The notes under the pieces were generated by a model, which ran no database searches, was not told the DNA's origin, and was given only the letters and a program-made list of their open reading frames with translations. Below, piece by piece: positions 1 through 64,000 of a stretch of DNA of 64,000 nucleotides. Both the position numbers and the translations under genes were made by a program. The stretch spans positions 5,097,001 through 5,161,000 of the forward strand of contig NZ_CP120683.1 of the NCBI RefSeq assembly GCF_030506325.1, in the 5' to 3' direction. Position 1 is the stretch's first letter, and the number at the start of each line of letters is the position of its first letter. This DNA is from Tunicatimonas pelagia. GTDB taxonomy: Bacteria; Bacteroidota; Bacteroidia; Cytophagales; Cyclobacteriaceae.

Positions 1-628
1 GTCTGCCGGATACGGGGAGGCATTTCGTTCGTTGAATGTTCGTAATCTGGGGGTGGGCGATATGTGGGATGTAATGTCAGGAGTGGATTATTTGGCTGAA
101 CAAAATATGATCGACACTACCCGGATGGGGGCTATGGGTTGGAGCCAGGGTGGCTACATTTCCGCTTTTTTAACGACCAATACCAACCGCTTTAAAGCAA
201 TTAGTGTAGGGGCGGGTATCTCTGACTGGACAACCTACTACGTTAGCACCGATATTCACCCGTTCACTCGGCAATATCTACAAGCCACTCCCTGGGATGA
301 CCCGGAGGTTTACGCTAAAACCTCGCCCATGACCAATATTCGCCAAGCCCGTACTCCTACCTTAATTCAACACGGTGAAAATGACCGGCGGGTGCCTATT
401 TCCAATGCGTATAAACTGTACCAAGGGCTGAACGATGTAGAAGTAGCCACTAAGCTTATTGTATACAAAGGTTTCGGACATGGTATTGATAAACCCAAGG
501 AGCGATTGGCGGCGGTGTGGCATAACTGGGAGTGGTTTAACCAGTACCTATGGGAAGAGTCGGATGAAGATATTGTAGAGGCTACGGTAGAGAAACCGGA
601 GAAAAATATGAATAAACCCGAACGTTGA
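1..628 (+). CDS. S9 family (prolyl oligopeptidase-type) peptidase, C-terminal part
   Basis: The reading frame is open from base 2, so the 5' part lies outside the window; the TTG at 32 is unlikely to be the true start. About 209 residues of the alpha/beta-hydrolase domain remain. The nucleophile elbow GWSQGG is visible, followed by the acid in HGENDRRVP and the catalytic His in GFGHGIDKP, in the order and spacing of S9 serine peptidases. Family members cleave short peptides, often after proline, and are usually secreted in Bacteroidota. The tail after the domain is short and charged. Substrate cannot be told from this fragment. Confidence 0.88.
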   Translation, partial: SAGYGEAFRSLNVRNLGVGDMWDVMSGVDYLAEQNMIDTTRMGAMGWSQGGYISAFLTTNTNRFKAISVGAGISDWTTYYVSTDIHPFTRQYLQATPWDDPEVYAKTSPMTNIRQARTPTLIQHGENDRRVPISNAYKLYQGLNDVEVATKLIVYKGFGHGIDKPKERLAAVWHNWEWFNQYLWEESDEDIVEATVEKPEKNMNKPER

Positions 629-701
629 TTGACCTCTGTTTATACCGTTCAAATTCGCAGTAGCATTTCCTTTCATCCTTACCGCTTTTCTACTATATTG
701 A

Positions 702-910
702 CTAGGGCGTGTTGACATTCATGCTAACGAGGGATTTCGGAGGTAGTTTTCGTCCGATTTAGGCCATCGTGGCGCGACACTTGAGAAGGCCAATGTCGCG
801 CCACGATGGCCTAAGCATTGGCCGCCGAAAGTCGCCGGGGTCCGGTAACGAAAAGCAGGCGAAAAATAACCCGAAATTGCTGTTTAAGTTTGGATGTCAA
901 CACGCCCTAG
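702..910. mobile_element. MITE-like element with terminal inverted repeats and an internal perfect hairpin
   Basis: Outer arms 702-720 and 892-910 are inverted copies (CTAGGGCGTGTTGACAT shared, one mismatch over 19 bases), and weaker inverted similarity continues inward. If the element proper starts at GGGCGTG it is flanked by TA on both sides, consistent with a TA target duplication. Inside, 760-779 and 794-813 form a perfect 20-bp inverted repeat with a 14-base loop. There is no transposase; short frames across it are not convincing genes. This fits a non-autonomous element moved by a transposase elsewhere in the genome, but the family cannot be assigned from this copy alone. Confidence 0.72.
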
Positions 911-991
911 AGACCCAATTGGCAACAGTTATGCTTATTTTCAGAGCCTATCCGTACTCGACCGTCATTACCCATTTTTCACATAAATTTT

Positions 992-1462
992 ATGCTTATG
1001 GATCAGATGATTGCAGAATCTCAGCCAATGTCGATGGAACGCAACATTGATGAAATGTACCACAACAGCCTAGACTGGCAGTCGGAGGTATCATTATGGA
1101 AACAGGAACTAAAGTTCTTTCAAAAGATGCTCGATACCTATACTAGGAAATGCCTTTCGGTGCAGCAAAAACAGCGGCTGAGCCACCTTCAAAACTTACT
1201 TATCTACTATAACGGTGAACTACTTGACCAATTCAAACAACAAACCCGCCGTCATGTAAAATACCTCTCCCACCAAATGGAAGAGGAAAGCTCCCTAAAC
1301 CTTAATGAGTATCAGCAAAAATTTGGTGGATTGAGCAACCACCTAGCAGCATTTGCTACTGAGTACCGCCGCTATAAGAAAGACTTCTTTACCTTGATGA
1401 GCGAACTTATTGACCAGTCGAGCGAGAAAGAAGCGTTGGCTGAACCCATTGGCACCGATTAA
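992..1462 (+). CDS. hypothetical helical protein (156 aa)
   Basis: I do not recognise this family. The protein is mostly predicted helix and rich in Gln, Leu, Lys and Glu, with no signal peptide or membrane segment; the middle (about 25-140) looks like a helical bundle or coiled coil. ATG codons at 992, 998 and 1031 are possible starts; the first is used here. It ends just before a strong terminator at 1494-1526, which supports it as a real transcription unit. It follows the MITE-like element directly, so its promoter may lie between 910 and 992. Confidence 0.6.
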   Translation: MLMDQMIAESQPMSMERNIDEMYHNSLDWQSEVSLWKQELKFFQKMLDTYTRKCLSVQQKQRLSHLQNLLIYYNGELLDQFKQQTRRHVKYLSHQMEEESSLNLNEYQQKFGGLSNHLAAFATEYRRYKKDFFTLMSELIDQSSEKEALAEPIGTD

Positions 1463-1493
1463 GTATTTTCTAGTACCAGAATAACCCGTACGT

Positions 1494-1526
1494 AAAGTGG
1501 ACTTCTATCAAGTCCACTTTTTTTTT
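1494..1526 (+). terminator. rho-independent terminator
   Basis: Perfect 11-bp stem AAAGTGGACTT / AAGTCCACTTT with a 5-base loop, running into nine T residues. It closes the 992-1462 gene. Confidence 0.9.
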
Positions 1527-1629
1527 GCCTATTCAACGGCTATGTCGTCTGGCTTACACCTCACGTGCGAGCGTAGTGTCTACTTTGCACCAAGTAAAAC
1601 ATATGTTTAACCTAACCTATCACAACGCT

Positions 1630-2382
1630 ATGGTATTATTTCGAACGTTAAAACTCGCCCTGGTTGCAGTATTGCTCAGTAGCACCTTCGGCTGTCGGGA
1701 AATTCTCCATGAGATTCTGGACGATATCCACAACGATGAAGAAGAACCTACCACTTTTGTAGTAACAATTGAGAACGTCTCCGAACCCGGGTTAATTGAC
1801 ACGGATCGGGCTAACGGCATTGTGCCACTATCGCCGGGAGTATTTGCGCTCTACAAAACTATTACCGGGGAAAAAGCGGTTTTTGCTCCGCATATGCCCG
1901 CTGACGAAGGTACAGAACTAATTGCCGAAGACGGAATGGCAATGGTAAAAGCTGACCAATTGGCTGGAGAAGAAAGTATCGGGATGAGCGGTATCATCAG
2001 TCCGGATGGCCCCATTCTTCCTGGTGAACCCTACTCATTCGAGGTAACCGCTTTGCCGGGCTACTATCTACAAATTGAAACCATGTTCGTACAGTCTAAT
2101 GATTGGTTCTACGGATTTAATAATGGCGGACTACCGCTGTTTGACGGTGATAAGGCTATCTATGGTGACGTTACTAAGTACATATCGCTCTATGATGCCG
2201 GAACCGAAGAGGACACCGCTCCCGGCACGGGTCCTAACCAAGTGCTAGCCCAAGAGCCCGGCACTAGCAATATTGGTCCACACGACTCAGTAGATGTAAT
2301 TAAGCCAGTTGCCGAGCGCGATTTTGATTTCCACGTTCCTGAAAACGCTTCGGTCATTAAGATCACCGTTAAGCCTAAATAG
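1630..2382 (+). CDS. spondin-domain-like secreted protein, probable lipoprotein
   Basis: The frame is open from 1525, but the ATG at 1630 puts a proper signal peptide (basic start, hydrophobic stretch ending STFGC) at the N-terminus, so I prefer it; the Cys suggests a lipoprotein although the lipobox is imperfect. The remaining ~230 residues resemble bacterial Spondin_N domain proteins: the late motif SLYDAGTEED followed by PGTGPNQ is characteristic. Such proteins are secreted or surface-attached and of unknown biochemical role. An acidic linker (DDIHNDEEEP) follows the Cys, as is common for exported Bacteroidota lipoproteins. It stands alone between two terminators. Confidence 0.75.
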   Translation: MVLFRTLKLALVAVLLSSTFGCREILHEILDDIHNDEEEPTTFVVTIENVSEPGLIDTDRANGIVPLSPGVFALYKTITGEKAVFAPHMPADEGTELIAEDGMAMVKADQLAGEESIGMSGIISPDGPILPGEPYSFEVTALPGYYLQIETMFVQSNDWFYGFNNGGLPLFDGDKAIYGDVTKYISLYDAGTEEDTAPGTGPNQVLAQEPGTSNIGPHDSVDVIKPVAERDFDFHVPENASVIKITVKPK

Positions 2383-2403
2383 CTCTGTTGATTTTTTCCT
2401 CTT

Positions 2404-2451
2404 GCCCCTTGAGATGTTTTTCACAAGAGAAATTCCACGGGGCTTTTTTTT
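2404..2451 (+). terminator. probable rho-independent terminator
   Basis: GCCCC at 2404-2408 pairs with GGGGC at 2439-2443 around an imperfect inner stem, followed by eight T residues. It follows the spondin-like gene. Confidence 0.6.
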
Positions 2452-2483
2452 AGCTGACAGACAACCACACCTCTCCTCACTTC

Positions 2484-3185
2484 TTACCGATCAAATCGAG
2501 GAGTAAAATATTGCTTAACAAGCGGTCTACGCCTTAGTATATCAAGTCTCTCTGTAGATGTGCTATCTTCTTTTGAAGGAGAAACCTTGTCCAATAGGGG
2601 TACATCATAATTATGCGAAAGATTCCGAAAGGCTTTGATCAGCCCTCCGGTCGGCCCTGAAGAGAATAGTGTAATTCCTCGGGGTTCCTGAATATGCCAA
2701 CGGTAGTTATCTTCGCTATTCATGGTAGGGACATAACCCGAAAGAAACAACTGATGGGAGTAGGCAAAATTAGTGCGGGCATGTATTTCTTCGGTAGTAA
2801 TTGTAGGGCGAGTGCGTAATAACTGTCGCTTAAACCGTTCTTCGGAAGGTAGTCCAAGTACGGTTACCTCTTTTAGCAAAAAGTCATTTGTCTGGAGAAA
2901 TACCCGTATTGTATCCGAGGAAGAATCAGCTAACACAGTATGTGTCTGATAGTTGATATGGGAAAACCGAAGGGTATCCGTAGGAAAAGTATGAATAAGA
3001 AAATAGCCATTTTGGTCAGAGAACGTTCCCTCTCGAGCGCCTATCACGTGAACAGAAGATACTGGTTCCAGCGTTAGCTGATCCTTAACAATGCCACAAA
3101 CTACGCGCTCTTGCGACTGGGCAGTTAGCGCACTCATTACAAAGCAACTACTTATCAGAAGTTTACGGATCATACTATTGGCCAT
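2484..3185 (-). CDS. carboxypeptidase-like regulatory domain protein
   Basis: 233 residues with a signal peptide (ending near TAQSQ), then a beta-sandwich of the carboxypeptidase regulatory-like type at about 27-105 (GIVKDQLTLEPVSSVHV, GTFSDQNGYF, DTLRFSHINYQ). This fold is common at the start of Bacteroidota outer-membrane proteins. Here it is followed only by a ~125-residue region of unknown function with no barrel, so the protein is probably periplasmic or surface-exposed. A second ATG five codons in (3173) is also plausible as start. It lies just downstream of the permease gene and may be co-transcribed with it. Confidence 0.72.
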   Translation of the reverse strand: MANSMIRKLLISSCFVMSALTAQSQERVVCGIVKDQLTLEPVSSVHVIGAREGTFSDQNGYFLIHTFPTDTLRFSHINYQTHTVLADSSSDTIRVFLQTNDFLLKEVTVLGLPSEERFKRQLLRTRPTITTEEIHARTNFAYSHQLFLSGYVPTMNSEDNYRWHIQEPRGITLFSSGPTGGLIKAFRNLSHNYDVPLLDKVSPSKEDSTSTERLDILRRRPLVKQYFTPRFDR

Positions 3186-3202
3186 TTTGTCTGCTCATTG
3201 AT

Positions 3203-5797
3203 CTATTCGTACCGAAGAGAATCAGTTGGGTTAGTCGCTGCTGCTTTTAGTGTGTGATAACTTAATGTGATGAGTGCCAGCAAGGCAACACCACCAATCG
3301 CCCACAAAAAGACCGGTGCTCCAATAGTCGTTCGGTAGGCAAAATCTTGCAACCAGTATCGCATGGCTAACCAAGCAACCGGAGTGGCTACGACTGCGGC
3401 AATCAGCAGAAGTACGGCAAACTCGCGGGACAGCAAGTACATAATGGCTCTTCGGTTGGCCCCTAGCACTTTACGAATACCAATTTCTTTCGTCTTTTGC
3501 TGCACGGTGAAGGCAGTGAGTCCAAGCAGACCGAGGCAGGCCACAAAGATACTAAGACCCGAAAAGTAGTTGAACAGAGTGAGCAAACGTTGCTCGGTAC
3601 GGTACCGACTGTCAAGGGCTTGATCTAAAAACTCAAACTCCAGGGGAGCATTCGGAAAAAAGTTAGGCCAGATTGCTTTTATGGCTTCCAGGTCGCTCGG
3701 GGCAATATTGACTAGCAGATTAATTCCTACGCTGGTATCGTGGAATAAGATGAGTGGCTCGATATGTTCGTGCAGTGGAGCAAAATGAAAATCTTTGACA
3801 ACTCCGATTACCTCCTTTTTATCGGTTTCTGAGAAGACTACTTCCTGCCCTACCGGATCATCCCAACTGGCCTGTTTGACAAAGGCTTCATTCACGATAA
3901 CTTGTTGAGGTTGAATAGGAGTGAAGTTTTGTCCCGCTACGAGGGGAAGTTGTAAGACCTGGAGGTAGTCTTCGTCAACGTTGATTCCGTTGGCGGCCAT
4001 CGTTTTGGTCTGCCCTTGGGCAGTTACAGAAACACTGCTCCACGACCAAAGGCCATCCGGGCGGCTTCCGATAGCCACTCCTTCTATACGACTATCTTGC
4101 TGTAACTGCTGTTTAAAAGCAAAAGCTTTTTGCGAGCCATCCGTATCATACGGAATAGTGACGGCCGCAATTTCTTGCTGTTGAAATCCCAGATCTTTGT
4201 GCCGCATGTAGAACACTTGTTCTCGAACGATAAGAGCACCCGCCACCAGACTAATTGCTACCGTAAACTGAAAAGCAATGAACACTTTTCGTAATCTTCC
4301 CCGGGAGCGATGAAGAAAACTGGGGCCTTTTAGTGCTACTACGGCCCGAGAAGAAGCCAGCACCAAGGCTGGATAGCTCCCGGCGAGAATACTAATTAGC
4401 AAGACTAAACTAAGCAGTATCCCTACTGTATCGCTCTGCAAAAATGTCTGCCAGACGATAGGCGTTCCTAGTAGATTAGCAAAAATTTGCCCCGCCAGCA
4501 GCACAATAGCTAATGCCAATATCAGTGCCAATAAGGTGATAATAAAGCACTCACTAATGTACTGCCACCCCAGTTGCCATTGGCTGGCCCCCATCGCCTT
4601 GGCAACGCCTACTTCTACATTACGACGGGTGACTTGAGCGATAAACAGATTTACGTAGTTAACCCCCGCTACGATCAGTATGATTAAAGCAATGAATGAG
4701 AAGATGTATACGTAGCTTTTATTACCTTTTTCTTCGGTATCGCCTAATAAGTTGGTAGTATAATGAAGTTCGGTTAAGGGATACAGATGATGGCGCACTG
4801 TTATGGTAGAGGTGCCCCAATCTTGCGCTACGCGAGGCGCAACGATTTTCTGGTCGAAGGCTTCCAACTTTTGGGCAAACGCCTCTGGCTTTATATCAGG
4901 TTTCAATAACAGATAGGTAAAGCTACCCACCTCTAGCCATTCATCGGGATTATATTCCCATGAGAGCAATGCATCAAAGCGCAGGTCGGAGTTTTTGGGT
5001 ACATCTTCTATGATTCCCGTCAACTCGTACGTTTGCCTGTCAATAACCAAATGACTACCGATGAGCGAGGTGGGGGGAGCGTTTCCTAAATATTTTTTCG
5101 CCATCGACTGACTCAAAACAACCGAATTTGGACGCTGCAAAGCCTTGTTCGGATCGCCGGCTAACATCGGGTGGGTGAACACCTGAAATATTTCCGGGTC
5201 GGCCAAGAAAAAGTAATCTTCGCTGGCTACCGTGCCATCTTTTTGCTGGATAATCGCAGTAGTAGGTACTAAACGAACGGCTGCTTCTACCTCATCATAA
5301 TTCGCTTGCAAAGTCGGAGCAAGACCGTAAACCGCCGGAGCAACCTTTTCTTCTGAGCCATCAGAGTAAATGTTGGTACTAACCCGATAGATTCGTTGAG
5401 CGTGGACGTGCGACGTATCGTACCCTAGTTCGAAGCGAACGTAGTGCATGATGGCTAAGCAAGTGGCTATTCCTAGCGCAAGTCCTAACACGTTAATTAG
5501 TAAAAAAGCTTTATGCTTGAGTAAGTAGCGAGCCGACAGCCGGGTGTATGTCCAGAAAAGCTCTCCGCGGGAAGCAGGTGGGTGATGTACTCGCAAGTGC
5601 GTTTGGGAGGCCGGACGTAAAAAAGCTAAAGTTTCCCAAACGTATCGCCATCGAGCGTACGTAATGCCACGATGGTTTACACGATCAATAAATGATTCGT
5701 ACAGGTCGCCTTGTATTTCTTCGACCAGCTCGGGGTTACCGTAGCGACGAAGCAGACGTAATGGCCACTGAGGTGGTTGAGGTGAAGGATGACTCAT
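3203..5797 (-). CDS. ABC transporter permease, FtsX/MacB family, with permease prefix domain
   Basis: About 864 residues. The first ~90 carry the Bacteroidota permease prefix (RYGNPELVEEIQGDLYESF), then two FtsX-type units, each a periplasmic MacB-like domain with membrane helices: one helix near residue 95, three near 380-480, one near 510, and three at the end (about 745-850) containing the KEIGIRKVLGAN motif. Proteins of this class work with an ATPase in mechanotransmission or export of lipids, peptides or antibiotics; no ATPase gene is beside it. The frame is open to 5827, but ATG 5797 gives the usual family N-terminus and avoids overlap with the repressor gene. It is read from the same operon as the PadR repressor. 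Confidence 0.87.
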   Translation of the reverse strand: MSHPSPQPPQWPLRLLRRYGNPELVEEIQGDLYESFIDRVNHRGITYARWRYVWETLAFLRPASQTHLRVHHPPASRGELFWTYTRLSARYLLKHKAFLLINVLGLALGIATCLAIMHYVRFELGYDTSHVHAQRIYRVSTNIYSDGSEEKVAPAVYGLAPTLQANYDEVEAAVRLVPTTAIIQQKDGTVASEDYFFLADPEIFQVFTHPMLAGDPNKALQRPNSVVLSQSMAKKYLGNAPPTSLIGSHLVIDRQTYELTGIIEDVPKNSDLRFDALLSWEYNPDEWLEVGSFTYLLLKPDIKPEAFAQKLEAFDQKIVAPRVAQDWGTSTITVRHHLYPLTELHYTTNLLGDTEEKGNKSYVYIFSFIALIILIVAGVNYVNLFIAQVTRRNVEVGVAKAMGASQWQLGWQYISECFIITLLALILALAIVLLAGQIFANLLGTPIVWQTFLQSDTVGILLSLVLLISILAGSYPALVLASSRAVVALKGPSFLHRSRGRLRKVFIAFQFTVAISLVAGALIVREQVFYMRHKDLGFQQQEIAAVTIPYDTDGSQKAFAFKQQLQQDSRIEGVAIGSRPDGLWSWSSVSVTAQGQTKTMAANGINVDEDYLQVLQLPLVAGQNFTPIQPQQVIVNEAFVKQASWDDPVGQEVVFSETDKKEVIGVVKDFHFAPLHEHIEPLILFHDTSVGINLLVNIAPSDLEAIKAIWPNFFPNAPLEFEFLDQALDSRYRTEQRLLTLFNYFSGLSIFVACLGLLGLTAFTVQQKTKEIGIRKVLGANRRAIMYLLSREFAVLLLIAAVVATPVAWLAMRYWLQDFAYRTTIGAPVFLWAIGGVALLALITLSYHTLKAAATNPTDSLRYE

Positions 5798-5807
5798 AGT
5801 ATTTTTA

Positions 5808-6140
5808 TTAGTTACTTTCCCAAACAATGGTAGGTACCAAGTTCCACATGCGCTGGCGTACCTGCCGGGCTTCGTGCAACGCCGATTTTCCAGCAGTTGT
5901 CATAGCAAAAAAGCGTCGTCGTTTGCCACCCCTTTGCGTAGTGGCTCCGGCCAATTGTGAGGCCAGAAACCCTTTCTTTTCCAATCGGTGCAGTGATGAA
6001 TGTACAGCACTCAGGCTCACTTGCCGTCCGGTTTGGACTCCGATGGTTTGGCTAATAGCGTAACCATAGGCTTCGGGATGCAGCATGGCCACTGATAACA
6101 GCACAAGTTCCTCAAATTCACCGAGATATGATCCTTTCAT
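5808..6140 (-). CDS. PadR family transcriptional repressor
   Basis: 110 residues forming a winged helix-turn-helix: LGEFEELVLLSVAMLHPEAYGY at the start, then SLSAVHSSLHRLEKKGFL as recognition helix and wing, and the GGKRRRFFAMTTAG strand. PadR proteins bind as dimers and are released by small phenolic or drug-like ligands or other signals. It is the first gene of the unit with the FtsX-type permease, 10 bases upstream of that gene's preferred start. A near-perfect palindrome sits directly upstream (6147-6171), so autoregulation of the repressor-permease operon is likely. Confidence 0.9.
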   Translation of the reverse strand: MKGSYLGEFEELVLLSVAMLHPEAYGYAISQTIGVQTGRQVSLSAVHSSLHRLEKKGFLASQLAGATTQRGGKRRRFFAMTTAGKSALHEARQVRQRMWNLVPTIVWESN

Positions 6141-6146
6141 AATATT

Positions 6147-6171
6147 TACAATTACGTATTACGTAAATGTA
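6147..6171 (-). promoter_or_regulatory. putative PadR operator
   Basis: Palindrome TACA-a-TTACGTA-t-TACGTAA-a-TGTA: 11 of 12 positions pair across one central base. It begins 7 bases upstream of the padR start codon, where a bound dimer would block transcription or initiation. TACAT/ATGTA outer half-sites match what PadR-type regulators commonly bind. Confidence 0.72.
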
Positions 6172-6340
6172 GAAAAAATAATTTTACTTTTATTACAATC
6201 CTGAAATAAAAATTGGATATAAGAAATTGGGAAGGTATTATTTGAAACAGGCGAAGCCAACTGAAATGGTGCTATACCTTCAAGCTTCTCATTCAACAAA
6301 TGCTTTCATTTTCGTAGTAGCGTGCTACTGAATTGTTGCT

Positions 6341-6348
6341 TATCTTTG
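6341..6348 (+). promoter_or_regulatory. Bacteroidota -7 promoter box
   Basis: TATCTTTG, an exact match to TAnnTTTG, 35 bases before the start of the tricorn-like protease gene. No clear -33 TTTG is seen at the usual distance. Confidence 0.55.
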
Positions 6349-6383
6349 AGGAATAACCCAAGTTGAAACTCACACCTTAACCC

Positions 6384-9300
6384 ATGTATCGCATACATCT
6401 TCTCCTCCTATCTCTGCCATTTTTAGCAGTTAGTCAAGATTACGAAAACCCGCTTTGGATGCGCTATCCGGCACTTTCTCCCGATGGGCAAACTATTGTA
6501 CTGAGCTATCAAGGCGATTTATACTCCGTGCCCAGCTCCGGGGGAGAGGCGGTTCCGCTCACCCTACACGAAGCGCACGACTATCATCCGGTTTGGTCGC
6601 CCGATGGGCAGCAGGTTGCTTTTGCTTCCGATCGTTTTGGTAACTTTGATGTTTATCTGATGCCGGCTCGGGGCGGCAGAGCGGAGCGACTTACTTACCA
6701 TTCGGCTCACGATCACCCTTCAGGTTTCGGGTCTGATAGCCAAAGTGTACTCTTCACTTCTTCTCGTACTCCTAGTGCCGAAAGTGCGTTGTTTCCCTAC
6801 GGACGGTTCAACCAACTGTACCAGATTCCCACTACCGGCGGGCAACCTACGCAAAAACTTTCGTTGCCAATGAATCACGCTCACCCGTCTTCTTCAGGTG
6901 ACAGAATATTATATCAGGATTTGAAGGGTTACGAAGATATTTGGCGTAAACACCACACCTCCTCCATTGCCCGCGACATCTGGTTGTACGATGCTAACTC
7001 CGGTGAGCATACGCAGCTTACTACGTTTACCGGAGAAGATCGTAATGCCTGGTGGAGTGCTGACGAACAATCGGCGTATTATCTGAGCGAAGAAAGTGGC
7101 AGCTTCAATGTTTGGAAGATGAATGTGGATAATCCGGCACAGAAAACGCAGCTAACTAATTTTGATCTGCATCCGGTACGTTTTCTGTCGGTTGCCGATG
7201 ACGGCACGCTTTGCTTTGGCTACCACGGAGAAATTTATACCATGAATGAGGGCGAGCAGCCTCAAAAAGTGAGTATCAACATTCGTACCGATGATAAGTA
7301 CAATGCCCGCCGACTAGAAACTTTTACCAGCAAAGCCACCGAAATGGCTCTTTCACCCAACGGCGAAGAGATTGCCTTGGTGGTGCGCGGTGAGATATTT
7401 GTGACGGATGTAGAAAGTGGACTGACCAAACGAGTGACCAACACTCCTGAGCAGGAGCGATCTATCAGCTTTAGCCCCGACGGACAAAAAATTCTCTACG
7501 CCAGCGAGCGCGACAGTAGCTGGAACCTCTACGAAACCCGTATTGCCCGTGATGAAGAACCGTATTTCTACGCGGCTACGGTGCTGGAAGAAACCCCTAT
7601 TCTAGAAACTAAGGCCGAAACATTTCAACCAGCTTACTCACCCGACGGTAAAGAGGTCGCTTTTCTGGAAGAGCGCACTACGCTGAAAGTAATCAACCTA
7701 GAAAGCAAAGGTGTGCGGACCATTCTGCCCGGTGATAAAAATTATTCCTACTCTGATGGCGATCAGTGGTACCAATGGTCGCCGGATGGTAAGTGGTTTT
7801 TGGCGCAGTTTTTAGACCGGGGACGCTGGATTCCTGAAGTAGGATTAATAGCTGCTTCGGGCGAAAGCGAAATAACGAACCTTACCAATAGCGGTTATGC
7901 CGATGTATTACCCAAGTGGCAAATGGACGGAGAAGTAGCTGTCTGGTTTACTGATCGGAGCGGTATGCGTAGTCACGGTAGCTGGGGCTCGCAGGATGAT
8001 GTGTACGCTATGTTTTTTGACCCGGCAGCTTGGGAAAAGTTTAATCTGAGTAAAGAAGAATATGCACTACTAAAAGAGAAGGAAAAAGAAAAAAAAGAGG
8101 ATTCTGAAGAAAAAGATGAGAAGGACAAAAAAGAGAAGGAGGTAACTGATCCGATTAATATCAAATTAGAAGATATTGAAGACCGTACCGCCCGACTGAC
8201 GATTCATTCCTCCAGTTTAGCCGACGCATTACTTTCGCCTGACGGAGAAAAGCTGTACTACATGAGCAGCTTTGAAAAAGGCCACGACGTATGGGTGACT
8301 GATCTCCGAGAACGTTCTACCGAAATTCTGGTAAAGCTCAACCAGCGCGGGGGGCAGCTAGCGATGGATAAAGAAGGGAAGAACCTGTTCGTGCTGAACG
8401 GGGGCAAAATCACTAAAGTAGATATTGAGAAGAAGAACAAAAAGCCAGTAACCTTTAAGGCTGATATGCAGCTAAAACCGCTAGCCGAGCGGGAGTATCT
8501 TTACGAGCATATGTGGCGACAGGTACTAAAGAAATTCTACGTGAAAGACCTGCACAATGTCGGTTGGGATAGTCTGAAAGTAGCCTACGCTCAGTTTCTA
8601 CCCCACATCAACAACAACTACGATTTTGCAGAGATGATGAGTGAGTTGCTCGGTGAACTCAATGCTTCCCACACCGGTTGCCGTTATTATCCCGACACCG
8701 AAGGAGCCGACGAAACCGCTTCTCTAGCTGTTTTCTACGATGAAGCCTACGAAGGCGATGGGCTAAAAATTCAGGAGATTATGGACAAAAGCCCGCTAGC
8801 TGATCCTGAGTATAACATTCAGGCCGGACATGTTATTGAAAAAATTGACGGTGAAACTATTTCGGCTGGCATGAACATAGCTCCGCTGCTCAATCACAAA
8901 AAAGATCAGTTTACCTTGCTTTCTATGTACAATCCTGATGAGAACCAACGCTGGGATGTGCGAGTAAAACCCGTGAGTACGGGACGAGAGAGCGAACTGC
9001 TGTACGAACGTTGGGTAAAACAACGTCGGACGGAAACCGAACAGCTATCTGACGGCAAGATTGGCTACGTACACGTGCGGGGCATGAACGATGCTAGTTT
9101 CCGAGAGGTATTTAGTGAGCTACTGGGCCGGTATTCCGATAAAGAATCTGTAGTGATTGATACCCGCTTTAACGGTGGCGGGTGGTTGCACGATGATTTG
9201 GTGACGTTTCTGAACGGACGAGAGTACATGACCTTCTTACCCCGAGGTCAAAAGATAGGAGCTGAACCGCAGTTTAAGTGGACACGGCCCTCTTCGGTAA

Positions 9301-9623
9301 TTATGGGCGAAGGTAACTACTCCGATGCCCACATGTTTCCCTTCGCCTACAAAGCCCTCGGTATTGGCGAAACCGTTGGAATGCCGGTGCCTGGCACTGG
9401 AACTGCGGTATGGTGGGAACGACAAATTGATCCCAGTCTGGTATTTGGCATTCCCCAAGTAGGGATGGTAGATACGGACGGCAACTTCCTGGAAAATCAG
9501 CAACTGGAACCCGACCATTTGGTTAAGAATGATCCGAAGCCAGTATTGGAAGGCGAAGACCAGCAACTGAAAAAAGCCGTAGAAATTCTCTATCAACCTA
9601 CTGACATTCCGATGGGGAAGTAG
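6384..9623 (+). CDS. tricorn-like S41 family serine protease
   Basis: 1079 residues. A signal peptide (1-17) is followed by WD40-like/PD40 propeller repeats (SPDGQ, SPDGK) over about 25-680, interrupted near 560-590 by a highly charged Lys/Glu run that looks like a linker. Then come a tricorn C1-like helical part (680-780), a PDZ-like domain (785-860) and the S41 core. Likely catalytic residues are H763 (LNASHTG) and S980 (GNYSDAHMF), with IDTRFNGGG between them as in tricorn. The family degrades peptides released by other proteases; the signal peptide places this one in the periplasm or outside. Monocistronic with its own promoter. Confidence 0.92.
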   Translation: MYRIHLLLLSLPFLAVSQDYENPLWMRYPALSPDGQTIVLSYQGDLYSVPSSGGEAVPLTLHEAHDYHPVWSPDGQQVAFASDRFGNFDVYLMPARGGRAERLTYHSAHDHPSGFGSDSQSVLFTSSRTPSAESALFPYGRFNQLYQIPTTGGQPTQKLSLPMNHAHPSSSGDRILYQDLKGYEDIWRKHHTSSIARDIWLYDANSGEHTQLTTFTGEDRNAWWSADEQSAYYLSEESGSFNVWKMNVDNPAQKTQLTNFDLHPVRFLSVADDGTLCFGYHGEIYTMNEGEQPQKVSINIRTDDKYNARRLETFTSKATEMALSPNGEEIALVVRGEIFVTDVESGLTKRVTNTPEQERSISFSPDGQKILYASERDSSWNLYETRIARDEEPYFYAATVLEETPILETKAETFQPAYSPDGKEVAFLEERTTLKVINLESKGVRTILPGDKNYSYSDGDQWYQWSPDGKWFLAQFLDRGRWIPEVGLIAASGESEITNLTNSGYADVLPKWQMDGEVAVWFTDRSGMRSHGSWGSQDDVYAMFFDPAAWEKFNLSKEEYALLKEKEKEKKEDSEEKDEKDKKEKEVTDPINIKLEDIEDRTARLTIHSSSLADALLSPDGEKLYYMSSFEKGHDVWVTDLRERSTEILVKLNQRGGQLAMDKEGKNLFVLNGGKITKVDIEKKNKKPVTFKADMQLKPLAEREYLYEHMWRQVLKKFYVKDLHNVGWDSLKVAYAQFLPHINNNYDFAEMMSELLGELNASHTGCRYYPDTEGADETASLAVFYDEAYEGDGLKIQEIMDKSPLADPEYNIQAGHVIEKIDGETISAGMNIAPLLNHKKDQFTLLSMYNPDENQRWDVRVKPVSTGRESELLYERWVKQRRTETEQLSDGKIGYVHVRGMNDASFREVFSELLGRYSDKESVVIDTRFNGGGWLHDDLVTFLNGREYMTFLPRGQKIGAEPQFKWTRPSSVIMGEGNYSDAHMFPFAYKALGIGETVGMPVPGTGTAVWWERQIDPSLVFGIPQVGMVDTDGNFLENQQLEPDHLVKNDPKPVLEGEDQQLKKAVEILYQPTDIPMGK

Positions 9624-9644
9624 CAATCAAAAGAGGCAATGATT

Positions 9645-9998
9645 CTAATATTCCTTTTGTCTTACACCGTTTGAGTCTAGAACAGTAAGGGTTTGGGCAA
9701 AATTTAGTTCAGTATTATTAACGATATTCTCTACGATATGAGCAGTTTCGGTAGGAGTAGTAGGTTGTTTCCGAATGTAAATTACGCCCACAGCAGGGTG
9801 ATAGCCGTGCTTAAATATTAATTCTCCGTAGTCACTATCGTGGGTAACAATAGTTCGGTTCTCCTCAATGGCAATATCCATTACTTCTTCATCGGAAATG
9901 CCAAGGTGGTCTATTCCAATTGACTTGATATCAAATCCTTGTGATCGAAGATAGATTACACTGGCTAGCGGGATATTTTCGTTGGCTAAAAGTTCCAA
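9645..9998 (-). CDS. DUF5615 PIN-like protein (probable toxin of a toxin-antitoxin pair)
   Basis: 117 residues with the Mut7-C/PIN-like pattern of DUF5615: LLANENIPLA at the N-terminus, IGISDEEVM-like middle (HLGISDEEVMDIA), then TIVTHDSDYGEL. PIN-like proteins are metal-dependent RNases. Odd point: the first acidic residue of the usual DENLP motif is Asn here (NENIP), so activity may be reduced. The start codon appears to be TTG at 9998, 8 bases after the stop of the DUF433 gene, so the two are translated together. The pairing with DUF433 is the classic arrangement of this VapBC-like module. Confidence 0.85.
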   Translation of the reverse strand: MELLANENIPLASVIYLRSQGFDIKSIGIDHLGISDEEVMDIAIEENRTIVTHDSDYGELIFKHGYHPAVGVIYIRKQPTTPTETAHIVENIVNNTELNFAQTLTVLDSNGVRQKEY

Positions 9999-10006
9999 GA
10001 AAGATA

Positions 10007-10237
10007 TTATTGAATATTAGTGTACAGCACCCCGTCTTTCATACAGTCTTGGACGTATGAAAATACAGCCCGTAATGACTCTTTAGAGAGACGAGGATAG
10101 TTTTCCAGAATCTGCTGTTCGTCCCATCCTTCAGCTAATAGACCAACAATATGCTCTACCAAAAGTCGAGTGCCTTTAACGGTAGGGTTCTCTAATAAAA
10201 CCTTATTATCTGATACAATATGGTCTTTCCAATTCAT
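10007..10237 (-). CDS. DUF433 domain protein (probable antitoxin)
   Basis: 76 residues covering the full DUF433 domain: PTVKGTRLLVEHIVGLLAEG, then WDEQQILENYPRLSKESLRAVFSYV. This winged-helix fold resembles the DNA-binding part of VapB-like antitoxins and would both neutralise the DUF5615 partner and repress the operon. It is first in the two-gene unit, with the toxin-like gene 8 bases downstream. I saw no clear palindrome just upstream. Confidence 0.88.
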   Translation of the reverse strand: MNWKDHIVSDNKVLLENPTVKGTRLLVEHIVGLLAEGWDEQQILENYPRLSKESLRAVFSYVQDCMKDGVLYTNIQ

Positions 10238-10448
10238 ATTTTAATAAACGAATAACTATTGTGTAAAATACAAATATCTATTGTCATAGTGATCGTGCAT
10301 AAATTCATCTTGATACTACGGAGTGTCTCTGAATTTCGGTGGAGTTGTAGTATGTAAAGAATTTTAAAACAAAATTAGAGCATTATAATGAACAAGGTAA
10401 TGAGAAGGTTACATTATTCATTGCCAACTTCGCCTGATACTCAGTTCA

Positions 10449-11351
10449 CTACAGATTACTACGCAAATAGCTCATGCTCTGGTTGATGCTGGCCACAGGG
10501 TTAGGCGATTGGTCTTGTTCTACAAAACATTGTTCTACACCAATCTCCTTGGCCAGTTGCATAATCTTGGTAATCTCTACCACCCCATCGCCCAATTCCT
10601 GAAAAGTATCGTGGGGCACTTGGTTATGGTCAAACATGGTGGGGGTATTTGGCTTTTTGTCTTTCAGATGAAGCAATTTAATGCGTTTCGGCATTTCCTT
10701 CATTAGTCCAATGGGATCATGTCCGGCCAAACTAGCCCAGAATACATCCAGTTCAAAGAATACGGTACTCGGTTCAAACTCTTCCATCAGAATTCGGAAA
10801 GGTACTTGTCCTTCCATTGGCTCAAATTCAAAAGCGTGGTTGTGGTAGCAAAGGTCAATGCCTGCCTTCTGGCAAAGCTCACCCGCCCTATTTAATTGCT
10901 CGGCTACTTTCCGATAATCATCCAGCGTTTCTCGCTCTCCTTCTACCATGTAGCCAAATACTAAGTACTTAAAGTTGTACTTTACTGCATCATCTACCAT
11001 CTTTTCAAACGAGTAATTTTTAGGCTTTTCTTGTTCTACTAAATCCCACCGTCCGGTAATAAATGACCAGGGGAAGAAGGTGCTACTGGAAGTAAGGCCT
11101 AGGTCTTGCATTATGGGAGTAAGCTCCTGATAAGCACGAACATCTCCTCCCTCAATCTGGGCGTAACCGGCTTCTTTAATTGCTTTTAGAGTGGCTACCG
11201 GATCATTCTCCATCTGATCGCGAACGGTATACAATTGTACACCCATCTGGGCTACGTAAGGATTGTTAATAGTCAATGCAGCCGAACTTAAAAAGGGGAT
11301 ACTTACACTAGCAGCCGCAGTAGTTTTTAGGAAGTTACGCCGTTTCATCAT
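10449..11351 (-). CDS. sugar phosphate isomerase/epimerase (TIM barrel), exported
   Basis: The frame is open to 11450, but ATG 11351 starts MMKRRNFLKTTAAASVSIPF, an exported-protein leader of the twin-arginine-like kind usual for this family in Bacteroidota. The remainder (about 270 residues) is an AP-endonuclease-2-type TIM barrel: GVQLYTVRDQM, CYHNHAFEFEP, FELDVFWASLAGHDP, KLLHLKDKK, the His/Glu/Asp residues being likely metal ligands. These enzymes act on sugars or inositols; the substrate is unknown. It lies 95 bases downstream of the PHP phosphatase gene on the same strand. Confidence 0.87.
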   Translation of the reverse strand: MMKRRNFLKTTAAASVSIPFLSSAALTINNPYVAQMGVQLYTVRDQMENDPVATLKAIKEAGYAQIEGGDVRAYQELTPIMQDLGLTSSSTFFPWSFITGRWDLVEQEKPKNYSFEKMVDDAVKYNFKYLVFGYMVEGERETLDDYRKVAEQLNRAGELCQKAGIDLCYHNHAFEFEPMEGQVPFRILMEEFEPSTVFFELDVFWASLAGHDPIGLMKEMPKRIKLLHLKDKKPNTPTMFDHNQVPHDTFQELGDGVVEITKIMQLAKEIGVEQCFVEQDQSPNPVASINQSMSYLRSNL

Positions 11352-11446
11352 TGTTAGGTTATATATGTTAATGTAGCAAGATAGTATTTTTTCTATATAT
11401 GAGATAAATAGCGTAGTGTAGTAAAGGGTTTTCTCGATTGTTAGAT

Positions 11447-12295
11447 TCATATTTTAAAGCGCGCTACATCTTGCCATACTCCTTGGTAAAGTACACGCAC
11501 TTGCTCGTAGCCTATGGCGCTCAATCGCGCGGTTACTTCGGCAAAATGACTACTGATTTCCCTCGGGTGGTGAGCGTCTGAATTAAGCATAATCGGAATA
11601 TTACGTTCGCGCATTCGTTCTAAAATCCAGTAGCTGGGATAGGGTTCAGGGGTAAGTTGTTTGTATATGCCACGGGTATTCACTTCCATAATCAGTCCAA
11701 CCTCGGCAATGCTGTCTAATGTTTTTTCTACCTCGGCTTCGTACCAAGTAGCGCGTTCGTTGAAAAGTTTACTCCCTTCGCTTTGTATTTTGATTTTGTC
11801 CAGGTGACCAACAATATCGGGTGGGTCTTCTCGCACCATTTGCCGAACGAGAGCATAATACCGACAAATGGCAGCTTCAATATTGTTGGCGAAAATTTCT
11901 TGCAGGCCTTGCAGAAATACCTGATGCCTACCATCAATCTCCCAGGGGAAGCCATTGGTAAAAAAGTCTACAAAATGCACCGAGCCTATCGTATAATCTA
12001 GGGAGAACGTATCTTTTACCCAGCTTGGCCCCACCACCCCGGGAATAAAGTCTACTTCCAATCCCCGGTACACTTCAATCTGATTTGTGTACTTTTCTTT
12101 TAGCCGCTCTATTTCCCGTACGTAGCTTTCTCGGTCAGCCTCTTTCATTGGCCACGAAAGCTCGTAGGGCAACGGAGCATGAGAAGAAATACCGTAAGCG
12201 GGCATTCCTAGCTGAATTGCCCGCTGAAGATAAACTTCCGGAGTATCTTTGCCATCGCAAAAATAGCAGTGGCTGTGATAGTTAGTGTAGGTCAC
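11447..12295 (-). CDS. PHP domain phosphatase, histidinol-phosphatase (HisJ)-like
   Basis: 282 residues of a single PHP domain. Metal-binding motifs are visible: NYHSHCYFCDG near the start, ISSHAPLP, RGLEVDF, GSVHFVD, GHLDKIK, EVNTRG and LNSDAHHP near the end, in the order of HisJ-type histidinol-phosphate phosphatases. The start codon is GTG. No other histidine biosynthesis gene is nearby, so the true substrate could be another phosphate ester. The downstream neighbour is the sugar isomerase gene on the same strand. Confidence 0.87.
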   Translation of the reverse strand: MTYTNYHSHCYFCDGKDTPEVYLQRAIQLGMPAYGISSHAPLPYELSWPMKEADRESYVREIERLKEKYTNQIEVYRGLEVDFIPGVVGPSWVKDTFSLDYTIGSVHFVDFFTNGFPWEIDGRHQVFLQGLQEIFANNIEAAICRYYALVRQMVREDPPDIVGHLDKIKIQSEGSKLFNERATWYEAEVEKTLDSIAEVGLIMEVNTRGIYKQLTPEPYPSYWILERMRERNIPIMLNSDAHHPREISSHFAEVTARLSAIGYEQVRVLYQGVWQDVARFKI

Positions 12296-12543
12296 TGATC
12301 TATTGTTTTCTTGTTTGGTAGAGATTCAAGTTCAGATTAATAAATCTATCAATTTAGCTGAAACTTCGGTACTCAAACTCGTTAACTCTACATTAATAAT
12401 TAGCTGCAAAAGCAACATAGGGCAATGATGGTGCCCTCAACAGCTTTTCGCTAGCTTTTTCATAAAAAGATCAGTTCTCTGTAACCTTTTACCCCCCGAT
12501 ACCTACTAGGGTAATAAACGCACCTGGGATTTAAACTGAGCCA

Positions 12544-14586
12544 GTGAATTCATCATTAGAACGAGAGTACGTAGATCAGGCAACGCAAGGAGACAAGCGG
12601 GCATTTAATCAGCTAGCCGAACTTTACTATAACGACTGCTTTCAGAAAGCAAAAGCAATTTTAAAGGATGAAGTGCTATCGCAAGATGTAGTTCAAATCT
12701 CACTATTGCAGGCGTACCGTAGTCTGCATAAACTTCATTCTCCTGCCCGATTCAAATATTGGCTGCTCGGAATTGTCCGCAACATAAGCCTCAATTACAC
12801 GAAGGAAAAAAGTCGGTTATTCTTCTCATTAGACAGTGTTCTAACAACATCTCAGTATTCAGAAGAAAGGCCCCATCAGATCAGCGAGCTAATACGCTCT
12901 TCGGTACAATCGTTAGATGAGCATTATCGGGCTGTGATTCTGGCCTACTACTACGATGGTTTGAGCCAAGCGGAGATTGCATTACAACAAAAGCTTACTC
13001 TTTCTACCGTAAAGGTTAGACTGCACCGGGGGCGACAGTTACTTAAGCAAAAGCTCGCCACCCAAAAGGATTTATTCTACTATTATCAACAATCAATAAA
13101 GCCAGCAGCTATGAAAAAAATGACTATTGCTGACCTTTACGTGAAAAAAAGCGGGGGGGCGACCCTATTGCTTCAGACGGAAGAAGGAGAATACTTTTTG
13201 CCCATCGTTATCGGAATTTTTGAGGCAGATGCCATATTTCTCGGACTAGAAGGTTTTAAGCAGGGTCGTCCATTCACGCATGATTTAACGGCTTCTATTA
13301 TTGAGGCTGCTCAAGTTACACTAGTGAATGTTTGTATTCATCAAATTACCAATGGCGTATTTATTGCTGATCTTACGGTGAAGCATGGAAAAGAAGAGCT
13401 AAAAATAGATGCTCGTCCGAGCGATGCCATTGCTTTGGCCGTGCGATTCAACGCGCCCGTACTCGTTACAGATGAAGTATTGGAGAAGGCGGGCGTTCCG
13501 GTTCCAGAAATGTATCGGCAAACCGTTCCGCAGGCAAAAGGGCTTAATCAAATTGCCCGCTACTTTGCCCAAGATAAAATAGGCCAAATTGTGCGTGAAT
13601 CTGTTCAGCAGAAGGAAAGTAAAGTGGAAGAAAAGCAGGCCGCCAAAGAGCTAGGTGAGCGGCAGAAATGGTTAGTGGATCTAGTGTTTGGCGATGGCGA
13701 TCTACCCAAAGCAGATTTAAGCTGGCAACCGCATCGGTACACTACCTGGAGCGATGCTTTGAGCAACCCGGATCAAGTGGATTGGTTAGACATAAAGAAT
13801 CAAGATCTCACTGACTTTTCCGAAAAGATTAAGTTTCTCCCGCAAATTGAAGTATTGGAATTGGCTGGACACGAACTAGCCGAGTTGCCCTCAGGAATTG
13901 AACAACTAGCGAAGCTTCGCCAATTAAATCTGGCTGATAATCAGCTTCGCAGCCTGCCCGATACTATGGAGCAACTGCCGCAGTTAAAGGGCTTGAACCT
14001 ACGAAATAATGCGTTCAAGGAGTTACCGGAAGTAGTTAGTCGGTTGCCCGCACTGCGGCAAATGGATTTATCTAAGAACCCTACTTTAGATATGTCGCAA
14101 GCCTTTAGTGTTTTAGGTCACGCCAAATTTTTGCATCACCTTGAACTCCGAGAAAGTAATCTGACTAATCTGCCGGAAGAAATTACTCGTTTGCGCGGTT
14201 TAGTAATTCTAGATTTGGGAAATGACCCAGCACTAAACCTATCACAAGCGTTTCCGGTTTTGAGTCGGCTGCCTTCGCTAAACATGTTAGAAATGAAAGC
14301 ATTCCAGCTAAATGCTCTGCCGGAAGAGGTTACCTTGCTGCAACAGCTTACCGGGCTTAGCTTAAATGATAATCCGCAGCTAGACCTGGAGCTTCTCTGC
14401 CATCAACTTAGCCAGCTTAAAAATTTAAGAATACTAGCGTTGATGTGCTGTAATTTGTCCGCACTTCCTTCAGAAATACAGCTACTCAATAAACTGGAAG
14501 TGCTTGAGCTAGGTAATAATACTATTCCAAAAGAAGAACAGCAGCGAATCAAGGAACTACTGCCCAATACCACCGTTATTTTCTAG
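12544..14586 (+). CDS. fusion: ECF sigma factor - bifunctional nuclease (DUF151) - leucine-rich repeats
   Basis: One uninterrupted 680-codon frame from GTG 12544 (an in-frame stop lies 12 bases upstream). Residues ~5-95 are sigma-70 region 2 (GDKRAFNQLAELYYND, LSQDVVQISLLQAYRSL, FKYWLLGIVRN). Residues ~120-175 are region 4 (LDEHYRAVILAYYYDGLSQA, TVKVRLHRGRQLL). Residues 190-320 are a bifunctional-nuclease domain (YFLPIVIGIFEADAI, RPFTHDL, DARPSDAIALAV). A charged linker (320-410) leads to about ten LRRs (415-680) of the LxxLPxxIxxLxxLxxLxLxxN type, several alternating with slightly longer units. There is no signal peptide, so it is cytoplasmic. No anti-sigma gene is adjacent. An internal ATG at 13111 could in principle start a separate nuclease-LRR product. 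Confidence 0.9.
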   Translation: MNSSLEREYVDQATQGDKRAFNQLAELYYNDCFQKAKAILKDEVLSQDVVQISLLQAYRSLHKLHSPARFKYWLLGIVRNISLNYTKEKSRLFFSLDSVLTTSQYSEERPHQISELIRSSVQSLDEHYRAVILAYYYDGLSQAEIALQQKLTLSTVKVRLHRGRQLLKQKLATQKDLFYYYQQSIKPAAMKKMTIADLYVKKSGGATLLLQTEEGEYFLPIVIGIFEADAIFLGLEGFKQGRPFTHDLTASIIEAAQVTLVNVCIHQITNGVFIADLTVKHGKEELKIDARPSDAIALAVRFNAPVLVTDEVLEKAGVPVPEMYRQTVPQAKGLNQIARYFAQDKIGQIVRESVQQKESKVEEKQAAKELGERQKWLVDLVFGDGDLPKADLSWQPHRYTTWSDALSNPDQVDWLDIKNQDLTDFSEKIKFLPQIEVLELAGHELAELPSGIEQLAKLRQLNLADNQLRSLPDTMEQLPQLKGLNLRNNAFKELPEVVSRLPALRQMDLSKNPTLDMSQAFSVLGHAKFLHHLELRESNLTNLPEEITRLRGLVILDLGNDPALNLSQAFPVLSRLPSLNMLEMKAFQLNALPEEVTLLQQLTGLSLNDNPQLDLELLCHQLSQLKNLRILALMCCNLSALPSEIQLLNKLEVLELGNNTIPKEEQQRIKELLPNTTVIF

Positions 14587-14979
14587 CTAGCTAGAGCTGT
14601 AGTAGAAGTAGCAATGTATTTTTGGCAAATTGGCAACTACTTACTGGCAAGCAATCGTTCTGAAGTGGAAAAATGCATATTTTAAATAAGCTGCCAGGCT
14701 CACCGCCTCACCAACCATCGATTAAACGTTTAAGCGACGGATAAACGCGCGAACAATTTTCGTATTTGCCAACTAAGTACGTATCTTACCCATTTAGCAG
14801 TCCATATTATAGAAATGATTGAATAGATATTGCATAGTTGACCCCAATTGGCATTTGAAACCAGTGAATTGTATTCAAAACGCCCTGAAACCCTCCGGAC
14901 TAAGACAAAGAAGGCTAAAGATATATGACAAATAAACGCAATAGTACGTATGTATAGTTGTTCTATGCCATTGAAATGA
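14587..14979. other. non-coding stretch before the orphan-gene island
   Basis: AT-rich, with no convincing gene, terminator or repeat. A minus-strand frame at 14730-15167 overlaps the better plus-strand gene and looks spurious. Confidence 0.5.
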
Positions 14980-15561
14980 ATGAAAGGATTGAGAATAGAG
15001 ATAAAAGAAATTCCACTTCCCCAGAAGAGTTCAAAAATAGAAAACCTATTCGGAGGAGGACTATTGATTTTGATAGGTATCCTGTCACTTCCCCTGATTT
15101 TAATTTTTTGGATTGGTGCAATGATTATCAATCTCTTACCCTCAAGAAAAGCAGTTACTATTGCCAATGAATGGCAAACGATCGTTTCTGATAATCATTG
15201 GATATTAAAATTCAGATGGATTAACGCGGATGATCTAACAGATTATTTACACGGCTACTTCGATATTCAACCCTTGATTGAATATAGGTCTGATCCTGAA
15301 ATAGATTTCTTCCAAGGTTACTTTACGGATTTCAGATTAGAAAGAACCGACGGTATCTTCGTTCAAAAAGTCAACCATGATCCAATCAAGGAAGAAGTAA
15401 CCTCATTGCCTCTTTGCTTTTTCAACTATCAGACAAAAGAAGTTGAAGAAATCAAGGATTTAAAAGATTATGAACTTGATACCAAAGGAAATCCAGATGA
15501 CTTCATGATTTCAGCCATTGGAGACGGACACGAACTACAGATTCGATTGAAAAGAAAGTGA
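14980..15561 (+). CDS. hypothetical membrane-anchored protein (193 aa)
   Basis: Not recognised. A hydrophobic stretch at about 27-52 (GGGLLILIGILSLPLILIFW and on) should form one or two membrane segments; the rest (55-193) is a soluble acidic beta-rich domain. Base composition is more AT-rich than the neighbouring sigma-fusion gene. It is followed by an imperfect palindrome (15576-15690) of the kind that separates cassette-like orphan genes, and no partner is obvious. Another ATG just upstream (14974) is out of frame. Confidence 0.6.
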   Translation: MKGLRIEIKEIPLPQKSSKIENLFGGGLLILIGILSLPLILIFWIGAMIINLLPSRKAVTIANEWQTIVSDNHWILKFRWINADDLTDYLHGYFDIQPLIEYRSDPEIDFFQGYFTDFRLERTDGIFVQKVNHDPIKEEVTSLPLCFFNYQTKEVEEIKDLKDYELDTKGNPDDFMISAIGDGHELQIRLKRK

Positions 15562-15575
15562 AAACAGCATAGAAC

Positions 15576-15693
15576 ATCGTGCAGCCCTCAGCCTAGCGAA
15601 AATAAACTAGAACGTCAGTTGCACCAAGCACGGAAGTTGATGAAAGAAAGTAAAACAGCCAGCAAGCCGGCCGAGGGCTAGCACTTGGCGTTG
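15576..15693. repeat. imperfect palindromic spacer between orphan genes (cassette-boundary-like)
   Basis: GTGCAGCCCTCAGC near 15579 is a near inverse of GCCGAGGGCTAGCAC near 15670, and the spacer ends in GGCGTTGTGCC. The 3' flank of the next gene starts with the related inverse AGGCGCAACAA (16442). The arrangement resembles recombination sites flanking gene cassettes, but no integrase is in the window. Confidence 0.35.
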
Positions 15694-15719
15694 TGCCTCA
15701 TTAAATTAAACAGGAAGTA

Positions 15720-16436
15720 GTGAAATATTATTTGGTAATTTTTGGACTAATAATCTCTGGTTGTAAACATTCAGAAAATGGAACCTTAATCGAGGTTAAT
15801 ACAATTGAAGCTGAGAATTTAGCAAGCGATATTCAGAGAGGTTTGGAAGAGGTAGATTTTTTGATCAAATTCTATAATAATCCTTCACCCTATGTAGATC
15901 TTGGTCAAAAATTAAGAGCAGCGTTAGACTATATTGACTCAAGTAGTCCTAGTTCATTTGATTACGATATGGTAATGAAAACAATGAAGAGGACATCTAA
16001 CAAACTTGAGGAACAAGCAGAGTTGATTCAAAAGCTTAGCGAAGCCGAAAGCAGTGCATTAGTGGAATCATCGCTAACCTTAGAATTCAATAAACTGAAA
16101 CAGCGATTAGTGGAAGAATCACTACTTGAATTTGAATTACTAACTTTTAGGTTAGATGAACCGATGATTATGATTGAAACAGATAAAGACGCTTATGACA
16201 TAGGCGAAGTAATTACTGGGGAAGTAAGAATGGTATTTGGAAGCAGTAATGTGGGAAGGTCAATCGACTATATCAAAGTTAATGGGGAATTTATCAAGAT
16301 AAACAAAGAAGGCATAGGTCAAATTCAAACCCAAGTTACCAGGAGTAATCTCAATCTGGCTGTAGAGATGAAATTGAAGGACCCGATTGAAGGAAAATTC
16401 GTCTTTGAGAAGAATAAAAATGTTATAATGAAGTGA
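15720..16436 (+). CDS. hypothetical lipoprotein, weakly GldM-like
   Basis: 238 residues from GTG 15720. The N-terminus is a good lipoprotein signal, LVIFGLIISGC, with Cys at 15. A helical region follows (25-145: IEAENLASDIQRGLEEVDF, KLEEQAELIQKLSEAES), then a small beta domain (150-238: ETDKDAYDIGEVITGEVRMV, IDYIKVNGEFIKINKEGIG). The helical part plus a beta domain with a Tyr-x-Gly-Glu motif recalls the periplasmic part of the gliding protein GldM, but it is much shorter and lacks GldM's membrane helix; this is inference. It sits between two palindromic spacers as a possible single-gene cassette. Confidence 0.6.
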   Translation: MKYYLVIFGLIISGCKHSENGTLIEVNTIEAENLASDIQRGLEEVDFLIKFYNNPSPYVDLGQKLRAALDYIDSSSPSSFDYDMVMKTMKRTSNKLEEQAELIQKLSEAESSALVESSLTLEFNKLKQRLVEESLLEFELLTFRLDEPMIMIETDKDAYDIGEVITGEVRMVFGSSNVGRSIDYIKVNGEFIKINKEGIGQIQTQVTRSNLNLAVEMKLKDPIEGKFVFEKNKNVIMK

Positions 16437-16439
16437 AAA

Positions 16440-16485
16440 CGAGGCGCAACAATACATAAGCGCTATGCTTCGGCTAAAAGCCTCG
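16440..16485. repeat. stem-loop spacer after the lipoprotein gene
   Basis: CGAGGC (16440-16445) pairs with GCCTCG (16480-16485) around an inner AAGC/GCTT hairpin. It begins 3 bases after the stop codon. It could serve as a terminator or as a cassette boundary; no T-run follows. Confidence 0.45.
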
Positions 16486-16554
16486 CCAGTGCCTGGAGTT
16501 TCCCCTCATTGAAAACCCTTTCATAGGTATGGCTTCGCTGAATTAGTAAATTCG

Positions 16555-16562
16555 TATCTTTA
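16555..16562 (+). promoter_or_regulatory. probable -7 promoter box
   Basis: TATCTTTA, 7 of 8 matches to the TAnnTTTG pattern with the same TATCTTT core as other promoters in the window, 16 bases before the nuclease start codon. Confidence 0.4.
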
Positions 16563-16578
16563 ACCCAAAAAGATAGCT

Positions 16579-17460
16579 ATGGAAGAGCGAAGAGAGAAAT
16601 ATATCAACCCTTTCACTGATTACGGCTTCAAGCGACTGTTTGGCGAAGAGCCAAACAAAGATTTATTACTGGACTTTCTCAATGAACTGCTCAAGCACGA
16701 GCAAGGTAGAATCACCGCACTGACCTACCTGAAGTCTGACAAACTAGGTACTAGCGAAGAAGACCGGAAGGCGGTTTTTGATCTGTATTGTCAGAACGAA
16801 CGAGGTGAGAAATTCATTGTAGAATTACAGAAGACCAAACAGAAATTCTTCAAGGATAGGACTATATATTATTCAACGTTTCCGATCCGAGAACAGGCTC
16901 AGCGAGGCTCGGACTGGACATTTGAATTGAAAGCAGTATATACGGTTGCTATCCTAGATTTCGTGTTTGATGCTGATAAGGATGAACCGAATAAGTTCAG
17001 ATATGATGTGAAACTAACGGACATTGATACTTGCAAGATATTCTACGATAAACTGACCTTCATTTACTTAGAAATGCCTAAGTTCAATAAATCTGTAGAA
17101 CTACTGGAATCACGATTTGACAAATGGATGTACGTTATTCGTAACCTGAACGAATTAGACAGAATACCGAACGAATTACGTGAGGGGGTTTTTGAGCGCT
17201 TGTTTGAAGTGGCTGAGATAGCCAAGTTCAGCAAAGAGGAAGCGAAGGCTTATGAAGATAGTTTGAAGTCGTATAGAGATTTGAAAAACTCGCTAGATAC
17301 TGCGTTTGAGGAAGGGATAGAAAAGGGAATAGAGAAAGAGAGAAAGGTGGTGGTTCGGAATTCATTAAATGCAGGATTGTCACTTGAAATGATAGCTAGC
17401 ATTACTAGATTGAGCCAAGAGGAAATTAGGAGGATAAAAAACGAGGGTAACAACAGCTAA
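16579..17460 (+). CDS. Rpn family PD-(D/E)XK nuclease / putative transposase
   Basis: 293 residues. It opens with INPFTDYGFKRLFGEEPNKD, the family signature, then the PD-(D/E)XK core: D in AVFDLYC and ExQ in FIVELQK, followed by FKDRTIYYSTFPIREQ. Such proteins (PDDEXK_2, Rpn) are DNA endonucleases that promote RecA-independent recombination. The C-terminus is helical with a short EEGIEKGIEKER stretch and ends in an HTH-like tail (GLSLEMIASITRLSQEEI). A longer paralogue with an expanded repeat is at 38600-39553. It lies beside orphan genes and an IS nest. Confidence 0.9.
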   Translation: MEERREKYINPFTDYGFKRLFGEEPNKDLLLDFLNELLKHEQGRITALTYLKSDKLGTSEEDRKAVFDLYCQNERGEKFIVELQKTKQKFFKDRTIYYSTFPIREQAQRGSDWTFELKAVYTVAILDFVFDADKDEPNKFRYDVKLTDIDTCKIFYDKLTFIYLEMPKFNKSVELLESRFDKWMYVIRNLNELDRIPNELREGVFERLFEVAEIAKFSKEEAKAYEDSLKSYRDLKNSLDTAFEEGIEKGIEKERKVVVRNSLNAGLSLEMIASITRLSQEEIRRIKNEGNNS

Positions 17461-17530
17461 ATTTCATGTCCGCCCTGTGAGACAGCCACACCATTTAGCT
17501 AAACCGTGAGCAGGCATAGAGTAAATGAAA

Positions 17531-17538
17531 GAAAAATA
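17531..17538. repeat. 8-bp target duplication, left copy (ISL3-type insertion)
   Basis: GAAAAATA directly before the left end; the identical octamer lies at 20988-20995 directly after the right end. Confidence 0.9.
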
Positions 17539-17566
17539 GGTTCTAAATGATTTTATGTGGATGGTT

Positions 17567-17574
17567 TATCTTTG
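17567..17574 (+). promoter_or_regulatory. -7 promoter box of the ISL3-type transposase
   Basis: TATCTTTG, exact, just inside the left inverted repeat and 13 bases before ATG 17588. This argues for 17588 as the transposase start rather than the ATG at 17555, which lies within the terminal repeat. Confidence 0.6.
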
Positions 17575-17587
17575 CGGAAAAAGCCGT

Positions 17588-18394
17588 ATGCAACTTAGCG
17601 AGATATTAGAAGAACTACTGCCTTTGGCTGATCCTCTACAGGTTCAACGAGTAGAAAAAGACGAAACATTGCAAGAGGTGCATATCCATCTGGAAGTAGA
17701 TGCTACGCACCAGCCACCCACTGGTCAAGTAGTGCATCAGTATTATGATCGGAAATGGGAACACCTGCCCTTGTTTCAGTACCGTTGCTTCATTCACTGC
17801 CGCCTGCCGGTCTATCAAGATACGCAAACCGGCAAAACTCGTGCTTTGCAGGTAAGTTTCAGTCGGGAGCAGTCCCGCTTTACGCTACTCTACGAACGCT
17901 ATGTGATGGATTTGTTGCAGCTATATCACAATGTTACTAAAGTAGCCGAGCAGTTAGGGGTATATCCGCAACGCATTGCCAATATCTATCATCACTCTAC
18001 CGAAGCTGCTTACCAATCTCATAGCGTGTCAGTCTGCCCGCAGGTAGGTATTGACGAAACATCTACGCGCAAGGGCCATGATTATATCACTGCGTTTGTA
18101 GACTTGGATACTCATCAGATTTTAGCCCTAGAAGATGGTAAAGGGGCTGATACCATTGAGCGGTTCTTCCAAAATCATCCCAACCCGGAGGTAGTACAAA
18201 ACATCTCCTCTGACATGTCCCCAGCCTTTGCTAAGGGGGTGCAGAGCTACTTCCCCTGGGCTAAGGTGACCTACGACAAATGGCATGTGTTCAAACTACT
18301 AAGCAAGCACTTGGACAAACTTGCCGACCGACACCCTGCCAAATGTGCTTACGTGATGCTACTGCAAGGTATCCCTACGGTGAAACGGACTTGA
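17588..18394 (+). pseudogene. ISL3-type transposase, 5' fragment (disrupted)
   Basis: Residues 1-260 are genuine transposase; the last eight codons before the stop at 18394 read into the inserted IS66. The fragment holds an N-terminal region (to ~90), a helix-turn-helix (about 120-140, NVTKVAEQLGVYPQRIANIY), and the first two catalytic Asp residues (VGIDETSTRKG and ISSDMSPAFAKG) followed by YDKWHVFKLL. The third acidic residue is on the 3' fragment at 20672-20973. Between WHVFKLL and the junction the protein is shorter than many ISL3 transposases. Confidence 0.9.
18361..18368. repeat. 8-bp target duplication, left copy (IS66 insertion)
   Basis: ACTGCAAG before the IS66 left end; the identical octamer is at 20664-20671 after the right end. 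Confidence 0.92.
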
Positions 18395-18414
18395 TAAACA
18401 GCCGAGTGCGCCAT

Positions 18415-18422
18415 TATCTTTG
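18415..18422 (+). promoter_or_regulatory. -7 promoter box of the IS66 operon
   Basis: TATCTTTG, exact, 13 bases before the tnpA start codon: the same box and spacing as in the ISL3-type element. Confidence 0.55.
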
Positions 18423-18435
18423 AAGAAAAAAGGTT

Positions 18436-18729
18436 ATGGCACATTTTCGTACTGAGCAAAAGATGTTTCCTGTAGTGGAAGCTTGGCAGAGCAGTGGACA
18501 AACGCAAAAAGCGTTCTGCGCTGCGCATAATATTTCTGTTTCGGTGTTGGCCTACTGGCTACGGCGTTACCGCGATCACCACGTTGATGAGAGCGATGAG
18601 TCCGTTGGTTTTGTTCCCGTCCGTATGGATGTATCCGGTCCGGCAGCCCTGGAAGTGAGTTTACCTTCGGGGGCGGTGTTGCGTTTTGCACAAGTAGTAC
18701 CGGTGGGGTATCTGAAAGCTTTGCTGTAG
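18436..18729 (+). CDS. tnpA: IS66 accessory protein TnpA
   Basis: 97 residues. The N-terminal half is a helix-turn-helix (VVEAWQSSGQTQKAFCAAHN, LAYWLRRYRD); the C-terminal half has the beta pattern of IS66 TnpA (VGFVPVRM, LEVSLPSGAVLRF). It is required with TnpB and TnpC for IS66 transposition. The stop codon abuts the ATG of tnpB without a gap, indicating translational coupling. Confidence 0.9.
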   Translation: MAHFRTEQKMFPVVEAWQSSGQTQKAFCAAHNISVSVLAYWLRRYRDHHVDESDESVGFVPVRMDVSGPAALEVSLPSGAVLRFAQVVPVGYLKALL

Positions 18730-19074
18730 ATGTTGATGAGCTTAGCCAAGCGAATATTCTTGTATTCGCACAGCGTGGACATGCGCAAAGGGTTTGATGG
18801 GCTATCGGGCATCGTATCTCAACAGATGGGTGCGGATGTACTGTCGGGGGATGCCTACGTGTTTGTGGGGCGCCGGAAAGACCGTTTAAAGTTACTGGTA
18901 TGGGAGTCTTCGGGCTTCGTATTATACTACAAACGCCTAGAGGCGGGTACGTTTCGTTTACCTAACGGTAAGCAGTCTGCCGTAGAGCTGTCTTCGGCTG
19001 AACTGTGGGCGTTATTGGAAGGGCTGGACGTAGAGGTGAAGCAGCGACGAAAACGCTACAAACTATCGGCCTGA
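18730..19074 (+). CDS. tnpB: IS66 accessory protein TnpB (Orf2-like)
   Basis: 114 residues covering the whole IS66 Orf2 family: VDMRKGFDGLSGIV, AYVFVGRRKDRLKLLVWE, GFVLYYKRLEAGTF. The frame is intact and of normal length. The exact biochemical role in transposition is not settled. It starts on the base after the tnpA stop. Confidence 0.93.
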   Translation: MLMSLAKRIFLYSHSVDMRKGFDGLSGIVSQQMGADVLSGDAYVFVGRRKDRLKLLVWESSGFVLYYKRLEAGTFRLPNGKQSAVELSSAELWALLEGLDVEVKQRRKRYKLSA

Positions 19075-19113
19075 GTGTTTGCATTTACCATGCACCTACT
19101 TATGTTTGCTGCT

Positions 19114-20647
19114 ATGGATTATGCCGCCCTACAAACTGAGAATCAAGCTTTGCGTGAACAGAACAAACTGTTGCGACAAGAACTGGCTGAACTGAAGCGG
19201 CTGGTCTATGGCCTAGGCGGCCCCGCAGCAAAAGGGAACGTTTCGTAGGAACCGCTACGCCGGGGCAACTTAGCTTGCTCTCTAATGAAGAGGTCGTAGC
19301 GAAGGACGGTGTTGAAAAGCAAACGTATCAACGAACGATAGCCAAACCTGCCGCATCCATTGCCCCTTCACGCAAACTGCTACCGGCTCACTTGCCGCGT
19401 ATAGAGGTAGTGCTGGAACCCGAAGAGGATACCTCAGCGATGAAGAAGATTGGTGAGCAGGTGAGCGAAGAACTGGATTATGAACCGGCTAAGTTGTTTG
19501 TGCGCCGTTACGTCCGACCGCGCTACGTGAGTGCCGAAGAAGACTTTTATGTAGCTGCTTTGCCCAACCGGCCCATTGATAATCATTCCATGACGGAGGC
19601 ATCCCTGGAGCCGGACTACTGGCTCAGATTCTCATGGATAAGTTCTGCGATCATTTGCCCGTCTACCGGCAAGTACAGTGCTACCAACGATTGGGTATCA
19701 GCCTCTCAGAAAGCACATTGGGCGGTTGGTTGAGTAGCGCTTGTGAACTAATCAACCCCCTCTACGCGGCTTTGCGCAAATGTGTACTCGGTCAGGCATA
19801 CTTGCAAGCTGATGAAAGTCCAATACCGGTGCTGGATAAAAAGAAAAAAGGCAAGACTCACCGAGGCTATCAGTGGCCGGCACCCCGGTGGGCCTACCAT
19901 AGTCCGGAGATTAGACTGGTGTTCTTCGACTACCAGTCCGGACGAGGCAGAGAGGGACCCAAAGAATGTCTGAAAGCCTTTTCCGGTTACTTACAAGCCG
20001 ATGGCTACGAAGCCTACGAATGGCTCAACGCCCAGCGCAATGACATTACCCTACTGCATTGTATGGCGCACGCCCGCCGTTACTTTGAAAAAGCCCTGGA
20101 CAGCGATGCCGAACGGGCCACCTATGCCCTGTCCGAAATACAGAAGCTCTATGCAGTGGAACGTCACGGCCGACAAGAGGATCTCTCAGATGAACAACGC
20201 TACGTGTTGCGGCAAGAACAGGCGGTGCCCATTCTGGAAGAGCTACATGCTTGGTTGCTCGAACAAGCGGCCAATGTATTGCCTAAAAGTCTGATCGGTA
20301 AAGCCGTTGCTTACTCACTGCGCCGTATCAAAACTTTATCGTTGTATACCACTGACGGGCGGCTGGAGATCGATAATAACCTGATTGAAAATACCATCCG
20401 ACCTATTGCCCTGGGCAGAAAAAACTACCTGTTCGCCGGGAGCCACGCGGCCGCCCAACGTATTGCTGTCTTCTACAGCCTGTTGGGCAGCTGTAAACTG
20501 CACGGCATTGAACCTTACAGCTATCTGAAAGACATCCTGGAACGACTACCCGATCATCCCATCAATGAAATAGAAGACTTGCTACCCCACCGATGGAAAC
20601 CCCGGCAAGCTGACCAAAAAACTGAGCCGATCACCGTCGCCGTCTAG
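19114..20647 (+). pseudogene. tnpC: IS66 transposase TnpC, broken by two short insertions
   Basis: Three frames together give a full TnpC. Frame 1 (from ATG 19114) has the N-terminal leucine-zipper region and ends at a TAG near 19236. Frame 2 (to 19733) has the zinc-ribbon/linker region. Frame 3 (to 20647) has the DDE core: LQADESPIPVLD, LQADGYEAYEW, NNLIENTIRPIALGRKNY. Continuity breaks after LVYG, where about 23 bases (19211-19233) replace what is usually a short RKS-like link. It breaks again at 19608-19618, an 11-base stretch whose removal restores ASLLAQILMDKF exactly. Both changes shift the frame by +2. Confidence 0.88.
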
Positions 20648-20671
20648 TTCACCGGAGGGATACACTGCAAG

Positions 20672-20973
20672 AACACTTGACAGACTTCTATCAACAGTGC
20701 CACTTTGATACTGCCCGAGCGCAGCTATGCTTTGTGGCTGATCTGGCCGAAGACGTATTCGGAAAAAACAGCTTTTCTAAGTCTATCCGTAAACACTTTA
20801 CCGGTATTGTGGAACATATCCGCTCGCAACTGACCAACGGTATTTTGGAGGGTATCAATTCCAAAATTCAGACTATCAAGCGGGTAGCGAAGGGCTTTCG
20901 CTACACTGATAACTTCAAAAAAATGATCTTATTTGTCTTCGGAGCTATCAAACCCCAGTGTAATACCACATAA
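20672..20973 (+). pseudogene. ISL3-type transposase, 3' fragment
   Basis: Joined to base 18368 this continues the 5' fragment in frame (LLQ then EHLTDFYQQ). It carries the third catalytic residue in NGILEGINSKIQTIKRVAKG and ends FGAIKPQCNTT, inside the right terminal repeat. The reconstructed transposase is about 360 residues. The fragment has no promoter of its own and is unlikely to be functional. Confidence 0.9.
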
Positions 20974-21002
20974 AATCATTTAGAACCGAAAAATAGGACT
21001 TA

Positions 21003-21362
21003 ATGAAAAACGATGAATTTAAAAACCGTTCAGATGAAGAAGTTTTTGAGCTCATTTGGAAAGCCAATCAACTTGAGGATGAATTTGATCCCACGTTTAA
21101 TCATTTACCAATTTTGGATAATTCCATATGGGCAGCCTGTCATATATCAATTGACGAAACAACCGATGCATGGTTGATTACAATGATTGAAGAAAATGAT
21201 GAATTAAAATTGATATGGAAGGGCTGGCGAAACCCCTGTCCTGAAGAGAGAATAGGTAAACTATATGCTGTTAGCATAGACAAAGAACTTGCTGTAAAGA
21301 CGATCAAAGAGTGTATTGATCAAATTGAAAATGATTATAGACATTATCCTGAAAAGGGATGA
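21003..21362 (+). CDS. hypothetical acidic protein (119 aa)
   Basis: Not recognised. It is soluble and acidic, with a helical start (FKNRSDEEVFELIWKANQL), a central strand region (WAACHISIDETTDAWLITMI) and a helical end (ELAVKTIKECIDQIENDYRH). The ISL3-type element ends 15 bases before its start codon, so its native promoter is now over 3 kb away. The AT-rich composition and the palindromic 3' spacer make it look like the other orphan genes at 14980-16436. Confidence 0.55.
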   Translation: MKNDEFKNRSDEEVFELIWKANQLEDEFDPTFNHLPILDNSIWAACHISIDETTDAWLITMIEENDELKLIWKGWRNPCPEERIGKLYAVSIDKELAVKTIKECIDQIENDYRHYPEKG

Positions 21363-21371
21363 ATACGCCTG

Positions 21372-21543
21372 CTAACATCAGCTAGCCCCGACTGGGCAGG
21401 AAAACGAACGTGATCACTTGTCGCACCAACTAAAGAAAATTGTAAATTGAAAAGAAAGCGCCCATAAGGCTCGGTATGATGGTTAGCCTTGGTGTTAAGG
21501 TAGCGCTAAGTGCGGCCTATATCAGGTAAAAGCCTGATATTTG
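21372..21543. repeat. palindromic spacer and stem-loop after the orphan gene
   Basis: GCCTGCTAACATC near 21367 is roughly inverse to GGTGTTAAGGTAGCGC near 21491, recalling cassette recombination-site arms. A separate perfect 8-bp stem ATATCAGG / CCTGATAT (21519-21526 and 21533-21540) follows and may end transcription. Confidence 0.35.
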
Positions 21544-21630
21544 AACACAACTAACATACATTTTGGCACATACGTTTCGCTGTTTTCACTGAGTTTTATA
21601 AAACAATTCAGAAATTAAAAACAGCGAAAA

Positions 21631-22530
21631 ATGAAAATCACACTGACAGGTTCACTAGGACGTATTGGAAAACCATTGGTACAAAAGTTAATGAGTGAAG
21701 GCCATACGGTTACGGTTATTAGTAGTAATTCGGCCAGAAGTAAGGAGATTGAAGCATTAGGAGCCATTCCGGCTATTGGTGCCCTACAAGATACTGACTT
21801 TTTAGCTTCTACTTTCACCGGTGCCGACGTTATCTACGCAATGGCACCCCCCGCCAATTACTTCGACCAAAGCTTGAACCTGTTTGAGTATTTTAAAGAA
21901 CTCGGAAATAGCTTTGACGAAGCTGTTCAGAAATCGGGAGTGAAACGAGTTATTAATCTAAGCAGTATTGGGGCGCACCTAGAGAAAGGTAACGGTATTT
22001 TGGAAGGTACCTACTACGTAGAAAATAGCCTAAACAGCCTACCGGAGGATGTGGCAGTCACGCACATACGCCCCACCGAAATTTACTATAACCTATTTCA
22101 GTTTATTGACTTGATTAAAAACCAGGGAATTATGGGCAGTAACTTAAATAAAAATGGCGTGAACGTGTGGGTATCTACTGAGGATATTGCCGCTGCTGTT
22201 GTGGAGGAAATTAGCAACCCATTCTCAGGACGCAAAGTACGGTACGTAGCTAGTGAAGAGTTGACCTACCAAGAAGTGGCCGCTACTTTAGGTTCAGCCA
22301 TTGGAAAACCCGATCTAAAATGGGTTACGATTACCGATAACCAACTGTATGAGAGTTTAAAAAGCGTGGGGATGCAACCCGCAATAGCGGAGAAAATGGT
22401 GGAAATGTATGCGGCCATCCGCAGCGGATTATTATATGAAGATTATAACTTGCATAAGCCTGAAACACTTGGTCAGGTTAAAATGAAAGATTTTGCTCAA
22501 GAGTTCGCCGCAGTTTATCATCAGAAATAG
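21631..22530 (+). CDS. NmrA-like NAD(P)-binding oxidoreductase
   Basis: 299 residues of an atypical short-chain dehydrogenase fold. The nucleotide-binding loop is GSLGRIGKP near residue 7, followed by VTVISSNSARSKEIE, VIYAMAPPANYFD, VKRVINLSSIGAH and a C-terminal substrate region. The family includes NmrA-type redox sensors and NAD(P)H:quinone reductase-like enzymes; the substrate is unknown. The AraC gene starts 8 bases downstream, so the two form one operon. Confidence 0.87.
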   Translation: MKITLTGSLGRIGKPLVQKLMSEGHTVTVISSNSARSKEIEALGAIPAIGALQDTDFLASTFTGADVIYAMAPPANYFDQSLNLFEYFKELGNSFDEAVQKSGVKRVINLSSIGAHLEKGNGILEGTYYVENSLNSLPEDVAVTHIRPTEIYYNLFQFIDLIKNQGIMGSNLNKNGVNVWVSTEDIAAAVVEEISNPFSGRKVRYVASEELTYQEVAATLGSAIGKPDLKWVTITDNQLYESLKSVGMQPAIAEKMVEMYAAIRSGLLYEDYNLHKPETLGQVKMKDFAQEFAAVYHQK

Positions 22531-22538
22531 AAAATAGC

Positions 22539-23447
22539 ATGCAGCCCTACCGATTAAAAACCATTAGTCAATATCATAAGTTTAGAGGATTATCCGGGCC
22601 CGCTCATCCTTTAATTAGTGTTTTTCCTATTGGAGATATTTCTCAACTGAGGGACGATGAACCGGATCATATCATACAGGATTTCTATTCGGTGGCATTG
22701 AAAAAAAATGTGAACGCCACGCTGCATTACGGACAGCATGAATATGATTTTGATGGGGGGAGGATGATTTTTATCGCCCCCAATCAAGTTTATTCTCTTC
22801 GGGCGAAAAAGAATTTGACCCATTCGGGATGGATGCTACTGATTCATCCTGACTTTTTTTGGAATACTTCCTTACTCAAGAAAATCAAGCAATACGAGTA
22901 TTTTGGGTACTCAGTACACGAAGCACTAACTTTATCAGAGAAAGAGGAGGAAATTGTAATTAGTGTTTTGCGAAGCATTGAGAGAGAATGCCATTACAAT
23001 ATCGATAAATTCAGTAAACCCGTAATTATTTCTCAGGTTGAATTGCTACTGAATTATGCCGATCGGTTTTATCATCGGCAATTTATCACGCGGGAAAAGG
23101 AGCACCATCAAATTCTAGTCCGGTTAGAGCAACTACTGGCTGACTATTTCAACGATAAAAACTTAATTGACAGGGGCTTACCCTCAGTTGTGGATATAGC
23201 TAATTCGTTGCATGTATCACCCAACTACTTAAGTGGTTTACTTAATGTGTTAACTGGAAAAAGCACTCAGCAACATATTCACGACAAGCTGATTGAAAAA
23301 GCAAAAGAAAAATTATCAATCAGCGAATTATCTATTAGCGAAGTCGCTTACGAGTTGGGCTTTGAGTATTCCCAGTCATTCAGTAAATTGTTTAAGTCAA
23401 AAACGGGTCAAACGCCTTCAGCATTTAAGCGATCTTTCAAACTGTAA
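22539..23447 (+). CDS. AraC family transcriptional regulator
   Basis: 302 residues: an N-terminal cupin-like sensing region (1-170; YGQHEYDFDGGRMIFIAPNQ) and a C-terminal pair of helix-turn-helix motifs (200-302) containing VVDIANSLHVSPNYLSGLLN and SISEVAYELGFEYSQSFSKL, ending FKSKTGQTPSAFKR, the AraC signature. It probably controls the NmrA-like gene it is co-transcribed with. Confidence 0.92.
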   Translation: MQPYRLKTISQYHKFRGLSGPAHPLISVFPIGDISQLRDDEPDHIIQDFYSVALKKNVNATLHYGQHEYDFDGGRMIFIAPNQVYSLRAKKNLTHSGWMLLIHPDFFWNTSLLKKIKQYEYFGYSVHEALTLSEKEEEIVISVLRSIERECHYNIDKFSKPVIISQVELLLNYADRFYHRQFITREKEHHQILVRLEQLLADYFNDKNLIDRGLPSVVDIANSLHVSPNYLSGLLNVLTGKSTQQHIHDKLIEKAKEKLSISELSISEVAYELGFEYSQSFSKLFKSKTGQTPSAFKRSFKL

Positions 23448-23544
23448 AATACGATTGCTTATACTTTTGTATATCACTAAGTAAGCAGTAGGACAGAATT
23501 AAATTGATAATAACCATTTAGATAGAGGGGAAACATAAATGCTG

Positions 23545-23580
23545 AAAATCCCCTAGCCCCCTTTTCCAAAGGGGGAACGT
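23545..23580. repeat. dispersed-repeat-like hairpin
   Basis: CCCCCTTT at 23557-23564 pairs with AAAGGGGG at 23568-23575 within ATCCCCTAGCCCCCTTTTCC, a sequence type that occurs as a dispersed intergenic repeat in several bacterial phyla. It could also act as a bidirectional transcription barrier after the AraC gene. Confidence 0.5.
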
Positions 23581-23636
23581 ATAATGTATTTTTGTCTTAG
23601 TGCTTACCCAGTCAAATTAAAGTATAACTTTTACCG

Positions 23637-23876
23637 TCACCGCGCCACGCGGTGGGCGAGGCTCTGCGAAGTGGCCGACACCCGTCGGTCTCCCGCAGCA
23701 TGAGATCGTCGAGCACCGAGCGCTTCGTTGCGGGCAACCCTTGCTTCGCGCCCCGCGAGGGTCGCCCCGCGAGGGTCGCCCCGCGAGGGTCGCCCCGCGA
23801 GGGTCGCCCCGCGAGGGTCGCCCCGCGAGGGTCGCCCCGCGAGGGTCGCCCCGCGAGGGTCGCCCTGCGATGACGC
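23637..23876. repeat. GC-rich insert with a 14-bp tandem array
   Basis: Eight exact copies of CCCCGCGAGGGTCG at 23751-23862, with a degenerate ninth after, inside a ~240-bp GC-rich block in AT-rich surroundings. The far end reads CTGCGATGACGC on the plus strand and the near end has ACCGTCACCGCGCCACG, similar to widespread repeats bounded by TGCGATGACG/CGTCATTGCG. Several long overlapping frames here arise only because 14-bp repeats of this composition lack stop codons. Confidence 0.85.
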
Positions 23877-24092
23877 ATTTGTTATCATTAATTTTGGCCT
23901 AGTACTTATTTTCTAAAGATACGCCCGCTCAAAAACCTACGCGATATACAGTTATCAGAAACATTGGTACGGCAGCAAAAGCTTAGCTAGAACGGTAAGT
24001 TAACCTACTTAGCTGATTTATTTCAATGAGATTGATACGTATCCACTGTGGTGAGTATACGTACCAATCTCACTGTTTTATATTGGAGTAGA

Positions 24093-24227
24093 TTATCTAG
24101 GAGGAGTTTTTAAACGGCTTTTGGGGGGAATAGCTTGAGGTTCAATATCGTCGGATTCACAGGCTACTTGAAACAGGGGCAGTACAACAATACAAGCGAT
24201 CATAGCGATGGATTTCATCTTTTTCAT
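24093..24227 (-). CDS. small lipoprotein (44 aa)
   Basis: ATG 24227 to TAA 24093, below usual length cut-offs. Translation: MKKMKSIAMIACIVVLPLFQ then VAC, a lipoprotein signal with Cys at 23, followed by 21 residues (ESDDIEPQAI, proline- and basic-rich end). The basic start, hydrophobic core and lipobox are all in place and an acidic stretch follows the Cys. The consensus-like TAGTTTTG lies 28 bases upstream of the start. Function unknown. Confidence 0.65.
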   Translation of the reverse strand: MKKMKSIAMIACIVVLPLFQVACESDDIEPQAIPPKSRLKTPPR

Positions 24228-24486
24228 AAGGTAGTTTATTTGTTTTTGTTGCTTCAAAACTAATAGAACTTACCCCAATATTAAAAATGACTATTTGCTA
24301 TTTGAACAGCTAATTGTGTAGTAAAAATGTCACTTTGTTAGGAAATAAATATAATGTATAGTATTTAATAAATATGGCTTAATACCTATAAAAGACAAAA
24401 TGAGTAAATGTGCAATAGTTGAATTTTTGAGTTACATTACTAGCCATGTAGTGTCTTTGCTAAATTTGCGAGCAGTTAGCGCGAGT

Positions 24487-25125
24487 TTACTGAAGCTCTT
24501 CGTATTTTCTTGCAACATGTTCTACTGATCGTTTTAAGTCTTCTAGCTCTTGAAGAGCATGATCTCTATACGGTTCTTTCATATCTGAGATTTGTATTAG
24601 CCCTTCAATCCGGCAGATAGAGCCTAAGAAACGACTGTGGTGCAGATCGTGAATAATGTCTTCGCACTCAGCTTTATAATCGTATCCGGGCCTTACGTAG
24701 TTTTGTATATAAAAAAGGAAAGCGGCCAGCAGCATGGTTATAATAGCAGTCACCAATATTTCAAAACTAAGTGGAGTTGTATCGGTCAGGGGAAGTGTAC
24801 CAAACGACATAAAAACCCCGTAAGCTACTAATGTTAAAGCTAAAAGCTGAAGACCTAAGTCTTTTCGCCCTACAATTAAAAACCAGGCTACTCCAATCAT
24901 TACAAAAATGAACTGGGTAGCAAATGTAAAGATAAATACATCCAGGTATTCGTAGTGTCGAAATGGAATATCCGCCGGTATTACCTTCCATAGGTTACCC
25001 ACTACCGGAATCATAGCTACCAAAAGAAAGGCGGCACGCTTTCTTTTATCATTGAAAGTAAACTTAAGACTAGCCTGAACATAGGTCCAGGGAAACAATA
25101 CGGTTCGTGCGGTTTTAACTTCCAT
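24487..25125 (-). CDS. hypothetical membrane protein (212 aa)
   Basis: Not recognised. Four hydrophobic segments, at about 32-50, 65-85, 92-112 and 122-142, are followed by a cytoplasmic helical tail (148-212) with conserved-looking HDLHHSRFLGS and an acidic/basic coiled region (ELEDLKRSVEHVARKYEE). The HDLHH stretch recalls the dimerisation helix of sensor kinases, but there is no ATPase domain. It stands alone. Confidence 0.6.
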   Translation of the reverse strand: MEVKTARTVLFPWTYVQASLKFTFNDKRKRAAFLLVAMIPVVGNLWKVIPADIPFRHYEYLDVFIFTFATQFIFVMIGVAWFLIVGRKDLGLQLLALTLVAYGVFMSFGTLPLTDTTPLSFEILVTAIITMLLAAFLFYIQNYVRPGYDYKAECEDIIHDLHHSRFLGSICRIEGLIQISDMKEPYRDHALQELEDLKRSVEHVARKYEELQ

Positions 25126-25508
25126 AATTTTACCGATTAATTAAATCACTAAATTACTCACATTAACTGCCTGATGGATAATAAAAATAGAAAAAAAATA
25201 TTAATAATTTCACTAAAACACCAAAATTGGAATCTACTAAAATAGTATTTGTACTAATATTGAATCACTATAGTGCTTTTAGTAGGCAGGCACTGGACAA
25301 TCCTCCTGTGGAGAAGGGAATAGGGGGGCGAATCTTTCTAAGAAAGTGGACTAATCAACCAATATTGGTATTGTATTAACTGTTCCGTACAAGAGTGGAG
25401 AGTCTTAACCGACACTCTAGACTATTCTTTAGCAGAAGATGTATTCGTTCTATTAAATTCATGCTAAGAAGCTGTTTTGAAACTTCTCACTGACCGAAAA
25501 TACCACTT
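25126..25508. other. non-coding stretch
   Basis: AT-rich promoter-like DNA next to 25125, then a degenerate CTCCTGTGGAGAAGGGAATA stretch near 25301. No gene or clear terminator seen. Confidence 0.45.
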
Positions 25509-26513
25509 CTACTTATTTTTCTTTTCTAGCCACCAGTCAAGTCGGGTTTCGGGTTTGTAATTGGTTGGCTTAGGTTTGCTTTCTGCCCGTTCAATCTTTA
25601 GTTCGTTCAGATTGGCAACGACCGACCAAATTGTGCCAAACTTTTCCTTTTTCAGATCTAGGCAAACGCATTTGTCTGATAATATTTCTTTGGCTTGGGA
25701 TAAATCCATTGTTTGAGTAGCTGCTAAACGATCTTGCAGGCTACTATATCTTTCCGCACTTTTGCTCCATTCTACGCCACCTCGGTCAAAGGCTTTCATG
25801 TCGGGAGTAATGAACTGATTGGTGATGTAAATGAAACGTTCGTCTTTCGTTGGCCGCCTAACTACTTTCTTTTGCGGTGCCGATTCTACTACGGCAATGT
25901 CACCCGATTGGTCAGCAAGTAGAAAGTTATTGGCTGACGACACCTTGGCCTGCTGGATAATTTCTATTGCCTGTTCGGTAGTGCTACAGTTTTCCAATAC
26001 CTTTCTTACCACAAAGTGGAATCCCACGCCGGGTTGTACTTTCGTTCCGTTGACAAACGACATGGCTACGGAAAGGCCCTTCTCATTTATTCCGTCGGAG
26101 CGACCGATGAAAACATCTGATTGACTGATGTAGGCGTATTTATCTTGGGGGGCGATGAGGCTGCTTTCGGTAAACTTTTTGAAATCAAAAAGCATATCGT
26201 AATTTCTTCCGACGATTGTGGTGTCATCGTTGCGGAAAGCGAGTACGCTACATTGCCCAGTAGTATCAAAAATACCGATGCTCAGGAGAAAGGCTCCTAG
26301 TTTTTCAGGTGTATCGTTAATTCCTTTGGCAAATCCTTTAATTTCTTCAACTACTTCGGGATAGAATGATTGCAGCTCATAGTAGGATTCTATTCCGAAG
26401 TCCTTTTTTTCTTTAGATATTTTCGGGATTACAAAACCAGCTTTATCGTAGAGCAGCTTTCCGTACTTTAATCCCATTTCGTGAAACTCTCCGTATAGTC
26501 TTGGGTGGTACAT
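25509..26513 (-). CDS. C45/choloylglycine-type N-terminal-nucleophile hydrolase
   Basis: 334 residues. The likely catalytic Cys88 is in TTGQCSVLAF, which would become the N-terminal nucleophile after self-cleavage, followed by VGRNYDMLFDF, SDGINEKGLSVAM and SANNFLLADQSGDIAVVE, typical of the acyl-CoA:isopenicillin N acyltransferase/linear amide hydrolase (NTN) family. Such enzymes cut linear amide bonds. No signal peptide is visible. It is the last gene of the minus-strand cluster that starts near 29677, 29 bases downstream of the preceding gene. Confidence 0.85.
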   Translation of the reverse strand: MYHPRLYGEFHEMGLKYGKLLYDKAGFVIPKISKEKKDFGIESYYELQSFYPEVVEEIKGFAKGINDTPEKLGAFLLSIGIFDTTGQCSVLAFRNDDTTIVGRNYDMLFDFKKFTESSLIAPQDKYAYISQSDVFIGRSDGINEKGLSVAMSFVNGTKVQPGVGFHFVVRKVLENCSTTEQAIEIIQQAKVSSANNFLLADQSGDIAVVESAPQKKVVRRPTKDERFIYITNQFITPDMKAFDRGGVEWSKSAERYSSLQDRLAATQTMDLSQAKEILSDKCVCLDLKKEKFGTIWSVVANLNELKIERAESKPKPTNYKPETRLDWWLEKKNK

Positions 26514-26542
26514 GCTAAGTTGTTTTAGTTTGAAGGTTAAGG

Positions 26543-27622
26543 TTAAAAATTGACACCTAGTACTAGCTCTACTCCTATATCTCTTCGGTATACTTTAGAC
26601 GTCTCAATTTGCTGAAAGAAGTCTGCCCCAAACACAATACCTCGTCTTTCCCACGGAATAATTCGCAGCCCCTGACTGGCTCCAACCCCAATCACGAAGT
26701 TGAAAGAATTACCTCCGTCAAGGTTCTCCAGTAATTCGTAACCCACAGGGACGTTAGCACTCAGCGATACATAAACGCCTTGAATTATCCTTTTATAGAA
26801 AAAGTACAATTCTGGTCTGAATACAAATGACTCCATATCTCGGTAGCCATTATCAGCGGCAACTCCTGGTCGGGCCCAAGTCACTTCAAATGAGGTCTCG
26901 TAAGGTCTTATAAATCCTTTTTTGCTATCGACAAAACCCGTATAGCTTATGGCGTATCCTTCAAAGTAAGTACTACGCATTCCTTTGACAGTCACTAAGT
27001 TAAACCATTGTCCTAGTCGGGGATCTACTCGGTAGCCTCCTTTTGGTACATTGAAATGGGTGGCTAAAGTATCAGGCTCACTTTCTTGGTAGTTATCTAG
27101 AAATGCTAGCATGCAATACTCCAAGGCAGCTCTGATTCTTCTTTCGTGTGTGGCATATAGGCCTATCTTATCGTACAGTCCGAAAACCTGATCTTCATTA
27201 TGTTGAATACTAAATATTTCAACTAACTCGCCCTGACGTTGCTCCAGAAACGCTAGTTCTACGTGCGCCCTAGCCGCTCGGGCAATAAAGCTATTCATTC
27301 TTCTCTTAGACTCTTGAACATTGAGTGCTTTGATCTTGATGACGATCGGACGCTGACCCGCTTGCTGAGGTAGTGAGGTTTCGTAGAAATTCTTAACGGC
27401 TTGCTCAGCCCCTTTGTCCAGATGCAGCTTTACTTTATCGCCCGCCAGGTTTTTATGAGTTCCCAGATGTTTATTTGGTCGCTCATCGTAAACGTTGGCG
27501 ATATATACTCCTTTGGAAGGAACATCAAACGGCACAGAGCGTAGAGCAATAACTTCCTGGCTGAAAACATTAGTGAAAGCAAAGACGGGGAATATAAACG
27601 AGAATAAAAAAAGTAGTTTCAT
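26543..27622 (-). CDS. hypothetical secreted protein (about 359 aa)
   Basis: The frame is open to 27649, but ATG 27622 begins MKLLFLFSFIFPVFAFTNVF, a good signal peptide, and avoids overlap with the upstream gene. Early residues resemble a domain with VYDERPNKHLGTH and a basic patch; the second half is beta-rich with alternating aromatics (YFEGYAISYTGF, FVFRPELYFFYKRI), consistent with an outer-membrane or surface beta-structure. No family recognised. Confidence 0.6.
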   Translation of the reverse strand: MKLLFLFSFIFPVFAFTNVFSQEVIALRSVPFDVPSKGVYIANVYDERPNKHLGTHKNLAGDKVKLHLDKGAEQAVKNFYETSLPQQAGQRPIVIKIKALNVQESKRRMNSFIARAARAHVELAFLEQRQGELVEIFSIQHNEDQVFGLYDKIGLYATHERRIRAALEYCMLAFLDNYQESEPDTLATHFNVPKGGYRVDPRLGQWFNLVTVKGMRSTYFEGYAISYTGFVDSKKGFIRPYETSFEVTWARPGVAADNGYRDMESFVFRPELYFFYKRIIQGVYVSLSANVPVGYELLENLDGGNSFNFVIGVGASQGLRIIPWERRGIVFGADFFQQIETSKVYRRDIGVELVLGVNF

Positions 27623-27632
27623 CTTCAACGAC

Positions 27633-28010
27633 TTAGTTACACGATACATAATGAGCTTCCCAGATTCGGTACTCGTCTACATCGTACGTAAAGACCATCG
27701 ATTGAGTCGAGAGGAAGTATAGGTACAATTTTTCGGCTTCAGCTCCTTCGCTCTTTAGTTCTAGGTAATTGCCGTTGGTGTTAAGCATCCAAGTGCCTGA
27801 ATCTAGTTCTCCTTCTGATTTCACCTCGTAGGTCATGTCTTTTTTCAGGCTGATATAGTCTCCTACTTCCTTTTTAGAGGGTTCATAGTACGCCTCTTCA
27901 TCCGAATATTTGTCTAAGCACCAAGTTCGATAAAGGTCTTCTTTTTCAAATTTTTGAGCGTGTAAGTGGTTGGTTATCAAAAAGGCAGATAATACGAAAA
28001 GTCTTTTCAT
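27633..28010 (-). CDS. lipocalin-like secreted protein
   Basis: 125 residues with a signal peptide (MKRLFVLSAFLITNHLHAQ). The mature part has the small lipocalin-like pattern frequent in Bacteroidota: LYRTWCLDKY at the start, ISLKKDMTYEV, GTWMLNTNGNYLELK and a final strand. Ligand unknown. It lies 10 bases before the next gene and 17 bases after the oxidase gene on the same strand, so it is part of an operon. Confidence 0.65.
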   Translation of the reverse strand: MKRLFVLSAFLITNHLHAQKFEKEDLYRTWCLDKYSDEEAYYEPSKKEVGDYISLKKDMTYEVKSEGELDSGTWMLNTNGNYLELKSEGAEAEKLYLYFLSTQSMVFTYDVDEYRIWEAHYVSCN

Positions 28011-28027
28011 ATTATTATTTAATTATG

Positions 28028-29191
28028 CTAGCTAATTATGTCATTCACACAATCCTGGGCTGATTCTACGGCATTATGAACATTGCCCCAGTCCTTACCG
28101 GAGGTGTAACAATCACCGGCAAAGTAGATTTTGTCATCTATCGGCTTTTGTAGTTGGCGCACTGTTTTTACCTCAGAATAGTCGCTGATATACGCACTTT
28201 CTATGTACGGCTCTTCCGACCAGTTTTGCACAACGTGTCGCAGATAGTTCGGAGTGGCCCGGTTAGAAAAAATTTCGTCTAATTCGGTCAAGATGTAACT
28301 CTTCAACTCGTCGTTATTCAGCTCTCCGCGTTCTTTGGCGGGTTTTCCTACCGCGAACATTCCGAGCACATTGCTTTTGGTGTTTTGCCCGAATGATGCG
28401 TCGTAGTACGATACCTGCCCATCAGTTTCAGGGTTGATCATTAAGTCTACAAAGGCTGGGTAGAACTTTTCCTGAAACTCAATGAATACTTTCAGTCCAT
28501 CCCAAACTACCGCACTATCAATCACTTTCAGTTTCTTGCTTGGCAGTGCCGGATTGAATTGTATCTTCTTATCCTGAAGTATTTTTAACGGCACAGTCAC
28601 AATTACCTGATCGGCAGTAAACGCTTCGTCGGCCGTATTCGCCATAATCTCTTTGCTAGAGTAGTCTATGGAATGTACCACGCTTTGGCAGCTAATCTTG
28701 TCGGCTACGGAAGGGAGAATAAACTCCTCGAAGAAATCCAGCCAAGAGCTATTGATAAACTTTCGGTAGAGCAGGGTTCCTAAATCGCCTCTCACCAACT
28801 TGCCATCGTTCCACACTCCGTATTCATCATCTTGAGTATACCCAACGGTGTGGATTTTCTCAGAAGCAGAATTATTACCTGCTATTAGATTGAAGGGAAG
28901 CGTACTGGAGGTAATCCACTCAGCTCCTAAAAGTATCGGGTAGTCAACGAAATCATTAAGTGTCTTCATTCTTCCGCCGTATCCGGTGCTAGCTTCCAGA
29001 ATCTGGAAATCAATACCCCGCTGCTTCAATAAGTGTCCGGCTGAAAGTCCAGCGGCCCCCGCTCCGATAATGAGGACTTTCTTAGAAGAATTGCGTTTGG
29101 TGAAATTGGATTGGTATTTACTATAAGCAGGAAAAGCAGATAGGTGAACTCCTAGAATAGAGGCTATCTTCAGAAATTTCTTTCTGTTCAT
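28028..29191 (-). CDS. flavin-containing amine oxidase family protein
   Basis: 387 residues. An export leader (MNRKKFLKIASILGVHLSAF) precedes the FAD-binding Rossmann motif VLIIGAGAAGLSAGHLL with Glu in FQILEAS, and then GGRMKTL. The C-terminal FAD motif is IYFAGDCYTSGKDWGNVHNAVES. The family oxidises amines with release of H2O2; it includes monoamine and polyamine oxidases. It is slightly shorter than typical (~430), with a reduced substrate domain. Export with pre-bound FAD would need the Tat route, but the leader has RKK rather than RR. Confidence 0.87.
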   Translation of the reverse strand: MNRKKFLKIASILGVHLSAFPAYSKYQSNFTKRNSSKKVLIIGAGAAGLSAGHLLKQRGIDFQILEASTGYGGRMKTLNDFVDYPILLGAEWITSSTLPFNLIAGNNSASEKIHTVGYTQDDEYGVWNDGKLVRGDLGTLLYRKFINSSWLDFFEEFILPSVADKISCQSVVHSIDYSSKEIMANTADEAFTADQVIVTVPLKILQDKKIQFNPALPSKKLKVIDSAVVWDGLKVFIEFQEKFYPAFVDLMINPETDGQVSYYDASFGQNTKSNVLGMFAVGKPAKERGELNNDELKSYILTELDEIFSNRATPNYLRHVVQNWSEEPYIESAYISDYSEVKTVRQLQKPIDDKIYFAGDCYTSGKDWGNVHNAVESAQDCVNDIIS

Positions 29192-29281
29192 ATTGATGAA
29201 TTGATTTGTGGTTAGTTATTCTCGTTCTAAAAACTACAACGATTACTCTGGTGGTACTTAACGCTAAGTAATGGTCATGGT

Positions 29282-29677
29282 TTAGTGTTTTGCCTCTTTA
29301 ATTTGCGCGGTATAAACGGAAGGAATATCCCATGCTTCGGTAATTTTACCGTTAACTATACGCCACACAACCACCACGTCAATTTCTATCGGTTGGTCTT
29401 CCATTACCATCGTATTTTTACTATGCACAACAACAAGTTCATCGCCAATAGCAGTAGCAGAAACCGGATTAACTTTAAAGGTGCCATCAGTACGTCCACC
29501 TATTCTTTCGAAGAATTCTTGAAAACCCTTCAAACCAATGTAGTCTCCCTGAACATCAGGTAGTAGTGGATTGAAAAAATGCCAGATCGCATCTTCGGCC
29601 AGTATATCCGACGCCTCGGCCACATTTGCCGGGTTGAATTTATTTAAGATAGCGATATTCGGATGCTCTTGATTCAT
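29282..29677 (-). CDS. NTF2-like / SnoaL-type protein
   Basis: The frame is open to 29734, but ATG 29677 starts the usual domain (MNQEHPNIAILNKFNPANVA). 131 residues form a single cone-like NTF2 fold: ILAEDAIWHFFNPLLPD, FFERIGGRTDGTF, VVHSKNTMVMED, VVVWRIVNGKITEAWDIPS, as in polyketide-cyclase-like proteins and many stress-related SnoaL proteins. Catalysis cannot be inferred. First gene of the minus-strand cluster. Confidence 0.82.
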   Translation of the reverse strand: MNQEHPNIAILNKFNPANVAEASDILAEDAIWHFFNPLLPDVQGDYIGLKGFQEFFERIGGRTDGTFKVNPVSATAIGDELVVVHSKNTMVMEDQPIEIDVVVVWRIVNGKITEAWDIPSVYTAQIKEAKH

Positions 29678-29734
29678 GGTATAAGTATTATATGGTTGGT
29701 TGATAATTTTTTTGCCTGGAAACGCTTTGACCAT

Positions 29735-30219
29735 TTCATAGACGGTTTCATCTCAACGATGCTGGTTTTTGCTAAATCGAGGTATTAGCGTAAGAGGATG
29801 CTTCGCAAAAAAAGCCAAACACGCGCTATTTAAAAGCCTCTTGTAACCGAAGGTGTCTAGCAATAACATATCATCTTCCTAGACACCCCAATGATCGCTT
29901 TGGTTGTACTCAGTAGTGTTAATTTTATTACTGGCTGGAGTTAGTACCTTCAAAAGTATCCAGCCGTAAATCAGCCTTCCGATTGCTAGAATCGGAGCTG
30001 TGGCCAAGGAAACAATTCTTAACTAAAATGGGGTGGAATGAAAGTTAACGTCAATCGTTTGAGGCAGAGTAATTGAGGAAGGTTCGGAATACTAGGGTTA
30101 CTGTCAGCAAGAACCAGATTGTTCCGTTGGCTTTTATACAGGTAGATAGGGTTAGTAGCGTTTCTCTGCTATTGCTATGATGATATTGCAACCTGGTTAC
30201 AAACTGAATTAGCTAATGG
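29735..30219. other. non-coding stretch with three consecutive stem-loops
   Basis: Perfect inverted repeats GGTGTCTAG/CTAGACACC (29852-29860, 29879-29887), GGCTGGA/TCCAGCC (29933-29939, 29959-29965) and TCCGATT/AATCGGA (29978-29984, 29990-29996). No gene seen. It lies downstream of fbp and upstream of the NTF2-like gene, both on the minus strand. Confidence 0.5.
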
Positions 30220-31281
30220 CTAAGAGATCATCTCCAGACATTTATCTACTAAGTTAGCCGAACCAATAAAGAGTGGAGTACGCTGGTGAAAATCTTCGGG
30301 CTGAATATCCAGAATACGTTGTTTTCCATCGCTGGCTTTACCACCCGATTGCTCTACAATCATGGCGAGGGCATTGGCTTCGTACATTAACCGTAGCTTA
30401 CCGTTGGGGTACTTAGGGAACGGAGGATATATGTAAATACCACCTTTTAGCAAGTTGCGGTGCACATCGGCCACCAGCGAGCCAATATAGCGCGATGTTA
30501 GTTTCTTACTACGGCAGTTTTCTATAAACGAATGTAGTTTTCCGGACATTTGATCCCAGTAGCCATCATTGATAGAGTATATTTTACCGTCAGGAATGCA
30601 TTGAATATTAGGGTGGGAGAGGAAGAACTCACCAATGGTAGGGCCGTGGGTAAAACCATACACTCCCCGTCCGGTGGTATATACTAAAATAGTAGACGAA
30701 CCGTATAAGACATAGCCTGCTGCAACTTGAGCACTGCCGGGCTGCAAAACATCTTCTTTGGTTACTTGACTACCTTTCTCACTTTTACGACGATAGATGG
30801 AAAAGATGGTGCCAATTGACACGTTAACATCAATATTACTGCTACCATCTAGCGGATCCATCGCTACCAAGTAACTAGCATCAGGGTTAATAGTGATTAC
30901 TTCTTGTTCTTCCTCGCTAATGAGGGCACAAACTTGTCCGCCATTTGTTAAGGCACGCTTGAAACGGATATTCGCTACCACATCAAGCTTTTGCTGGGCT
31001 TCCCCCTGTACATTTTGCGTGCCGAAAGCTCCTTCTAAGTCTAACAGCCCAGAGCGGGTGATTTCCCGGTTCAGAATCTTAGCTGCCAAGCCAATGTCGC
31101 GCAGTAGCTGGGAAAGCTCGCCTGTAGCGTAAGGAAAGGAATCTTGTTTCCGTTTAATGAAACGGTCGAGGGTGACCCCAACGGGCTTACCCAGATCAGT
31201 AGATGATGCCATAGGTTGTATTCGTGTGTTTATGTAATCTTGAGCAGTCATGAACACCGCACGACGGTCATCTGGACGCAT
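30220..31281 (-). CDS. fbp: fructose-1,6-bisphosphatase class 1
   Basis: About 353 residues. It catalyses removal of the 1-phosphate of fructose-1,6-bisphosphate in gluconeogenesis. Visible signatures: GTTLDRFI-like start ([13 protein letters not shown]), metal-binding [27 protein letters not shown], then [15 protein letters not shown], and near the C-terminus the substrate-binding [20 protein letters not shown]. The ATG at 31281 is preferred over the TTG at 31284; ATG 31251 is another option. The gene begins 9 bases after the dnaN stop codon, so the two are likely co-transcribed. Confidence 0.95.
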
Positions 31282-31290
31282 CAATACATT

Positions 31291-32436
31291 TTAGACATAG
31301 TTACTCAACATAACGGGCATTACCAACATGAGTACTTCTTCGTTTTCGCCTCCCTCGCTAGGAACAATTAGTCCGGCTCGGTTAGGTTGGGAAAACTTGA
31401 AAGTTACTTCTTCTGAGTCAATGTTATTGAGCATCTCAATCAGAAATTTAGCATTGAACCCAATTTCTAAATCTTCGCCCGGATGATCGCAGGCTAGGGT
31501 TTCATTGGCTTCATTAGAGAAATCTAAATCTTCTGCCGAAATGTGTAGCTTATTTCCGTCTAGCTTTAGGCGAACTTGATGGGTAGTCTTATTGGCGTAG
31601 ATAGCAATTCGCTTAAGAGAACTCAGAAAATCCTGACGGTTAATCGTCATCTCATTCTGGTTATCTTGCGGAATCACATTTTCGTAGTCGGGATACCGCT
31701 CATCTATGAGGCGGCATACCATCTGGATGTTGGCTCCGCCGGTTCCGGAGAATTGGAAAAAGGCATTAGAAGCATTGTATCGCATACTCACCTCCGTGTT
31801 TTCTGAGGGTAATACGCTCTTCAGCAAATTTAGTGCTTTGCGAGGTACAATAATCGATGATTTTCCGTCTATACCTCCCGAAACATCGGTGCGACGGTAG
31901 CGAACTAGTCGATGACCGTCGGTAGCTACAAAGGTGCTGCCTTGTCCGTTTAAGTTGATAAAAACCCCGGTCATGGCCGGACGCAACTCATCGGCACTGG
32001 TAGCAAAAAGCGTATTGCTTACGGCGTGAGCCAGCACATCGGCTGGTACGTCTACTGTATTACCATCTTCCACAGCTGGTACTTTCGGGAAGTCGGTAGC
32101 ATTTTCGCCTGACAGGCGGTAATGCCCATTTTCCGAATGGATTTCAATATTGTAAGAAGACTCATCGATGGTAAAAGTGACCGGTTGCTCAGGCAGGTTT
32201 CGCAGGGTTTCAATAAGAATTTTAGCTGGCACGGCAATGCTCCCTCGTTCCTGGGCATCTACTGCCAATTCAGTCATTACGGTGGTTTGCAAATCGGAGG
32301 CCGTTATTTTCAGGGAGCCGTTCTGGATTTCACATAAAAAATTCTCCAGAATAGGAACGACTGGGTTAGAGGCAATTACGCCATTGATAGCGGAAAGCTG
32401 CTTGAGTAAAGTAGAAGAAGAGACAACAAATTTCAT
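31291..32436 (-). CDS. dnaN: DNA polymerase III subunit beta (sliding clamp)
   Basis: 381 residues of three clamp domains: MKFVVSSSTLLKQLSAINGV at the start, ALSNTLFATS-like AVSNTLFATSADELRPAMTG, FVATDGHRLVRY, VPRKALNLLKSVL, and the C-terminal VLMLVMPVMLSNYV, the usual end containing the clamp-binding pocket. It forms the ring that tethers polymerase to DNA. Here it is apart from dnaA, as is normal in Bacteroidota, and upstream of fbp. Confidence 0.97.
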   Translation of the reverse strand: MKFVVSSSTLLKQLSAINGVIASNPVVPILENFLCEIQNGSLKITASDLQTTVMTELAVDAQERGSIAVPAKILIETLRNLPEQPVTFTIDESSYNIEIHSENGHYRLSGENATDFPKVPAVEDGNTVDVPADVLAHAVSNTLFATSADELRPAMTGVFINLNGQGSTFVATDGHRLVRYRRTDVSGGIDGKSSIIVPRKALNLLKSVLPSENTEVSMRYNASNAFFQFSGTGGANIQMVCRLIDERYPDYENVIPQDNQNEMTINRQDFLSSLKRIAIYANKTTHQVRLKLDGNKLHISAEDLDFSNEANETLACDHPGEDLEIGFNAKFLIEMLNNIDSEEVTFKFSQPNRAGLIVPSEGGENEEVLMLVMPVMLSNYV

Positions 32437-32581
32437 AGGACAGTTGCACTTAATGTGAGTATTCAGAGAAGCATGTTGTATGCGTTTCCCGAAACAATTT
32501 TTTGAGAAGTTCGGAGAGTAAATATAAAAATTTATCCGACAACCTAGCGGACTGAATCCTTATTTTATTCCCAATAAGAAA

Positions 32582-32610
32582 CAAAAAGCCCAACCGGGTG
32601 AGGCTGGGCT
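32582..32610 (-). terminator. rho-independent terminator of the rplM-rpsI-rpsB-tsf unit
   Basis: On the minus strand AGCCCA-g-CC pairs with GG-t-TGGGCT (32605-32610 with 32587-32592), followed by five T residues. It is 34 bases after the tsf stop. Confidence 0.85.
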
Positions 32611-32643
32611 GTAAATAGCTAAAATAAGCAGTGAAGAAAGTGC

Positions 32644-33474
32644 TTACGCACTCACTGAAACGCGCTTAAATTTAGACACTTTCATGCCTTTATTCACACT
32701 ATCCAGGTACTGAGAAACATTCATACTTGAATCTTTCACAAATGCCTGGTGTACCAAAGTATTGTCTTTAAAGAACTTCTTCAATTTTCCCTGGGCGATT
32801 TTATCCAGAATATTCTCAGGCTTGCCTTCGGCTTTGGCTTGTTCGCGACCAATTTCCAACTCACGGTCAATAGTAGCTTGGTCTACTTCACTCTCATCTA
32901 GGGCAACCGGGCTCATGGCCGCAATTTGCATGGCTACGTCTTTCCCGGCTTCTTCACCTTTGCCATCGGTATTCTCCAGAGCAACTAGCACACCTAGCTT
33001 TTTATTAGCGTGGATGTAGGGAACAACAATTTCTCCGCTCATTATTTCGTAAGCACCAATGTCAATTTTCTCTCCAATCTTTCCTACCAGCTCAGTCAGC
33101 TTTTCCGCTACGGTCAAGTCATCCAGTTTGAGTCCTTTCAACTCTTCGGCTGAAGCGGGTTTCTCGCGGAAAGCCAAATCGACGATGCTATCTCCGATGC
33201 TTAAAAACTCTTCGTTTTTAGCCACAAAGTCAGTCTCGCAGTTTAATGATACCAGCACCGCTTCGGTCTGGTCGTCGCTAGTTTTTATAAATACTACGCC
33301 TTCGCTAGTTTCTCGGTCGGAGCGAGAGGCGGATACTTTCTGTCCTTTTTTTCTTAGTATTTCAATTGCTTTATCAAAATCTCCGTCGGCTTCTACCAGT
33401 GCCTTTTTGCAGTCCATCATGCCGGCTCCGGTCATTTGGCGAAGTTTGTTCACTTCTTGTGCAGTAATTGCCAT
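32644..33474 (-). CDS. tsf: translation elongation factor Ts
   Basis: 276 residues. The N-terminal UBA-like domain VNKLRQMTGAGMMDCKKALVEADGDFDKA is unmistakable, followed by LVSLNCETDFVAKNEEF, the core EF-Tu contact region, and the C-terminal module. It recharges EF-Tu by GDP release. It is last in the ribosomal-protein unit, 219 bases after rpsB, with a hairpin between. Confidence 0.97.
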   Translation of the reverse strand: MAITAQEVNKLRQMTGAGMMDCKKALVEADGDFDKAIEILRKKGQKVSASRSDRETSEGVVFIKTSDDQTEAVLVSLNCETDFVAKNEEFLSIGDSIVDLAFREKPASAEELKGLKLDDLTVAEKLTELVGKIGEKIDIGAYEIMSGEIVVPYIHANKKLGVLVALENTDGKGEEAGKDVAMQIAAMSPVALDESEVDQATIDRELEIGREQAKAEGKPENILDKIAQGKLKKFFKDNTLVHQAFVKDSSMNVSQYLDSVNKGMKVSKFKRVSVSA

Positions 33475-33611
33475 AGTTATATAGAATTTAATTGAAAAGT
33501 GATAAGTGAAAATTAATAATGGAAAGCTCTTGACGATCCAGTTAACAGTAAGTTGTCGTAAGGCAGTATGCTACTTCAGTGTATTCTGCAACACGCAACT
33601 TTTAAACGAAA

Positions 33612-33661
33612 AGAACATTGACCAGCCTCGCCCGCGAAGAGCCGACAACGATCAATGTTCT
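33612..33661 (-). terminator. long hairpin between rpsB and tsf (possible partial terminator)
   Basis: On the minus strand AGAACATTGA (33652-33661) pairs with TCAATGTTCT (33612-33621), enclosing a GC-rich inner hairpin, and TTTTCG follows. It sits 33 bases after the rpsB stop and would lower or uncouple tsf transcription. Confidence 0.6.
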
Positions 33662-33693
33662 GGACGTATATAAATTTGTTGTTTTACTATTGC

Positions 33694-34479
33694 TTAGGAA
33701 GCAGATTCTTCGCTCTTAGCTTCCTCCGGCTTTTCGTCGGCTTCGCGCTTCTTGGCTTCTTCTTCTTTCAGCTTGGCTTCTTCTTTCTGCTGCTTACGCT
33801 CTAACAAGCCTTCTTCAATAGATTTGCCAATGTGCTTCACAATCAGCGAGATTGACTTAAATGCATCATCATTTGCCGGAATCGGGTGCTCAACTTGCGT
33901 AGGATCCGAGTTGGTATCTACCATCGCAATAACCGGAATATTCAGCTTGTGTGCTTCTTTAATCGCAATATGCTCGCGCTTGATATCTACCACGAACAAT
34001 GCTGCCGGTAGGCGGGATAAATCAGCAATTCCGCCCAGAACGCGCTCTAGCTTCTCCTTCTCACGGGTAAGCATCAGTCGTTCCCGCTTCGCTAAGTTTT
34101 GGTAGGCTTCTTCTTTCATCATTTTGTCAATAGAAGAAAGCTTACGTAGCGATTTGCGGATGGTAGAAAAGTTGGTGAGCATACCACCCAGCCAGCGGTG
34201 GGTCACGTAGGGCATTCGCAGTCGCTTGGCTTCTTCCGAAACCACTTCTTGCGCCTGCTTCTTGGTAGCCACAAACATAATTTTCCGACCAGAACGCACA
34301 ATGTTTTTCACTGCGTTAGAAGCTTCGTCTAGCGAGGCTAGCGTTTTATTCAGGTCAATAATGTGAATGCCATTGCGCTCCATAAATACGTAAGGAGCAA
34401 TCTTCGGATTCCACTTGCGGGTAAGGTGACCGAAGTGGACTCCGGCATCCAATAAGTCTTTATATTCTATATTTTCCAT
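33694..34479 (-). CDS. rpsB: 30S ribosomal protein S2
   Basis: 261 residues with the uS2 signatures [51 protein letters not shown] and the [14 protein letters not shown] ... [20 protein letters not shown] segment. The C-terminus is a Lys/Glu/Ala-rich extension (about 225-261) often found in Bacteroidota. It binds the small subunit near the mRNA exit; with tsf it forms the conserved rpsB-tsf pair. Confidence 0.98.
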
Positions 34480-34508
34480 GAATGTCGATGTTAAAGATGG
34501 TGAAGAAA

Positions 34509-34895
34509 TTATCGTTTACTGAACTGGAAGGCGCGACGAGCTTTACGACGTCCGTATTTCTTCCGCTCCACCATACGCGGGTCGCGGGTAAGAAAACCTT
34601 CTTTCTTCAGCGGGCTGCGGTGCTCTTCGTTTACTTTAACGAGTGCCCGCGAAACCGCCAGGCGAATAGCTTCGGCCTGCCCTTTGGGGCCACCTCCACC
34701 GACATTGACACTAACATCGTAGTTGCTAACTTCTTCTACCAGGGTAAGCGGTTGCTTTACAATGGTTTGCAATATTTCTGAAGGGAAGTACGCTGCAATA
34801 TCTTTCTTATTGACCGTAACTGCTCCGCTGCCAGGTTTCATATAGATTCGGGCAACTGAGGTTTTGCGTCTTCCGATGGTGTTAATTATATCCAT
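34509..34895 (-). CDS. rpsI: 30S ribosomal protein S9
   Basis: 128 residues: [19 protein letters not shown] at the start, [23 protein letters not shown] in the middle and the canonical basic C-terminal tail ending [11 protein letters not shown], which reaches the P-site tRNA. It lies 16 bases after rplM and 29 before rpsB. Confidence 0.98.
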
Positions 34896-34911
34896 AATTT
34901 GTTAGTCAATG

Positions 34912-35361
34912 TTATTTAGTGATGCTGATTTTCTCAGGCTGCTGAGCCTCGTGCGGGTGCTCGCTACCTTCGTACACGAACAAGCTTTTAAAGACCTTGC
35001 GACCTAAGCGGTTTTTAGGCAACATGCCGCGTACTGCTGATTCAATTACGCGAGTAGAAGATTTCTGAATCTCCTGCCGAGGAGTAGAAAATCGCTGTCC
35101 TCCCGGGTAACCGGTGTGGCGGATGTACTGCTTCTGATCCATTTTTTTGCCGGTCAGAATTAAGTTGTCCGCATTAATCACAATAACATTGTCTCCGCAG
35201 TCTACGTGAGGTGTGAAGCTGGTTTTGTGTTTGCCACGTAAGATACGTGCCACTTCGCTGCACACCCGGCCTAACGGGGCGTCGCCCGCATCAACCACAT
35301 ACCACTGCTTTTCGATGGTCGATTTGTTGGCCGATTGAGTTTTGTAACTTAAAATATCCAA
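34912..35361 (-). CDS. rplM: 50S ribosomal protein L13
   Basis: 149 residues with the uL13 pattern: WYVVDAGDAPLGRVCSEVAR, LRGKHKTSFTPHVDCGDNVI, VINADNLILTGKK, YIRHTGYPGG and MLPKNRLGRKVFKSLFVYEG. The start codon is TTG (35361): the following DILSYKTQSANK matches the usual N-terminus in this phylum, and no ATG fits. A poor start codon combined with the upstream hairpin suggests translation is deliberately limited or regulated. First gene of the unit. Confidence 0.97.
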   Translation of the reverse strand: MDILSYKTQSANKSTIEKQWYVVDAGDAPLGRVCSEVARILRGKHKTSFTPHVDCGDNVIVINADNLILTGKKMDQKQYIRHTGYPGGQRFSTPRQEIQKSSTRVIESAVRGMLPKNRLGRKVFKSLFVYEGSEHPHEAQQPEKISITK

Positions 35362-35389
35362 TTGTATAATAATTAAAATAGGTAAAACA

Positions 35390-35418
35390 CCTCTCTTGCT
35401 AAAGAGGCGACAAAATTA
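35390..35418 (-). promoter_or_regulatory. rplM promoter and leader hairpin
   Basis: On the minus strand TAATTTTG (35411-35418) fits TAnnTTTG. About four bases later the leader can fold as CCTCT (35403-35407) with AGAGG (35390-35394). The leader continues ~45 AT-rich bases to the TTG start. Its shape and place suggest a ribosomal-protein leader bound by L13 or S9; this is inference. Confidence 0.45.
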
Positions 35419-35659
35419 GAAACTATTTATCTTTTTAGCAACTCCTTTTTCAGACTAATCAGAGCTTTTTTTGAATTTGATAACTCGATTGTTCAATGGC
35501 TAAATTATTAGTTGCAAAAAGCAGGGGGTTTGGCATAGGGGTATGAACATTTGCTCCCAGCACCGCCCCTCCAGCCGAACCACGGTGACCCTTAGCTTTT
35601 CACCTTTCATATCCCATATCTTTTCCTGTTATCCATTATCAGATTTCCATTGTCAACTA

Positions 35660-36376
35660 TCAGTAGCGGTTTTTTTCTAACTGTTTCAGTAGTACGGTAA
35701 AGTCCTTGGGGTAGGGAGCCTCTACACCAACCCGTTCCTGGTTTAAAAGTTCGATTTCCAGAGCCTGGGCGTGCAATGCCACCCGTTTGATGAGTGGAAG
35801 CTCTTCGGTATCCCGTTTCAGATTGAATTTTCGCTTGACAGATGATAGGTAAAAGGGTTTACCTCCGTACTGCTCATCGCCCACAATAGAAGCATTTAAG
35901 CTAGCCAGGTGAACTCGAATCTGATGCATTCGGCCAGTGATGGGTTGGCACTCTACTAGCGTATGCTGTTTATACACTTCTAACGTATTAACTTCCGTTT
36001 GGGCCGCCTTTCCACCCCGGTGACTGATACGAACACTCCCTTTGCTATTGGCGTAAATGGGTAAGTCTACCTGGATGTTTTGGAAATTATGAATTCCATC
36101 GCATACCGCATGGTAGACTTTCTTCACTTTGCGGTGTTCAAACTGCATGGCTAGTGCCCGGTATGCTTCGGGGTGCTTGGCAATGGCTAAGGCACCGGAA
36201 GTTTCCTTATCCAACCGATGACCCACTTGGGCATCTTCAACATAGCCACGAGCCATCTCAATAATACTAAACGGATCGTTACGATCCTCTAGCGTAGATA
36301 AGTGCGAAGGCTTATTGATGATAATGTAATCCTGATCTTCGTACAGAATTAGATCTTTAAATTGAATTTTTGCCAT
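35660..36376 (-). CDS. RluA family RNA pseudouridine synthase
   Basis: 238 residues, one RluA/RsuA-type catalytic domain without an S4 domain. The catalytic Asp56 is in VGHRLDKETSGALAIAK; other family motifs are IINKPSHLS, KKVYHAVCDG and CQPITGRMHQIRVHLAS, GDEQYGG. It converts specific uridines in rRNA or tRNA to pseudouridine; the position modified cannot be told. It stands alone, with its own intergenic region before the ribosomal unit. Confidence 0.93.
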   Translation of the reverse strand: MAKIQFKDLILYEDQDYIIINKPSHLSTLEDRNDPFSIIEMARGYVEDAQVGHRLDKETSGALAIAKHPEAYRALAMQFEHRKVKKVYHAVCDGIHNFQNIQVDLPIYANSKGSVRISHRGGKAAQTEVNTLEVYKQHTLVECQPITGRMHQIRVHLASLNASIVGDEQYGGKPFYLSSVKRKFNLKRDTEELPLIKRVALHAQALEIELLNQERVGVEAPYPKDFTVLLKQLEKNRY

Positions 36377-36611
36377 AGTGTCCTTCTAACACCCGAGAGT
36401 GGGAAATAGTTGAGTAGCTTAGTGCTATAGTTCATGGTGTTACGGTGTTAGAGTATTTGGGTGTTCATGCTCTGATTTTCTCAGTTCAAAATTCTGAGTT
36501 TTGCAATTTTGAACACCGTACGATGGTGGGCGGTACGCGATCGCCTGAACATCATCCTACGACGACAGGAACACATTAACACCATAACACTTTAATACTC
36601 AAACACTCAAA

Positions 36612-37703
36612 TCACTCCACTTCCTCTGATTCGGGTTGGGAAATTTCTAGAGCGGGTTGGATAGGTTTTTCGCCTCGGGGCAACATAAAGGAAAAGGTAG
36701 AACCTTCTCCTACTTTACTTTTAACCTGAACCTCTGATTTATGCGCCTCTACAATGTGTTTGACAATAGCCAATCCTAGCCCAGTACCCCCTTTATTGCG
36801 AGCCCGGCTTTTCTCTACCCGGTAGAAACGCTCAAAAATACGCTTAATATCTCCGGTCGGAATACCCCGGCCTTCATCTTGTACTACAATATCGACTCCT
36901 GTATCACTCTCGGTAAATAAGATAGTAACAATTTTGCCATCTTGCTTAGTATATTTGATGGCATTTCCTACCAAGTTGATCATCACTTGGTAGATACGTT
37001 GCCGGTCGGCGTACACGAAGGTAGCCGGTTGCGTGTTCTCTAATTTTAACGTGATTCCTTTCTTCTCAGCTTCTGACTCTAACTGGTCAAATACTTCCTG
37101 TACCGTTTCTTGGATATTGAAATGCTCGTAGTGCATTTTAATACCGCCCGTTTCCATTTGCGATAAAGTGAGCAAGTCTTGCACCAACAGGTCTAATCCA
37201 TCGAGGCTACGGGCCGCTTTCTTTAAAAATTTCTTACGGAGCTTAGGCTGTTCAGCCGCTCCATCTAGCAACGTATAGACAAAACCTTGCGCGGCAAAAA
37301 TGGGGGTTTTAAGCTCGTGCGATACATTGGCAACAAACTCCCGCCGAAACTCCTCCATTTTTTTAAGATCGTTAATTTCTTTTTGCTTATGGGCCGCGTA
37401 GTCCAGAATCTCCCGATTAATCCGGCGCAGCGGGTTTACGGAACTTTCCAGCTTTTCTTCTTCTACAAAAGATAAATCTTTACGCCTCAATTTATTAATC
37501 ATTGTGTAGATTTTTTTGATCTCCCGAAAAACCAGAAAATCTAAGGCAACCTGAATAAGGATATAGGAAGAGGAAAAAGCCAGTAGCGAGCCTACCAGTA
37601 GTGCTTGGGTAGAGACTCCTTCTACTAGCGATAAAAAAGCGGTGGTAACCAGCGCGATAGAAAACCCCAACAACAGAGCAACTCTTTTTGAACTAAAAAA
37701 CAT
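36612..37703 (-). CDS. sensor histidine kinase, PhoR-like
   Basis: 363 residues. Two membrane helices lie at about 8-28 and 33-57 with a very short external loop, so it has essentially no periplasmic sensor. HisKA has the phospho-acceptor H129 in FVANVSHELKTPIFAAQGF, and the ATPase domain has NLVGNAIKYT, DEGRGIP, RFYRVEKSRARNKGGTGLGL. The stop is followed by nothing conserved. It is downstream of the response regulator by 14 bases: a two-component operon of the PhoB/PhoR kind, often involved in phosphate or envelope responses in this phylum. Confidence 0.93.
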   Translation of the reverse strand: MFFSSKRVALLLGFSIALVTTAFLSLVEGVSTQALLVGSLLAFSSSYILIQVALDFLVFREIKKIYTMINKLRRKDLSFVEEEKLESSVNPLRRINREILDYAAHKQKEINDLKKMEEFRREFVANVSHELKTPIFAAQGFVYTLLDGAAEQPKLRKKFLKKAARSLDGLDLLVQDLLTLSQMETGGIKMHYEHFNIQETVQEVFDQLESEAEKKGITLKLENTQPATFVYADRQRIYQVMINLVGNAIKYTKQDGKIVTILFTESDTGVDIVVQDEGRGIPTGDIKRIFERFYRVEKSRARNKGGTGLGLAIVKHIVEAHKSEVQVKSKVGEGSTFSFMLPRGEKPIQPALEISQPESEEVE

Positions 37704-37717
37704 GCAGTGTTAACGTG

Positions 37718-38407
37718 TTATTCTTCCCCACCAAACTTATACCCAACCCCTTTGACCGTAACAATATAGTTGCTTCCGATTTTTTCCCGCACTTTCCGAA
37801 TGTGAACATCTACGGTGCGTGCTAGTACGTATACGTCTGATCCCCAGATATTTTGGAGTAGCTCATCGCGGCTGTGTACTTTATCAGGGTTTTGAGCTAA
37901 GTAGTACAGTAGCTCAAACTCTTTCTTCGGTAAGCTAATCTGCTCATCTTGTACAATGACCATATAGCTAGATCGGTCAATGGAAAGACCATTGACATTA
38001 ATTTTATTATTTTTCTTCCGTTTTTTCGCTTCCCGACGAAACAGGGCACTAATCCGACTCATCAGTGCCCGAGGTTTAATCGGCTTAGTGATATAGTCAT
38101 CAGCGCCGGTATCAAAGGCGGCCACTTCGGAGTATTCCTCCGAGCGGGCGGTCAGGAAAACAATAAAAGTGTTGTATAGATCGGGATTTTCGCGCAGCTG
38201 CCGACAGGTTTCTACCCCATCTTGGTGGGGCATCATAATATCTAGCAAAATTAGATCGGGAGCAAATTTGGCGGCAATATTAACTGCTTTTCTACCGTCT
38301 AGGGCGGTTTTCACTTTGTAGCCTTCCTTAGACAAATTATACTCCAGTAGATCAAGAATATCGGGTTCATCATCTACTACCAGTATCTTATGCTGTTTGG
38401 CTGACAT
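37718..38407 (-). CDS. response regulator transcription factor, OmpR/PhoB family
   Basis: 229 residues. The receiver domain (1-120) has the acidic pair in VVDDEPDILDLL, phosphorylatable Asp56 in LILLDIMMPHQDG, and Lys in DDYITKPIKP. The C-terminal winged helix (130-229) has FELLYYLAQNPDKVHSRDEL and TVDVHIRKVREKIG. It is first in the operon with the kinase. A TATCTTTG-type promoter lies 21 bases upstream of its start. Confidence 0.95.
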   Translation of the reverse strand: MSAKQHKILVVDDEPDILDLLEYNLSKEGYKVKTALDGRKAVNIAAKFAPDLILLDIMMPHQDGVETCRQLRENPDLYNTFIVFLTARSEEYSEVAAFDTGADDYITKPIKPRALMSRISALFRREAKKRKKNNKINVNGLSIDRSSYMVIVQDEQISLPKKEFELLYYLAQNPDKVHSRDELLQNIWGSDVYVLARTVDVHIRKVREKIGSNYIVTVKGVGYKFGGEE

Positions 38408-38428
38408 AGATTTTTATAATTGGTTATT

Positions 38429-38436
38429 CAAAGATA
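38429..38436 (-). promoter_or_regulatory. -7 promoter box of the two-component operon
   Basis: CAAAGATA on the plus strand, that is TATCTTTG on the minus strand, an exact consensus match 21 bases before the response-regulator start codon. Confidence 0.6.
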
Positions 38437-38587
38437 CAACAAAATTGGATAATGAAAATGCTGCTAGCTACAGCCACAACGTAACTAGTTTGATACGAAA
38501 CTAGCTGTATAGCAATTTATGTTTGCTCAGTAGATGATTTAGCCTATCAAGCATGAGCCACATTATCTGGTTTATCTTACAAATTTC

Positions 38588-38595
38588 TATCTTTG
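38588..38595 (+). promoter_or_regulatory. -7 promoter box placed at the start codon
   Basis: TATCTTTG, exact. The ATG of the nuclease gene begins only 5 bases later, so a transcript from this box would have almost no 5' leader. Confidence 0.55.
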
Positions 38596-38599
38596 CACT

Positions 38600-39553
38600 A
38601 TGGCGATCAAAGAGCGGTATATTGATCCTTTCACAGATTTTGGGTTTAAGAAGTTATTTGGTTCTGAACCTAATAAGGAATTACTCATTGATTTTCTAAA
38701 TGAACTACTTCGGGGTAAAAAGAAAATCAAAAATCTCACGTACGCAAAGAATGAGCAGCTGGGTCATACTTCTGATTACCGGCAGGCCATCTTCGATCTG
38801 TACTGCGAAGGTGAACATGGTGAGAAATTTATCATTGAGCTTCAGCGGATTAATCAGCTTTTCTTTAAGGATCGAAGCGTTTACTACTCTACCTTTCCGA
38901 TTCAGGAGCAAGCTCCAAAAGGCCAGGGCTGGAATTACCGGCTACCGGAGATATTCATGATCGGCATTATGGATTTTGCTCTTGACGATACTCCGTCTGA
39001 GCAGTTTCATCACGAGGTAAAACTCATGGAAACCAGTACTAAAGAGGTTTTCTATGAAAAGTTGACATTCATTTATCTAGAAATGCCGAAATTCGAGAAA
39101 GATGAAAGTGCAGTACAAACTCACTACGAGAAATGGTTGTTCTTATTAAAAAACTTGAATCGTTTCACTGAAATACCTACCGTACTTCAAGAACGTATAT
39201 TTAGAAAAGTGTTTGAAATTGCCGAAGTAGCTAACTTAAATGAAAAAGATATGGAAATATACGAAGCAAGCCTGAAACAACGTCGTGATTGGCAGAATAC
39301 GATGGATTATGCTATACGGGAAGCTGAAGAGAAAGGAGTAGAAAAGGGAATGGAAAAGGGAATGGAAAAGGGAATGGAAAAGGGAATGGAAAAGGGAATG
39401 GAAAAGGGAATGGAAAAGGGAATGGAAAAGGGAATGGAAAAAATGAGGGAAAAGCAGCGGGAAATTGCTGCTAATCTAAAAAAAGTAGGAGTATCGGTGG
39501 AGATAATTGCCCAATCTACTGGACTAAGTGCTGAGGAAATAAATCGATTGTAA
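38600..39553 (+). CDS. Rpn family PD-(D/E)XK nuclease / putative transposase with a repeat tail
   Basis: 317 residues, clearly paralogous to 16579-17460: [40 protein letters not shown] (D and ExQ of the nuclease core), [19 protein letters not shown]. The unusual part is residues ~244-279, where the tetrapeptide EKGM is repeated eight times in a row by exact 12-bp DNA repeats; the other copy has only a short EEGIEKGIEKE stretch there. The repeat is predicted to be one continuous charged helix between the nuclease domain and the HTH-like tail ([17 protein letters not shown]). Confidence 0.9.
39341..39436 (+). repeat. 12-bp coding minisatellite
   Basis: Eight perfect copies of GAAAAGGGAATG, flanked by degenerate units. 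Since 12 is a multiple of three, changes in copy number keep the frame and alter only the length of the charged helix. Confidence 0.95.
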
Positions 39554-39609
39554 TAAATACTCGCAACAGAAAAAGAATAATTCACTACATAAATTGCAAA
39601 GTTTCCTCC

Positions 39610-42279
39610 ATGGCCTTGTCCAGTAAATATAATCCACGCGAAGTAGAAGATAAATGGTACCAGCAGTGGCTGGATAAGAAGTTCTTCCATTCCGAGCCGT
39701 ATCCCGATAAAGAAGCCTACACCATCGTCATTCCTCCGCCTAACGTAACCGGAGTGTTGCATATGGGGCATATGCTGAATAACACTATTCAGGATGTGCT
39801 GATCCGCAAGGCTCGGATGGAGAGGAAAGCAGCTTGCTGGGTGCCAGGTTACGATCATGCTTCCATTGCTACTGAAGCTAAAGTAGTAGCAATGCTGAAA
39901 GAACGTGGTATCAATAAGTATGACTTGAGTCGCGAAGAGTTTTTAGAGCATGCCTGGGAGTGGAAGGAAAAATACGGTGGAATCATTCTGGAACAGCTAA
40001 AAAAGCTGGGAGCTTCCTGTGATTGGGATCGGACTCGTTTCACGATGGAAGGTCATATGACGGAGTCCGTCATTAAAGTCTTTGTTGATTTGTACAACAA
40101 GGGGCACATCTACCGAGGCTACCGAATGATTAACTGGGATCCGCAGGCCAAGACATCTCTATCTGATGAGGAGGTTTTGTATAAAGAAGTACAGTCTAAA
40201 TTGTACTATGTCAACTATCCTATTGAAGGTGAAGACGGTCACGTCACCATTGCTACCACTCGCCCCGAAACCATTTTGGGCGATACGGCCGTTTGCGTGA
40301 ACCCCAATGATGAACGGTATCAGCATTTGCGAGGGAAGCGAGTTCGAGTTCCCCTGATTGACCGCTCTATTCCAATTATTGAAGATGAGTACGTGACAAT
40401 GGAATTTGGAACAGGTTGCTTGAAAGTAACCCCGGCTCACGACGTGAATGACTACGAACTAGGGAAAAAGCACGATCTAGAAACCGTAGATGTAATTGCG
40501 GATGATGGCACCATGAGCCAGGCCGCACAACTGTACGTGGGTGAGGATCGCTTTGTAGTTCGGAAGAAGATTGGTAAGCAACTGGAAGCCGAAGGGTTTA
40601 TTCACAAAATTGAAGACTATCAAAATAAGGTTGGCTACTCGGAGCGAACCAGCGCAGTGATTGAGCCCAAGCTTTCGGTACAGTGGTTTGTCCGAATGGA
40701 TGAACTAGTAAAACCTGCTTTAGAAAATGTGTTGAATGACAACGTTCAGTTTTATCCGGCTAAGTTCAAAAATATGTACCGCACCTGGATGGAGAACATC
40801 CAGAACTGGAACATCTCCCGCCAACTTTGGTGGGGGCAGCGCATTCCGGCTTACTATCTTCCCGATGGTGAGATTGTGGTAGCTGAAACGGCTGAAGAGG
40901 CGTTGAAACTAGCCCAAGAAAAATCTGGTAATACGTCGCTGGCGATGGATGACTTGAAGCAGGACGAGGATGTGTTGGACACTTGGTTTTCGTCGGGGTT
41001 GTGGCCCATCACCGTTTTTGACGGAATCCGTAATCCCAATAATGAGGAAATCAAATTCTACTATCCGACCAATGTACTAGTGACTGCTCCCGAGATTATC
41101 TTTTTCTGGGTAGCCCGGATGATTTTATACGGCTACGAATACCGGCAAGAAAAACCCTTCCACGATGTGTACTTCACTGGAATTGTACGCGACCAGCAGC
41201 GGAGGAAGATGTCCAAGTCGCTCGGAAATTCTCCCGACCCGCTCAAGCTGATTGAAGAATACGGTGCCGACGGAGTACGCACCGGGATGTTGTTTAGCTC
41301 CCCCGCAGGGAATGATCTGCTGTTTGATATCAAACTGTGTGAACAAGGCCGAAACTTTGCCAACAAAATCTGGAACGCCTTCCGGCTAGTAAAAAGCTGG
41401 CAGGTAGACGAACAGAAGAAAGATCAAACTAATGCTACGGCTATCGCTTGGTTTGAGGCAAGTTTTAATCAGTCGCTGGTGGAGTTGAAAGATCATTTCG
41501 CTAAGTACCGCATGTCGGATGCGCTACAAACGGTCTATAAGTTGACTTGGACGGATTTCTGTTCTTGGTATCTGGAAATGGTAAAGCCAGCTTACGGTGA
41601 GGCAGTTGACGCGATGACTTACGAAGCTACCATCGGTTACTTCGAAAAACTAGTCAAAGTGCTGCATCCGTTTATGCCGTTTATCACTGAAGAGCTGTGG
41701 CACCAACTGGCCGATCGGGACGAAGACGATTATGTAATTGTTGCCGAATGGCCGCAAGCGGATAAGCAGAAGGATCGAAGGCAGACCGATAAAGTATTAC
41801 TGCAAGGTGGCGCAGCCGTATTTGAGGTCGTTGGTAACATTCGTAATACTCGTAACACACGGAAAATTGCTCAGAAGGAAGCCCTATCGCTGTTCATCAA
41901 AACGGATACCTCGGAGGTTTATCAGCAATTTGATAGTACGATCAGAAAGCTGGCTAATTTGTCCTCTATCGAGTTTGTTAACGATAAGGTAGAAGGTGCT
42001 GACAGTTTTCTGGTAACTACTGCAATGGGACAGCCCGATACTTTTTTCATTCCACTGGGTGATGCTATTGATATAGATGCTGAGATAGACAAGCTGGAGA
42101 AGGATTTAGAATATCAGTTAGGTTTTAAAGCTTCGGTAGATAAAAAGCTAGGTAATGCCCGCTTCGTAGAGAATGCCCCCCAGTCGGTAGTAGATGCCGA
42201 ACGTAAAAAACAAGCCGATGCCGAAGCTCGCATTCAGGCCATTCGGGAGCAGTTGAAGAGTTTGCGGGGAGAATCGTAA
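39610..42279 (+). CDS. valS: valyl-tRNA synthetase
   Basis: 889 residues, full length for the bacterial enzyme. Class I motifs: HIGH-type HMGH in [17 protein letters not shown] and KMSKS in [10 protein letters not shown]. The editing domain has [13 protein letters not shown], the anticodon-binding region follows, and the C-terminal coiled coil (about 825-889; [15 protein letters not shown]) is typical of ValRS. It charges tRNA-Val. Starting ATG 39610 follows the nuclease gene by 56 bases. Confidence 0.98.
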
Positions 42280-42349
42280 TTATTACATACCATAGCAATA
42301 ACTAATCACTTGCAATTGGGTAATATTTACAACAACGCCAATGAGAACA

Positions 42350-42376
42350 GGCTGCCGGTGAGTAAAATCGGCAGCC
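42350..42376 (+). terminator. hairpin after valS
   Basis: Perfect 8-bp stem GGCTGCCG / CGGCAGCC, 11-base loop, about 70 bases after the valS stop. The T-tract is poor, so termination may be only partial. Confidence 0.5.
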
Positions 42377-42418
42377 CTATCTCAGAGTAAGCAAAAGATG
42401 CAGGCCCCCCCCGGGGGA

Positions 42419-45400
42419 TTATTGGTCGGGTGATATTATCGCTTTGAAATATTCTACTCTATCCTTCGTAGTTATTCGAATCATATAAACACCACGATCT
42501 AACGTACTGGTATCCCAGGAATACTGCTGCTTACCTGCCGTTTGTTTCTCATCAACCAGCATTTGCAATAATGTTCCATCTGTGGAGTAGACCCCCAATT
42601 GTACGTAGCTTTGGTTGGCTAATAGGTATTGTATTTTGGCTTGTTGCCTTATTGGGTTTGGAAAGCAGGTCAATGGGTATATTGTCTGATTTTCTTCACC
42701 CAACCCAAGTACAGTTTCTACCTTCACATTAAAATTCAATGGCACTATTTTTCCGTATTCGTTGGCAATACTTACTTGAACATTAGTCTGACCGGGATTT
42801 CTGGCCTTTAGTACCAGAGAGGCATCGCTGATAGAGGCACTAACGACAAAAGAATCTTCTACCGCGCTATGAAAAAACAACCGTTGATCTGTTGGTTCTA
42901 CGATAGTCTCCTTTAAGTTAATAGAGTAAGTTTGATTGTAGATCAGTGAGATGTCTTCTAGCTTTCCAGATAGCTCTATTGATGGTACCACTATGATTTT
43001 GATACCGAGTGCCCTACTCGTTTCAAGTGAATCGGAAGCGGTTAGTGTGAAGGTTACGTCGCCTATAGTCACTGTCTCAATAAGCAATACGTCTTCCGTA
43101 ATATTACCCTTAGCTACAGCACTATCACTATTTGTGATATAGTAATGCAAAAGATCACCATCCGGATCGGTAAAGAGTGAATCCAAACTTAGAGTGAGCA
43201 GTTGACCTCTTTCTAACAAATGTATTAGCGATTCGCCACTGGCTAATGGAGCTTGGTTAGCAATTGGTGACTCATCTGAGCCTTCGGGAGTGACAATTAC
43301 CTCAACACTGTATTTTAGCTGTTGACCTAAAATATCTTCAACTACTAACTCAAGGGAGGTAGTACCTATTTCTTTAGTAATTAGTTCTAATAGACTACCC
43401 TTTACGTTAACAAACGCTATATCGGTATCTTGAATATACCCCGTGAATTTTAGAGGAAACCCTTCGGGATCCGCAAAATGCTTCGCTAGGTTAATCTGAT
43501 AGGGTTCACCATGAAGCGACAGATGCTGATTTTGTAGGGAGTCTTCAACGGTAGGAGGCTGATCCTTGGCAACATCCTTACTAGACACATCAAAGAAAAT
43601 AGGTAATTGCTTTTGAGGTTCTTTTGGGTCATTAGTAGTAAAGTTTATAACCGCAGCATACTTTCCTTCTGTCAATTTATTTCCCTCAATAGACATGGAT
43701 AAATTGACACTTTCTGATTTTGCAATAGTACCACCATTTGGATCTATGGTAAGCCAGTGTACATGAGGCCTTGTTCTAAATTGAGCAAAAGTGTTACCAT
43801 TTGAGAAGTATACCCCAGTATATTTATCCTTTCCTAGGTATGTAAAGTTTGTGTAATTATAACGGTTTCCCAAGGGGTTTTGCGCTATGTACCATTTGTC
43901 CTTTTGGATATCATATAAATTCCAAGTAGCGCCGGAAGCAACGTACACTAGTTGAGCGTAGGGCTCTACCGTAGACTCGGACGAAAGATTATTAGGAGGC
44001 CTTTCTAATGAAGTCCACCGGTTGTCATCGATATTGTACTCCAGAAAAGTGTTTGATGTATGCACAAACAGTCGCCGATTGAAATGAGTCATGCCCAAGT
44101 AATTTTGCCAACCATTAATGCTGGTCGCTAAGACAAGCCGCTTATTTTGAGCAGGGTCATAGCGAACTAATTCTCCTTTCGTGTATAATACGTACAAATA
44201 CGTGCCATCAGAGGCTATTTTACTAGGATAATCACCTGGTTGGCTATTGCCTATATTTAGTTCTGACCATTGATCTTTTGCTATGTTGTATACTGAGATG
44301 TTGTTGTTTCGCGGGAAAGTGAAATAGATTAGTTTCTTCAGATACGTGCCATCACTGTGTGACGAAGATGAATAATAAGGTGCATCGGCTACCTTCTCCC
44401 AAATGCCGGCTGAAACATCGAATTTATAGAAATTTGCGCTCCTGGTCTCTTTCGCAAAAATGACCCCATCGTTAGGTGCGGCAACGATAGTAGCTGCCTC
44501 CTGAAAAGGAGATGATTTAGCTATAAAATTTTCTTTATTTCCAAAAGAATAGTCAGTACTATCGGGGTGAGCTGGTTTGTACTTAGTGTACGTGATGTAC
44601 GAATCCCAGGATAATGTACTTCCCCCTTTATTTAGAAGCTGTATGGTTCTATTTGCTTCTTGCCCTTCTAATAGTTTTAATCGGATTGAATCTTCGGATA
44701 GCTTAACTACTGGTGGGTCTATTCCCTGCCCGGTAAGAAGTATTTTGATGGCTGAACCATCTTTACTATTAGATTTTACTACGATTTCACCATCTATGTT
44801 TCCTGCTTGGTTCGGCGCAAAGTTGATAATTACGGATTGCTTAGTAAGCGGTAAAAGTGCAAACTGAGTAGTATTTGTCGAATAGGCATCGTCGGTGCTA
44901 GATAATGAACTAACCTTTAGTGTATCGGTGCCTCTATTGTGTATCCACACCGTATCACTTTTACTTAGCCCAGTGTATAGTCCACCAAAGTCTAGCGAGT
45001 CTTTAGATACTTCTAGCTTAGGTACTCCTTTTACTTTTATTGTGATAGGTACGGTTATCTCGGAATTTTTAGGGTCATTGGAAGAGATGACTAGTTGCCG
45101 ATAGTAGGTTCCCGAAAAGAGCTTTTGCGATGTTATAATTAGTGGTATTTCTACTGAAGATCCTTCTGCTATCGTGCCACCCGCCGAATGTTCTATTTGA
45201 AGTTGGGATTTAGAAGCGTGTAAAGCGTAGTTCGTAGCATTGTAAAGAAACGGTCTTCCGTTCGTATTTTTGTTCTTATAGAAATTTTCCCAGTACATAG
45301 TACTAGCAATAATTTCTCCCTGACCTATGGAGTAAACTGCTGTAGTAGAATGGTTATTTCCCACGGCTGATGTTAAAATCTGGCTAGTGGAAGGTAAATT

Positions 45401-46303
45401 TAGGATCCTTCCACTACTGGTACGGTTGTTAACATGAGTGACTACATCAGGTATTTCTTGGGTAATAATGTGCTCGAGTAATTTTCGGTCGGCAGAACTG
45501 TAGAACCCATTATCCAGTAGTACTCCGCTAGGAGCTTGCACATCATATCGGCCTACGATCATGTACTGAACTACTCCGCCCTGAGCTACATAAGTTTCAA
45601 ACTTATCCTTATGGGTATTTAGTAAATTGCTGTTGGTGTAGTTTTGCCCACCGGTGACCATAATCAAGTCATAGATAGAGAAATCCCGCTGACTAATTTG
45701 CTGATGGCTGATTACATCTGGGGTGACTCTGAATTCTTTCTGTAAAAAATCTTTCAATGAAACCCCCCAATTGAATTGCGCCTGAATCACCAGCACTTTA
45801 GAGGTAGTATCCGAAGTATGATAGGTTAGAGAGTCTGGTGTAATTCTAGTACTCATGTTAAAGACGAGCGTACTTTTCCCTTGACTATTGTCTATGGCCA
45901 CTTTCTTTTCCAAACTTTCACCGTCTGACATGGAAACAAACAGTGAATCGGGAGTTACCTGAATATAGGGTGGCTCCAAAGTGGTAGAATCAGCGATATT
46001 AGAAAGAGATGAAACCAGTCCGTGATAGTCAATCACTTTAATAGCCCAATAAAGTTTCGTGCTATATGGTAAATCTGGAAAGGTATGCACTTCCTTCTCC
46101 CCGGATGCTTTGGGATTTATGGACTGAGAGACCGGAGTTGCCTCGTCAAAGTTTTTTTCGGTAATTGCCTGGGTAGAGTACCGGATATCGTAAGCTCTAG
46201 CCACTCCTTTCTGACCATCAGCTCCACTAGCTGTCCACCGTAAGGTCATGCTTTCTACCGCTACCGAGCCAACAGTTAGATTAGTGATAGCCGCTGGAGC
46301 CAC
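42419..46303 (-). CDS. C-terminal portion of a frameshifted secreted subtilase: FN3, HYDIN-like, Kelch-like and T9SS domains
   Basis: 1294 residues after a GTG, but the frame is the direct continuation of the peptidase at 46329-47771 with a one-base shift near 46351. In order: fibronectin III-like (1-110), a short sandwich, a ThuA/glutamine-amidotransferase-like segment (170-360), two HYDIN/choice-of-anchor sandwiches (365-530), a Kelch-like propeller segment (570-830), cadherin-like repeats (860-1200) and a T9SS C-terminal sorting domain (1215-1294; FPNPIRQQAKIQYLL, YSWDTSTLDRGVYMIRI). Alone it has no signal peptide and could not be exported. Confidence 0.85.
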   Translation of the reverse strand: MAPAAITNLTVGSVAVESMTLRWTASGADGQKGVARAYDIRYSTQAITEKNFDEATPVSQSINPKASGEKEVHTFPDLPYSTKLYWAIKVIDYHGLVSSLSNIADSTTLEPPYIQVTPDSLFVSMSDGESLEKKVAIDNSQGKSTLVFNMSTRITPDSLTYHTSDTTSKVLVIQAQFNWGVSLKDFLQKEFRVTPDVISHQQISQRDFSIYDLIMVTGGQNYTNSNLLNTHKDKFETYVAQGGVVQYMIVGRYDVQAPSGVLLDNGFYSSADRKLLEHIITQEIPDVVTHVNNRTSSGRILNLPSTSQILTSAVGNNHSTTAVYSIGQGEIIASTMYWENFYKNKNTNGRPFLYNATNYALHASKSQLQIEHSAGGTIAEGSSVEIPLIITSQKLFSGTYYRQLVISSNDPKNSEITVPITIKVKGVPKLEVSKDSLDFGGLYTGLSKSDTVWIHNRGTDTLKVSSLSSTDDAYSTNTTQFALLPLTKQSVIINFAPNQAGNIDGEIVVKSNSKDGSAIKILLTGQGIDPPVVKLSEDSIRLKLLEGQEANRTIQLLNKGGSTLSWDSYITYTKYKPAHPDSTDYSFGNKENFIAKSSPFQEAATIVAAPNDGVIFAKETRSANFYKFDVSAGIWEKVADAPYYSSSSHSDGTYLKKLIYFTFPRNNNISVYNIAKDQWSELNIGNSQPGDYPSKIASDGTYLYVLYTKGELVRYDPAQNKRLVLATSINGWQNYLGMTHFNRRLFVHTSNTFLEYNIDDNRWTSLERPPNNLSSESTVEPYAQLVYVASGATWNLYDIQKDKWYIAQNPLGNRYNYTNFTYLGKDKYTGVYFSNGNTFAQFRTRPHVHWLTIDPNGGTIAKSESVNLSMSIEGNKLTEGKYAAVINFTTNDPKEPQKQLPIFFDVSSKDVAKDQPPTVEDSLQNQHLSLHGEPYQINLAKHFADPEGFPLKFTGYIQDTDIAFVNVKGSLLELITKEIGTTSLELVVEDILGQQLKYSVEVIVTPEGSDESPIANQAPLASGESLIHLLERGQLLTLSLDSLFTDPDGDLLHYYITNSDSAVAKGNITEDVLLIETVTIGDVTFTLTASDSLETSRALGIKIIVVPSIELSGKLEDISLIYNQTYSINLKETIVEPTDQRLFFHSAVEDSFVVSASISDASLVLKARNPGQTNVQVSIANEYGKIVPLNFNVKVETVLGLGEENQTIYPLTCFPNPIRQQAKIQYLLANQSYVQLGVYSTDGTLLQMLVDEKQTAGKQQYSWDTSTLDRGVYMIRITTKDRVEYFKAIISPDQ

Positions 46304-46328
46304 CTGACTGTCATCTAAATTGATGGCT

Positions 46329-47771
46329 CTAAAAGCATTTAGTCGACCAGCCCCCTAGCTGTCCTACGTAAGTAGGGTTTTGTTCGTCAATATTATCAGC
46401 TGACGATAGCAAAAGCGTTTTTACTTGGTCGGGTTTAAAACCTTCTTTACCAAAGTGAGAAACCAGCAATGCTGCCACTCCGGATACATGGGGTGCGGCC
46501 ATAGAAGTTCCCGATAGATAATTGTACGAATTATTAGTATAGGTGCTCAAGACCGAAGATCCCGGAGCAGAAATTTCTACCCAATCCCCGTAGTTTGAGA
46601 AATCCGACTTTTTGTCGTGATGATCGGTAGAAGCCACCGCAAAACAAGATTCGTAAGAACTAGGGTATCGAGGGTTAGATGATCGGTTATTGCCCGCAGA
46701 AAATACGACCAATCCACCGGCCATTGGTCCGATTTGAATATTCTTATCGTAATTTTCGGTAGTATTATCGTAGCCCGCCCGTTTCACAAAGTAGTCAATT
46801 GCATCTTCCAGCACTTTACTTGGTAATCCACCGCTCCAGCTATTCTGGGCAATTACGGCCCCATTATCAGCCGCATATATAAATGACTCTGGAAAACCAC
46901 CCTGTCCTCTACTTCCGAATACCGCACACGACATTAACCTTACGCCAGCATCTGCATCGGTTCCACCCGCAATTCCAGATACTCCTTTTCCATTATTATT
47001 AGTGGCTCCTACTGTTCCACCCACGTGTATTCCGTGATAATGAGGAAAAAAATCACCTCGTTGATCGCCAAAGCCGTACCCATGAATATCATCAATGTAC
47101 CCATTGTTATCATCATCCACCCCGGGTTTGCCCTGCTGTTCTTGTGTATTTACCCACATACCACCTTGAAGGTCTTCATGGTTGATGTCCATACCACCGT
47201 CAATAATGGCTACCACTACTTCACTGTCTCCTGTTTCTACGCTCCAAGCTGAAGTAAGCTTAATATCGGCTCCTTTCGTACCACCCGACTGCCCCGTATT
47301 TTCGTAGTGCCACTGATCCTTAAATCGGGGATCGTTCATAGTGGCTTCTGGTAATTTAGTAACTTCCAAGCTCATTTCGTAAACAGGCTCAGCCCACTGA
47401 ACTGAATTAATCTGCTTATACGCCTGAATCAACTGCTGAATATCTTGCCTCACCGTATCCTGAAATACAACCTCGTACCACTGATGAAGCTGATGCGAAC
47501 GATGAGCGTACTCGTATTTTCCGGCGGAAGGAAAAACGCGCCTAATAATGCTCACACCAAACAGTTGATTGAGCTGATCTAGTTTAGCTTCTTGGGTAAG
47601 CGTAATATCTTTTTTGGATAGGTTCTCCAACCTATTAGCGAGTTCTTCTTCCAGTTGTATATAAAGCCTGGTAGGATTTACCGTGGTTTCCTGAGCATAT
47701 AAAGTCAAGTTGAGATGTACTAGTGGGAGAGCGAAACACACGATAAATACGGCACGTAATATTTTTTTCAT
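46329..47771 (-). CDS. S8 family (subtilisin-like) serine peptidase, frame broken at the 3' end
   Basis: 480 residues. After a signal peptide (1-26) and a propeptide-like region (30-140) comes the peptidase domain with the triad D191 (AIIDGGMDINHEDL), H246 (HYHGIHVGGTVG) and S423 (LSGTSMAAPHVSG). It ends GQLGGWSTKCF because of an extra base in a run of five G (plus-strand C 46351-46355); with four, the protein would continue GAGRLNAFRAINLDD into the 42419-46303 frame and total about 1780 residues ending in a T9SS signal. As read, the peptidase is complete but lacks a sorting domain. Confidence 0.9.
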   Translation of the reverse strand: MKKILRAVFIVCFALPLVHLNLTLYAQETTVNPTRLYIQLEEELANRLENLSKKDITLTQEAKLDQLNQLFGVSIIRRVFPSAGKYEYAHRSHQLHQWYEVVFQDTVRQDIQQLIQAYKQINSVQWAEPVYEMSLEVTKLPEATMNDPRFKDQWHYENTGQSGGTKGADIKLTSAWSVETGDSEVVVAIIDGGMDINHEDLQGGMWVNTQEQQGKPGVDDDNNGYIDDIHGYGFGDQRGDFFPHYHGIHVGGTVGATNNNGKGVSGIAGGTDADAGVRLMSCAVFGSRGQGGFPESFIYAADNGAVIAQNSWSGGLPSKVLEDAIDYFVKRAGYDNTTENYDKNIQIGPMAGGLVVFSAGNNRSSNPRYPSSYESCFAVASTDHHDKKSDFSNYGDWVEISAPGSSVLSTYTNNSYNYLSGTSMAAPHVSGVAALLVSHFGKEGFKPDQVKTLLLSSADNIDEQNPTYVGQLGGWSTKCF

Positions 47772-48433
47772 TTATAGCGATTTTCTAATAAAAAAGTACA
47801 TTGACACAATTAGTGAAATAGTAATAAATAGCTATATTATATAGGTAATAGTTATATAAAAAGTTATTTATTACAATAATATGCAATTTTATAAATTATA
47901 AATATAAATAAAAGGTACATTAACTATATTGAGAAAAAATATTATTTTTATGATTTTATTTTTATCTTGCTAGGTTTGTTTACGGCTATGGATGATATTG
48001 ATCAGTTGGGAAGGTGACTGCTAAACACCTTACTTAGTAGTGTATCTCTAGATTGCTGCTTCTATCTCAGAAAGAAACATAAGACAGAAATTAGGCGAGG
48101 AAAGCTGCTCGATAGAACATGATTTGGAGAAGGGTTATGGTTTCAGTCAATGAAAGCTTAGGTGGCCAGTAGCATACGAAGAGTTATTCTTAGCAGATAG
48201 TGTAGGCGGAATAGAAGATGTAAACAGATACTGAAACTCGCATATGAGCCATTCAGGAGCAATCGAGCAGATTACTAGGCGAATTGTAGTACGATTGAAT
48301 AGTATTCATACTACCCAATTGTACAGACACTTTGTCTTGAGATAGAATTTCTCCGGGTGAGCGATAGCAAATTCCGGGGTCTTTGTGGGAGGTACCGGAA
48401 TTTGCCGAGCATTAGTTGCTATTGCTTACCTAC
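47772..48433. other. non-coding stretch with a stem-loop
   Basis: 47772-47960 is very AT-rich and probably holds the subtilase promoter. No gene is convincing in 47960-48360. A perfect 11-bp inverted repeat GCAAATTCCGG / CCGGAATTTGC (48367-48377, 48395-48405) lies downstream of the GIY-YIG gene and may end its transcript, though no T-run follows. Confidence 0.5.
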
Positions 48434-49231
48434 TCAATTTTCATTGTACCCAAATGTTTTGGATCCAAGTACCTTCTTCCACCAAGATTCTCTTTTGATT
48501 ATAATATTGTCTTCGATTGTAGATTTATAAATGTCTAGTATTGAATAGTAAAAATTGCTTTTTATATGATCGAAGCTCAACTTTTTTAGCCCCTCATTCC
48601 CTCCATGACCATTATTCAAATATTGTGACCATCTCCCGTGTAGCATGTTAGTTCCGTAGGCAGAGCCAACGTACATCTTACCATTGCTGCTATCCGTTAT
48701 CAAGTAAACACCTTTCTGATTTTCTAAAGCAGTTTTCCACACATTCTTATGTAGTACCCTTTTTAAGTCCTGCCAAGACAGATACACGTTTTCATAACCT
48801 GGGAAGAGGTCATCGTCAAAGGTGCTTTCCAATATTTGGACAACTTTGCACTTATCAATTACACTTTCAGCTTTTCTGATTACTTGTCTAGTATTCTCCT
48901 TAAATTCAATAACAATTCTGCCAAAATACTTTTCATACTCACGAATTGTCTGGTATTCGTAACCAACTTGGTTGAACTTGTTCAAGTCCTTTGTGATCCG
49001 ACTGATGTCAAATAATAGCCATTTGTAATTCTCGATAAGTACGAATCCGATCGTGACTTGACCTTCGTAATACGACCGTTTGGATGAGTTCCAAAATTGC
49101 CACTGCAAAAGCTCTTCTCTGTTCTCTTTAAAAATATCTATTGGATCTTTAACCCCATTTGATACGTTAAATTTGACTTTGGTATTCTCGATTTCGCTTA
49201 ATTGCAATATGTCGTTTAGTAGAATATCCAT
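48434..49231 (-). CDS. GIY-YIG nuclease family protein
   Basis: 265 residues. The C-terminal ~100 contain the GIY-YIG core: GVYLITDSSNGKMYVGSAYG (GVY and YVG replacing GIY and YIG), a conserved Arg in HGRWSQYL, and the catalytic Glu in KRESWWKKVLGS, with a final Asn (FGYNEN). The N-terminal 165 residues are an unassigned domain found ahead of such nucleases. It may be a phage or mobile-element defence or repair nuclease. AT-rich, alone, no partner seen. Confidence 0.85.
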   Translation of the reverse strand: MDILLNDILQLSEIENTKVKFNVSNGVKDPIDIFKENREELLQWQFWNSSKRSYYEGQVTIGFVLIENYKWLLFDISRITKDLNKFNQVGYEYQTIREYEKYFGRIVIEFKENTRQVIRKAESVIDKCKVVQILESTFDDDLFPGYENVYLSWQDLKRVLHKNVWKTALENQKGVYLITDSSNGKMYVGSAYGTNMLHGRWSQYLNNGHGGNEGLKKLSFDHIKSNFYYSILDIYKSTIEDNIIIKRESWWKKVLGSKTFGYNEN

Positions 49232-49338
49232 TGGGAAGTATAGGTTACTATTAAACTGAAATTTTAAATTTCATTAAGGTACAGAAGATAAATAGGATAT
49301 TAAAATTTGTTGCGATTGCTGCCGGAGAAACTAAGTTA

Positions 49339-50943
49339 TCATTCGTCAGCACTTGATTCGGCAAGTGTATCCTTAAACCCTGGTGTTCTGCGGTGCCGGG
49401 TAGCTTGCTCGAAGGCGTAAGCAATTTGAATAAGCTGCGGTTCCTGATAAGCCGAAGCAAAGAACGATATGCCCACGGGCAACCCGTGAACAAACCCTGC
49501 CGGAACCGTAACGCTAGGGTAACCCGCCATCGCTGCCGGAGAAGAGCTTCCTCCTAGAAAATGATCTCCGTTTACCACATCAATGGGCCAGGCAGCACTG
49601 CCACTGGGAGCAGCGATAGCATCTAAATTATGTTCATTCATTACTTTATCGATACCATCCTGGCGGGATACGCGCTGAACCTTGGCTAAGGCTTCCTGAT
49701 AGGCACCTTCGTCCAACCCACCTTTTTCTTGGGCTGACTCAAATATTTCCTGCTGAAAATAAGGCATCTCATCGCTCGAGTGTTCCTTGTTGTAGCGAAT
49801 TAAGTCTTCCAAGGTTTTTATGGTGGGGTGATTACGTTCGGCTAGGTACTGATTCAGATCGTATTTGAATTCATAGAGTAGTACTTCATAGCCAGCTCCG
49901 CTGAGTTCGCTTTGAGGCATTACCGTTTCTAGATCTATTAAGGTAGCACCCTGTTCTTTCATCGCTGCTAGAGCTGCTTCCAGTCGCTTGTCTACCACTT
50001 CGTGAAAACCGAAGTAAGATCGTCCAACTCCGATTCGTTTACCTTGCAATCCGTCTGCGTCTAAAAATTGCGTATAATCCTGGTAAACCTTTCCTTCACT
50101 TTCTTGGGTGATGGGATCACGAGCGTCAGTTCCAGTAAGTGCACTCAGCAAGATAGCTGCATCAGTTACGGTGCGGGTCATCGGCCCGGCGGTATCTTGG
50201 CTGTGGGAGATAGGAATAATTCCTGAGCGACTGACTAATCCAACCGTAGGTTTGATACCCACAATTCCGTTAGCCTGAGAAGGACATACGATAGAGCCAT
50301 TGGTTTCGGTGCCAATCGCGACTGTGCATAAATTAGCCGATACGGCTACACCGGAACCAGAGCTAGAGCCGCAGGGGTTACGATCTAAAACATACGGATT
50401 TTTTACCTGTCCGCCCCGCCCACTCCAACCACTAGACGAACGGGTAGAACGAAAATTCGCCCACTCACTGAGATTGGTTTTTCCCAGCAATACTGCTCCG
50501 GCTTCTCGTAACTGTTGTACCAAAAAGGCATCTTGAATAGGTTTTGAACCTACCAACGCTAGCGATCCAGCAGTGGTTTCCATTTGGTCGGCAGTGTCAA
50601 TATTGTCTTTAATCATTACCGGAATGCCGTGCAATGGGCCACGAACTTGTCCCTGTTTCCGCTCTTCGTCCCGTTGGTCGGCAATAGATAGAGCCTCAGA
50701 ATTTACTTCAATCACTGAACGTAGGGTTGGGCCTTGCTGGTCAACTTCTTCAATGCGCTGAAGATAGCTTTCTACGATAGCACGGGAAGTAAACTCTCCA
50801 GACTCCATCCCAGCTTGTAAATCAGCGATGGTAACTTCTACCACATCAATAGTATGGGGAGTGGTTTCTGAGGAGCAAGCGAGCGGTAAGTAAGCTAACG
50901 TGGCAGCAGCACTGCTTCGTTGAATAAAAGTGCGTCGATTCAT
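49339..50943 (-). CDS. amidase (amidase-signature family), exported
   Basis: 534 residues. The N-terminus MNRRTFIQRSSAAATLAYLP, then LACSS, gives a twin-arginine leader and a lipobox Cys near 23. The amidase signature is complete: K112 (HGIPVMIKDNID), cis-Ser S193 in CGSSSGSGVAVS, and nucleophile S217 in GTETNGSIVCPS, a 24-residue spacing as in the family. It hydrolyses amides, possibly peptide amides or N-acyl amino acids; the substrate cannot be inferred. Single gene. Confidence 0.92.
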   Translation of the reverse strand: MNRRTFIQRSSAAATLAYLPLACSSETTPHTIDVVEVTIADLQAGMESGEFTSRAIVESYLQRIEEVDQQGPTLRSVIEVNSEALSIADQRDEERKQGQVRGPLHGIPVMIKDNIDTADQMETTAGSLALVGSKPIQDAFLVQQLREAGAVLLGKTNLSEWANFRSTRSSSGWSGRGGQVKNPYVLDRNPCGSSSGSGVAVSANLCTVAIGTETNGSIVCPSQANGIVGIKPTVGLVSRSGIIPISHSQDTAGPMTRTVTDAAILLSALTGTDARDPITQESEGKVYQDYTQFLDADGLQGKRIGVGRSYFGFHEVVDKRLEAALAAMKEQGATLIDLETVMPQSELSGAGYEVLLYEFKYDLNQYLAERNHPTIKTLEDLIRYNKEHSSDEMPYFQQEIFESAQEKGGLDEGAYQEALAKVQRVSRQDGIDKVMNEHNLDAIAAPSGSAAWPIDVVNGDHFLGGSSSPAAMAGYPSVTVPAGFVHGLPVGISFFASAYQEPQLIQIAYAFEQATRHRRTPGFKDTLAESSADE

Positions 50944-50980
50944 GTGAGCAAGATATTGCAGAGAGGGCGTAATGCCAAAC

Positions 50981-53785
50981 TCACTCGATCAGGAGACGAC
51001 GCTGAAGAACCCGCTGAGCAGTCTGAATCTCCAGTAAGTAAAGTCCGGCAGGCAGTGCAGCTACATCAATACGACTTTTGTTTTGGTTCGGTAGAGATTG
51101 ATTCCGTATTGTGTTTCCCTGCGGGGCGAGCAAACGATAGGCAATCGGGCGTTCGGCGGTAGCTTCGCTCTCTAGAAACAACGTCTGGGAAGCCGGAATG
51201 GGGTACAGACGAATATCATCAATCAAATCATCGTCCAAGCTGGTAACGGTTTTACCAGCGTCTATAGTGAGTACAAACTCATCACTCACGTTGGCTGCCG
51301 AAGTGTCGGTAGCGGTTACTTTAATTGTTAGTTCTCCGGCTTCAGAAGACGTACCACTCAACGTATTGGTAGACACATCAAAAGCAAGCCAATCGGGTAG
51401 GGGAGTGTCATCGGCGAGGGTAGCAGTTAAGATAAGTGTATCTCCGGGGTTAGCATCCTGAAATGTGCCCGCCGGAATCACGAAACTGAACGCAGAGTCT
51501 ACTGTAGATTGCTGATCGTCGATGGGTTGCGCTACGGTGGGGGGAGTGTTTTCTACGGGCTCGGTAGTCTCACTTTGGAGAGCATTATTGCGGTACCAAG
51601 CTAGTTCAGTATCATTCAATACCACCAAGTCTGTATCGGTGTCCCGATCAATATCGTGCTTGAATAGTAATACATCGGCACTAGTGAATTGCTCAATCAC
51701 GGTATACTCTCCGAATCTGGTACTGCCGTTTAGATTTTTCAGATAAGCCAACTCTTGCTCCCCCTCAGTATCATTCACTAGTACCAAATCTTGATCTAGG
51801 TCATCATCAATATTGAGAAAGAGCCAGGGAATGGCGGTAAAATCGTAGCTATCGTCAAATGTTAAGGTCTGTTCTTGGTAAGTGCCATCATTGTTGGCAA
51901 GATACAGCGTGATTTCAGCTTCAGAAGCTAGTAGAAAGTCAGCCAAGCCATCGCCATTGATATCTTCAATACGATCGAAGGGAAAATCAGGATTTTGCAG
52001 TACATCAAAGCCACCTTCCGAAGATTGGGTGTAGATGATACCATCAACAACCAAATCGGTGATTCCGTCTCGGTTCAAATCGTAGACCTCTTCTAAGATT
52101 CCAATAATTTGCGTCTCAACCAATTCGTACGCGCCGTCAAGTTGGCCTGCCAGCAAAAACACTTCACCATCTACACTAAGCGAACGATCGGTAAAGGCTA
52201 CATCTGGGCGAGCGTCACCGTTGAAGTCGCCAGCGTAGTACGTAGCATCCAACGTTCCGCTGTACAGTGTATCTTTCGCACCTACGCTACCGTCTTCTTG
52301 GAGTGTATAGCGAAAAATACTTTGTCCTTCGCGGGCATCGCCCCCCATCAGTAGTAAATCGGTACGCTCGGGTGTTTCTAATATGGCTGCATCGCCGGGA
52401 ATGAGGGTATTGAGGGCGAGTAGCTTGGGCAGAGCGGTTAGTGTACTATCTTGGTTCGCAAAGCTTAGCACCCGGTTGCTACTACCTTCGGTCACCATCA
52501 TTTCGGGGAAACCATCCTGATTGAGATCGCCAAAATTAACGAAAGTGCCCACTTCGCCGGAAGACGCTAAGGGCAACGCTCGGCTATCGGTCAAGTACCG
52601 GGGAGTAGAGAAATTGGCTTGCCCCAGATTTTCTTGCCACACTAACTCGCTAGGAGTACGCAACAAAATGTCTAACTGCTGATCGTTATTGAAATCAACG
52701 TAGGAGCCGGTAAGAAGCGCGTCATTTAGCAGGCGAGGAGTAAATTGAAGATCGCCAGTATTTTCGTACCAACCCACGTATTGATCGAAATCAGACTCTG
52801 CACGAGCGAATGCCAGTGCAAATGTAAAACTGGCGAGTATATCCAAATCCCCATCTTGGTCAATATCGTTGATTTGTACGTTCTGAGGCGAGAGGTCAAA
52901 CGCTTCCAATTCAACCAAGCTGCCTTCCAGTACAAATTCATTACTTGCGTTAAACGAGTAGAGCTTAGGCGTAATAATACCGTCGTCTCCAGCGGTGGCG
53001 TAAGAGATTACTAATTCGTTGGTATCATCTCCGCCCAGATTACCTACTGTTATATCGGGAATAGAAAGGGAAGTTTCGTTAGTAATAGCCGTGGTATCAG
53101 AAAAAAACGTGCCGTTTCCGGTATTGCGTAGCCACACCACTCGGTTGTCGGTCACGTTAGTGGTAAACAAATCGTTTTGCCCATCTTGGTCAAAATCGGT
53201 AATCTGGATTAGCTCACCTAAGGCTATCAGAGCAGATTCTGCAAAATTAAGCTCACCCTCGTTGCTGATTAAAAATAGCTGATTCTCAGTATCAAATGCC
53301 GAATAAACGAAATCAACCAGCCCATCACCCGTAAGGTCAGCCACTTCAAACGTTTCACCAGTGTATTCGGTAATGAGCGGTGCTACCGCCGAAAATCCAT
53401 CAGCCCCCTGGTTCTGGTACCAACTAATAGTGTTATTTGCTGCTTGGAGAATCACGATGTCTAGGTTACCATCGTTGTTGATATCGCTCACCCGAGTATT
53501 CTCCCATTCTTCTACGTTCGTGGCTACGTCAATTGATTGAGCAAAGTTACCACTACCCTCGTTGAGGAGTACGCGGTAATTACCAGTGCAGCATTCCTCG
53601 CCTTCGTTAGATTGAAAGGTTAGCAAATCGGGAGCGGTATCTCCGTTAAAATCAGCAGTGAGCACTACGTTTTGTTGGTCGCTACTGCTGATTAAGCTCA
53701 CTTTGGGTTGAAAGGTGTTCTGGGCTAGTGTTCCAAAATGAGATAATAAAACAATAGCTATAATATAAATAGTGATACGTCGCAT
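50981..53785 (-). CDS. FG-GAP/VCBS repeat surface protein with T9SS sorting domain
   Basis: 934 residues. Signal peptide 1-21, then repeats of the FG-GAP/VCBS type over ~25-740 with Ca-binding-like DxNxDGxxD motifs (DFNGDTAPDLL, DINNDGNLDIV, DINQDGFPEMM-like units), making one or two beta-propellers. A He_PIG-type Ig domain (~755-845; PDWLAFDVSTNTLSG) and a T9SS C-terminal domain (LYPIPASQTLFLESE to the end) follow. It is likely a secreted, cell-surface adhesin or binding protein. Paralogous in plan to the larger upstream gene at 54032-58729. Confidence 0.88.
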   Translation of the reverse strand: MRRITIYIIAIVLLSHFGTLAQNTFQPKVSLISSSDQQNVVLTADFNGDTAPDLLTFQSNEGEECCTGNYRVLLNEGSGNFAQSIDVATNVEEWENTRVSDINNDGNLDIVILQAANNTISWYQNQGADGFSAVAPLITEYTGETFEVADLTGDGLVDFVYSAFDTENQLFLISNEGELNFAESALIALGELIQITDFDQDGQNDLFTTNVTDNRVVWLRNTGNGTFFSDTTAITNETSLSIPDITVGNLGGDDTNELVISYATAGDDGIITPKLYSFNASNEFVLEGSLVELEAFDLSPQNVQINDIDQDGDLDILASFTFALAFARAESDFDQYVGWYENTGDLQFTPRLLNDALLTGSYVDFNNDQQLDILLRTPSELVWQENLGQANFSTPRYLTDSRALPLASSGEVGTFVNFGDLNQDGFPEMMVTEGSSNRVLSFANQDSTLTALPKLLALNTLIPGDAAILETPERTDLLLMGGDAREGQSIFRYTLQEDGSVGAKDTLYSGTLDATYYAGDFNGDARPDVAFTDRSLSVDGEVFLLAGQLDGAYELVETQIIGILEEVYDLNRDGITDLVVDGIIYTQSSEGGFDVLQNPDFPFDRIEDINGDGLADFLLASEAEITLYLANNDGTYQEQTLTFDDSYDFTAIPWLFLNIDDDLDQDLVLVNDTEGEQELAYLKNLNGSTRFGEYTVIEQFTSADVLLFKHDIDRDTDTDLVVLNDTELAWYRNNALQSETTEPVENTPPTVAQPIDDQQSTVDSAFSFVIPAGTFQDANPGDTLILTATLADDTPLPDWLAFDVSTNTLSGTSSEAGELTIKVTATDTSAANVSDEFVLTIDAGKTVTSLDDDLIDDIRLYPIPASQTLFLESEATAERPIAYRLLAPQGNTIRNQSLPNQNKSRIDVAALPAGLYLLEIQTAQRVLQRRLLIE

Positions 53786-53819
53786 ACAGGTCAGTGTTAA
53801 AAATGCAGTAAGTAAACCG

Positions 53820-53827
53820 CAAAAATA
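53820..53827 (-). promoter_or_regulatory. -7 promoter box of the 934-aa protein gene
   Basis: TATTTTTG on the minus strand, matching TAnnTTTG, 35 bases before the start codon and 25 bases downstream of the 27-bp palindrome. Confidence 0.4.
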
Positions 53828-53851
53828 TACAAATTTTGAATTACGTCATGT

Positions 53852-53878
53852 TTTTCTAAAACTGTCAGTTTTAGAAAA
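53852..53878. promoter_or_regulatory. 27-bp perfect palindrome (putative operator)
   Basis: TTTTCTAAAACTG-t-CAGTTTTAGAAAA: 13-bp arms around one base. The absence of a loop argues for a dimeric repressor/activator site rather than an RNA hairpin. It lies just upstream of the expected -33 region of the 50981-53785 gene. A regulator gene is not adjacent. Confidence 0.6.
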
Positions 53879-53936
53879 CACAGAGTACTCTTACTGATCT
53901 GATAAGCGGAAATATGCTGCAAAACATACTTTGCAG

Positions 53937-53976
53937 AAAAAAATAACCCTCACTCCTAAGAATAAGGAGTGAGGGT
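53937..53976 (-). terminator. rho-independent terminator
   Basis: Perfect 12-bp stem ACCCTCACTCCT / AGGAGTGAGGGT with a 7-base loop; on the minus strand a TATTTTTTT tail follows. It closes the 54032-58729 gene. Confidence 0.93.
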
Positions 53977-54031
53977 AAATTAGTGAAATAATCCAATACT
54001 GCCAAAAAGCCTGGGAGTAAGTTAGTTTTAG

Positions 54032-57000
54032 TTACTCGATCAGAATCCGGGTTTGGTGCAATTTTCGGTTAGTTTGTAATTCTAGCAAGTACATGCCTCC
54101 GGTCAGGGCCGATACATCAATGCGAACATCATTACTCACTCCCGGGCGAAGCTGTTGGGTAGCTACCACTTTTCCCTGTACATTAATAAGTCGGTACGAT
54201 TGGAGCTGCATCATATCCACTTTGCCTTGAATGAAAAGGGTGCGGCGGGCTGGTATTGGATAGATATTCCACTGGCGGGATATGTCATCTCCAAGAGCTG
54301 TAACTCCCTCTACTGATAGCACAAACTCATCACTAACACTTTCTCCCGCAGTATTGGTAGCCGTGATGCTAAGCGTAAGCGACTCATCATTGGGTGGAGT
54401 GCCACTGAGGGTATTCGTCTCCGTATTAAAAGTAAGCCACTCCGGCAGTGCTGTGCCATCAGCCTGAGTAACCGTGATCTGCAAATCGTCTCCACGAAAC
54501 ACATCATTCGGGATTTCTAAGGTGAATGCTTCATTAATCGCTGCTTGCTGATCGTTAACGGGGTTAATTACCCCGAGCACGTCGATACTACCTGCCGGAG
54601 CCACCGAAATGGCTAGGGTTCTAACGTACACTCCACCCTGGCCGTCGTCGGATTGTACTTCGACAAGATAACTGTTCTGAGCAGCAACATCGAGGCTAGC
54701 TGTACTCACTAATGTATCTCCGTCAATTGAAAAGGGAACCTGTCCGTTACGGTTCAGCACCTGATACTGGTGCTCGTTGTCTGTATCGGGGTCAGTGGTG
54801 CTTAATACTCCTACCGGGGTTCCCGAAGGTTGACCTTCTTCAATGCTAGCGTTACTAATCACAATATTGGTGGGTACCCGGTTAGGCTGATCTTCTAGAT
54901 TGTTGATGACTACGGTAAACTCTTTGCTAAAAGTACCGCCTCGGCCATCGTCGGACCGGATACGAATGCTGCGCTGGCTTAGCGTTTCGTAGTCGAAGCT
55001 GATTGCCGACCGCAACTCATTCCCCTGGATGAAGAATGAGCTATTATCGGTGCTACCGCTACCATCAACTAATTGGTAGGTAAAGATCGCGTTATCGGGG
55101 TCTTCCGTGAGCAGGGTGCCTACCAGGGTACCCGCTGGCCGGTTCTCGTCAATGGTATTTGCATTTAGGATAATATCGGTGGGGGGCTGGTTGGGGTTAT
55201 CAGCTTGATTGATTACTTCAATAGCAAAGACACTAACGAATTCACCACCTTTTCCATCGTCGGTTTTTACCCGAATAGAGTATTCCTGCTGCTCTTCATA
55301 ATCCAAACTTTTTACGGTTTGTAACTGGTCATCTTTAATCTGAAATAAGCCATTACCGGTATCACCTTCCCCTTCTACTAACATGTACGTATGCTCATCT
55401 TCAGCATCGGTATCGGTGGTAGTGAAGGTGCCCACTACAGTATTGGCTGGTTGATTCTCTTCTATTTCAGTTTCATTAAGCTCGATCGCTGTAGGGGTAC
55501 TGTTCGTGCTTTCGTCCAGATCGTTAACGGTAATGGTGAAGGCTTTCGACAATCTACCACCGTTGCTATCATCAGCCTGAATGCGAATTTCATACTCGCT
55601 TTGCGCTTCGTAGTCAAATGCTTCGCGGGCAATGAGCTCTTGACTACTGCCAATTGCAAAAGCATCATTGTCATCACTGCCTTCACCACCCACAAACGAA
55701 AGCGTATGATTATCTTCGGGATCAGCATCAGTAATAGTAAATTCACCTATCACCACACTCGATCCGCTATTTTCGTCTACGCTAGTAGCCGAAAGTGTAA
55801 TGTCGGTAGGGGAGTTATTCGTATCGTCTACATTGCCTATTTTAATGGTGAAAATTTTAGCGAACGTCTTTCCTCGGGTATCCGTGGTTTGCACTCGGAT
55901 GCTGTATACCGAATCAGTCTCGTAGTCAAAAGTAGCCTGGGTGATTAGGGAATTGCCATCAATGCTAAATGAGCTGTTGTCATTATCGCCTTCCCCATCT
56001 ACGAGTGCGTACACAAAGCTATCACTAATGTCGTCATCATCCGTATTGAATTTTCCCACTTCGGTACCCACCGCCTGATTTTCGTCTACAATATTCTCAG
56101 TCAAACTAATGTCGCTGGGAGCTTGGCTGGGGTTAATGGTAATTTGGGTGTTTTTGGTAGTAAGCGGAATGGTCTGCCCTTCGGCGTTCGCGGAAGCTTG
56201 CCCTACCGGATCGCTAGTGAAGGAAACATCGGTGCCACTTTCTTCATTCCCGACCAGTACCAGCTGGAGCGAAAGCAAGGTGCTACCATCGGCTTTGGAG
56301 GCTCCGCCCGGATTGTTCCAAGTGATACCTATTTTTCCGTTTTCAGTACTGTTAAGTTCTAGCGTAAAGTTTTCATTACTTTCTATATCAGCATAAGTGG
56401 CTATTTCGGAGTCCCACGCCAGGGAAAATGAAAGAGAAGCAAGTTCAGCAAAACCACTTTCAACTTTTAGCGGAATAGCAATAGTGTCTTGCTGTAAGCC
56501 CTCCTTACCCTCTAAGGCAAGCGATAACTCGGTAGGGGCTGTGTCAGTGAATTGGTTTTCATACTCATAAATAAAGCCATCCCCGCCTACTACCAAATCA
56601 CGATCGCCATCATCATCCATATCGGCTGAGCGAATAACGGTGGTGGATATAGCTTCAATAAGCTGATCGGCGGAGAAAGTGCCCTGCCCGTCGGTATTTT
56701 CTTTCCAAACTAGGTTCCCCACATTGTTGTACACAAAGTCGGCATCACCATCGTTATCTATATCGGTAAAATGATAGGCATTTTGGGGAGAAAGGTCTAA
56801 GGCTTGCTGCTCTCCAAATGTGCCCTCACCCAAGTTCTGGTACCAGTACGAAGTACCTGAAGTAACGGAAAGAATATCATCCCGCCCATCTCCGTTCAAA
56901 TCAAGTACTTGGTTACCCCCAATGCTGAGTACCTGTTCTACCGTTCCATCACCTAAGCTTCGGTAAGTGGCATTGCTACTAATGAAATCATCAATTCCAT

Positions 57001-58729
57001 CGTTATCGTAGTTGATGATTGCATTGAATACTGGGATTTCACCTTCTCGCGTGTAGCTGCCGTTACCATCATTGGTGTACCACTGATTATACCTAGAATC
57101 TGACAATATCACATCTATGTCATTATCCGAATCAAAATCGGTGAGCAGTAGGTCGAGGGGAAGTGGTTCGCCGAGGTAGGCAAGGGTATTATTTTCTTGA
57201 TAATAGTTTGATGTCTGATTGTACCAGGAAAAATATACATAAGAAAGTTGTTCGTGGGTTACAAATAAATCTCGAGTACCATCACCGTCAGCATCAGCTG
57301 AGTTTAATCTCGAGCTCCCTTCATAGTCGTATTCATAATACTTGACAGTTGTGGCAGCGTATGTACCCTCACTCTTGGCATGGTTCATTACTTTGGCACC
57401 ACTCGTAGATACAATGCTGATACCGTTCCCATCTAAGTCATCTATCAGTAAATCGCTAATTGGTAGCTTAATATCCTGGTCAATAGACTGGTAGTTATGC
57501 ACCAACGTTTCTTTATTATTCAATACACCTGCTTCAATCCAGATAAAATCGCTATCGAAGTTATTCTCTTCCAGTGAGGAGGAGGAACCTCCAAACCACC
57601 AAGGGGCTATGAAAAAATCTACTTTGTTATCTGAGTTGAAGTGAGCAAACCTGACGGTATGATGCTCAATGAGTCTGCGAGCCGCAGTTTCCGCCCAGTT
57701 ATTTATATTTTCAATCCATAGCAATGTTTCATTACCGCCAAGATCAGCGCAAGCTCCGTACTCTGAGCTTATGTACAGATCCAGATCACCATCGCCGTCA
57801 ATATCTTCCGGATAATATTCATCTATGTAGTCAACATCTAAGAAGGTTCCTTCATTAAATCCAGTAATGTAATTTGGTGAAGGGGAAAATTGATTACCCG
57901 TATTTTTGTAGAACCACAAGTTGGAAGAAGCACAGCCCCAACTATCCGTTAAAACCAAGTCTTCCGTACCATCGCCATCCATATCCGCGAACTGCGGTTC
58001 CCGTATCTCATCAAAATACTCTGCTTCTAACTTCTGAAATGTATAAGTGCCATCGGTTTCTCTTCGGTAAACACTCACAAAATTACCTAGTAAGAAAATA
58101 TCTTCGTCGCCGTCCTGATCAAAGTCATAAGTAAAGATAGAAGTAAGGTTTTCATCTTCTGGGTTTAGTAGGGCAGTAGGTGAGCTAAAGGGGTCGCCAA
58201 AATTATTTTTACCCCACAGCACCCCAGTTTCGGTTAATATCAACAGGTCAGCGTACTGATCATTATCTACTCGGCTTAGTGTGTAGTCAACCACCCCGTA
58301 AGAATCAAAGTTGTTTAGTATGTTCGCTTCCCATTTAAACGAGGCCCCCTGATTTCTTAACCACCCCAGTTTGTTCGCCTCTTCCTGGCGTAGTGTTAGA
58401 TCAATTCGTCCGTCACCGTCAATATCTTGAGCTCGTAAATCTAACCAAGGTTCCTTTTTCTCTTCTTTTATTAACTGCCCAGTATTGAAGTTTCCGCTTC
58501 CATCGTTGGAACGGATAAGGTAGCGAAGCAGGGTTGAGCCAGATGTGCTTTCATCTTCTACTACGATGACATCACTTACTCCGTCTTGATTGAAATCGGC
58601 TACCAGAACAGGGGCTTGTACTTCTTGCTGAGAAGAGACTACCTGCCGTCCTCCAAACTGAGCCACCGCTGGAAGGGTAAACAGAAAAAGTAAAAAACAG
58701 AATAGTGAACAGGTAAAATTGTGTATCAT
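54032..58729 (-). CDS. giant FG-GAP, cohesin-like, cadherin-like surface protein with T9SS sorting domain
   Basis: 1565 residues. Signal peptide 1-23; FG-GAP/VCBS repeats (25-750) with many DxDxDGxxD Ca-binding-like loops; a cohesin-like domain (760-895; LSLALEGKEGLQQDTIAIPL, FSLAWDSEIATYADI); then five to six cadherin-like repeats of about 100 residues, each with PTDI-L, VDEN, TDxDxxD and FDYET motifs (895-1390); a He_PIG-type Ig (1395-1475); and a T9SS C-terminal domain (1490-1565). Such architecture suits Ca-dependent adhesion and display at the cell surface. Lies 246 bases upstream of its shorter paralogue with a terminator between. Confidence 0.9.
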   Translation of the reverse strand: MIHNFTCSLFCFLLFLFTLPAVAQFGGRQVVSSQQEVQAPVLVADFNQDGVSDVIVVEDESTSGSTLLRYLIRSNDGSGNFNTGQLIKEEKKEPWLDLRAQDIDGDGRIDLTLRQEEANKLGWLRNQGASFKWEANILNNFDSYGVVDYTLSRVDNDQYADLLILTETGVLWGKNNFGDPFSSPTALLNPEDENLTSIFTYDFDQDGDEDIFLLGNFVSVYRRETDGTYTFQKLEAEYFDEIREPQFADMDGDGTEDLVLTDSWGCASSNLWFYKNTGNQFSPSPNYITGFNEGTFLDVDYIDEYYPEDIDGDGDLDLYISSEYGACADLGGNETLLWIENINNWAETAARRLIEHHTVRFAHFNSDNKVDFFIAPWWFGGSSSSLEENNFDSDFIWIEAGVLNNKETLVHNYQSIDQDIKLPISDLLIDDLDGNGISIVSTSGAKVMNHAKSEGTYAATTVKYYEYDYEGSSRLNSADADGDGTRDLFVTHEQLSYVYFSWYNQTSNYYQENNTLAYLGEPLPLDLLLTDFDSDNDIDVILSDSRYNQWYTNDGNGSYTREGEIPVFNAIINYDNDGIDDFISSNATYRSLGDGTVEQVLSIGGNQVLDLNGDGRDDILSVTSGTSYWYQNLGEGTFGEQQALDLSPQNAYHFTDIDNDGDADFVYNNVGNLVWKENTDGQGTFSADQLIEAISTTVIRSADMDDDGDRDLVVGGDGFIYEYENQFTDTAPTELSLALEGKEGLQQDTIAIPLKVESGFAELASLSFSLAWDSEIATYADIESNENFTLELNSTENGKIGITWNNPGGASKADGSTLLSLQLVLVGNEESGTDVSFTSDPVGQASANAEGQTIPLTTKNTQITINPSQAPSDISLTENIVDENQAVGTEVGKFNTDDDDISDSFVYALVDGEGDNDNSSFSIDGNSLITQATFDYETDSVYSIRVQTTDTRGKTFAKIFTIKIGNVDDTNNSPTDITLSATSVDENSGSSVVIGEFTITDADPEDNHTLSFVGGEGSDDNDAFAIGSSQELIAREAFDYEAQSEYEIRIQADDSNGGRLSKAFTITVNDLDESTNSTPTAIELNETEIEENQPANTVVGTFTTTDTDAEDEHTYMLVEGEGDTGNGLFQIKDDQLQTVKSLDYEEQQEYSIRVKTDDGKGGEFVSVFAIEVINQADNPNQPPTDIILNANTIDENRPAGTLVGTLLTEDPDNAIFTYQLVDGSGSTDNSSFFIQGNELRSAISFDYETLSQRSIRIRSDDGRGGTFSKEFTVVINNLEDQPNRVPTNIVISNASIEEGQPSGTPVGVLSTTDPDTDNEHQYQVLNRNGQVPFSIDGDTLVSTASLDVAAQNSYLVEVQSDDGQGGVYVRTLAISVAPAGSIDVLGVINPVNDQQAAINEAFTLEIPNDVFRGDDLQITVTQADGTALPEWLTFNTETNTLSGTPPNDESLTLSITATNTAGESVSDEFVLSVEGVTALGDDISRQWNIYPIPARRTLFIQGKVDMMQLQSYRLINVQGKVVATQQLRPGVSNDVRIDVSALTGGMYLLELQTNRKLHQTRILIE

Positions 58730-59105
58730 AAGGTTAGTTAGTAAAAAAGTTAAATTCTATTTTGAATTAAATATATAAGTAACTTTATCTCGAACAAAGT
58801 GTACGTCAAAATTTCCCTGAAAATACGGTGAAGAAAAAGATAGTAGAGATTTGAGCCAAACATTTAGGAAAAGTTTTTTCAGTAAAACTACGAGGCGTAG
58901 GGCGATTGAAGCAACCTTGCAGCTGATGTTATTAGTACCATCAGACTAATAAGTTGTAACCTCTTCAAGCTTGGTGAAGAGCTTTTTTTGCGAGATAAGT
59001 TGATTCCTCATCTACCGGAGTGTATCAGTAGCTATCTTTAAAGACCTCGCCGTCCGGATGATAATCAAAGAAGCCTCGAGGAGCGTAGAACTAAATTGTA
59101 GCAAG
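58730..59105. other. non-coding stretch between convergence-free minus-strand genes
   Basis: Contains an AT-rich promoter-like region (58730-58800) for the giant gene and an isolated plus-strand terminator at 58961-58989. I see no gene. Confidence 0.45.
58961..58989 (+). terminator. orphan plus-strand rho-independent terminator
   Basis: CTCTTCA / TGAAGAG stem, 7-base loop, then C and seven T residues, on the plus strand. The nearest plus-strand gene upstream is over 16 kb away, so it implies a short unannotated transcript or a relic. Confidence 0.6.
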
Positions 59106-59654
59106 TCAACCTAACTTATTAGCAATTCGCAGCAGGGTATTCCAGTTACGAGTTGTGATGTTTTTACCAAATAGTTGCTCCAATGCTCCCATTCCCTTGG
59201 TAGTTTGGGTAACAGATAGATCTAGCAGGCTGCAAACTGTTCTATCTCTTATATCAAAAATGCGGTACGAGTCATCTTCCGTAGTCCAAGGTAACGTCAG
59301 ATCATTGGAAGGTTCCTCTTTCAGAAAAGAAACATATTGCCGAATGTTCTTCGTCACTTCAATATTTTGAAATGGATTTGCTTCTAGCAGATGGGTAATT
59401 ACTGCGGCACTTCTGACCAATACTGGAACAGGAAACCCAAAAGATTGCTTTAAATCCTCGGCAATCATTTTCTCTAAGGTGTCTTCCTTGCTTTCGGCAG
59501 TGGAGAAAATGACGTTGCCCGAATTAAGAATCGTGACTACTTGGGTAAAGCCTAAAGCTTCCACTTGTTTCCGAAGATCAGCCATAGGTACTTTTTTGTG
59601 TCCGCCCACGTTGATACCTCGCAGAAAGGCAATATATTGGTTAGTATGGTTCAT
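59106..59654 (-). CDS. DUF1697 domain protein
   Basis: 182 residues, the complete DUF1697 family: YIAFLRGINVGGHKKVPMADL at the start, ILNSGNVIFSTAES, then VLVRSAAVITHLLEANPF and a C-terminal MGALEQLFGKNITTRNWNTLLRI. The role is unknown; the family is common as a single cytosolic gene. The divergent AraC gene starts 138 bases away. Confidence 0.9.
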   Translation of the reverse strand: MNHTNQYIAFLRGINVGGHKKVPMADLRKQVEALGFTQVVTILNSGNVIFSTAESKEDTLEKMIAEDLKQSFGFPVPVLVRSAAVITHLLEANPFQNIEVTKNIRQYVSFLKEEPSNDLTLPWTTEDDSYRIFDIRDRTVCSLLDLSVTQTTKGMGALEQLFGKNITTRNWNTLLRIANKLG

Positions 59655-59792
59655 TTAATTCAGCAGTTTTTGGATAAAATGATTGAGTCGGTAATACAAG
59701 CTTACTATTTTCGGATGAAAAATGGTATTTGCGTATCAAATTCCAATTTTTAACAGATAACTCAATTAATCCTCTGTCCATTTTCAACGGTC

Positions 59793-60800
59793 ATGCCTTT
59801 ACTATTCTTATTAGCAAGCCTGGGTGTGATAAACGGTAGCTTGGTAGGACTGTATCTCATTGTTAAAAGGCCAAGAGCAGTAGTAGACAGCTATTTTGGG
59901 GGACTACTGTTGGCACTGAGTATCCGTATTGGCAAGTCAGTATTTTTCTATTTCAGCTCTGAGGTAGATCAACTAATTCTGCAAATTGGTCTTTCAGTCT
60001 GCGTATTCATTGGTCCCTTTTTCTATCTCTACTCCAGAGCACTGCAACGGCAGGAGCAAAGCTTCCAGCGAAAAGACATACTGTTATTGCTATTTTTAGT
60101 ATTAAGTGTCCTGATGGTAGGGCTAGTTTATCCTTATCGTACCTATCCTGAAATCTGGAACGGATACATCATCTACGGAATTTATACAGTCTGGCTGTCT
60201 TTCACTTTGTTAGGTTTATACTACAACGGAAAGATGCTGCACAGATTGATTTTCCAGCCTTGGGTTATGAGCCATAACCAGCAGTATATTGCGGCTATCG
60301 CTCTGGCAATGCTATTAATTACAGCTACTTATCAGACGGCTTTATTCGTAGGGTTTACCTACATTTGGGGATCTCTCATCTTTTCATTTACCTTTTATTA
60401 TCTGATGGGCCGGGTTTTTATTTCCCGCAAATCGGTGACACCGCAAGTCCCGGCTCGTCCGCTGGAGAATGGCTCGGCACTATTAAATCAAGTAGATAAG
60501 CTGATGGAATTAGAGAAGCCATATACAAATCAGAAACTAAAGCTGGATGAACTGGCTGCCCAGGTTGCTATTCCTAAGCACACACTCTCGCGAGTACTTA
60601 ATGAAGTGTACACAAATGGTTTTTCCCACTACATTAAAGAGTATCGGGTAAAGGAAGCTCAGCGACTCATTGCCACTCGTCATGATTTATCCCTCGAAGG
60701 AATTGGGTACGAAGCTGGGTTTAATTCTAAGTCAGCTTTCTTTGAAGCCTTTAAGAAAGTAGCTAATTGCACTCCTGCTGAGTATAAAAAATCAAGATAA
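59793..60800 (+). CDS. membrane-anchored AraC family regulator
   Basis: 335 residues. Residues 1-210 are hydrophobic with about seven membrane helices, the first at 3-25 (FLLASLGVINGSLVGLYLIV), the last near 190-208. The C-terminal AraC domain (225-335) has LKLDELAAQVAIPKHTLSRV, YIKEYRVKEAQRLIA, and LEGIGYEAGFNSKSAFFEAFK ending FKKVANCTPAEYK. This fusion of a membrane sensor to an HTH is frequent in Bacteroidota. It is followed after 120 bases by the sugar dehydrogenase gene, a plausible target. Confidence 0.9.
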   Translation: MPLLFLLASLGVINGSLVGLYLIVKRPRAVVDSYFGGLLLALSIRIGKSVFFYFSSEVDQLILQIGLSVCVFIGPFFYLYSRALQRQEQSFQRKDILLLLFLVLSVLMVGLVYPYRTYPEIWNGYIIYGIYTVWLSFTLLGLYYNGKMLHRLIFQPWVMSHNQQYIAAIALAMLLITATYQTALFVGFTYIWGSLIFSFTFYYLMGRVFISRKSVTPQVPARPLENGSALLNQVDKLMELEKPYTNQKLKLDELAAQVAIPKHTLSRVLNEVYTNGFSHYIKEYRVKEAQRLIATRHDLSLEGIGYEAGFNSKSAFFEAFKKVANCTPAEYKKSR

Positions 60801-60920
60801 TGATTGCCGAAGATCGGGAAAGTTGTCCAGAATGATCGTTCAGGACTTCTTGGCCACCCAATCGCCTGGCTAAGAAAGGTCTGGTCCGTATTCTTGGGTG
60901 AATTTTAACTCAATACATCC

Positions 60921-62498
60921 ATGAAACGAGCAACCTTCTCAAGTATCTTACTTTTATTATTCAGTCTATCTGCTTTAGGACAAACTGATCAGGATTTGAT
61001 AAAGGAGGTCATAAACAAATTTATTGACGGCACTACCTACAACTATCCTGATACTATTACATCGGCATTTCATCCGGGCACCTCTATGTTTCTGTACAAT
61101 GGCAGCGACACAGTTTGGTCAGTTACCTCTGAAGAATACGCCTCTTGGTATTCCCGAAGAGCCCCCGGCACTCCCAATGACCGAATTGGTAGTATCAGTA
61201 GTATCGATGTGGTGCTCGATGTAGCCTTTGCTAAAGTACAATTTATCATTCCTTCTTTTGGTAACCGTTACTATGACCTACTACTACTGAAGAAAATCCA
61301 GGGCGAATGGAAGATTGTGGCTAAGTGTACTTCGGCAGAGCCTATCCCTCAAACCCCACAAGAAATGAGGGCTCAGCCTGTGAAAGAAACAGTCATGGAT
61401 GGCTTCGATAGACCTTGGAGTATGGCCCTTTTATCGGAAGAGGAAGCAATTATTGCTGAAAAGGATGGTGATTTGCTAAAAGTTAATACAACTACCAAGA
61501 GGCGACAGAAGATTAGTGGCTTGCCTGATGATGTAGGGCGGGAAATACTGATTGATACGACTATGCACCAGCCAGGAGTGTTTCCGTCTAGCACCCACGG
61601 GCAGCACCATAGTTTTAATGCCGGATGGTTTCAGGTACTGCTTGATCCTGATTTTGCGGAGAATAGCTACATCTATCTATCCTACGCTGCTGAAAACGAG
61701 GAACGGGCTAGCACTACTAAGGTAATCAGAGGCAGATTATCAGGAACCCAGCTTACCGATGTGGAAACGTTATTTCTAGCTGAACCGTATTCACACGGAT
61801 TGTTTCACTACGGGGGTGGAATGATATTTGGATCCGACGGAAAGCTCTACATCACCATTGGTGAGCGAAATTTCTACGAGCACCTCAACCCGGTGCCTCC
61901 ACTCTCGCAAGATATTACTGATAAGCGAGGTAAGATTATCCGAATCAACCCCGACGGAAGCATTCCCGAGGATAACCCTGAATTTGGGCCGAATGCCATT
62001 CCCGGATTATACGCTACTGGAATACGGGCATCGCAGGGATTAGCCATCAATCCGGCTACGGAGAAGATCTGGTTTAGCGAGCACGGCACTATTCAGGGTG
62101 ATGAACTCAACATACTGACTGCGGGGGCCAATTACGGTTGGCCGCACCGTACCACCGGGAGCTACCGAACCGAAAATTATAGCCCACCAATTATTCCTGG
62201 CACCGATTTTACTAATCCGGTATATTTCTGGGATCAAACCGTTGCTCCTACAGGGCTTACTTTTTACACCGGGCGGGAGTTTCCTCAGTGGGAGGGTAAC
62301 CTGATTGTACCTGCACTAAGTAAGGGCAGCCTATGGCGGATTACCGTAGAAGGTGATACCGTCATTAGTGCCGAAGAACTGTTTATTGATGACCGGGTAC
62401 GCCTCAGAAAAGCGGTGGTAAGTCCCCAAGGGCAACTCTATCTACTAACTGATGAAGAGAATGGTAAGCTAATACGAGTAAAGAATGCTAAACGGTAG
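60921..62498 (+). CDS. NTF2-like domain fused to a PQQ-dependent sugar dehydrogenase (Gdh/sorbosone type)
   Basis: 525 residues. Signal peptide 1-20; NTF2/lumazine-binding-like domain (22-140; LIKEVINKFIDGTTYNYPDT, VAFAKVQFIIPSFGNRYYDLL, GEWKIVAKC); then a six-bladed propeller of the soluble glucose/sorbosone dehydrogenase family (155-525) with DRPWSMALL, HGQHHSFNAGWFQVLLDPDF, LFHYGGGMIFGSDGKLYITIG, RINPDGSIPEDNP, ASQGLAINPATEKIWFSEHG, GANYGWPHRT. Conserved His residues near PQQ are visible. Oxidises a sugar or aldose in the periplasm. The N-terminal domain is an unusual addition. Confidence 0.87.
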   Translation: MKRATFSSILLLLFSLSALGQTDQDLIKEVINKFIDGTTYNYPDTITSAFHPGTSMFLYNGSDTVWSVTSEEYASWYSRRAPGTPNDRIGSISSIDVVLDVAFAKVQFIIPSFGNRYYDLLLLKKIQGEWKIVAKCTSAEPIPQTPQEMRAQPVKETVMDGFDRPWSMALLSEEEAIIAEKDGDLLKVNTTTKRRQKISGLPDDVGREILIDTTMHQPGVFPSSTHGQHHSFNAGWFQVLLDPDFAENSYIYLSYAAENEERASTTKVIRGRLSGTQLTDVETLFLAEPYSHGLFHYGGGMIFGSDGKLYITIGERNFYEHLNPVPPLSQDITDKRGKIIRINPDGSIPEDNPEFGPNAIPGLYATGIRASQGLAINPATEKIWFSEHGTIQGDELNILTAGANYGWPHRTTGSYRTENYSPPIIPGTDFTNPVYFWDQTVAPTGLTFYTGREFPQWEGNLIVPALSKGSLWRITVEGDTVISAEELFIDDRVRLRKAVVSPQGQLYLLTDEENGKLIRVKNAKR

Positions 62499-62860
62499 AT
62501 CGTGTTATTCCAAGGTGGCTATATCGGTCGCAATTCTTTGTGTTTTTTTTAGCAGTAGAGGGTAAGCAGGTTCCATCGTGCAGTGGCCTTAGAACATATT
62601 TGAACTTTACCCTTTAGTTTTCTGCCAGGTCACCCGGCGATGGCTTAGACTATCCTAGTTCCACTGCAACCCTCAGAAAGAGTCCCGTTTGGTCAAAAAA
62701 TGGGGCTTGGGCCTTTACTCTAGTTTTTTTTCTATATTTTTTGTCGAATAAGCTGTGGATAAGCTATTGAACCTGTTATTCTATCAAGTAAATTAATGAA
62801 TTGCAGGACGACGTTGATATTGTAGTTGTCAAGTTTAACGATATGCATCTGGTCAACGAA
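62499..62860. other. non-coding stretch
   Basis: T-rich tracts near 62539 and 62721 and a lone DnaA-box-like TGTGGATAA at 62754-62762; I see no gene or hairpin of note. Confidence 0.4.
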
Positions 62861-63316
62861 CTAGAGAGGAGGGGAAAAGACCAGGGGGTTGTCAGCGAAG
62901 TAGCGCGAAAACTTGCTTAAAATACTGTGCACCAGTTGGAGGATTTTCTCTTGGCTGTAGATACCACTGTCTAGTTTCTTCAATGTATCGGCCAGTAAAT
63001 CTTCTAAGTTAACAGTTCTTAAATCAGGGCCTGATAAGTAGCGCATATGCCAGTTGACCAAGTATTGCTGGGGCTGGTCGGGAAGTTCGATCAGTTTAAC
63101 TACCGTATGTCTACTGTCTTGCCGGATAGTATTCATCAAACTAATTACGGTCTTTTCTTCACCTTCCAGATACTGGAGAAACTGACCATCCTTGTAAGTA
63201 AGAAACCCGGTGATTGAAAGTAGCTTATTGCGCCAATTGGCCCGCTTGGCTAGCGTCCGCAGCTCGGCCATGCTGAAGGATTGGTTAGCCTCGCTGATGT
63301 AAACTAGAGCGTACAT
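62861..63316 (-). CDS. BLUF domain blue-light photoreceptor
   Basis: 151 residues: a BLUF domain at 1-95 and a helical tail of about 55. The flavin-site residues fall at the right spacing relative to AppA: Y6, N30, Q48, and W89 and M91 (AppA Y21, N45, Q63, W104, M106), in YISEA, RNKLLSITGFLTYKDGQFLQYLEG and NWHMRYL. It would bind FAD and respond to blue light. There is no output domain, so it must signal through a partner protein, which is not adjacent. Confidence 0.93.
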   Translation of the reverse strand: MYALVYISEANQSFSMAELRTLAKRANWRNKLLSITGFLTYKDGQFLQYLEGEEKTVISLMNTIRQDSRHTVVKLIELPDQPQQYLVNWHMRYLSGPDLRTVNLEDLLADTLKKLDSGIYSQEKILQLVHSILSKFSRYFADNPLVFSPPL

Positions 63317-63393
63317 AAGGAATATTTCTCGACAATTCTTTAATTAACGGTAACACCAAGGAGAATGTTGTTTATGGTTTTTATGAGTTACAG

Positions 63394-64000
63394 CTACTTC
63401 ATCAGTTGCTTGGCAACCAAGCGGCTTACCTTCAACACCGTACCGTGGCGCATACCTTCCGGATGCACTAGCTGCTCGGATTGATCGATCCACTTCACTA
63501 AATCGGGTGAGGTCATTAGTCCGTACTCCTGCTTGCGGTAGCGGTCAAAATACAAGTGCCACAGTGTATCCACCTGAATAACTGTGGGGCCTTCCACCCA
63601 ATCGCGACCACTAATTGCGTTGGTCGGGTGGGAGTAGGGGCCTTCGGCCGCGGTGCTAAAGGCCAAACGAATATTTTTCTGCGGACTGAAGGGACGATTG
63701 GTCTCATCCTTTAAAAACATCACGTATTGGCCCCGGTTTTCTATTAGGGTAGCATCAATCACATTGAAGCCTCGCTCGTAGAATAGCTTCGTATCAGCAA
63801 AGGTGGTAAAATCTTGGGTGGTGGTGTAGTACATCCGATGGTTGTTACCCGGAGCGGGCGGACCCTCGTTGCTTTGATTGTCGGTGTCAGGAAACCGCCC
63901 CGGAATGGTGGTAGCCCAGAAAATCAAATACTGCTGAGTAGCTTCATCGTAAAACAGTTCGGGAGCCCAGCAGTTTTTCGCGTCCGGCTCGTGCTCCATC
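63394..64000 (-). CDS. glycoside hydrolase family 43-like protein, C-terminal part
   Basis: About 200 residues remain; the frame runs off the window end, so the N-terminus is outside and the ATG at 63999 need not be the start. The fragment is a five-bladed propeller piece with CWAPELFYDEATQQYLIFWA (a conserved GH43 strand containing the general WAPEL motif), FNVIDATLIE, GRDWVEGPTVIQV with the likely catalytic Glu, and LYFDRYRKQEYG. GH43 enzymes act on arabinan, xylan or galactan. Confidence 0.82.
   Translation of the reverse strand, partial: MEHEPDAKNCWAPELFYDEATQQYLIFWATTIPGRFPDTDNQSNEGPPAPGNNHRMYYTTTQDFTTFADTKLFYERGFNVIDATLIENRGQYVMFLKDETNRPFSPQKNIRLAFSTAAEGPYSHPTNAISGRDWVEGPTVIQVDTLWHLYFDRYRKQEYGLMTSPDLVKWIDQSEQLVHPEGMRHGTVLKVSRLVAKQLMK

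Follow-up and report, generated by a model that had tools for sequence, protein, structure and literature searches.

The locus examined here raises the question of what may be done by a single bacterial protein in which an ECF sigma factor is followed by a bifunctional nuclease (BFN, DUF151) domain and by leucine-rich repeats (LRRs). The gene lies in the window, which is the whole 64-kb stretch of DNA that was analysed, and a sequence-only reading of it had proposed a self-contained regulator. The reading preferred here, with moderate confidence, is that the protein is an ECF sigma factor whose C-terminal extension is regulatory and of a new kind, and that it would control itself and be gated by the BFN and LRR parts.

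Organisation of the fusion gene

The frame of 680 codons was found to run unbroken from the GTG codon at 12544 to the stop codon at 14586 in the open-frame reading of the window, and it was found to contain the following parts.

12544..14586, + strand: sigma-BFN-LRR fusion gene, 680 aa, GTG start, with a 684-aa orthologue in genome G155
12616..12816, + strand: sigma-70 region 2, residues 25-91 (Pfam PF04542 Sigma70_r2, 9.5e-8)
12886..13044, + strand: sigma-70 region 4, residues 115-167 (Pfam PF08281 Sigma70_r4_2, 5.3e-13)
13165..13503, + strand: bifunctional nuclease domain (BFN_dom), residues 208-320 (Pfam PF02577, 3.9e-37; similar to TM0160 by sequence and fold)
13504..13776, + strand: BFN-LRR linker, residues 321-411 (low pLDDT at 354-375 and 382-395)
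13777..14565, + strand: eleven LRRs, residues 412-674 (PF13855, PF23598; pLDDT above 90)

All Pfam matches of the window protein were above their cut-offs, including PF02577 (126.9 bits against a cut-off of 27) and LRR_8 (1.2e-17), and the NCBIfam sigma70-ECF superfamily model was also found to match above its cut-off. The LRR units were delimited by eye and their contiguity was checked separately; the repeats reported earlier were thus recovered, with the count moving from about ten to 11 contiguous units. ECF sigma factors are described in the accessible part of PMC8103513 as containing regions 2 and 4 only, with a linker of fewer than 50 residues between them, and the window protein was found to contain these two regions only, with region 2 ending at residue 91 and region 4 beginning at residue 115. 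Behind the sigma part, the BFN domain and the LRRs were the sole Pfam domains. No SnoaL, TPR, WD40 or Cys-rich extension was found by Pfam or from the positions of Cys, which is present only at residues 32, 264, 619, 635 and 636.

An AlphaFold2 model of the window protein, built from an alignment of 21 rows, was found to have a mean pLDDT of 84.9, its sigma, BFN and LRR parts being modelled confidently, whereas pLDDT was below 50 in the linkers at residues 93-106, 180-186, 354-375 and 382-395. The pTM was 0.52, so that the mutual arrangement of the three parts is not given by the model. In Foldseek, the BFN part was matched to TM0160 (1vjl_A, DUF151) with a TM score of 0.84 on the target, and the model was also matched to bacterial LRR proteins, including those of Leptospira.

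Relatives of the fusion

A 684-aa three-part gene, also with a GTG start, was found in G155, an uncultured Flammeovirgaceae MAG of the same genus (CAKZYJ010000250.1, C250, a contig of 9,098 bases), and its protein was 57% identical to the window protein from end to end. In Rhodocytophaga aerolata KACC 12507 (G346, NZ_JAUKPO010000037.1), a 380-aa fusion of sigma and BFN parts without LRRs was found, which was 35% identical to the window protein and was already present in public genome data. The copy of another Rhodocytophaga genome (G298), also without LRRs, was found to be divided over two frames, one with region 2 and the other with region 4 and the BFN domain, with the split at a run of A (L052 2150-2300 / L110), and this frame break may be a homopolymer sequencing error or decay. 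The G298 genome is a single contig, and the break in its gene lies between regions 2 and 4.

The fusion is one real three-part gene, as had been proposed for its sigma, DUF151/BFN and LRR parts on the basis of the unbroken frame. Misassembly or chance joining was ruled out, since the whole gene is present on the independent contig of G155 and a two-part relative is present in another family. Of the many orthologues with all three parts that had been named as support, one was found, that of G155. Because the Rhodocytophaga fusions lack LRRs, the repeats are either a gain in, or a loss outside, the genus of the window organism, and the proposal that they act as a general sensor of such proteins is not supported.

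Candidate promoter upstream

A comparison of the sequences upstream of the two orthologues was found to contain a conserved block, and the same block was present before the Rhodocytophaga genes.

12480..12507, + strand: candidate ECF promoter TGTAACC-N16-CTACT, located 36 nt upstream of the start codon, with block and spacing common to all four fusions

Each of the four fusion genes was found to be preceded by TGTAACC, exactly 16 nt and C[CT]ACT, with the block ending 36, 35, 17 and 19 nt upstream of the start codon. TGTAACC was the longest word common to the four upstream stretches of 120 nt, and a shared 7-mer was found in 3 of 2000 dinucleotide-shuffle sets; in the 28-nt block 13 columns were invariant, and no more than 11 were so in any of 400 shuffles. 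The four genes form two related pairs and are therefore not four independent cases. The sister sigma gene without a BFN domain, which was unused in motif discovery, was found to contain TGTAACC-N15-CCACT 122 nt before its listed start. TGTAACC was absent within 120 nt of the six other ECF genes checked among the 32 sigma matches of the window genome. In another ECF group (L132, L135, L136), TTGTAACC was found, followed by a different downstream half, GTCTAA. In these Rhodocytophaga-family ECF genes, GGTTACAACTTT is present before TTGTAACC, so that an inverted pair lies around the candidate promoter.

The accessible part of PMC8103513 reports AAC in the −35 box and positive autoregulation as hallmarks of ECF sigma factors, followed by CGT in the −10 box, which is given there only as an early hallmark and not as part of the present definition. 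The AAC was found within TGTAACC before all four fusion genes, where it would be the target of the sigma part, whereas the CGT was missing from the candidate promoter, its place being taken by C[CT]ACT in all four. Because the reported −35 core is present in the motif before every fusion gene, the sigma part is probably functional and probably directs transcription of its own gene. A scan for promoters and terminators of the E. coli type, which covers other promoter types poorly, found fewer sites than in shuffled sequences.

Search for a wider regulon

The number of exact matches to the motif was one in the window genome, two in G155, six in G346 and three in G298, which gives 12 against 14 for the reversed control (6 against 4 in G346). 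The one match of the window genome lies before the fusion gene. Four of the 12 matches are the fusion promoters, of which three lie outside any frame of at least 70 aa and the fourth, in G155, overlaps an antisense frame of 119 aa; the other eight all fall within frames of this size, including one in G346 that is located 122 nt before another frame. A slightly longer motif, with up to one mismatch allowed, was matched 19 times in six genomes against 44 for the reversed control in all (G125, 2 against 1); this included one further exact match in G298 and no exact match in the two genus mates without the fusion. With up to three mismatches, a longer motif was matched 13 times in the window genome against 32 times for the reversed control.

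Since the exact matches do not exceed the reversed control and the sites away from the fusion genes lie inside frames, no wider regulon was obtained with the strict motif; the looser motif could not be told from chance here, and the strict one may miss real targets. At 26028-26055 of contig C502 in G155 (L175), an exact TGTAACC-N16-CTACT was found within an 86-aa frame, maybe no gene, 108 nt before a 273-aa frame. This site is the one further candidate target in the genome that contains the three-part orthologue.

Putative catalytic residues of the BFN domain

For TM0160, the structure is reported to suggest a putative catalytic triad in a homodimer, with Asp115 and His58 contributed by one subunit and Thr57 by a second (accessible part of PMC7249048, on plant BBD proteins). 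Alignment and conservation placed the counterparts in the window protein as follows, the offset of 12 tag residues in the TM0160 chain being an assumption of the numbering.

13276..13281, + strand: T245 and H246, counterparts of Thr57 and His58 of TM0160 (alignment; conservation)
13423..13425, + strand: D294, counterpart of Asp115 of TM0160 (alignment; conservation)

The triad was found to be T/H/D in the window protein, S/H/D in G155, V/F/D in R. aerolata and T/F/D in G298, against an unbroken Thr-His-Asp in all 91 stand-alone BFN proteins compared, which came from fetched loci and are not a random sample. As the putative catalytic His is replaced by Phe in both Rhodocytophaga fusions, catalysis may occur in the LRR-bearing form but is not a common property of the fusions; the property held in common is more likely the pocket or the dimer of the fold. 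For this reason the BFN domain is read as an on-board regulator.

These residues also bear on a one-gene switch, in which the sigma part would amplify itself through its own promoter as the main or only target, with the attached BFN domain cleaving DNA or RNA as output and the LRRs picking the target or partner. The intact T245, H246 and D294 and the single exact motif match of the window genome agree with such a switch, but the change from His to Phe where stand-alone proteins keep all three residues, together with targets that the strict motif may overlook, such as the site before the 273-aa frame of G155, makes it unlikely. The coupling of transcription start to nucleic acid cleavage that had been proposed for the window protein is not supported, given the same substitution.

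A possible internal start

13111..13119, + strand: Met190-Lys-Lys, possible internal start where a BFN gene formerly began (MKK and ATGAAAAAA identical in all four fusions)

The Met190-Lys-Lys residues were found to be invariant and ATGAAAAAA identical in the four fusions at the position where stand-alone BFN proteins begin, and the join has in this way preserved the start of a former BFN gene. Two products could then be made, the full-length protein and a BFN-LRR protein starting at Met190, the latter acting apart from or against the sigma form. This is improbable: the identity may reflect ancestry only, and no promoter-like site was found just before 13111 by the scan of E. coli type with its poor coverage of other promoters. 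Sole use of the start at 13111, which had been named as a challenge to the whole-gene reading, is unlikely given the conserved sigma part and the upstream motif, while a shorter product from Met190 may still be formed beside the long one.

Selection, origin and rarity

Between the window gene and that of G155, the four modules were found to be 55-68% identical, with synonymous change saturated or nearly so. The pN/pS values were 0.21/0.68 in region 2, 0.26/0.79 in region 4, 0.26/0.79 in the BFN domain and 0.27/0.81 in the LRRs, whereas the linkers were looser (pN 0.31 to 0.45), with 49% identity to G155 in residues 336-405 of the BFN-LRR linker. This pattern is read as purifying selection on every module. 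The restrained amino-acid change against saturated synonymous change, together with the presence of the conserved ECF-type motif upstream, favours the earlier view of a functional sigma part.

In a tree of 24 sigma proteins, from which both pieces of the broken G298 gene are omitted, the three intact fusions were found to form one clade (98/95), and its sister (99/96) is a sigma factor of a Bacteroidetes MAG that has no BFN domain. When 95 BFN domains were placed in a tree, all four fused domains lay on the same side of one branch (SH-aLRT 89); because this tree contains long branches and was made by a quick method, the claim of a single origin rests on the sigma tree.

Matches spanning the sigma and BFN parts were found in two of 390 genomes of the family, at least three of 390 of the order (the window genome, G346 and the broken G298), one of 395 of the class and at least one of 395 of the phylum, all counts including the window genome and referring to queries that were sigma-BFN alignments of two or three rows, to overlapping draws of genomes and to at most five candidates scored per genome. 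The three-part gene was present in two of the four genomes of the window genus examined, and the sigma-BFN fusion in two of eight genomes of the family of G346. The three-row alignment was found to match 13 loci in the genome contig collection, of which two were fusions (G155 and R. aerolata) and 11 contained the sigma part only; a single-protein query against the same collection gave 36 pattern-matched stretches, none of them confirmed as a relative, and none of 297 matching plasmid records covered 80% of the sigma-BFN query. The window genome (7.29 Mb) was found to contain three BFN genes, namely the fusion and two open frames of 200 and 216 codons. In the search of the order, a BFN match in G368 (C171 3788-4516) was counted as a stand-alone BFN: it covers model positions 98-339 but crosses five stops and has a frame of 209 codons, possibly as a remnant or a chance extension.

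That the gene is a rare, lineage-specific fusion without a special mechanism and heading for loss would agree with its rarity in the family and class, its absence from two of the four genus genomes and the G298 copy broken at a run of A, but is highly unlikely, given the module identity kept despite saturated or nearly saturated synonymous change, the upstream motif retained across two families and a G298 break that falls in a homopolymer and may result from a sequencing error.

Neighbourhood

No anti-sigma family was found by Pfam among the nine neighbouring frames, of which two match no family and could contain an unrecognised partner. The flanking frames differ between the fusion loci, and by reading no neighbour gene was common to them. 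With no anti-sigma family nearby and no shared neighbours, a C-terminal regulator is plausible, and the suggestion that the C-terminal part replaces an adjacent anti-sigma factor gains from this. No family was matched by PADLOC at E 0.001 for the fusion protein and three neighbours, which leaves the proposed role in defence without backing.

The fusion gene is closely followed by two frames (14980-15561 and 15720-16436, + strand; 193 and 238 aa) for which no Pfam match was found. The stretch 16579-20647 of the window was found to contain mobile genes, namely a PDDEXK_2 transposase-type protein, a 279-aa ISL3-type piece (partial profile match) and IS66-type frames (the last by reading only), and a DUF5615 protein of 117 aa (PF18480) is encoded at 9645-9998 (− strand).

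Comparison with known systems

Extensions that replace an anti-sigma factor are described in the accessible part of PMC8999054 as SnoaL in ECF41, TPR in ECF42, WD40 in ECF57 and a Cys-rich extension in CorE. The groups with extensions (ECF41, ECF42, ECF56, ECF57 and ECF238), as described in that part, resemble the fusion in that regions 2 and 4 are the only sigma regions, a C-terminal extension follows them and an anti-sigma family is missing from the neighbourhood; their TPR and WD40 tails serve protein contacts, and the LRRs of the fusion might do likewise. The fusion is set apart from them by description, as a BFN domain or LRRs are mentioned there for none of the five groups (the words 'nuclease' and 'leucine-rich' are absent). 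TM0160 (1vjl) of Thermotoga maritima, a stand-alone BFN/DUF151 protein, has the same fold and the same putative Thr-His-Asp as the window protein. Unlike such stand-alone proteins, the window BFN domain sits behind a sigma factor, and the fused BFN domains lie on their own, long-branched side of the tree. The best PDB matches of the window LRRs by sequence and fold were the Leptospira LRR proteins (4u06, 4u08, 4u09, 7yjw) and SHOC2, which contain similar repeats and, unlike the window protein, no sigma or BFN part as judged by their titles.

Among the matches listed in open-licence full-text literature, no sigma-BFN or sigma-LRR fusion was found to be described, though one may exist in print. 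An ECF sigma factor with a C-terminal extension is of a known kind, and the BFN/LRR extension is new as far as seen.

Proposed mechanism

As the few relatives share both the fusion and the same upstream sequence, the gene is probably a real, self-controlled regulator of rare build. The sigma part would bind RNA polymerase and would recognise TGTAACC-N16-C[CT]ACT, chiefly before its own gene, which would give positive feedback. No separate anti-sigma factor would be needed, the BFN domain, which in TM0160 is a homodimer, keeping the sigma part off or on. Its state would change when a ligand or nucleic acid is bound, and in the genus of the window organism the LRRs would add a protein-binding input, so that release of the gating would start the feedback. 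By analogy with the tails of other ECF groups, the BFN domain, together with the LRRs in that genus, may gate sigma activity. The regulator reading is favoured by the intact sigma regions, pN well under pS in each module, the single clade (98/95) and the shared motif, and it is weakened by the absent CGT in the −10 box, the lack of a regulon by motif, the pTM and the LRRs not being present in all fusions.

Meaning of the fusion

How ECF sigma factors with built-in regulators work is poorly understood, and in this protein the place of the regulator is taken by an enzyme-type domain whose role in bacteria is largely obscure. With a likely target promoter now named, the activity of the sigma part, the effect of the BFN and LRR parts and the ligand of the BFN domain are open to simple reporter assays. 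If the one-gene switch were true, a single molecule would both start transcription and cleave nucleic acid. The fusion could help to reveal what the BFN/DUF151 domains of bacteria sense or cut.
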